Shown here: positions 1 to 22,936 of the stretch, one piece after another
Layout: each line of letters begins with the position of its first letter
Position numbering within the stretch: the stretch's first letter is position 1
IMG/VR virus record: IMGVR_UViG_3300017751_000255
Location: 1 to 22,936 of that record
Length of the DNA stretch: 22,936 nt
Source: a virus
Direction: 5' to 3' (one strand)
The notes under the pieces: generated by a model
Told to the model about the DNA's origin: nothing
Databases searched by the model: none
The model's input: only the letters and a program-made list of their open reading frames with translations
Translations under genes and position numbers: made by a program

Positions 1-1
1 C

Positions 2-160
2 ACTAGCTGCTTCTTTTGTTATACAGAAATCGAAAAGAAGAAAGCTTTTACTGCCGAAGTTGAAACATCTGAAGGTCAACTTAAGATCAAGATGTGCGAA
101 TCATGTGGCGGTGACTTTGATGAGTTGTTAAAATCTATTGAAGAGGTAAAAAATGTATAA
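2..160 (+). CDS. Partial small protein with two CxxC motifs (zinc-ribbon-like), 5' end outside window
   Basis: An open frame runs from the left edge to a TAA at 158-160, giving the last 52 residues of a protein. It contains CFFC near the left edge and CESC about 27 residues later, the four-cysteine arrangement of a small zinc ribbon, followed by an acidic helical tail (DELLKSIEEVKNV). Four cysteines suggest a structural zinc, but no enzyme or DNA-binding family can be named. Its end overlaps the next start by 8 bases, so the two are probably translationally coupled. In T4 the region before gene 62 holds clamp-loader gene 44; here small accessory genes lie before 62. The start and any further domains are outside the window. 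Coding status is fairly sure from the CxxC pair and the coupling; function is unknown. Confidence 0.6.
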   Translation, partial: TSCFFCYTEIEKKKAFTAEVETSEGQLKIKMCESCGGDFDELLKSIEEVKNV

Positions 161-374
161 TCAATATACTAACAAATCCGAGGATAAACCATACATACAA
201 TTGATATGCAATCCTTATGAACACCCAACATCGGTAAACACTCGTGTTACGATTGATGTCATGCAAAAAGATTTGTCACGTGATGATCTACTTGAAGTAT
301 TTGAAGGATTTATGAAAGCAATGGGATATGGTTTTAATGAAAACGAATCCCTTTGTATTGAGGCTTACGACTAA
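153..374 (+). CDS. Small conserved-looking phage protein of unknown function
   Basis: A 73-residue soluble, acidic protein with no signal peptide or membrane segment. The middle part (TRVTIDVMQKDLSRDDLLEV, about residues 31-50) reads like a beta strand followed by a helix. This is consistent with a small alpha/beta fold, and the C-terminus is GFNENESLCIEAYD. I do not recognise a family. It overlaps the preceding ORF by 8 bases and the start of gp62 by one base (TAATG), so it sits in one translationally coupled run with the clamp-loader gene. That placement suggests a role in replication or its control, but this is only inference. The start ATG at 153 is preceded by GAAGAGG, a reasonable ribosome-binding sequence. 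Confidence 0.6.
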   Translation: MYNQYTNKSEDKPYIQLICNPYEHPTSVNTRVTIDVMQKDLSRDDLLEVFEGFMKAMGYGFNENESLCIEAYD

Positions 375-772
375 TGGCTAAGGGTGACTACAACCCATTT
401 GATTTTATGAATGCTGCGTCTTTCTCGAAAGAAGATTTGATTGGTGACGCAGATAATCCTGAGTTAATCGAAAAGCAATACACTGCTTATGTAGTAAACC
501 GAGGCTTCGCTAATTTCGAAGATACAATACTACATGCAAATGAAATGAATCAAAGACACAGTCTATTTGGGCGTGCACAGTTTGATTATTACCGAGCTGT
601 TCTTCGAAAGCGTAAGCGCTTCTCAAAGTGGCCGAAAGCTGATAAGAACTCAGATCTGGATGCAATCCAGCAGGTCTATCAGTGCAATAGAACTGTTGCT
701 AAATTACACCTTAAAGCTCTTAGTAAAGATGACCTGAAGATTGTACATGAACGTCTTATAACAGGTGGCTAA
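374..772 (+). CDS. 62: Sliding-clamp loader small subunit, T4 gp62-like
   Basis: Small subunit of the gp44/gp62 clamp loader, which opens the gp45 sliding clamp and places it on primer-template DNA for the phage polymerase. The 132-residue protein shows gp62-family features. An N-terminal PFDFMNAASFSKEDL segment is followed by a short acidic stretch. Then comes the family pattern EKQYTAYVVNRGFANFEDTI, an HANEMN segment, an FDYYRAVLRKRKRFSKWPK block resembling T4 gp62 PRGKRYGKWAK, and a C-terminal helical region. It is shorter than T4 gp62 (187 residues), as is common in marine relatives. The start overlaps the previous stop (TAATG). The next recognisable gene is regA, the same 62-regA order as in T4, which strongly supports the call. 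Gene 44 would be expected upstream, outside the window. Confidence 0.85.
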   Translation: MAKGDYNPFDFMNAASFSKEDLIGDADNPELIEKQYTAYVVNRGFANFEDTILHANEMNQRHSLFGRAQFDYYRAVLRKRKRFSKWPKADKNSDLDAIQQVYQCNRTVAKLHLKALSKDDLKIVHERLITGG

Positions 773-783
773 TTTATGAATCT

Positions 784-791
784 TATAAATA
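784..791 (+). promoter_or_regulatory. T4-type late promoter box (TATAAATA) upstream of regA
   Basis: A perfect TATAAATA lies in the 80-base gap between gp62 and regA. In T4 this is the sigma-gp55 late promoter -10 element; transcription would begin near 797, about 56 bases before the RegA start. A perfect 8-mer in a short non-coding gap, repeated before other transcription units of this window, makes function likely. The AT-rich composition leaves some room for chance. Confidence 0.55.
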
Positions 792-852
792 AGCTTAGTA
801 TGGTTATGGCCATTGCCTCGTAATTACTATAAGAATAAAGGTGATATGTATA

Positions 853-1257
853 ATGAATAACGAAGATATTTTTAGAGGAGTGGGTGTTGAAGTTACGTTA
901 CCGACTCCCGATAGCTTCCTCAAAATTAAAGAGACTCTGACTCGTATTGGAATCTCATCTCGCAAAGATCGAAAACTATTCCAATCTTGCCACATCCTTC
1001 ATAAGAAAGGAAGGTATTCTATTTTGCATTTCAAAGAGCTATTCATACTCGATGGAAAGCAGAATACGTTTACAGAAGAAGATCAAGCAAGACGAAATAC
1101 GATTGTCAACCTCTTGGAAGAATGGGATCTTATTAAGATCGTAGACCCAGAAAAAACTACGGAACCGGTTGCTTCGTTAAACCAAATCAAAATCATTTCG
1201 TATAAAGAAAAGAATGATTGGGAACTAACTGTTAAGTATAATATTGGAAAAAAGTAA
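853..1257 (+). CDS. regA: RegA translational repressor
   Basis: RNA-binding protein that in T4 represses translation of many early mRNAs by binding around their start codons. The 134-residue product matches T4 RegA closely: FLKIKETLTRIGIS (T4 FLKVKETLTRMGIA), FQSCHIL (T4 YQSCHIL), LHFKELFILDGKQ (T4 VHFKEMLRMDGRQ), TEEDQARR, and the ending KYNIG (T4 KYTIG). Helix-A residues K24, T28 and R31 correspond to T4 K14, T18 and R21, implicated in RNA binding. It has about ten extra N-terminal residues. I chose ATG 853 because AAAGGTG at 837-843 gives a good Shine-Dalgarno spacing. A GTG at 841 in the same frame lies inside that ribosome-binding sequence. It follows gp62 as in T4, but behind a late-type promoter box. 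Confidence 0.95.
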   Translation: MNNEDIFRGVGVEVTLPTPDSFLKIKETLTRIGISSRKDRKLFQSCHILHKKGRYSILHFKELFILDGKQNTFTEEDQARRNTIVNLLEEWDLIKIVDPEKTTEPVASLNQIKIISYKEKNDWELTVKYNIGKK

Positions 1258-1272
1258 ACTAGGATTTATATT

Positions 1273-1788
1273 ATGTCAACGCTGAAGATTTACAAAGATA
1301 AAGAATATGCAACATTGCCTGAATTTCAAACACAGGGATCTGCATGTTTTGATGTACAAGCTGCATTTGAGATAGGGCAAATGATTCGTGCCTACAATCC
1401 TTGGAATAAGGAAATTAATATTGTCACTAAAATCATTGCTGGCAATACAGGGTTTCTACTCCATCCAGAGCATCGAGCTCTCGTTCCTACAGGTCTTATA
1501 TTCGATATTCCTGAAGATCACGTACTTAAAATGTATGTGAGAAGTAGTGTTGCTCTGAAGAAAGGTCTTGTTCTAGCGAATGGTACAGGTATTATCGATA
1601 GTGACTATGTCGATCCATCTTATATTATTCTACATAATATCTCGGATAGTTTAGTACGTATCGAGCATGGAGAAAGACTAGCTCAATGTGCTCTTGAACC
1701 AGTTTTCAAATATGATATTGAAGAAATTGATGAGGCTCCATCTCAAAAAACTGATCGTGATGGTGGGCTTGGAAGTACTGGTACTTAA
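1273..1788 (+). CDS. dut: dUTP diphosphatase (dUTPase)
   Basis: Hydrolyses dUTP to dUMP and pyrophosphate, keeping uracil out of phage DNA and supplying dUMP for thymidylate synthesis. All five motifs of the trimeric dUTPase family are visible in 171 residues: motif 1 SACFDVQAA (23-31), motif 2 VRSSVALKKGL (89-99), motif 3 NGTGIIDSDYVDPSYI (103-118, with the catalytic Asp in IIDSDY), motif 4 GERLAQC (133-139), and motif 5 DRDGGLGSTGT (161-171). Two departures are notable. Motif 2 has VRSS where most have PRSG, and motif 5 has Leu where most have the base-stacking Phe (GGFGSTG). The fold should be kept; activity is likely but not certain. AGGA precedes the ATG by about 10 bases. Confidence 0.93.
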   Translation: MSTLKIYKDKEYATLPEFQTQGSACFDVQAAFEIGQMIRAYNPWNKEINIVTKIIAGNTGFLLHPEHRALVPTGLIFDIPEDHVLKMYVRSSVALKKGLVLANGTGIIDSDYVDPSYIILHNISDSLVRIEHGERLAQCALEPVFKYDIEEIDEAPSQKTDRDGGLGSTGT

Positions 1789-1815
1789 AAAGTTTTACTC
1801 AACAACGCAACGTTG

Positions 1816-1823
1816 AATAAATA
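1816..1823 (+). promoter_or_regulatory. Late-promoter-like box AATAAATA upstream of hsp20
   Basis: AATAAATA differs from the T4 late consensus TATAAATA only at the first base. It lies in the 107-base gap between dut and hsp20. A transcript would start near 1829, immediately at the hairpin of 1828-1854. The same variant occurs on the opposite strand at 8240-8247 in another non-coding gap, which supports its use. Confidence 0.45.
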
Positions 1824-1827
1824 AAAA

Positions 1828-1854
1828 TGGTAGGATGCCGATAGGGTCCTACTA
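1828..1854 (+). promoter_or_regulatory. Hairpin in the hsp20 leader
   Basis: GTAGGA (1830-1835) pairs perfectly with TCCTAC (1847-1852). A G-U and a T-A pair extend the stem to 8 bp around an 11-base loop. No T-run follows, so it is not a standard terminator. Its position at the predicted 5' end of a late transcript suggests a stability or translation-control element. A second small hairpin, CAACG-CAA-CGTTG, lies just upstream (about 1802-1814). Confidence 0.4.
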
Positions 1855-1895
1855 CACTTACAATTTAACTTAATCTTGCTTAATAGGAGATAACA

Positions 1896-2342
1896 ATGAC
1901 TGGATTAAATATTAATCAGCTCACCCCTTTTACTGTCGGCTTCGATAGAATGTTTGACAGACTAGTGGATTTTCCCCACCAACAACCTTCTCAAGGTTTC
2001 CCTCCCTACAACATACGTCGAAACGAAGACGAGTTCTTTATTGATCTTGCGCTTGCCGGTCTCGATATCAATGATGTAGAAATCGAAGTTAAAGAAGATG
2101 TACTTACCATTCGTTCTACTTGGGACGAAGCAGGTGATTACTTCAATGGCGGCGGTGATTACGTTCATCGTGGAATTTCTTTTAAGAAGTTTACAAGAAG
2201 CTTTACTCTTGCGAATGATTTGAAAGTACTAGGCGCCAGCTTCACAAATGGTCTATTGACTGTTAACCTAGAACGTGTCATTCCTGAACACAAAAAGCCA
2301 AGAAAAATTAAGATAGATACTAAAGAGTTTCTAAGCGAGTAA
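1896..2342 (+). CDS. hsp20: Small heat-shock protein, Hsp20/IbpA family
   Basis: ATP-independent holdase chaperone that keeps unfolding proteins soluble; such genes are common in T4-like marine phages. The 148-residue protein has a short N-terminal arm with a phenylalanine-rich start (GFDRMFDRLVDF). An alpha-crystallin domain covers about residues 38-135: YNIRRNEDEFFIDLALAGL, the strand KEDVLTIRS, and the signature ASFTNGLLTVNLERVIPE corresponding to the family A-x-x-x-N-G-(V/L)-L motif. The C-terminal extension holds an IKI sequence (I-x-I motif) that in this family bridges neighbouring dimers. A strong ribosome-binding site, TAGGAGA, precedes the ATG. It lies 16 bases before the peroxiredoxin gene, so the two are probably co-transcribed from the late-type promoter at 1816. 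Confidence 0.93.
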   Translation: MTGLNINQLTPFTVGFDRMFDRLVDFPHQQPSQGFPPYNIRRNEDEFFIDLALAGLDINDVEIEVKEDVLTIRSTWDEAGDYFNGGGDYVHRGISFKKFTRSFTLANDLKVLGASFTNGLLTVNLERVIPEHKKPRKIKIDTKEFLSE

Positions 2343-2358
2343 CATAGGAGTTTATATA

Positions 2359-2868
2359 ATGAAAGCAGTACCAGAAGTCACCTTTAAGGTGAGAGTACGC
2401 GACGGTGATGAGTTTGATTGGGCGTATCCAACAACTGATGACTATTTTGCTGGAAAGCGTGTAGTAGTCTTTTCATTGCCTGGAGCGTTTACACCAACAT
2501 GCTCAAACTTCCAAGTCCCTGGGTTTGATGCTTTATACGATGACATTCGCAAATTGCGAGTAGATGATGTTTATTGTATCTCTGTAAATGATAGCTTTGT
2601 AATGAATGCATGGGCCAAAGAACAAGGTGTACGTAACCTGACTTTGATCCCAGATGGAAGTGGTACATTTACTGAAGGTATGAATATGCTTGTCCGTAAG
2701 GATAACCTAGGATTCGGAGCTCGATCTTGGCGCTATGCTATGATTGTAGATGATGGTAAGGTTGAAAAGATATTTGAAGAGCCTGGAAGATCAGATAACT
2801 GTGAAACAGATCCGTATACTGAAACAACACCGCTAAATGTTTTAGAATATTTAAAATATTCCCTATAA
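2359..2868 (+). CDS. Peroxiredoxin, Prx5 (AhpC/TSA-like) family
   Basis: Thiol peroxidase that reduces hydrogen or organic peroxides through a cysteine. The 169-residue protein has the Prx5 active-site signature LPGAFTPTCSNFQVPGF, with T45 and peroxidatic C48, and the conserved Arg in ARSWRYAMIVDDG (R125). The order of elements (VVVFSLPG, VYCISVNDSFVMNAWAK, LIPDGSGTF, GMNMLV) is that of the group including yeast Ahp1, human PRDX5 and bacterial Prx5-glutaredoxin fusions. No glutaredoxin domain is attached. C73 and a Cys near the C-terminus (DNCETD) are candidates for a resolving cysteine. AGGAG lies 10 bases before the ATG. Together with Hsp20 it forms a stress-protection pair; a role in protecting the infected cell from oxidative damage is inference. 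Confidence 0.93.
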   Translation: MKAVPEVTFKVRVRDGDEFDWAYPTTDDYFAGKRVVVFSLPGAFTPTCSNFQVPGFDALYDDIRKLRVDDVYCISVNDSFVMNAWAKEQGVRNLTLIPDGSGTFTEGMNMLVRKDNLGFGARSWRYAMIVDDGKVEKIFEEPGRSDNCETDPYTETTPLNVLEYLKYSL

Positions 2869-2871
2869 ATA
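2864..2871 (+). promoter_or_regulatory. T4-type late promoter (TATAAATA) for the lipoprotein gene
   Basis: A perfect TATAAATA overlaps the stop codon of the peroxiredoxin gene. The predicted start near 2877 gives a leader of about 96 bases before the lipoprotein ATG at 2973. The leader begins in a perfect 7-bp hairpin, and the unit is closed by a terminator at 3189, making a compact single-gene late transcript. Confidence 0.65.
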
Positions 2872-2874
2872 TAT

Positions 2875-2949
2875 CTGTTCAAGATCTGAACAGTGGAATG
2901 AGTGGGGGCCCATCTAGCATGGGTATGCGTCCGGAATCTGGTTATCCAG
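2875..2949 (+). promoter_or_regulatory. Structured leader with three successive hairpins
   Basis: Hairpin 1: CTGTTCA (2875-2881) pairs perfectly with TGAACAG (2887-2893) around AGATC. Hairpin 2: CCCAT (2909-2913) pairs with ATGGG (2919-2923) around CTAGC. Hairpin 3: CTGG (2938-2941) pairs with CCAG (2946-2949) around TTAT. They fill the 104-base gap before the lipoprotein gene, whose ribosome-binding site (CAGGAGA) lies downstream. I recognise no known riboswitch or RNA family, and it does not fold as a tRNA. It may be a leader that controls stability or translation, or a small non-coding RNA. Confidence 0.4.
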
Positions 2950-2972
2950 TAATCTAGAATCAGGAGATTATC

Positions 2973-3176
2973 ATGCGTTTAATTGCAATCATGTTCGCAT
3001 TGGTATTGTCTGCTTGTTCAACTGTCGATGCAACTATCGATGGTACTGGTGGTGTTGTTAAAGGTGTCGGTTCAGACGTCTTTGGTGTGACCGCTGGTGT
3101 TTTGGATGTAACATCTAATTTGATTAAAGATGTTGCTGAAAAGACTGGAACTGCGCCGACTAAACCAGCCGAATAA
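2973..3176 (+). CDS. Small predicted lipoprotein
   Basis: A 67-residue protein with a short type-II signal peptide. MR is followed by a hydrophobic stretch and the lipobox LSAC with the lipidated cysteine at position 15. The mature part would be 53 residues, anchored in the inner or outer membrane of a Gram-negative host. It is rich in G, V, T and D with loosely repeating VD/GVxxxV units (TIDGTGGVVKGVGSDVFGVT) and resembles the general style of entericidin-like lipoproteins, without a clear family match. CAGGAGA gives a strong ribosome-binding site. It has its own late promoter and terminator, so it is expressed separately from its neighbours. Phage lipoproteins of this size include Rz1-type spanin subunits and superinfection-exclusion proteins. 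The lack of a proline-rich region and of a partner Rz-like gene argues against Rz1. Function unknown. Confidence 0.8.
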   Translation: MRLIAIMFALVLSACSTVDATIDGTGGVVKGVGSDVFGVTAGVLDVTSNLIKDVAEKTGTAPTKPAE

Positions 3177-3188
3177 GGCTAGTTTTAT

Positions 3189-3214
3189 GGGATCCTTCGG
3201 GATCCCTTTTTTTT
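3189..3214 (+). terminator. Intrinsic terminator with UUCG tetraloop
   Basis: GGGATCC (3189-3195) pairs perfectly with GGATCCC (3200-3206) around TTCG, the very stable C(UUCG)G tetraloop, followed by eight T (3207-3214). It ends the + strand unit. The stop codon of the convergent gene on the - strand lies inside the T-run (3213-3215). On the - strand the hairpin is followed only by ATAAAACT, so it should be weaker there. Confidence 0.93.
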
Positions 3215-5078
3215 ATCTTGAGATAGGACAGAATGCATTGCCGGGTAGCATTAGACCATCTCCACCCATTGATACTGCACTTGCAGAATTGTATACGTTT
3301 TCATATCGATTAAAGAAGTTCTTAGCTCCTTCATTAACAACAGAACTATTATCAACCATCGTTACACCTGATTGATTTGTACCCTGTTCAAGCCTATTCA
3401 TTAGCTCTTGTGTTTTCTCATTCACCGCATCTTGAGTCGAAAATTCACCAGGCCCATCAGGAATAAGACTCTTTTCATAAGCTTCTCTTGCTCGAGTTTC
3501 TTGGTTCAGCTCAAACTGTTCCAGCGTTTGTGTACCTGGCGCATTTGGATCATAGTCAACAAGCTCAGGATTTTCTTGCATCCGCTTTGTTATCAGATTA
3601 TTGACTTGAAGTAATTGAGCTTTACGTAATTCAACTTCTTCTTTTAATCTCTTGAGGCGCCCAGGTGCATTGATTGCATTACGATTAGTGAGTTCACCTG
3701 CATCTAATTTTCTTTGTAGTTCGATTGCAGCAGCTTCTGATTCAGCTATTTCTTCGTTGAGTTGTGCAGTAACTCGAGCCGCTGCTTCTTCTACAGTTTC
3801 AGCTTCTTCCGCTCGTCTTTTTCGCGATGCTCTGCCTCGAGGATTCACACCTTTCAGACCTTCACCTTGACGTATCTGTTCTTCCTTTATTGCTGCTTCA
3901 ACCGCATTAGGTAACGCACCAGTATCATTCACCGCGTCATCGACTGCAGATACTAAACTCTTACCAATAACATAAGCACCGCCTAACAATGCTCCTACTA
4001 ACGCTCCTTTAATACCAAAGAAGGAACCTAGTGTTGCAAAGCCAGCAACCGTTGATAAATTAGAATTGCCAGCGGTCTCGGTGATAGGTGTATTCATTAA
4101 CTCGTCTTTCGATATGCTCTGTGCATCATCTTTAAACATGTTACCTATTTCATCGCTATAAGCAATTAGACCAGTACCTATCGCTCCTATTAACGCAGTA
4201 CGCCAATTTAAAAATCGACCCATCATAGCCTTTCGACCCGCGGCCTTTCTTTTCTTACCATCAGGATCGTTATCGTCATTCAACTCGTCAGGAATAGGTA
4301 CTGTGCCGCCTGGGCCAGTAGGAGCTACAATAGGAGGAGTACCACCACCCATTAAAGCTCTCAGACCCGCAATAGTAATTGCAGTATTTGCACCAAAATT
4401 TAATATAGAAGGAAGCGCTGCTAAGGCTGCTAATCCGGTTAATGCTAGTGGATCAGTTAATAATTTAGTGAGTTTTTTCCAATCTACATCCTTTAAGAAT
4501 TTTACGAAATTATCAATTCCATCACCGAATGCTTTTTCAAGTTTCTCAACATCAACTCCCATTGATTCTGCAAAACCTTTAAAGAACTGATAACCTAATA
4601 CCGCAGCTATACCGATACCTGCACCAAGCTTAATGTTCTCGAATAAAGACTTGAAATTCTTTTTACTAAATACGCTTTTAATGCGTGAGAAAAATCCTTG
4701 TTGATTAGCATCTTGTTTCTTTTGAGCGGCTAATAAAGATGCTCGATCGTTGTTTGTAGACAACTGTTGATTTTCAAATTGTCTCCGTGCAAGCTCTCGT
4801 CTTTCTTTTTCTGTAGCTGCTTCTGCTTCAAACATTTCAATCTGTGATTCAAGAGCTCCGCTTACGGCAGCATCACCAGTAGTCACTTGACGCAATACTT
4901 CAACTTGAGAGTCGATAGTCTTTTGTAGTGTACCGAAGATTCCTTCAAACTTAGTCAACTCTACTTTAATTGACTTAATTGAATGTGCACCCTCGTTGCG
5001 CAAAAGCTCGCCTTCACGAGTTAAGCGTTTAACGATCGCTTTAGTCTCTTCTGATAATTCGCCTTTAGCTTCTGGCAT
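3213..5078 (-). CDS. Probable tape-measure / baseplate hub protein (positional T4 gp29 equivalent)
   Basis: A 621-residue protein at the end of the hub-gene run, close in size to T4 gp29 (590 residues), the tape-measure and hub protein. The layout suits a tape measure. The charged N-terminus (about 1-130) with heptad-like helices includes EMFEAEAATEKERRELARRQ. It is followed by several hydrophobic stretches: IKLGAGIGIAAVLGY, PLALTGLAALAALPS, TALIGAIGTGLIAY and FFGIKGALVGALLGGAYVIG. A highly charged helical part with KRRAEEAETVEEAAARVTAQ comes next, then an Asn/Ser-rich C-terminus. Hydrophobic segments in a cytoplasmic virion protein are typical of tape measures, which enter the host membrane during ejection. 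I see no sequence motif that proves gp29 homology, so the call rests on position, length and composition. GGAG precedes the ATG. Its stop codon lies in the terminator T-run. Confidence 0.5.
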   Translation of the reverse strand: MPEAKGELSEETKAIVKRLTREGELLRNEGAHSIKSIKVELTKFEGIFGTLQKTIDSQVEVLRQVTTGDAAVSGALESQIEMFEAEAATEKERRELARRQFENQQLSTNNDRASLLAAQKKQDANQQGFFSRIKSVFSKKNFKSLFENIKLGAGIGIAAVLGYQFFKGFAESMGVDVEKLEKAFGDGIDNFVKFLKDVDWKKLTKLLTDPLALTGLAALAALPSILNFGANTAITIAGLRALMGGGTPPIVAPTGPGGTVPIPDELNDDNDPDGKKRKAAGRKAMMGRFLNWRTALIGAIGTGLIAYSDEIGNMFKDDAQSISKDELMNTPITETAGNSNLSTVAGFATLGSFFGIKGALVGALLGGAYVIGKSLVSAVDDAVNDTGALPNAVEAAIKEEQIRQGEGLKGVNPRGRASRKRRAEEAETVEEAAARVTAQLNEEIAESEAAAIELQRKLDAGELTNRNAINAPGRLKRLKEEVELRKAQLLQVNNLITKRMQENPELVDYDPNAPGTQTLEQFELNQETRAREAYEKSLIPDGPGEFSTQDAVNEKTQELMNRLEQGTNQSGVTMVDNSSVVNEGAKNFFNRYENVYNSASAVSMGGDGLMLPGNAFCPISR

Positions 5079-5097
5079 TGCGGTTATGCTCCGTTAC

Positions 5098-5367
5098 TTA
5101 TTTTTGTTCTTTATACATGAAACAATTACTTGGTTGTTCATCTTCTAATAAGACTTGCTGAGCCCACTCGAGTTCTTGTATAATACGATTATACCACTCT
5201 GAATCAATAGTACTATTATGTGGATTGTCACGCTCGATCTTAAGTTGAGACACTCTCATTTTAATATATTCTTGCTTCACTGAACGCTTTCGTCTTTTTC
5301 GAGTTTCTCTTTCGAGATAAGCTAGCTTAGGTATCGAAGAGCATTCCATGTCTTGATCTACTTTCAT
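5098..5367 (-). CDS. Small basic helical protein of unknown function in the hub operon
   Basis: An 89-residue protein with a very basic stretch (RETRKRRKRSVKQEYIK, about residues 21-37), then predicted helices ending EWYNRIIQELEWAQQVLLED. No signal peptide, membrane segment or known motif. It overlaps the preceding 55-residue gene by 4 bases (ATGA) and ends 19 bases before the tape-measure candidate. It therefore belongs to the same translationally coupled run of tail-assembly genes. A role as assembly factor or chaperone for the hub or tape measure is plausible from position only. It could be the counterpart of a T4 hub-assembly gene that has diverged beyond recognition. Confidence 0.6.
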   Translation of the reverse strand: MKVDQDMECSSIPKLAYLERETRKRRKRSVKQEYIKMRVSQLKIERDNPHNSTIDSEWYNRIIQELEWAQQVLLEDEQPSNCFMYKEQK

Positions 5368-5531
5368 TGATTCTTTTCCTTTTGTTTTTCAATCCAATCT
5401 AACAACATCTGGAAGTAAATGTCACGTTCATAGGGCATTAAGTTTTCAACATCTGATATCGAATATTTATGGTGCTGTGCCAAGGCAAATATGAGTTGAT
5501 AGTATGAGCCCAAGTTAATATGGCACAGCAT
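5364..5531 (-). CDS. 51: gp51-like baseplate hub assembly protein (55 aa)
   Basis: A short gene of 55 codons plus TGA, starting at ATG 5531-5529, which overlaps the gp26 stop (TAATG), and ending in an ATGA overlap with the next gene. The product begins MLCHINLGSYYQLIFALAQH, continues with KYSISDVENLMPYERDIYFQ, and ends in a lysine-rich tail. It resembles small proteins annotated as gp51 hub-assembly catalyst in marine T4-like phages; this identification is from memory and is not certain. The product looks helical and soluble. Its frame is -1 relative to gp26, and a T_TTT_TTT heptamer sits six bases before its ATG. It can therefore be made either as a separate protein or as a C-terminal extension of gp26 (289 residues). 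Confidence 0.75.
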   Translation of the reverse strand: MLCHINLGSYYQLIFALAQHHKYSISDVENLMPYERDIYFQMLLDWIEKQKEKNQ

Positions 5532-6232
5532 TAGATAAAAAAACTTTTCATTCCTTCAACTACGAAAGTTTGTTCTTTACCTTCACTATTCGTATACTTG
5601 AGTTCATGCCTCAATCTTGGCATAGTCTCAAAGAACCTTTGTATATCCTGTACAACTTGTCCTGTCATATCATCCATGAACGCATCAATATCTTTTTGTT
5701 CATACTCAGAGAAATCGTATACTTCGTCTTCGCTAGCAAGCTTATCTAAACAACTAATTAGCAAATAATAATTCGTCAATGGATCTTCTGAATCCATTTG
5801 AACAATACGAATAAACTCGTCGATTGAAGGATACTTAAGATAAAGCATGTAGTCATCATTGACTCGTACTTCTTTAGTATGCTCTTCATCCTTTAAAATC
5901 TTAATCTCGTCAATGTCGATTTCAAGTTCAACTTGCTCATTTGTATCTGGATCTCGAACAGAAAAAGCCATAGAGTTACTCACACTACGAGCTCTCAGTA
6001 CTAGCAACACATACTCTAAATCGAACATTGCAAGCTCTGTTACTTTCACATCAAACAAACAATTATTTACAATTTGCTTAGCAGCAATTACTTCCTGCTC
6101 AGCTGAATTACTTTCCGCTGCTACTAGAAGAATCTTTTCTTCTTTTACAGTGAAAGGTCTATATCTTACTTTCTCACCAGTTGATGGAAGCTCAAGCTCC
6201 ATGATTGGTAAGTCAATTTTTGGTAATGCCAT
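5531..6232 (-). CDS. 26: Baseplate hub assembly protein, T4 gp26-like
   Basis: A 233-residue acidic soluble protein of the T4 baseplate-assembly gp26 family (T4 gp26 is 208 residues), required for building the central hub but probably acting as an assembly chaperone. Recognisable features are the opening LPIMELELPSTGEKVRYRPF, the KEEKILLVAAES stretch, EVIAAKQIVNNC, the segment AMFDLEYVLLVLRARSVSN, and the helical C-terminal part ending RLRHELKYTNSEG. It starts with a good site, AGGAGC, 28 bases after the gp54-like gene. The last codons read AGT TTT TTT ATC TAA, containing a slippery run of seven T that allows a -1 shift into the 55-residue gene. The acidic character and a position two genes before the tape-measure candidate resemble tail-assembly chaperones of other phages. 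Confidence 0.85.
   Translation of the reverse strand: MALPKIDLPIMELELPSTGEKVRYRPFTVKEEKILLVAAESNSAEQEVIAAKQIVNNCLFDVKVTELAMFDLEYVLLVLRARSVSNSMAFSVRDPDTNEQVELEIDIDEIKILKDEEHTKEVRVNDDYMLYLKYPSIDEFIRIVQMDSEDPLTNYYLLISCLDKLASEDEVYDFSEYEQKDIDAFMDDMTGQVVQDIQRFFETMPRLRHELKYTNSEGKEQTFVVEGMKSFFI
5537..5543 (-). promoter_or_regulatory. Candidate -1 ribosomal frameshift site T_TTT_TTT
   Basis: Read on the - strand, the gp26 frame is AGT TTT TTT ATC TAA. The heptamer X_XXY_YYZ is T_TTT_TTT, exactly in phase for slippage of both tRNAs by one base. After the shift the frame reads TAT CTA ATG CTG, passing the gp26 stop and entering the 55-residue gene in its own frame. The stop codon lies only one codon after the slip site. 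I did not identify a clear downstream pseudoknot. Confidence 0.55.
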
Positions 6233-6260
6233 TATGTACTGCTCCTATAATATAATTCTG

Positions 6261-7112
6261 TTAAAACCCGCCTGGTGCAACTCCACCGCCTTTTGACTTA
6301 GGTTGGTTCTTATCTGCACCAGAGGATTTGTCACTTCGTGGAAGCCCATTGCTTAAGTTTCTGAACGAGTTACGTACTCTTGTTAATCTATTGATTGCAT
6401 CTTGGATGCTAGTAGGTTTACCTGATTTCAATGTTTGTTTTACTGTATCAGCAAAGCCTGCAAGATCAGACAATGTTTCAAGTATTCCTTTTGTTCTTGT
6501 ACTTGGGTTACCTGCTCGATCACCTGAGAACCAAATGTTATCATAAGAGAAAGATACGGGTAAAGTTAAATATGAATCGTTTGTTTCCCAAGCCATGTCA
6601 AGCGAGCCAAGCGTGAATGGATAACAACGCTCCATTACAACCTCGTAATACTTTCCATCGTCGCTTTCAGTAGAGAATGCTTTCATTGTAATACGACAAG
6701 TAAAATCATCTTTGTAACCTACTTCATAAGGTAGCAATCCACCAGAATATCCAGTATCGATAGCTCCAAACTCACCGCCGCGAGTACTATAGTTTAAAAC
6801 TCTTTGCATCCAACTATGGAAAAATGCTAGTATCTGATGATCTGAATCGACTAAGAAGATTGCCTGAAATGGTTGATTGTCTACTGCACTTGGAAAGTTT
6901 TGCGGTAGCTGTGTTGAATTACGCATTACTTGATTTTGTATACTGATGCCAGGAAAGTTTGCAGACTTACAAAAGAAGGTAGACTCGAATGTTGGATCAA
7001 TCGAAGATCCTGGCTCAGGATCCTTGGATATCGTTACCTCAAACAACGAAGGCTTTGCTACGCCTCCATACTTTTCTAAGGTCGATCTGAATTTGCTAAT
7101 GTTAAATGACAT
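6261..7112 (-). CDS. 54: Baseplate-tail tube junction protein, T4 gp54-like
   Basis: A 283-residue protein with a tail-tube-like fold of the gp19/gp54 kind, which would sit on the finished baseplate and start tube polymerisation. Visible features: the N-terminus KPSLFEVTISKDPE, then TFFCKSANFPGISIQNQ, which matches the strand-loop of tube proteins that ends in a conserved FPG. These are followed by FQAIFLVDSDHQILAFFHSW, CRITMKAFSTES and the strand ERCYPFTLGSLDMAWE seen in tube-family members. The C-terminal 90 residues are polar, Ser/Gly/Lys-rich and probably flexible. The gene starts 2 bases after the upstream gene and 28 bases before gp26. Between the two tube-like baseplate proteins, size and the presence of a better gp48 match at 8284 favour gp54. 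Confidence 0.75.
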   Translation of the reverse strand: MSFNISKFRSTLEKYGGVAKPSLFEVTISKDPEPGSSIDPTFESTFFCKSANFPGISIQNQVMRNSTQLPQNFPSAVDNQPFQAIFLVDSDHQILAFFHSWMQRVLNYSTRGGEFGAIDTGYSGGLLPYEVGYKDDFTCRITMKAFSTESDDGKYYEVVMERCYPFTLGSLDMAWETNDSYLTLPVSFSYDNIWFSGDRAGNPSTRTKGILETLSDLAGFADTVKQTLKSGKPTSIQDAINRLTRVRNSFRNLSNGLPRSDKSSGADKNQPKSKGGGVAPGGF

Positions 7113-7114
7113 CG

Positions 7115-7732
7115 TTATCCTCGTATGATTTTTCGAGAGTCAGCGTATACTTTCTGTTTTGAAGCACCGACAAACTTAGCAGTTGGTAAGAACAAAGCAA
7201 TATCCCACTCAGTAGGATTCACGTATATAAATGGCGTTCTCATTTGCTTAGTTAAATAGTGTTTAATTGTTGGCTTAAACAATTTAAATTTAGAAGCTCC
7301 ATTCAGTACATCATAGGAAAGCTTAAGCTTAGTCTTTTCATCATAGTTATCATTCGTAACTGTACTATAAAGTGCATCCATTAATTGAGCACGTAAAGCA
7401 GGAGGCAAGTAATGCATGTTAATTCCTAGAAAGCCACCTTTAGCAGTATTTATTGGAAAAATCAAAGGATACATATCATAGTAAGGAAGCTTATCTTTAT
7501 GTTTAGCGTCGTATTGAAAACTGTACATTCCACCAATTTGCGGAGATGATGTTGTACGTCCTTTCACATTCGAACCTGAGGTCATGCTTTCGCCTGAGAC
7601 TCCACGGCCTCCACCGGCTTTTGCGATTGCTTTTGCTTGAGTTCGATACCATTCTCTCGCAGCACCGGTACGAGCAGGAATTTGTCCTTGCCGTATTCCC
7701 TTTGAAAGAATGTCGTCGAAAATCTTTGCCAT
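7115..7732 (-). CDS. Conserved T4-like phage protein, probable virion or tail-assembly component
   Basis: A 205-residue soluble protein. The N-terminal 65 residues are basic and Gly/Ser-rich, likely flexible. The rest is compact, with the segment GGMYSFQYDAKHKDKLPYYD, then YPLIFPINTAKGGFLGINMH and YLPPALRAQLMDALYST. It ends ADSRKIIRG. I recall such FLGxNxHYLPPxLR proteins from other large marine myophages, where no firm function is assigned. It follows gp4 without a gap (TAA directly followed by ATG) and precedes the gp54-like gene by 2 bases, so it is co-translated with tail-tube and hub genes. A part in hub or tail completion is an inference from context. No enzymatic motif is visible. Confidence 0.65.
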   Translation of the reverse strand: MAKIFDDILSKGIRQGQIPARTGAAREWYRTQAKAIAKAGGGRGVSGESMTSGSNVKGRTTSSPQIGGMYSFQYDAKHKDKLPYYDMYPLIFPINTAKGGFLGINMHYLPPALRAQLMDALYSTVTNDNYDEKTKLKLSYDVLNGASKFKLFKPTIKHYLTKQMRTPFIYVNPTEWDIALFLPTAKFVGASKQKVYADSRKIIRG

Positions 7733-8191
7733 TTACTTTATTCCTAATTCTTTTTCTGTCATGATGACCCAGTCCCATCCACGATCAGCACAGTAACTCT
7801 TTGCTGCTTTCCATTTAGCTTCATTAACACCAAATGTTTTTACCTCATTCAAATATCTTCGTGATATTCTACCTGTCTTCGTCTTATTTCGATTCTTTGG
7901 ATCAGGAGGTAGCGTTTGTTTGTATGGTTTAATCTCTACCATCTTAGTTACGATCTGACCAGTATGATCTTTCATGTGTACTATCACATCCGGAAAATAT
8001 CTATGCATACGACCATCAATAGGAGAGCGATAAGGTACTATTACTTCTTCAGACTGCCACCATATAACATCTTGGTGCTCATCCATTTGTCTAAAGAAAT
8101 GAAACTCCCACATAGACCTATAAATAATTTTAGTATGATCGCCCTTATATTTTGCCGGATTTTTAGGTCGAAACCTTCCGCTATAAGCCAT
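7733..8191 (-). CDS. 4: Head completion protein, T4 gp4 (gp50/65)-like
   Basis: Protein that completes DNA-filled heads before tail joining. The 152-residue product matches T4 gp4 (150 residues) throughout: MAYSGRFRPKNPAKYKGDHT, IIYRSMWEFHFFRQMDEH, PYRSPIDGRMHRYFPD, VEIKPYKQT, RRYLNEVKTFGVNEAKW and ITEKELG. Family members have a TnsA/Mrr-like PD-(D/E)xK nuclease fold. The candidate residues E29, D68 (in FPD) and E86-x-K88 (in VEIKPY) are all present, so the nuclease-like site is intact; whether it cuts DNA is not known from sequence. It is first in the - strand block behind a late-type box at 8240-8247. In T4, gene 4 is next to 53; here it lies divergently across from 48-53. Confidence 0.95.
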   Translation of the reverse strand: MAYSGRFRPKNPAKYKGDHTKIIYRSMWEFHFFRQMDEHQDVIWWQSEEVIVPYRSPIDGRMHRYFPDVIVHMKDHTGQIVTKMVEIKPYKQTLPPDPKNRNKTKTGRISRRYLNEVKTFGVNEAKWKAAKSYCADRGWDWVIMTEKELGIK

Positions 8192-8212
8192 AATATTCTC
8201 TTCACTACTCCA

Positions 8213-8220
8213 TATAAATA
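8213..8220 (+). promoter_or_regulatory. T4-type late promoter (TATAAATA) for the gp48-gp53-gp27-gp5 block
   Basis: A perfect TATAAATA in the 92-base gap between gp4 and gp48. The predicted start near 8226 gives a leader of about 58 bases. The leader can form a 7-bp AT stem, AGTTATT (8237-8243) with AATAACT (8259-8265). AGGGA near 8273 serves as ribosome-binding site of gp48. Confidence 0.65.
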
Positions 8221-8239
8221 ATTGAAAGAAATCCTTAGT

Positions 8240-8247
8240 TATTTATT
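8240..8247 (-). promoter_or_regulatory. Late-promoter-like box AATAAATA for the gp4 block
   Basis: On the - strand the box reads AATAAATA, one base off the T4 late consensus and identical to the box before hsp20. The predicted start near 8234 lies about 43 bases before the gp4 ATG. It faces the + strand box at 8213-8220, so the two predicted transcripts would overlap by a few bases at their 5' ends. Confidence 0.5.
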
Positions 8248-8283
8248 CAAAAAGCTATAATAACTGTTACAATAGGGACAAAG

Positions 8284-9375
8284 ATGAGTAACAACAAACC
8301 AGAATTGGTTCGAAATCGAAAAAAACAAAATCAGGCAAGCCTACAATTTCCTAGTAGAGCTACTCCGCATGGTTTTCAAATGATATTTGAAGATTATAGC
8401 TATAGTAAGTTTGTTCTCAGTGATGTGTTTAATGTAGAAGTGAAAGGCGCTGATGGAAAGGCCGGTGAACAACAACGCATATCAGGATCAGGTTTAGCAA
8501 ATAAGTTTGCAGGTAAAGTAGAAGTTGATAGTGCCGGTGATATTGAATTGCCGTTTCCTCTTACTTTAACCGATGCTACAGGCATTCGTGTTTCAGGATT
8601 TGAAAGAAACTTTTTAACAGAAAGAGCAATAGGTACAGTTGCTAATTTACTTGATAATCCAACAGGTGTCGTGCAGGCCGCATTGAGCGCAGCAAAAAAT
8701 GCAGGTTCAGCTTTAGGCGGTATAGTGAAAGGAGCAGGTAATGCTGAAGAAGGTGCTAAAGCTCTTCTGGATGCTGCGGCTTCCGGTGCTTCTGGTTTAG
8801 GAAAAGGTCAGGTTGCTGCGATGGCTGCTTACCTAGGTCGTAGTGTTATTCCTGGCGATATTGGAAAGAGTATCGGTGTTTTTGCAGGTACCGCAGTAAA
8901 CCCACAAGAAACATTAACGTTTAGTGGTGTTGACTTACGACAATTTACATTCAGCTGGGATATGTTTCCATCGAATGAGAATGATACGAATACAATTAAA
9001 CAAATAGTCGATTTTTTAAAGAGAAAATCTTTACCAACGGTTCAAGGTGTTACCGCAGGAAAAGATGGTGGAGAAGTTCCAGGCTTAAGTAGAGCATTCC
9101 TTAAATACCCATCTGTCGTATATTTAAATTTGTTAGGAGTAAATGAAGACTACTTTGTAAGATTCAAACCTTGTATGATTAGCAATGTAACTGTTTCTTA
9201 TGGTCAAGGTGGGTTTGTTACGATAATGAATGGTGGTGTACCTAACTCAGTCTCTCTTTCAATTACGTTCCAAGAATTAAGTATCCAAACATCAGACGAT
9301 TATCCTGTACCAAAAGGTCCAGCTGATGATGCCGTGAGCGGAAAGGATACTCCCGGAGGAGGGCCAGGCTTCTAA
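8284..9375 (+). CDS. 48: Baseplate tail-tube cap protein, T4 gp48-like
   Basis: A 363-residue protein, the same size as T4 gp48 (364), which sits on the hub and forms the platform for the tail tube together with gp54. The N-terminal part has PHGFQMIFEDYSYSKFVLSD and the strand IELPFPLTLTD. The middle (about 125-200) is Ala/Gly-rich and helical (ALSAAKNAGSALGGIVKGAG), then the family core GTAVNPQETLTFSGVDLRQF and FTFSWDMFPSNENDTNTIKQ. The last part contains LKYPSVVYLNLLGVN, FKPCMISNVTVSYG and SLSITFQELSIQT. These are the tube-like strands shared by marine gp48 proteins, with the typical NPQE and FxF(S/K)W/YxxxPxNExE patterns. It opens the right-hand operon and overlaps gp53 by one base. Confidence 0.85.
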   Translation: MSNNKPELVRNRKKQNQASLQFPSRATPHGFQMIFEDYSYSKFVLSDVFNVEVKGADGKAGEQQRISGSGLANKFAGKVEVDSAGDIELPFPLTLTDATGIRVSGFERNFLTERAIGTVANLLDNPTGVVQAALSAAKNAGSALGGIVKGAGNAEEGAKALLDAAASGASGLGKGQVAAMAAYLGRSVIPGDIGKSIGVFAGTAVNPQETLTFSGVDLRQFTFSWDMFPSNENDTNTIKQIVDFLKRKSLPTVQGVTAGKDGGEVPGLSRAFLKYPSVVYLNLLGVNEDYFVRFKPCMISNVTVSYGQGGFVTIMNGGVPNSVSLSITFQELSIQTSDDYPVPKGPADDAVSGKDTPGGGPGF

Positions 9376-9755
9376 TGAAATATTTTGAAAGATTTCCAGT
9401 CATAGAATACCAAGGTAGGCGAGTAAGAGATATCTCTCGACGTACTGCTTTTGCTAAAGCTGTTTCTACTAATCCGTTTCTTTACTATCCTTACACAGTG
9501 AAAGAAGCAGAACGAGCAGAAGACATTGCAGATTTCTATTATGGATCGGTCGATTATGTTTGGCTTGTTTATTTAGCTAACAATATTATTGATCCTTATC
9601 ATCAGTGGCCTATGGATGAAAGAACATTTACGAATTATCTCGTTGAAAAATATTCAGCACAATCAGGTGAAGTTGGAGAAGCCGTTATTGATTGGATACA
9701 AGATCCTACTAACGACGATAACATTCTTTACTACGTGAGGAGGTTTGAAGACTAA
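9375..9755 (+). CDS. 53: Baseplate wedge protein gp53, N-terminal part (split gene)
   Basis: gp53 strengthens wedge-wedge contacts in the T4 baseplate. This 126-residue ORF matches the N-terminal half: YFERFPVIEYQGRRVRDISR, NPFLYYPYTVKEAERAEDIA, DFYYGSVDYVWLVYLANNII and DPYHQWPMDERTFTNYLVEK. These correspond to T4 YYIKGSPRPEELANAIYGNP, QLYWVLLMCNDNYDPYYGW and the following helix. T4 gp53 has 196 residues; this product stops after NILYYVRRFED, where T4 has IVYHVNENGEK. The expected C-terminal part is in the next ORF, in another frame, so the gene appears to be divided in two. The TAATG junction is like that of the neighbouring intact genes, and AGGAGG sits just before it, which argues for two real products rather than a damaged gene. 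Confidence 0.8.
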   Translation: MKYFERFPVIEYQGRRVRDISRRTAFAKAVSTNPFLYYPYTVKEAERAEDIADFYYGSVDYVWLVYLANNIIDPYHQWPMDERTFTNYLVEKYSAQSGEVGEAVIDWIQDPTNDDNILYYVRRFED

Positions 9756-10015
9756 TGGCAGTCGATGAAATTATCTTAGCACCCGAATCGTTTCGTACGA
9801 TTTACTTAAGACGAGAAGATAGAGTTATTCTTCGTACGGAACTAGGACGTAAAATTATTGTTAAGCGTCTTATTCCTGAGGAATGGGAGCCTTATCGTAT
9901 TTACGACTTTGAGCGAACTCTAAACGAAAACAAGAGAGAAATATTCTTATTTGATAATCGATATTTAAATCAGCTCTCGAAAGATTTTCTTAAAAACTTA
10001 AACGTTGAGACATAA
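9755..10015 (+). CDS. gp53 C-terminal part as a separate ORF (or small wedge protein)
   Basis: An 86-residue protein whose second half, DFERTLNENKREIFLFDNRY followed by LNQLSKDFLKN, resembles the C-terminal end of gp53 (T4 YEAAVLENEKLRQIKIIAKS, DINSFMNDLI). The first half (SFRTIYLRREDRVILRTEL) is strand-rich and has no clear T4 counterpart. Together with the preceding ORF the total is 212 residues, near the 196 of T4 gp53. AGGAGG (9736-9741, within the preceding gene) lies 11 bases before this ATG. The ORF overlaps gp53-N and gp27 by one base each. It could instead be an independent small wedge protein. The C-terminal similarity is short, so the split-gene reading is probable rather than proven. 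Confidence 0.65.
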   Translation: MAVDEIILAPESFRTIYLRREDRVILRTELGRKIIVKRLIPEEWEPYRIYDFERTLNENKREIFLFDNRYLNQLSKDFLKNLNVET

Positions 10016-11436
10016 TGACAACGGCCGGAACATTTAACCCATCAGCAGTTGACGTTGTAAAAGCGTTGATCAGACCTTTTCGTCAGCCGGACGAAAAGGT
10101 TCCTGTGATCGACATTAGTGCGTTGATAGGTCGTTTCCAAATAACACAAACGATTGATTCACCTGCAGTTCACTTTAACTTTTCAGTTTTAGATACTATT
10201 GGTGTGTTAGAAAACTTTCCTCTTCGTGGTGAAGAAGAATTAGAGATTCAAATTGTCTGTCACGACCTTCAAACGAATTTAGAACTTAAGCTTCAGATTT
10301 ATAAAATCAATGAAGTTGAAACCACTCAAAATAATGATGGTGTTTCTTATAAGTTACATGCTATGACGCAGACAAGCTATAACGCAGCATTGAATACTGT
10401 TGTTACCGCTTTCCGAAATAAACCAGCATCATCTGCTGCGGCCGATGTATTTGAAAAATACTTTTGTAAAACCGGTATACCAATAGTAACTGATAAAACA
10501 GTACTTCCATTTGGTGGTGTAAGACGTAGCCTAAGTGATAATAAGAAGCGTTCATTTACATATCAACCTTCTGAAGGATTGTTGCGGTTTACAATTCCAA
10601 GATATACACCTAGTGAAAGCATGTATTTTATTGCTGGACGATCGTTTAGTCGTAACTCACCATCATGCTCATTCCGCTTCTTTGAAAACTTTAATGGATA
10701 TCATTTTGCAACAGACGAGTTTCTAATTAAAACTGCACTTGATAATAAGCAAATCAAAAACATTAACTACCAAGTATTTACTTCTTTAGATCCACGAGAT
10801 GCTGTATCTCAAATTACTCAAGTTGAAGAACTGACTAATACATCTCGTGTTGATGTGAGTCACGAACTACATGGTGGAGCTTATTTAAATAGTGTATTTG
10901 AAATCGATTTGAATAGGCATACTGCAAAACGATACGATTACAATTATCTTAATGAAGTCAAGAAGGGTGGAAAAGAATATAACGCCACCGGCGGTAAAGT
11001 AGATATTTCAAAAGATAAGCACACTGAGCGATTTATCGAAAACACATTTAAACATGATAAAGCAGCTCGAAAGGATAACGCAAAACAATTCATGCTATTC
11101 CGAGATTATGATGACGATGAAGGGGGTGGCCGAGGTCCTGTCGTAAGAGGTGAACAACACTATCGAGAAATTGTACAAAATCAAACTGCATACGCTCATC
11201 ACCTCAATGCTACTCAGATTTCTGTACACATGAAAGGCCGACTCGATATTCAGTGCGGACAAGTATTGAATTTAAATGCTCGTAAATTAAACGCATCTGG
11301 CGACGGATCAGAAGAGAATAGACAATTAAGCGGTAACTATTTGGTACGTAGTGTAACACACCAAATGGTTAACGGAATACTCAAAACGGACTTAACATTA
11401 ACTAAGTACGATTGGAATAAAGTGAGACCTACATAA
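10015..11436 (+). CDS. 27: Baseplate hub protein, T4 gp27-like
   Basis: A 473-residue hub protein. In T4, gp27 forms a trimeric torus that holds the gp5 spike and adapts three-fold to six-fold symmetry. The N-terminal tube-like domain contains FQITQTIDSPAVHFNFSVLD and a strand with GEEELEIQIVCHDLQ. The middle domain has PSEGLLRFTIPRYTPSES and YFIAGRSFSRN (T4: [20 protein letters not shown]). The second barrel near the end contains AYAHHLNATQISVHMKGRLD, IQCGQVLNLNA and GNYLVRSVTHQMVNGILKTD, equivalent to T4 [20 protein letters not shown] and EVIHELSNNNSVTHLYMF. It is longer than T4 gp27 (391), mainly in a polar insertion around residues 300-375. It overlaps the gp5 start by one base, matching the physical gp27-gp5 complex. 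Confidence 0.85.
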   Translation: MTTAGTFNPSAVDVVKALIRPFRQPDEKVPVIDISALIGRFQITQTIDSPAVHFNFSVLDTIGVLENFPLRGEEELEIQIVCHDLQTNLELKLQIYKINEVETTQNNDGVSYKLHAMTQTSYNAALNTVVTAFRNKPASSAAADVFEKYFCKTGIPIVTDKTVLPFGGVRRSLSDNKKRSFTYQPSEGLLRFTIPRYTPSESMYFIAGRSFSRNSPSCSFRFFENFNGYHFATDEFLIKTALDNKQIKNINYQVFTSLDPRDAVSQITQVEELTNTSRVDVSHELHGGAYLNSVFEIDLNRHTAKRYDYNYLNEVKKGGKEYNATGGKVDISKDKHTERFIENTFKHDKAARKDNAKQFMLFRDYDDDEGGGRGPVVRGEQHYREIVQNQTAYAHHLNATQISVHMKGRLDIQCGQVLNLNARKLNASGDGSEENRQLSGNYLVRSVTHQMVNGILKTDLTLTKYDWNKVRPT

Positions 11437-13181
11437 TGCAAGGAATGGGATTACCAAACCCGATGTTTTTCGTCGGAGTCGTAGAAGATAACGTTGATCC
11501 TCGTAACGAAGGACGAGTACGCGTACGGGCCCTGAGTGTACACGGAGAACATTCTAACATCGATACTGAGGATCTACCTTGGTGTGTTTGTATAGCAGGA
11601 GATTACGATCCTAACTATCCATTACCGCCTTTGAATTCCTTTGTTCTTGGAATGTTTATGGATGGGCGAGCTGCTCAGCATCCACTTATCATAGGCTTAA
11701 TACCTTCTCAATATGCTGAAGCTATGAATCCTACGGTAGACGGATACGGTGTAATTTCTGACAAGGGTAAAGATGATCCTATGTCAAAAGGCTTCAGGCC
11801 TGATGATTATGGATTACACCAAAGATCTCGATATGCTCGTGTTGAAGAATTTGATCGTCCACCGGATGAGCTTTACTTTGAAAAGGTAAATACGAATCGT
11901 TCTCGTGATAATAAAGTTGGTACTACGGATAAGACTTGGGATCAACCTGGATCAGCTTATGCTGCTAAGTATCCTTATAACCGAGTTATCGAAACTGCGC
12001 ATCATGTAATCGAACTCGATGATACACCTGGCGCTGAACGTATTATGATTTATCATGGTGGTCAGGGTGGTGGATCATTCCTTCAAATTGATTCAGGTGG
12101 TACTCGTACAGATAAAGCTGTAGGTGATCGTTACGAAGTTACAAATGAAACTCGGCATGAATCATCTAAACATAGTGTAGTTACAATTAATGGTAATGCT
12201 CACGTTTATGTGAAAGGTCATAAAACCGAAGAAGTTGAAGGTGACTATAAGCTTCATGTAAAAGGTAATTACGAACTCGGTGTTGGTAAGACTACAAACA
12301 TAAACTCCGGTGGTTTATTCCAAGCTCGTAGTTCTGTAATGAAGCTCGAGTCTTTGAATGCTATGACTCTATTTGGTAAAAAAGAAATCCAAATGGAAGC
12401 CGAAACGCAAATTAACATAGTTTCAAGTAATATTAAAAATACTGCATTGACTACATGGAGTGCTTACGCAAATAAAGCTGCACGAATTACAACTGCTCAA
12501 GATATTCATTTTTATGCGATGGGTAGTATTAATAATACTGCGTTTGGATTAATACCTACAACACAAACACCGTTCAGTGGAGGCGCTGGTACGCCTGGCT
12601 TTAATGTTATAGCATTAGGTGTACAAATGGCTGCGGCTAACGGAAGCTTTAGTGGTATATGGAATGCAGCCGCAATCAATGCTGGTACTGGATTATTTAC
12701 TACTTCTGTTATGTCAGCAACAGTAAATGCTTCAGTCGCTGTAAATTCAGCGCTTGGTAACTTTACTGTACTTGGTGCACCACTGCCCAGTGGCCCTGTA
12801 AGTTATGGAGCTGGTTATATTATTCCAGTAACAATACCTACAGTAGGTAGTGTGCCTGCAATTATTCCTCCTGGTGGTTCTCTTGTTGTTCCACCTGTAC
12901 CGGCTCCTGGTGTAATTACTGGTGTTGCATTCCCGTCAGGAAACGGAAAGGATTTAGCTAAGTTTGCTTCTTCCGTAATTAGTACTCCATTCGACGTACT
13001 TGGAACAATAAGCGCTCTTACTGAAGGTGGATACGGAATTGAGATAGTACAAATGCCTGAACCACCGGCTGAAAGCCAACCAGTTCCCGGCATTGTACAA
13101 GACGGATATTACGCTAAGGGATATTCGATGGGTTACTTAGAAGCTGATGATTCAGCTGACAAACCGCTAATCAGTATTTAG
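11436..13181 (+). CDS. 5: Baseplate spike protein gp5 without lysozyme domain
   Basis: The central tail spike. Residues about 8-110 form the gp5/VgrG OB-fold domain: FFVGVVEDNVDPRNEGRVRV, then LPWCVCIAGDYDPNYPLPPL and GMFMDGRAAQHPLIIGLIPS. A linker (about 115-200) leads to VIELDDTPGAERIMIYHGG and the triple-stranded beta-helix. The helix is recognised by repeated short strand units such as TINGNAHVYVKGHKTEEVEG and DYKLHVKGNYELGVGKTTNI (about 205-350), the typical VgrG/gp5 needle pattern. T4 gp5 has a lysozyme between OB-fold and helix (about 174-342); here there is no room for it and no such sequence. The C-terminal 200 residues are Ala/Gly- and then Pro-rich (IPPGGSLVVPPVPAPGVITG) and have no T4 counterpart. 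Wall-cutting activity may come from the next gene. Confidence 0.85.
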   Translation: MQGMGLPNPMFFVGVVEDNVDPRNEGRVRVRALSVHGEHSNIDTEDLPWCVCIAGDYDPNYPLPPLNSFVLGMFMDGRAAQHPLIIGLIPSQYAEAMNPTVDGYGVISDKGKDDPMSKGFRPDDYGLHQRSRYARVEEFDRPPDELYFEKVNTNRSRDNKVGTTDKTWDQPGSAYAAKYPYNRVIETAHHVIELDDTPGAERIMIYHGGQGGGSFLQIDSGGTRTDKAVGDRYEVTNETRHESSKHSVVTINGNAHVYVKGHKTEEVEGDYKLHVKGNYELGVGKTTNINSGGLFQARSSVMKLESLNAMTLFGKKEIQMEAETQINIVSSNIKNTALTTWSAYANKAARITTAQDIHFYAMGSINNTAFGLIPTTQTPFSGGAGTPGFNVIALGVQMAAANGSFSGIWNAAAINAGTGLFTTSVMSATVNASVAVNSALGNFTVLGAPLPSGPVSYGAGYIIPVTIPTVGSVPAIIPPGGSLVVPPVPAPGVITGVAFPSGNGKDLAKFASSVISTPFDVLGTISALTEGGYGIEIVQMPEPPAESQPVPGIVQDGYYAKGYSMGYLEADDSADKPLISI

Positions 13182-13189
13182 GAAAAGAC

Positions 13190-14719
13190 ATGGCAACTAA
13201 ATGTATTGATAGAACAGATCAAACCACACTAAATAATTTAGCATTAGTTGCTGGGCCTGTTGTCGACGGAAACGGCGTCTATAATGAAAATCAGATTGAT
13301 GCAATCGCAAAAGAAATTGCAGATAACATTAAACAAGATGCAGAACGTAATCCGGTACAAATCGCTTTTAATCGTTATGGAAATGCTTTTTACGAAGTTG
13401 CTCCATTTATTAATGGTGATTTTAAACAAAGCTATACTGGTGAATACGATGACTTAAGTGATCGATACGTAAGAGGTAATATTACGAATATCGAAATAGC
13501 CGAGTTCATGCAAGAGTATAACTATACACCTGATCAGATTACGAATACAAATAATTACGAAAAGCTCGCAAGAGAAATGGATAATTACTATAAGAATTCT
13601 TTTGCTGATAGTATATTAGGTGGAATATGTAATACGTTACAACAGTTCTTCGGTGCAATTGATTCTTTTTATTCTTTATTGGGCACGATCGACGGACTAC
13701 TTACAGATGCCGCAGAGTTTATAGCTAAGGTTCGAAGCTATGAAAGTTTCGCAGAGTTTGTTCAACAAGAAATTATTGATAAACTAATTGCAGAAATACG
13801 AAAGAAGATTGTAGCTGTTATTAATGCAGTGATTCAAGATGTTCGAGATGCAATTCAAAACTTTAACATATTAGGATTAACACTTGAGCAAGCAAGTACT
13901 AAAGCAGTAAAAGAAATTATGACTTATCGCGAGTTATCTTGTACAACTCTTTCTCCTGATAATGAAAAGGATTTCATAAAACGTATTGAAGCTGGTATCG
14001 ATTACTTCGTAAGTAAAATTGAAAATATTGATCTTGAGAGTGTACAATTAATGGTAGCTCGTATATGTGCTTTCGGTGCAAGTATCGAAGCTCTCATTAA
14101 AGATATTAATCGTCCTCTAGATAACTTTGGAGTGAACTACGAGCGAATTGTAAGACGTATTCAAAACATGGGTAAAATAGGAACATCTACTGCGATAGCG
14201 GCCGGCGCGATCCGTTATTCTCCAGAAGCTCGTGATGATAAGATAAATAGTCTAAAGGAACTCTGGGATGGTACAGGTGGTGAACCTCGTATCACTCCAA
14301 GCAATCGCCAACCGGTTGTTGTACCGCCTATAACGAAAGAAGAGTATCAAGACCTTCCTCGTTGCGGATCAGTAATGGCAGGTGAAGACGAAAGGATTAA
14401 GGTACAAGGTGACTGGATAGAAGATCTTGGTCCTGATGGTTACGCTCGAGTTGATCTCGATGTTAAAGTATACCTGATGCGAGTGCAAAAAGAATTGAAT
14501 CAAACATTCACCATTCAGGCTGGATGGCGAAGTAAAGAATACAATGAGGAAATAGGTGCGGATAAGGATTCACCGCATCTAAGTGGTTTAGTTATAGATA
14601 TAGTAAGCGAAGGTCTTGACTTAGAACGTTTTAGCGAGATTGCTTTCCGTAGTGGATTTAAACACGTAGTAGAATACAAGGGCTATATACACCTTGACAT
14701 AAGAGAAATGGCACAATGA
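13190..14719 (+). CDS. Baseplate-associated protein with C-terminal M15-type peptidase domain
   Basis: A 509-residue protein. The N-terminal 350 residues are mostly helical, with a long amphipathic run (DKLIAEIRKKIVAVINAVIQ), suggesting a structural part. The C-terminal 125 residues look like the peptidase M15 (VanY/L-alanyl-D-glutamate or D-Ala-D-Ala peptidase) family: VYLMRVQKELNQTFTIQAGW, then RSKEYNEEIGADKDSPHLSG, LVIDI, and GYIHLDIR. The zinc ligands would be H463 and D470 (SPHLSGLVID) and H501 (IHLD), with D503 following. These enzymes cut peptide bonds of peptidoglycan. It lies directly after gp5, which lacks its usual lysozyme, and before gp25 (ATGA overlap), so it probably supplies the wall-digesting activity of the tail tip. 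I do not recognise the N-terminal domain. Confidence 0.75.
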   Translation: MATKCIDRTDQTTLNNLALVAGPVVDGNGVYNENQIDAIAKEIADNIKQDAERNPVQIAFNRYGNAFYEVAPFINGDFKQSYTGEYDDLSDRYVRGNITNIEIAEFMQEYNYTPDQITNTNNYEKLAREMDNYYKNSFADSILGGICNTLQQFFGAIDSFYSLLGTIDGLLTDAAEFIAKVRSYESFAEFVQQEIIDKLIAEIRKKIVAVINAVIQDVRDAIQNFNILGLTLEQASTKAVKEIMTYRELSCTTLSPDNEKDFIKRIEAGIDYFVSKIENIDLESVQLMVARICAFGASIEALIKDINRPLDNFGVNYERIVRRIQNMGKIGTSTAIAAGAIRYSPEARDDKINSLKELWDGTGGEPRITPSNRQPVVVPPITKEEYQDLPRCGSVMAGEDERIKVQGDWIEDLGPDGYARVDLDVKVYLMRVQKELNQTFTIQAGWRSKEYNEEIGADKDSPHLSGLVIDIVSEGLDLERFSEIAFRSGFKHVVEYKGYIHLDIREMAQ

Positions 14720-15132
14720 CAGCTACTCTAATAACGCCGAAAACTAAAAAGATAAGTCTGTATTCAGACATGCATAAAGACTTGCGTGTCAGTCCTGTCT
14801 CAAAAGACATTGCACTTTTAAAAGACGAAGACGCAGTAAAAGAATCTCTTAGAAATTTAATTTTAACCGATCCTGGTGAAAGGTTAATGCAGCCTCGTTT
14901 AGGGGCTGGAATACGAGAATTGTTATTTGAAAATCTAACACCAGGAGTACTTAAACGAATCGAAAGACGAATCAAATCGACTATTGAAACTTATGAGCCA
15001 CGAGCTGAACTTATCGATGTTTCAGCTTCATCAATTTTTGATGATAACAAAGTTTCAATTGTAGTCAGATTTAATACACGTAATGTTGACACACCCATTC
15101 AACTTGACGTTATTTTAGAAAGGATAAGATAA
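14716..15132 (+). CDS. 25: Baseplate wedge protein gp25
   Basis: A 138-residue member of the gp25/W-like family, the most conserved wedge subunit of contractile tails and sheath-initiating partner of gp6/gp53. Recognisable are YSDMHKDLRVSPVSKDIALL, the block LILTDPGERLMQPRLGAGIR followed by ELLFENLTP, and TYEPRAELIDV with the invariant EPR (94-96), a core contact in the inner baseplate. Length agrees with T4 gp25 (132). It overlaps the M15-domain gene by 4 bases and ends directly before gp6 (TAA then ATG). The gene pair 25-6 is the conserved T4 order. Confidence 0.95.
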   Translation: MTATLITPKTKKISLYSDMHKDLRVSPVSKDIALLKDEDAVKESLRNLILTDPGERLMQPRLGAGIRELLFENLTPGVLKRIERRIKSTIETYEPRAELIDVSASSIFDDNKVSIVVRFNTRNVDTPIQLDVILERIR

Positions 15133-17025
15133 ATGGCCAGCGTAAAAACACCCATCACCGAACTCGACTTTGATGGAGTAAAAGCTCAGCTAAGAGAATA
15201 CCTAGCAACCCAGACACAATTCAAAGACTATAACTTTGAAGGCTCGAACATGAGCGCTCTGTTGGATGTACTAGCATATAATACTTTTCAGAATAACTTC
15301 TATACGAATATGGCAATCAACGAGATGTTCCTTGATTCTGCTGTAATGAAGAATAGTGTTGTTTCTCATGCTAAAGAGCTTAACTATCTACCAAGATCTC
15401 GTAAGAGCGCGATTGCAGTCGTTAATGTTCGTATTCAAGATAGTTCACTCGTAGAAAATGGTCCTTCAACACTTACTATTCCTACATATACTAACTTTGG
15501 TTCTACGTTTAAAGGTGATCAATTTAATTTTGTTACTAACGAAACCTATGTTGCAAAGCGAACTGAACCAGGTGTTTATGTAGCTCAAGACGTAAGTCTA
15601 TACGAAGGTCAAATGCTAGCTAGCTTTACTCGTGAAGGATTTATTATTGATGCTGATGGAGTACTTCGAGTCCAGTTAACAAACAACGAAGTTGATACTG
15701 ATTCGATTGTCGTGTTTGTAGATGCGGAAGAAACTGAAGATCAAAACATCTTTACACGAGCAAATACAATATATGGTGTAGAACCTCTTGATAAAGTATT
15801 CTATATTGAACCTTATCTTGATGATCGCTATGCGGTTTACTTCGGTAAAAACGAATTTGGTCTTCAACCATTTGAATACGAAGATGTTCGAGTAAGATAT
15901 CGTGTATGTTCAGGTGAAGAAGCAAATGGCGCAAACATATTTACTGCAAGTTTCGTAGAAGGTGCTAGCATCAGCTGTACAACTGTTACTCCAGCAGCCG
16001 GTGGTCAAGAACGAGAGACTTTAGAATCGATTCGCTACTTTGCTCCTAAGGCTCTTCAAATACAAGAGCGAGCTGTGACTTCACGAGATTATGAAGTATT
16101 GCTCATGCAAAAATTCCCCGATATTAAATCTGTTTCTGCTTATGGTGGTGAACAGCTTGATCCTCCACAGTTTGGTAAGGTTGCAATCTCTGTTTATCTC
16201 AGCAGTGAAAGCGAGTTAATATCTAAAACACTTTCAAATGCTTATGTTACGTTCTTAAGAGATAAGAGTCCTCTAGGAATCGAACCCATATTTGTACAAA
16301 CAAAATACGTATATGCTGATGCAAGTATCGCAATACGATATAGTCTTAAGAATACTGAAAAGAGTGCAGCACAACTTGAGAGTATGGCACGGGCAGCATT
16401 GAGCACTTATGCTACAGAGAATCTTGAAGACTTTAATCGAACTTTACGAAGTAGTGTATTGACTGGAATAGTAAGTGATGTTGATGCAGGCATATTAAGT
16501 GCTGATGTTGAAATTCTACCTATCATTGAGTACTCACCTGTTATTAATATGGTTACGAATCCAACGTTTAGATTTGAAGCCGAATTACATAGACCATATC
16601 CTTTCCGTAGCACTAACGGCTTTGACAATTATAAGTCAGCTATACGAAGTAGTCCATTCGATGTAAATGGTACATGTGTTTATTTGCAAGACGATGGACT
16701 TGGCAATATGATGACAGTGACCGATGATATGAACAATCCTCAAGTTATTAATCCCAGTGCCGGTACTGTTGATTATAGTACTGGTGAAGTTAAGCTCAAT
16801 CGCTTTACTACCGAAGAATATACTGGAAACGCAATTAAGATTATGGCTCGACTTAAGGATAGTGATTACACTTCTCCGAAAGGGCGAGTGTTTATTTTAC
16901 GAGATACTGATATCAAAATCACGATGGAACTTGAAGAAAAAGGAGCAGCACCGGTTATTAATACCGCAACTCCAGTAGGAACAGTCAGTTCATCTGGTAT
17001 AGGAACAGGTTCTAGCATTTACTAA
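15133..17025 (+). CDS. 6: Baseplate wedge protein gp6
   Basis: A 630-residue wedge subunit (T4 gp6: 660), of the gp6/J-like family that forms the continuous inner ring of the baseplate. The N-terminus ELDFDGVKAQLREYLATQTQ with FEGSNMSALLDVLAYNTFQN and NFYTNMAINEMFLDSAV is a very characteristic gp6 opening. Later parts contain ESIRYFAPKALQIQERAVTS and RDYEVLLMQKFPDIKSVSAY, the segment shared with J-like proteins (PxxxxxxxRAVTxxDY), and IFVQTKYVYADASIAIRYSL. The C-terminal 150 residues are beta-rich. It begins right after gp25 and ends 9 bases before the gp7-like gene. Confidence 0.95.
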   Translation: MASVKTPITELDFDGVKAQLREYLATQTQFKDYNFEGSNMSALLDVLAYNTFQNNFYTNMAINEMFLDSAVMKNSVVSHAKELNYLPRSRKSAIAVVNVRIQDSSLVENGPSTLTIPTYTNFGSTFKGDQFNFVTNETYVAKRTEPGVYVAQDVSLYEGQMLASFTREGFIIDADGVLRVQLTNNEVDTDSIVVFVDAEETEDQNIFTRANTIYGVEPLDKVFYIEPYLDDRYAVYFGKNEFGLQPFEYEDVRVRYRVCSGEEANGANIFTASFVEGASISCTTVTPAAGGQERETLESIRYFAPKALQIQERAVTSRDYEVLLMQKFPDIKSVSAYGGEQLDPPQFGKVAISVYLSSESELISKTLSNAYVTFLRDKSPLGIEPIFVQTKYVYADASIAIRYSLKNTEKSAAQLESMARAALSTYATENLEDFNRTLRSSVLTGIVSDVDAGILSADVEILPIIEYSPVINMVTNPTFRFEAELHRPYPFRSTNGFDNYKSAIRSSPFDVNGTCVYLQDDGLGNMMTVTDDMNNPQVINPSAGTVDYSTGEVKLNRFTTEEYTGNAIKIMARLKDSDYTSPKGRVFILRDTDIKITMELEEKGAAPVINTATPVGTVSSSGIGTGSSIY

Positions 17026-17034
17026 GGTGTAAAA

Positions 17035-20000
17035 ATGGAAGTCGAAAAGAATATAGCCTTTTTCATAAAGGAACAGTTTCCGGGCATCTATAAAGAGAAT
17101 GGTCCAGAACTTGTTGCTCTTGTTGAAGACTATTACAAATTTTTAGAAACGCAGAGTAATCAATCTCTGTATGTTTCTCGTCGACTATTTGAATACCGAG
17201 ATGTTGACACAACGCTTGCTGAATTACTTCTATTCTTTAAAAATAAGTTTCTACATGACCTTCCTCTTAAAGAAAGTACAATAAACTTTATAGTTAAAAA
17301 CGTTCTCGATCTTTATAGACGTAAGGGTACACCTGCTGGTATCGAATTATTCTTCTCAATTTTCTTCCAAGAATTTGATATCGATATTGTTTATCCAGCT
17401 GATAAGATGATGAAGGTGTCGAATAGTAAATGGAGACGCGGTGTCTATTTACAAATCATTCCTAATGATAATCGATTTAGATCAGTATCAGGAAAGGTGT
17501 ATACTTACCTTGATTTAATTTCAAAGAATATTGAAGGAAGTACTTCTGGCGCAAAGGCTGCTGTAAGTAAAGTCAACTTTATTATGTTGAATGGAATCAA
17601 GACTCCTATCATTTATATTGATGAAGTGCAAGGTAACTTTGAAAGATACGACGAAGTCATTGCAGTTGTAAATGGAGAAAGCGTTGTATTTGGTCGTGTT
17701 GCTGGCTCACTGAGTGCTTTTGAAGTTGATCAGAATTCTGATGATGCAACCGTAGGAAACTCTATAGGAGATCAACTCACTATTACATCTCAATTCGGTG
17801 ATGGTGGTGAGTGTATTGTTACAGATGTAAGTAACTTAATATCCGGTGATGTACGATACGAGATTGACGATGGCGGTTATGGATATACTATTGATAATAC
17901 TCGTTTACAGGTTTCAACACAAACATTACTTGTAGACAATCCTAATTTACAATTCATACCTTACGAAAGATTACGAGACTCGGGTGGTAATGAAGCAATC
18001 GTAATAGGTCAGACTGAAGATCTATTAGGTGTAAAATCACAAGCTGGCCAAGAGTTCGATTTAAGTCGTACAATTAATACATTAGATCGTGATACCAATT
18101 TCCAAGTAGTACCTATCGAGATTAGTCCATTCAATGCTACATCGCCTGGACCACTTTATCCTGATGGTGGTGACGATGAAAACGATGTTATTGTAGGAAA
18201 CTTAACGAACACATCTCAAGTTTCAATTATTACAGACTTAATTGCTCCACATATTACGACTCAATTAGATGCTGCAGATTATGAAGCTACCGCTCCAATG
18301 TCTGGTACAGCCTCACCGGTTACGTTAACGACACCATTGAATCAAGCGTTTAATGTACAACCATTTACGATAGGTCGAATTGGTAGTTTCAATAATGTTC
18401 GTAAAGGTAGCAATTATCAAACTCAAGTATTCGCTCGAGCTGAAGACGAGATCTTTAGTCGACTACAAAGACGTAATCAGGTACTTAGATTTGATGATCC
18501 CGGTGAAGCAAGTACGTTTAGTGTAGGCGAAACCATTACGCAAAATAATACTAACGTTCAAGGTTTAGTACAAGTTGTTGATAATGTAAATGGATTTATT
18601 AGTGTATTACCATTCGATTATTACGGGTTTAATAACACTGACGGAATTCAGAAAGGACAAATTGTTGTTCCTATTGCAGGTGCAGCACTTGACTATGATC
18701 GAGATGTACTCGGCGATAATGCTCAGATTAATGCGATTACAGATTTTGCAGTTGGTAAAATTAAAGAAGTTGCAATATCAAATTCAGGATTTGGTTACGT
18801 TGACTCGGCAATAGGTACACTAAAAACAAAAGACACTAATGAAGTACGTGCCGGTGGAACAATACGAACACTGACACAAGGAAAGACTGCAGGATATTGG
18901 TCTTCATTCTCGTCTCACTTAAATGGTTACCAACCTGATGGCGAATATTATGAAGCTGGTATGCGAGTACAAGACAGTGATTTCTTCCAAGAATATTCAT
19001 ACCAAATTAAATCGTCTCTTGCTAAATCACAATATGAATCTTTACTAAGAGATAATGTTCACCTTGCCGGAACCAAAATGTTCGGTGACTTCATCTATAA
19101 GGTGAAAGTCGATTCAGAGACAAAACCACGATTCTATCGTAAGTTTAATGATGATGGTACAGGTAGCCCATTTGATGTTGCAGATGTAACGAATATCGAA
19201 GCATCCGTAACGAACTATACAGTTGATAGTAATTATTTAACTGTCGATCATATTCCTGGAGGAACCGGCGGACTGGTTCTTACAAACGACACTGTTTTAG
19301 ATATTACTAAGAACTGGTCACAGGGTCTCCACATTTATTCGACTACAGTACAATTACCATCGAGTGGAACAGGTCCTTTCCCTGTAGCAATATTACTACA
19401 CGGTAACGGCGGCAATGGTGCCGGCATGGTCTCTCAATTTACGAGCGACTTACCTGGCCACATCTTAATCGGTGTTGATGGATATCAAAATAGTTGGAAC
19501 ATTAGTAACGAATCATCGAATGGTCCTGACATTGAAATGCTAACAGAGCTCGTTTCAAACATTCAGGTATATGCTAATGTTGATGAAACTAAGATTCGTA
19601 TTGTAGGTTCAAGTAACGGTGGTGCTCTTGCATTAAGAGCCGCTGTTGAAATTAGTGATCCAGCTATTGATACAATTGTTTGTATGATATCGCAAACGAA
19701 TACAGATCAATATCGTAGTGGACAATTCTATTATCCATTTAATGAAGAGCTTACAGGTGATGCATACCTGAATGATGGATATGATACTCCGGTAACGACA
19801 ATTCCGCAAAGACGACTTGTTCAAATGAATGGCGTCAACGATACAGTCGTTCCATATAACGGAGGAACATTCGTAGGAATGACATTCCTTACTGCTCCTA
19901 ATTCAGCATATCGATTTGCTGGTGCATTAGGCTTTGGAGGTGTTCAATCAGCAGGTGTTCCATTCGGTAATAACAGTAATATTGTAGACTATGGCAATAC

Positions 20001-20097
20001 CATATTCATGAATGATAACGTGGGTCACACAGTATCACCGGATATGCGAGTGTTGCTTAACAACTATCTCGAAGATAACTACAAGATAACATATTAG
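17035..20097 (+). CDS. 7: gp7-like baseplate wedge protein with fused C-terminal alpha/beta-hydrolase domain
   Basis: A 1020-residue protein. The N-terminus (FFIKEQFPGIYKENGPELVA, then LVEDYYKFLETQSNQSLYVS, FKNKFLHDLPLKES and LYRRKGTPAGIELFFSIFFQ) is the typical opening of wedge proteins annotated gp7 (or gp8) in marine T4-like phages. Beta-rich repeats fill the middle. A segment with YQIKSSLAKSQYESLLRDNV and AGTKMFG (to residue about 684) resembles the usual end of such proteins. From about 745 an alpha/beta-hydrolase of the PHB-depolymerase/feruloyl-esterase type follows. It shows the oxyanion region LLHGNGGNG (H789), the nucleophile elbow VGSSNGGA (S860), the acid in NGVNDTVVP (D936), and the histidine in NVGHTVS (H998). 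The triad is complete and in order, so an active esterase is likely. The fusion is unusual for a wedge protein. Confidence 0.8.
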   Translation: MEVEKNIAFFIKEQFPGIYKENGPELVALVEDYYKFLETQSNQSLYVSRRLFEYRDVDTTLAELLLFFKNKFLHDLPLKESTINFIVKNVLDLYRRKGTPAGIELFFSIFFQEFDIDIVYPADKMMKVSNSKWRRGVYLQIIPNDNRFRSVSGKVYTYLDLISKNIEGSTSGAKAAVSKVNFIMLNGIKTPIIYIDEVQGNFERYDEVIAVVNGESVVFGRVAGSLSAFEVDQNSDDATVGNSIGDQLTITSQFGDGGECIVTDVSNLISGDVRYEIDDGGYGYTIDNTRLQVSTQTLLVDNPNLQFIPYERLRDSGGNEAIVIGQTEDLLGVKSQAGQEFDLSRTINTLDRDTNFQVVPIEISPFNATSPGPLYPDGGDDENDVIVGNLTNTSQVSIITDLIAPHITTQLDAADYEATAPMSGTASPVTLTTPLNQAFNVQPFTIGRIGSFNNVRKGSNYQTQVFARAEDEIFSRLQRRNQVLRFDDPGEASTFSVGETITQNNTNVQGLVQVVDNVNGFISVLPFDYYGFNNTDGIQKGQIVVPIAGAALDYDRDVLGDNAQINAITDFAVGKIKEVAISNSGFGYVDSAIGTLKTKDTNEVRAGGTIRTLTQGKTAGYWSSFSSHLNGYQPDGEYYEAGMRVQDSDFFQEYSYQIKSSLAKSQYESLLRDNVHLAGTKMFGDFIYKVKVDSETKPRFYRKFNDDGTGSPFDVADVTNIEASVTNYTVDSNYLTVDHIPGGTGGLVLTNDTVLDITKNWSQGLHIYSTTVQLPSSGTGPFPVAILLHGNGGNGAGMVSQFTSDLPGHILIGVDGYQNSWNISNESSNGPDIEMLTELVSNIQVYANVDETKIRIVGSSNGGALALRAAVEISDPAIDTIVCMISQTNTDQYRSGQFYYPFNEELTGDAYLNDGYDTPVTTIPQRRLVQMNGVNDTVVPYNGGTFVGMTFLTAPNSAYRFAGALGFGGVQSAGVPFGNNSNIVDYGNTIFMNDNVGHTVSPDMRVLLNNYLEDNYKITY

Positions 20098-20099
20098 TA

Positions 20100-20107
20100 T
20101 ATAAATA
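20100..20107 (+). promoter_or_regulatory. T4-type late promoter (TATAAATA) for the gp10-like gene
   Basis: A perfect TATAAATA in the 37-base gap after the gp7-like gene. Transcription would start near 20113, about 22 bases before the ATG at 20135, with GAGGAAA as ribosome-binding site. It allows extra expression of the following adhesin/fibre-like genes. Confidence 0.65.
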
Positions 20108-20134
20108 CTTTAACAATTCTGAGGAAAACCTGCT

Positions 20135-21889
20135 ATGGCCAAGCAAACAATAGGAATCGGATCAACGGCAAATGACGGAACAGGCGATCCGTTAAGAAAC
20201 GCATTCGATAAAGTCAACGATAACTTTAATGAGTTATACTTCTCAGCGGGAGGAAATTCACCGGTTAGTCTTTTCGACTCTAACCTGAATATCGACTATC
20301 CCGGCAAACCGAATAAAATCTCGTTTCTGTATAGCACAGAAGCTGACCTGTTAGCAGTTGATGCTTCGGTATATCATGGCGCAATAGGCCACGCTCATGA
20401 TACTGGCGCATTGTACTATGCTCACGGTGAGTGGCGTAAGCTACTCGCGGACACCTCAGCTGGAGCCATAACAAACTATACTGATCCTTTATCTCCATTT
20501 GTTTATGATGGTGCTATCACAAACGATGAAGCAGCAAACTACGTTTTACAAGCAAATGGTGATGACACATATACTTGGGTAGCTCAAGGTGGCGGCGGTG
20601 GTGGTAGTTCATACACTAACAGTGATGTGGATGCACACATTAATACTTCAGCTGCACAAAATAATGAAGTATTAAGTTGGGATGGTTCTGATTATGCTTG
20701 GGTTGCACAGGGTGGTGGAGGAAGCAGTACGAACTCTTTTGCTACAATCGCTATTGCAGGTGTTTCATTACAAGCAGCTAGTGCGACTGACACATTAACG
20801 ATTAGCCCAGGAGCTAATGTTACTCTTACAGGTGATCCTAACAGTAATGAAATTACAATTGCAGCTTCAGGTGGCGGCGGTGGTAGTGGTACTGATCTGA
20901 ATAGTTTATCAGCTGGTACTATTGATGTAGCTAGTGACTTTATTGGCTTTATCGATAATGACGATAGTAGTAATTCTAAAAAGGAATCGATAGTCGATTT
21001 AGTTGCAGCAATCGCAGGCTCAGGATTGACTGCATCGGCCGGTCAGCTTACAGCATCAAGTGGTTCAAGTACTCTTGCTGACTTAACAGAAGTTGATATG
21101 GCTGACCTTGATCTTCATGATATGGCAGCAACTGCTGTTTCAACTTATTATGTTGTAGGACCAGACAGTTCAAGATATACAATGGATCAATTGCCCGGTG
21201 ACAATCCTACTGTTTATGTTACTGCAGGTCAAACTGTTGCTTTTGAATTAAATGGTGCTACTTCATCTCACCCATTTGAAATACGACAGCCTGATGGTAC
21301 AACAGCTTATAATACAGGTCTTGTTCATTACGCAAACGACGGTACTAAGTCAGTAGGCTCAGCTGCACAAGGTCAATATGAAGGAACTCTTTATTGGAAG
21401 GTTCCCGGCAATATCAGTGGAACATACAAGTATATTTGTACTGTTCATAGTGGAATGATCGGTGATATTGTTATTGCTGACCCATCAGCGAGCAGTGGTG
21501 GTGGCGGCGGTAGCCTTTCACGAGTTACTGAACTCAAAAATACTGGATCATTTACTGGTAACCAATCGGTTGACTTTACTACACTCGGTAAATCATACGC
21601 CCTCTATACAGTTGTTGCTGAAAAAGAATGTCGTATTCGTATTTACTCAGATGCAGCATCACGAACTGCTGACTTATCTCGACCAGTGAGCGATGATCCT
21701 CCGGAAGGTGCAGGTGTTATTGCTGAGTTTGTTGCAACCTCACCTAACACAACATTTAAAGTTACACCAGCAATATACGGATATATTGACGATGGCGAAA
21801 CAGTTATGCCAGTTACCGTTACGAATAACACGGGCGGTGCTACTGACATAGACGTTACGTTTACTGTACTCAAACTCGAAGATAACTAA
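20135..21889 (+). CDS. gp10-like baseplate/fibre protein with cupredoxin domain
   Basis: A 584-residue protein. Residues 4-37 (TIGIGSTANDGTGDPLRNAF, then DKVNDNFNELY) match the N-terminus of T4 gp10 (INIGNVVDDGTGDYLRKGGI), which binds gp7. The preceding gene is gp7-like, so it should attach to the wedge. Two similar units ending WVAQGGGG follow, joined by polyglycine linkers. A region near 195-330 has short fibre-like motifs. Residues about 338-455 form a cupredoxin (plastocyanin-like) domain, with SSHPFEIR (H379) and YICTVHSGMIGDI (C435, H438, M441). This is the complete His-Cys-His-Met set of a type-1 copper site. A Gly5 linker leads to a C-terminal beta domain (490-584). It is expressed from its own late promoter. 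Role: baseplate pin or fibre; the copper domain may serve binding or display. Confidence 0.75.
   Translation: MAKQTIGIGSTANDGTGDPLRNAFDKVNDNFNELYFSAGGNSPVSLFDSNLNIDYPGKPNKISFLYSTEADLLAVDASVYHGAIGHAHDTGALYYAHGEWRKLLADTSAGAITNYTDPLSPFVYDGAITNDEAANYVLQANGDDTYTWVAQGGGGGGSSYTNSDVDAHINTSAAQNNEVLSWDGSDYAWVAQGGGGSSTNSFATIAIAGVSLQAASATDTLTISPGANVTLTGDPNSNEITIAASGGGGGSGTDLNSLSAGTIDVASDFIGFIDNDDSSNSKKESIVDLVAAIAGSGLTASAGQLTASSGSSTLADLTEVDMADLDLHDMAATAVSTYYVVGPDSSRYTMDQLPGDNPTVYVTAGQTVAFELNGATSSHPFEIRQPDGTTAYNTGLVHYANDGTKSVGSAAQGQYEGTLYWKVPGNISGTYKYICTVHSGMIGDIVIADPSASSGGGGGSLSRVTELKNTGSFTGNQSVDFTTLGKSYALYTVVAEKECRIRIYSDAASRTADLSRPVSDDPPEGAGVIAEFVATSPNTTFKVTPAIYGYIDDGETVMPVTVTNNTGGATDIDVTFTVLKLEDN
20543..20728 (+). 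repeat. Imperfect protein repeat, two W-V-A-Q-polyGly units
   Basis: Two units in the gp10-like gene, at 20543-20611 and 20669-20728, both encode VL-x-x-x-G-x-D-x-(0,2)-Y-x-W-V-A-Q followed by four to six glycines and two serines. The DNA differs, so it is an old duplication kept at protein level. Such modules act as spacers or assembly cassettes in tail-fibre proteins of marine phages. Confidence 0.65.
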
Positions 21890-21890
21890 A

Positions 21891-22936
21891 ATGGATAAGC
21901 AATACTATACAGTTATATTACAGCCTGGAACAGATGAACCGGCGTTTTTAAGCAGCGTTGCTGCTGGGATGACTGTAAAAAGTAATCTAAACAACTTCGA
22001 CGGTCTCATCTTAATGAGCTTGACTCAAGACGAAGTTAACATACTCGTAGCAGACGATCGAGTAATTCGTTGTGAAATCGATCTTCCTATTGAACCAACT
22101 GAGTATCCTGCTTCGAGCCCTGTTGCTGATCGTGAAGCAGATTTAGTTACACGAACTATTCCATCTCCCGGTGGTTTGCCTGGAGCTCGTTTTAGCAGTA
22201 CAAGCTTTTACTATACAGGTAGTGCAGATCCTGATACAGTAACACAAAGTTCGGGTGAGGTAGGTTTTTTTACAAACTTAAGTGAAGACGCTCGAGTTAC
22301 AGCAAATGTAAGACAAAACTATTCAGGCGCTTATGTAGATGTTGTTGCTGTTGAAGCTGGTGAGCCTTCTTCTAGCTATAGTGGTTGGCTTACGCATCCC
22401 GACTTTATGTTAGGTTCTGATGCTTCAAGAGTGTTAGGTGAAGCACAAACATATTCACTTACACTTACTCCTGATGGTAGCACTGGTTGGTTAGTATCAG
22501 GCACTGACAGATCGACTACACATACTAATGCTTTGAATCCGGCAATTAACATATATGCTGGTGATACACTTGAACTCGTTAACACAGCAGGGTCATCGCA
22601 TCCTCTTGAAATTATCGATGCCAGTACAGGTGCTCAGTATGATAATGCAACAGGTCAAGGAGCTTATGATGGAGCTTCTCAAGGAGACACACTCACTTGG
22701 ACTCCGACCTCTTTACAAACATCTGGCACCGGTGGATTAGGTACTTATAGATGTACTGTTCACGGTGCTATGGCAGGACAACTTCAAGTTAATTATAAAC
22801 GAACCCGAGTTGAACGTACTGATTGGTCTAACTATGATAATGGATTAGTTGATAATGATCAACTTACAGGTGGAGCTGATCTCTTTTCGTCTCATGCAAT
22901 AGGAGTACTCAGTGCTTGCGCTGGCACATTCTGTGG
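21891..22936 (+). CDS. Partial protein: propeptide-like start, cupredoxin domain, start of subtilase-like region
   Basis: ATG 21891 lies one base after the gp10-like stop; the frame stays open for 348 codons to the window edge. Residues 1-65 (YYTVILQPGTDEPAFLSSVA, then an LILMSLTQDEVNILVADDRV segment) resemble an inhibitor-I9 subtilase propeptide. Residues about 185-300 form a cupredoxin domain with SSHPLEII (H237) and YRCTVHGAMAGQ (C288, H291, M294), all four type-1 copper ligands. After TRVERTDW (D311) comes SSHAIGVLSACAGTF, which aligns with the subtilase histidine motif (S-H-G-T-H-V-A-G). H335 sits at the catalytic position, although GTH is replaced by AIG. The remainder, with any catalytic serine, is outside. 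Likely a virion-associated tail protein with a protease-like part. The subtilase reading is tentative; the copper domain is clearer. Confidence 0.6.
   Translation, partial: MDKQYYTVILQPGTDEPAFLSSVAAGMTVKSNLNNFDGLILMSLTQDEVNILVADDRVIRCEIDLPIEPTEYPASSPVADREADLVTRTIPSPGGLPGARFSSTSFYYTGSADPDTVTQSSGEVGFFTNLSEDARVTANVRQNYSGAYVDVVAVEAGEPSSSYSGWLTHPDFMLGSDASRVLGEAQTYSLTLTPDGSTGWLVSGTDRSTTHTNALNPAINIYAGDTLELVNTAGSSHPLEIIDASTGAQYDNATGQGAYDGASQGDTLTWTPTSLQTSGTGGLGTYRCTVHGAMAGQLQVNYKRTRVERTDWSNYDNGLVDNDQLTGGADLFSSHAIGVLSACAGTFC

Follow-up and report, generated by a model that had tools for sequence, protein, structure and literature searches.

The sequence that we examined, IMGVR_UViG_3300017751_000255 (IMG/VR), spans positions 1-22,936, and this whole stretch of 22,936 nucleotides is referred to below as the window. 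Its source is an uncharacterised marine relative of phage T4. On the minus strand, the gene for a 233-residue homologue of T4 gp26 (5531..6232; PF12322, Pfam T4_baseplate, E 1e-54; phrog_150, E 3e-60) is followed by a gp51-like ORF of 55 residues (5364..5531), which lies in the -1 frame relative to gp26 and matches phrog_634 (E 1e-21) at profile positions 59-112 of 121 only. By these and the profile matches described below, the two parts are homologous to the T4 gp26 and gp51 families, respectively. The gp26 stop codon, TAA (5531..5533, minus strand), overlaps the ATG of gp51 (TAATG), such that the gp51 frame of the window has a start codon of its own. The heptamer T_TTT_TTT (5537..5543, minus strand) is in the gp26 phase, one codon ahead of that stop, and an SD-like GAAGGA (5552..5557, minus strand), a candidate 5′ stimulator, is located 8 nt upstream of the slip site. 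On the coding strand, the junction therefore reads GAA GGA ATG AAA AGT TTT TTT ATC TAA TGC. An earlier note on this DNA had described an in-phase heptamer one codon before the gp26 stop (AGT TTT TTT ATC TAA), which is exact, and an overlapping -1 frame ORF that would give a 289-residue product, which we confirmed from the coordinates and the translation. The predicted product carries the junction ...KSFF-YLMLCH..., and the -1 frame entered by slippage (5364..5543, minus strand) would form the C-terminal extension, or gp51 domain, of a long chaperone, as suggested by phrog_634 and by the match between a profile of fused products and T4 gp51.

In-phase heptamers of the form X_XXY_YYZ are not rare in the window (24 per 7,070 codons, all genes counted), and a single slippery site near a stop codon is therefore weak evidence when taken alone. 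An A_AAA_AAG at the end of a RegA-like ORF was considered as a second frameshift site and rejected, as was a T_TTA_AAA near the end of a peroxiredoxin-like gene; in each case the -1 frame is short and joins no gene. The latter gene (PF08534; 2359-2868, plus strand), found here in a T4-like phage, has its heptamer a few codons before the stop, with a -1 frame that is open for ~35 codons. The gp26/gp51 site rises above chance because the site, its phase and its distance from the stop are conserved across relatives.

Relatives were fetched for the gp26 of the window (n = 80, IMG/VR), the S-SM1 protein (n = 80), and the C48C1 protein (n = 12), and further loci came from KVP40, a relative, and annotated records. 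The resulting set comprises 179 loci with both a gp26 and a gp51 part, in 90 lineages (<90% gp26 identity). The earlier note had proposed such an alignment of junctions, and it upholds both the phase and the heptamer: gp51 is in the -1 frame relative to gp26 in all 179 loci, and in 176 of them 0-1 codon separates T_TTT_TTC or T_TTT_TTT from the gp26 stop. The remaining three, near-identical contigs of a single lineage, have G_TTT_TTT instead. This lineage is the nearest approach to the counter-example that the note had named, a relative that keeps TAATG and lacks a slippery site, of which there was none in the 179 loci. The frameshift pattern is also present in KVP40-like Vibrio phages, in the Methylophilales phage Melnitz, and in cyanophages. 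Added later and read by eye, the junctions of Ochrobactrum phage OC (GAT TTT TTT ATC TAA) and Aeromonas phage Ahp1 (GAT TTT TTC GGC TAA) fit the pattern, and that of Pseudoalteromonas phage XG4 (CGT TTT TTA GTA TAA) contains T_TTT_TTA. The gp26 stop abuts the heptamer in loci L087, L089, and L172-L181 (TTT TTT TAA or TGA), and the 0-frame codon after the slip codons is therefore the stop.

The encoded amino acids account for some of the T run, because the FF dipeptide is itself conserved in the protein, being invariant in gp26, T4 included. Codon choice at the heptamer nevertheless goes beyond what FF requires. The first Phe codon of the site is TTT in 90/90 lineages, compared to 71% TTT at the other Phe codons of gp26 (p ~4e-14 with lineages treated as independent, a value that kinship makes overstated), and the codon preceding FF ends in T in 89/90 lineages, even though the residue at this place is Ser, Thr, Ala, or Asp. 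T4 keeps FF as TTC TTT (GAG TTC TTT GAG), without a slippery site, which it has lost.

We considered whether gp51 might instead be a separate 55-residue protein, produced by termination-reinitiation at TAATG, with a T run that is incidental and stems from FF. The TAATG of the window, the ATG found before the conserved gp51 core in 44/90 lineages, and the invariance of FF would all suit such a route. However, 46/90 lineages have no ATG before the core; in 17/90 there is only GTG or TTG, and in 29/90 none of the three. The startless lineages keep the heptamer and also conserve the peptide immediately following the slip site (e.g., YLALCHISLGEYYQ and RLALLHNNLRNYYD), and from the slip site onward the conserved peptide follows the pattern x-x-x-L-x-H-x-x-L. 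Retention of the slippery site without a gp51 start codon is common among relatives. Because 29 of the 90 lineages are startless and yet conserve the peptide, we infer that the shared route of expression is fusion, not reinitiation, and that a separate gp51 start is dispensable among the relatives. The excess codon bias at the heptamer likewise argues against an incidental T run, and we regard reinitiation as the explanation of this locus as very unlikely. In GenBank, gp51 is omitted from the annotation of ACG-2014d and begun inside the domain in Melnitz and C48C1.

The two frames could also be joined if RNA polymerase slipped on the T run, giving mRNAs with an extra U from which the fusion would be translated. 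Slippage of this kind is known to be productive on homopolymer runs (reviewed in PMC5009743), and the run in the window comprises seven Ts. In most relatives, however, the run stops at six Ts and a C comes next (T_TTT_TTC). A run of six is short for transcriptional slippage, and the phase, which is conserved, is as expected of tandem tRNA slippage, making polymerase slippage, in our view, improbable in the extreme. Translational frameshifting is not without a point against it, as, according to the same review (PMC5009743), shifting in E. coli is less frequent on U_UUU_UUU than on A_AAA_AAG. On balance, we are confident that gp26 and the gp51 ORF very probably constitute a single tail assembly chaperone locus with a programmed -1 frameshift, in which "gp51" would mostly be a C-terminal domain and not a separate gene. 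In the window, both the fusion and separate translation of gp51 are possible. We can also envisage a third product in phages with TAATG, including that of the window, namely a free, reinitiated gp51 domain alongside gp26 and the gp26-gp51 fusion, with slippage driven by the SD-like element and the adjacent stop and not by a downstream RNA structure, but this is a tentative and rather unlikely proposal.

Comparison with T4 suggests what the two products of the locus may be. Residues 15-243 of T4 gp51 match the profile of fused products end to end (E 4e-13; best shuffled decoy, 0.03), with the gp51 part of the profile matching residues 208-239, while the gp26 part alone gives a weaker match to T4 gp51 (E 1e-6). 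T4 gp26 matches the gp26 part of the fused profile only, and T4 gp26 and gp51 are mutually similar (E 3e-6). Given this full-length alignment of T4 gp51 with the fused product, gp26 would be the short form of a putative chaperone (TAC-N) and the gp26-gp51 fusion the long form (TAC-NC). T4 gp26 is thus homologous to the gp26 part of the window locus and T4 gp51 to gp26 and gp51 fused, but T4 encodes the short and long forms in two genes of opposite orientation and lacks a slippery site. Homologues of T4 gp51 were found in 1,339 phage records, most of them enterobacterial. These observations fit a picture in which most of the sampled T4-like phages have a single chaperone locus and the relatives of T4 have two genes.

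The E. coli dnaX frameshift site is stimulated by an SD sequence ahead of it, and the spacing resembles that of the SD-like sequence described here. At the SD-like place, the Glu codon is GAG in 39/83 cases, versus 25% elsewhere (p 3e-5), and the Gly codon is GGA or GGG in 62/90, versus 37% elsewhere (p 3e-8), with relatedness inflating the significance of both values. The bias is seen in codon counts only; when the energy of the SD-like duplex was compared to that of synonymous versions, the mean fraction was 0.54. A search for conserved 3′ RNA structure found no consensus in the clade of the window, for which we rejected a downstream stimulatory structure, and the window's own junction gave z = +0.2 in the test for downstream RNA structure. 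One cyanophage subgroup may have a 5-bp hairpin with covariation, picked by eye, but it was also rejected as a stimulator: its outer stem fails and RNAalifold predicts none.

Downstream of gp51, the window contains an 89-residue ORF of unassigned function (5098..5367, minus strand; no Pfam match), followed by a 621-residue tape-measure candidate (3213..5078, minus strand), which the earlier note had correctly placed two genes downstream. Homologues of the 89-residue ORF occur only in L001, L004-L007, L009, L010, L028-L030, and partly L032, which makes it a feature of some clade members; elsewhere among the relatives, gp51 is directly followed by the large ORF. An ORF of 408-1018 residues follows gp51 in 44 relatives, with one small ORF intervening in the window, and within the window's clade this large ORF shares its first ~60 residues with the 621-residue ORF. 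No similarity was detectable between the large ORF and T4 gp29, and its reading as a tape measure is suggested by position and size. A structure model of gp26 (mean pLDDT 83) strongly matches models of T4-like hub chaperones; its top PDB match, the HK97 tail assembly chaperone 2ob9, is not significant (E 0.53, prob 0.63). A search by sequence found no solved structure.

Further genes of note in the window lie on the plus strand. A structural-region protein encoded at 13190-14719 carries a peptidase M15 domain (PF08291, E 2e-7) at its C-terminal end. The C-terminal part of a 1,020-residue baseplate-region protein (17035-20097) looks esterase/hydrolase-like by eye (ILLHGNGGNG, GSSNGG); the protein matches nothing in Pfam at E 0.001. 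A gp9/10-like protein (20135-21889; PF07880) includes an internal stretch that appears cupredoxin-like by eye (TVYVTAGQTVAFEL...YICTVHSGMIGDIVI), with no confirmation from Pfam.

Based on these comparisons, we propose that most ribosomes would read gp26 through to its stop, producing TAC-N, and that a minority, with tRNA-Phe in both the P and A sites on T_TTT_TTT, would slip back by one base and continue in the gp51 frame to produce the 289-residue TAC-NC. The SD-like sequence 8 nt upstream may assist. The site, its phase, its conservation, and the dispensability of a gp51 start among relatives are evident in the alignments; slippage in cells, its efficiency, and the chaperone role are predictions. 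By analogy with lambda G/GT, TAC-N would coat the tape-measure protein, the C-terminal domain of TAC-NC would recruit tail tube or hub subunits, and neither would be expected in the virion. The suggestion in the earlier note that gp26/gp51 is the T4-like counterpart of lambda G/GT gains support from the relatives. Lambda has a short chaperone and a -1 extended form, with the C-domain in the -1 frame, just upstream of the tape-measure gene, and the window locus has a predicted pair of the same layout upstream of a tape-measure candidate. In contrast to lambda, whose slip site is G_GGA_AAG, the slip site here is 0-1 codon from the stop, and the phage is a T4-like myovirus.

The same note was not aware of this mechanism having been established for gp26/gp51 in T4-like phages, a remark that the literature has overtaken. 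In 2022, Vladimirov, Gautam and Davidson (Virology 566:9-15; doi 10.1016/j.virol.2021.11.003) reportedly named T4 genes 26 and 51 as chaperones in their abstract, and are said to have described, for several T4-like groups, -1 frameshifting at poly-T sites, with two separate genes in T4. The PRFect paper (PMC10885494) and the phage Adele paper (PMC12846349) cite Vladimirov et al. 2022 for T4-like tail assembly chaperones; they mention poly-T slip sites in the TAC-N genes of T4-like phages, and T4-like phages in which a short gene and a long one take the place of frameshifting. The phage Adele paper (PMC12846349) also predicts, for Vandenendeviridae/Andersonviridae, a conserved -1 frameshift at a poly-T motif where TAC-N ends; these are other phage families with a different slip motif (GTTTTT). 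The frameshifted T4-like tail chaperone, proposed in 2022, is thus a correct finding of a known kind. What we would add is scale, the absent start codons, the SD-like codon bias, and the lack of a conserved 3′ structure in the window's clade. The gain is one of breadth and annotation, with a large comparative set of chaperones to contrast with the two-gene arrangement of T4, and not a new principle. For marine T4-like phages, it means that "gp51, baseplate hub assembly catalyst" would mostly be a mis-annotated C-terminal domain.

Follow-up and report, generated by a model that had tools for sequence, protein, structure and literature searches.

Esterases carried on the virion are known from phage tailspikes and fibres, and the Vi01-like acetyl esterase and the G7C esterase tailspikes are virion esterases that act on host glycans. 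In T4, the baseplate wedge protein gp7 is present once per wedge and six times per virion. Proteins of the gp7 type (BW3) are described in PMC10811340 as the baseplate periphery where receptor-binding proteins attach. Here, we analysed a stretch of viral DNA of 22,936 nucleotides (the whole of positions 1 to 22,936 of IMG/VR record IMGVR_UViG_3300017751_000255, hereafter the window), in which one gene joins a gp7-like wedge protein to a predicted alpha/beta-hydrolase domain. The role that we propose for this domain resembles that of the tailspike esterases, but these sit on tailspikes, whereas the window's domain sits on a wedge protein. No wedge-borne esterase was found in the literature searched, including passages of PMC7029224, PMC7824862, PMC9863714, PMC3037559, and PMC10811340. 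Compared with the known virion-borne esterases, the mounting on a wedge protein is an unusual feature. The window comes from a marine T4-like phage of which, to our knowledge, there is no isolate.

Results

Layout of the gene

The features of the gene and of its neighbors are collected in Table 1. In a PHROG profile search, the protein matched phrog_17744, “baseplate wedge subunit”, with its residues 1-312 (E 3.3e-93). A second match, to phrog_2576, “unknown function”, lay at residues 747-1015 (E 1.2e-64 to 3.8e-63). The latter match spans columns 299-582 of the 587 columns of the profile, for the first half of which the window protein has no counterpart.

An earlier note, made from the sequence, had described an esterase-like hydrolase beginning after the motif AGTKMFG (residues 678-684), which it took as the usual end of the wedge protein. 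Further residues do follow this motif, and the end of the wedge part had to be moved downstream, to about residue 741 (window position 19257). The HGNGG and G-S-S-N-G motifs and residues S860, D936, and H998 were all found where the earlier note had placed them; HGNGG is presumably the oxyanion-hole loop, a role taken from the fold family.

An identical 1020-aa protein is encoded on two more contigs with two different metagenome ids (L006 and L007), and a relative of 1151 aa that is 66% identical (L008) bears the same wedge-hydrolase fusion. The recurrence of the fusion in these contigs rules out an assembly chimera. Similarly, a chance occurrence of the motifs is ruled out by the profile matches, the fold, and the conservation described below.

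Table 1. Position of the fusion gene, its parts, and the neighboring baseplate genes in the window
Feature	Position	Strand	Basis
M15-family peptidase, same baseplate cluster	13190..14719	+	PF08291 31.5 bits (cut-off 23.2)
gp6 baseplate wedge protein, directly upstream	15133..17025	+	PF21379 69 bits (cut-off 27); phrog_219 E 1.1e-139
Whole fusion gene (1020 aa), gp7-like wedge protein with the hydrolase at its C-terminus	17035..20097	+	phrog_17744, phrog_2576
Wedge part, residues 1-741	17035..19257	+	AF2 model; PDB matches to gp7; relatives' junction
Gly-rich linker GGTGGL, residues 742-747, at fusion junction	19258..19275	+	Fused relatives' linker type
Predicted alpha/beta-hydrolase domain, residues about 748-1020	19276..20094	+	AF2 model, VIA-align to 9j07
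HGNGG, residues 789-793, probable oxyanion-hole loop	19399..19413	+	Sequence; alignment
Nucleophile elbow GSSNG, residues 858-862; predicted catalytic S860 at 19612-19614	19606..19620	+	Alignment; AF2 model
Predicted catalytic D936	19840..19842	+	Alignment; AF2 model
Predicted catalytic H998	20026..20028	+	Alignment; AF2 model
gp9/10-like wedge-to-tail-fibre connector, downstream	20135..21889	+	PF07880 26.2 bits (cut-off 25); phrog_677 6.1e-52

The carrier is a gp7-like wedge protein

The AlphaFold2 (AF2) model of residues 1-741 had a pLDDT of 77.8 and a pTM of 0.49. Its top two PDB matches were 5iv5_BJ (1004 residues, E 6e-5) and 9f4a_A0 (1031 residues, E 5e-4), which also ranked first and second in VIA-align with Z 9.4 (rmsd 17.3, 169 aligned) and Z 9.0 (rmsd 17.4, 172 aligned), respectively; 5hx2_A, fourth among the PDB matches, was third in VIA-align with Z 7.2 (rmsd 3.5, 82 aligned). 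Entries 5hx2, 5iv5, and 9f4a contain the gp7 proteins of T4 and Klebsiella phage KP1, and the region matched in T4 gp7 is its C-terminal core (roughly residues 702-895). Because an rmsd of 17 extends over several domains, the likeness to T4 gp7 is to be read domain by domain.

The sequence matches are weak. The window wedge scored 14.9 bits against PF23786, below the cut-off of 27, and among its relatives phiM12 (32.8), Cr30 (39.7), and RHph_I1_18 (40.7) exceeded that cut-off and DLP_6 reached 26.9; at E 0.001 this family was matched by 34/55 wedge relatives. No good match was obtained when wedge profiles were compared by sequence with solved chains, and hhalign of the wedge profile with T4 gp7 gave only a 42-column match (probability 10). 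The gp7 likeness is therefore based on the fold, on synteny, and on the better-scoring relatives.

As for synteny, the gene order right after gp6 is common to the window, phiM12, Cr30, and T4. In the phiM12 record, the order is M15 peptidase, gp25, gp6, and wedge, the last noted there as similar to PHA02579; in the window it is M15 peptidase, a small gene, gp6, and wedge. By eye, this small gene is gp25-like. Overall, the identification of residues 1-741 as a gp7-like wedge protein in the BW3 position is supported, and the gp7-like carrier proposed by the earlier note is borne out by the PDB fold matches and by the position after gp6. The gp7/BW3 wedges of Cr30, phiM12, and T4 share the wedge part and this position with the window. 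Unlike the window, these three records gave no hydrolase match, the matches in phage records being to cyanophages only. The Cr30 wedge (767 aa) matches PHROG 17744 over the full length of the profile and does not extend beyond it.

The C-terminal part is a hydrolase domain of the esterase type

An AlphaFold2 model of residues 740-1020, built from 73 diverse sequences, had a mean pLDDT of 95.3 and a pTM of 0.93. In Foldseek, the Aspergillus oryzae enzyme acetyl xylan esterase B (9j07) was the top PDB match at E 1.7e-14; VIA-align superposed it with Z 24.8 (rmsd 3.0, 249 aligned), and it also matches the hydrolase by sequence (E 1.5e-7). The next VIA-align matches were 8jh8, a feruloyl esterase (Z 22.6), and 5x6s, an acetyl xylan esterase (Z 21.1), and Z was at least 8 for all 1000 chains compared. 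The structure prediction and the fold search thus bear out the hydrolase fold that had been proposed, and the model confirmed residues 742-1020 as a complete alpha/beta-hydrolase domain.

The fold, the G-x-S-N-G elbow, and the Asp region of 9j07 and of the related feruloyl and acetyl xylan esterases align with the window domain. However, this group consists of free fungal enzymes that are 16-20% identical to it, and the substrate may differ. A literature search on the Aspergillus enzyme found no paper naming AoAXEB.

Among the curated families, the short-chain PHA depolymerase model NF050058 was the one NCBIfam model matching all 73 hydrolase representatives (at E 0.001), with the window at E 1.1e-8 and 34.9 bits against a cut-off of 150 bits. 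AXE1 (PF05448) gave 19.9 bits for the window, just under the Pfam gathering score of 21, and BD-FAE (PF20434) 19.6 bits, well under its gathering score of 26.8. TIGR01840 matched 1/73 representatives, the window protein not being that one. As the cut-offs of NF050058, AXE1, and BD-FAE were all missed, the domain is filed in none of these esterase families: it resembles PHB-depolymerase, AXE1, and BD-FAE esterases and, by curated cut-offs, is a member of none. Of the description “PHB-depolymerase/feruloyl-esterase-like” given by the earlier note, the resemblance stands and the family membership falls.

The close folds in VIA-align span acetyl xylan, feruloyl, PHB, acyl-protein thioester, and phospholipid esterases, and the substrate is not predictable from such diverse enzymes. 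A baseplate esterase could also be of the lysophospholipase, acyl-protein thioesterase, or PHA depolymerase type, act on a lipid, a lipoprotein thioester, or a polyester, and thereby ease the passage of the tail across the outer membrane. The Z of 20-21 for human APT2 and APT1, lysophospholipase A2, and PHB depolymerases is not far below that of the best matches, and the match of NF050058 to every representative points the same way. Nevertheless, acetyl xylan and feruloyl esterases rank first in both the sequence and the fold comparisons, and the PHA depolymerase score lies far under its cut-off; we regard such a target as unlikely.

The triad is invariant and the domain is under purifying selection

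The search gave 154 non-duplicate hydrolase loci, and 144 (79 viral and 65 from the genome collection) were retained after dropping 10 partial ones. The ordered triad S860-D936-H998 named by the earlier note was conserved in 144/144 complete domains, near-copies and all viral architectures included, and its columns were also invariant in the 73 representatives less than 85% identical. The triad residues were in no search pattern, while the HGxGG stretch was in the patterns, so that the conservation of HGxGG is partly due to selection of the sequences. In the model, S121, D197, and H259 (corresponding to S860, D936, and H998) each follow beta strands, as the fold requires, and the GSSNG elbow has a strand before it and a helix after it. 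That note had held that the lack of a hydrolase fold or of triad conservation would speak against its reading, and neither occurred.

The dN/dS of the hydrolase was 0.09-0.46 across all pairs reported, which shows that the domain is under purifying selection. Together, these results strongly imply catalysis by the predicted S860-D936-H998 triad. A degenerate enzyme is without support, given the 144/144 triad and the low dN/dS. For the same reasons, we consider it highly improbable that the hydrolase fold serves as a binding module, recognising a ligand on the surface without turning it over, even though the receptor-binding proteins of phages sometimes use enzyme folds.

The hydrolase is optional at an exact junction

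The relatives of the wedge part were studied on the best 80 of at least 537 confirmed loci. The hydrolase was present in 20 of these 80 (18/74 with an intact 3' end and 2/6 cut ones) and absent from others, in the survey of relatives that the earlier note had proposed; this fraction is not a prevalence, because the sample is a best-80 one and the profile used to select the loci had been built from proteins that have the hydrolase. At least 41 of the best 80 stop within 70 residues of an AGTKLF-type motif, near the junction. Short extra tails are seen in six, another six continue into different long tails at this junction, and in three the motif is missing. Several bare relatives terminate with ...VDSTYVTADHEPV or ...ASVTNFTVDSTYVTADHEPV, the fused relatives read ...ASVTNYTSDSTYVSADHIPGGSGGLTL... 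across the junction, and the window protein reads ...VTNYTVDSNYLTVDHIPGGTGGL... there. The Gly-rich type of linker is found in the fused relatives and is absent from the bare ones. No hydrolase match was found anywhere in the 137-kb record behind L167 or in the 77-kb record behind L185. The junction is thus exact, and the hydrolase is optional among the relatives.

The other long tails look Calx-beta-like, a label given by eye since a Pfam scan of these tails found no Calx-beta match; in one of them (L204) a cupredoxin-like part follows. This cupredoxin-like part has a counterpart in the window, the gene at 21891 (E 2e-7).

Tentatively, and at somewhat less than an even chance, the gp7-like C-terminus could be a general socket on the rim of marine T4-like baseplates, into which modules are plugged at the native last residues and exchanged by recombination. 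The modules would be the esterase and, equally tentatively, the Calx-beta-like and cupredoxin-like tails.

The domain has moved between phages

A quick wedge tree was obtained on 109 rows (50 with the hydrolase, 56 without, and 3 cut; 86 different). On this tree, the presence of the hydrolase changes at least five times, all of these changes being forced by starred branches. In the hydrolase tree, the wedge-fused domains form one clade (100/100), which joins the YHYH- and subtilase-fused hydrolases (97/93). Either a single origin of the fusion with loss or its spread by recombination would fit.

When L195 (on the same contig as L022) was compared with L019, dS was 0.284 for the hydrolase and 1.289 for the wedge. 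Furthermore, among seven pairs profiled along the DNA, a local peak of identity over the hydrolase was seen in four (L022/L019, L022/L021, L019/L021, and, modestly, L020/L027), and no such peak in the other three. Local exchange of the hydrolase is directly suggested: the domain has moved between phages, as its presence changes repeatedly on the wedge tree and as, in some pairs, the hydrolases resemble each other much more closely than the wedges do. The case for at least two captures of the hydrolase from cells is weak, because the second viral group has as its cellular sister L127, which adjoins a subtilase-DUF7483 protein and may itself be viral.

The same domain is found on other proteins of cyanophages and of cells

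The hydrolase was found in 65 phage records, all of them cyanophages. In S-ShM2 (ADO97705.1), S-SSM4, and ACG-2014d, it is the C-terminus of a protein of 573-590 aa, the gene of which sits between that of a giant gp7-like protein and that of the gp9 connector. In S-ShM2, this protein contains a YHYH domain (PF14240, 136.5 bits) and is annotated as “gp7: baseplate wedge initiator”, the others being annotated as hypothetical. For the other cyanophage carriers, the YHYH label is an observation from length, position, and resemblance. The YHYH domain is predicted, in PMC7824862, to be a tail-associated metal-dependent hydrolase.

The cyanophage proteins of PHROG 2576 carry the same hydrolase, 36-44% identical to that of the window, and the window model superposes on A0A1D7SKQ1 of S-RIM14 with a TM of 0.93; in these proteins, however, the hydrolase is on a separate YHYH-type protein, while in the window it is on the wedge. 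The same domain is also present in V5URI3 of Synechococcus phage ACG-2014h (S-MbCM7) (38-40% identical, TM 0.94), where, unlike in the window, it lies between subtilase and cupredoxin-like domains. Wedge and hydrolase are in one frame in 36/80 viral hydrolase loci, and in a further viral group the hydrolase is near the N-terminus of proteins of about 1160 aa. The domain was thus already in cultured cyanophages, on other baseplate-region proteins and without an esterase annotation, an occurrence unknown to the earlier note. A search for Photo_RC, as a sign of a cyanophage host for the window, found none in the eight viral records tried (some of them fragments), including the 156-kb record behind L021, and S-ShM2 gave two.

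The domain might instead be cleaved off after translation, or the fusion might lie outside the virion, so that the enzyme would act unattached during infection, inside the cell. Coherently with this, a Gly-rich linker precedes the domain, and the domain occurs on unrelated carriers too. Yet the examined cyanophage carriers, of the YHYH and subtilase types, also adjoin structural genes, and no processing site was noticed; we hold this explanation to be very improbable.

The best segments of the cellular relatives were 29-53% identical, and these relatives belong mostly to Bacteroidota, Planctomycetota, and Verrucomicrobiota, many of them marine. They look secreted: among the three scanned, L103 and L119 have a Por_Secre_tail and L101 a weak dockerin. 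Signal-like N-termini were also noticed by eye. Nine proteins flanking the cellular relatives gave no consistent substrate signal, one of them being a carbohydrate esterase that adjoins the hydrolase in L136.

The secreted type of these relatives, mostly from Bacteroidota and Planctomycetota, which may themselves loosen polymers, would agree with an active esterase that has no part in adsorption. Such an enzyme would loosen marine mucus, exopolymer, or cell debris and so help virions to get to cells or away from them. The dispensability of the domain among close relatives would agree as well. We give this explanation a low probability, as an enzyme mounted on a wedge is more likely to work at the surface of the cell and the M15 peptidase in the same cluster would fit entry.

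Discussion

The explanation that we prefer, as a moderately probable one, is that of an esterase at the baseplate edge that removes an acyl ester from a host-surface glycan and thereby helps entry. We infer that the domain is very probably active as an esterase, that it is likely to be displayed on the virion, and that it would take part in adsorption, with a glycan acyl group as its substrate at a chance that is even or slightly better.

In this mechanism, the predicted serine esterase domain has been joined to the native C-terminus of the wedge protein through a Gly-rich linker, and the wedge part would build it into the baseplate. Each wedge would carry one copy, possibly giving six per virion if the stoichiometry is as in T4. 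Because BW3 forms the baseplate periphery, a domain at its C-terminus would be well placed to touch the cell, and during landing the esterase would be turned towards it. S860 would attack the ester carbonyl, with H998 and D936 relaying the proton, while the HGNGG loop would hold the oxyanion, and the alcohol and the acid would leave. The likely substrate would be an acetyl, a short acyl, or a feruloyl-like group on a host surface polysaccharide, and its removal could allow the phage to bind or to pass the glycan layer.

The presence of the domain in cultured cyanophages makes laboratory tests of its substrate and role possible. PHROG 2576, which is annotated as of unknown function and has its hydrolase part also in many marine viral contigs, gains a testable enzymatic function. 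A wedge-mounted esterase would widen the known sites of surface-modifying enzymes on phages, and gp7 would gain a swappable, host-facing role. If the C-terminus of gp7-like proteins is truly a socket, contractile phages would have, apart from their tail fibres, a separate set of tools directed at the host.

Tails and insertions of the wedge proteins

Some relatives of the wedge protein present, at its C-terminal junction, tails other than the hydrolase (L204, L206 and L214); their repeats look Calx-beta-like by eye, and the Pfam scan gave no match for them. The repeats of the L204 tail are followed by a cupredoxin-like part, which resembles the window gene starting at 21891. The 873-aa counterpart of that gene, encoded on the near-identical metagenome contig L006, shows cupredoxin likeness through its match to PF00127 (28.4 bits) and, as judged by eye, contains a GTSxAAP motif of the subtilase type.

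Features of the window and of related loci
Feature	Position	Remark
Gene truncated by window end	window 21891-22934	full-length counterpart L006:8640-11261, 873 aa
Non-hydrolase C-terminal tails at wedge junction	L204:5787-6440, L206:7995-10631, L214:8001-10619	Calx-beta-like repeats, by eye
dUTPase, Hsp20 and peroxiredoxin genes	window 1273-2868	ahead of structural cluster

A dockerin-like insertion (type DGFAYGDINxxGSIxSxD) was observed by eye in some wedge proteins (L022:4391-7846, L168, L190 and L223). It lies directly N-terminal to the QDSDFFQEYSY motif, and is absent from the wedge protein of the window.

Gene organization in other loci

In cyanophage S-ShM2, ADO97705.1 (L001:5122-6843) is a YHYH and hydrolase protein, although its record is labelled “gp7: baseplate wedge initiator”; the gp7-like sequence is located in the giant protein preceding it. 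The wedge-hydrolase gene of the relative L044 (738-3801) lies in two overlapping frames, reflecting either a genuine split or a sequencing error. On the “Neomarinimicrobiota” contig L127 (595-10400), the hydrolase is part of an 1802-aa protein adjoining a subtilase-DUF7483 protein, and this contig may come from a phage and have been placed in a cellular bin.
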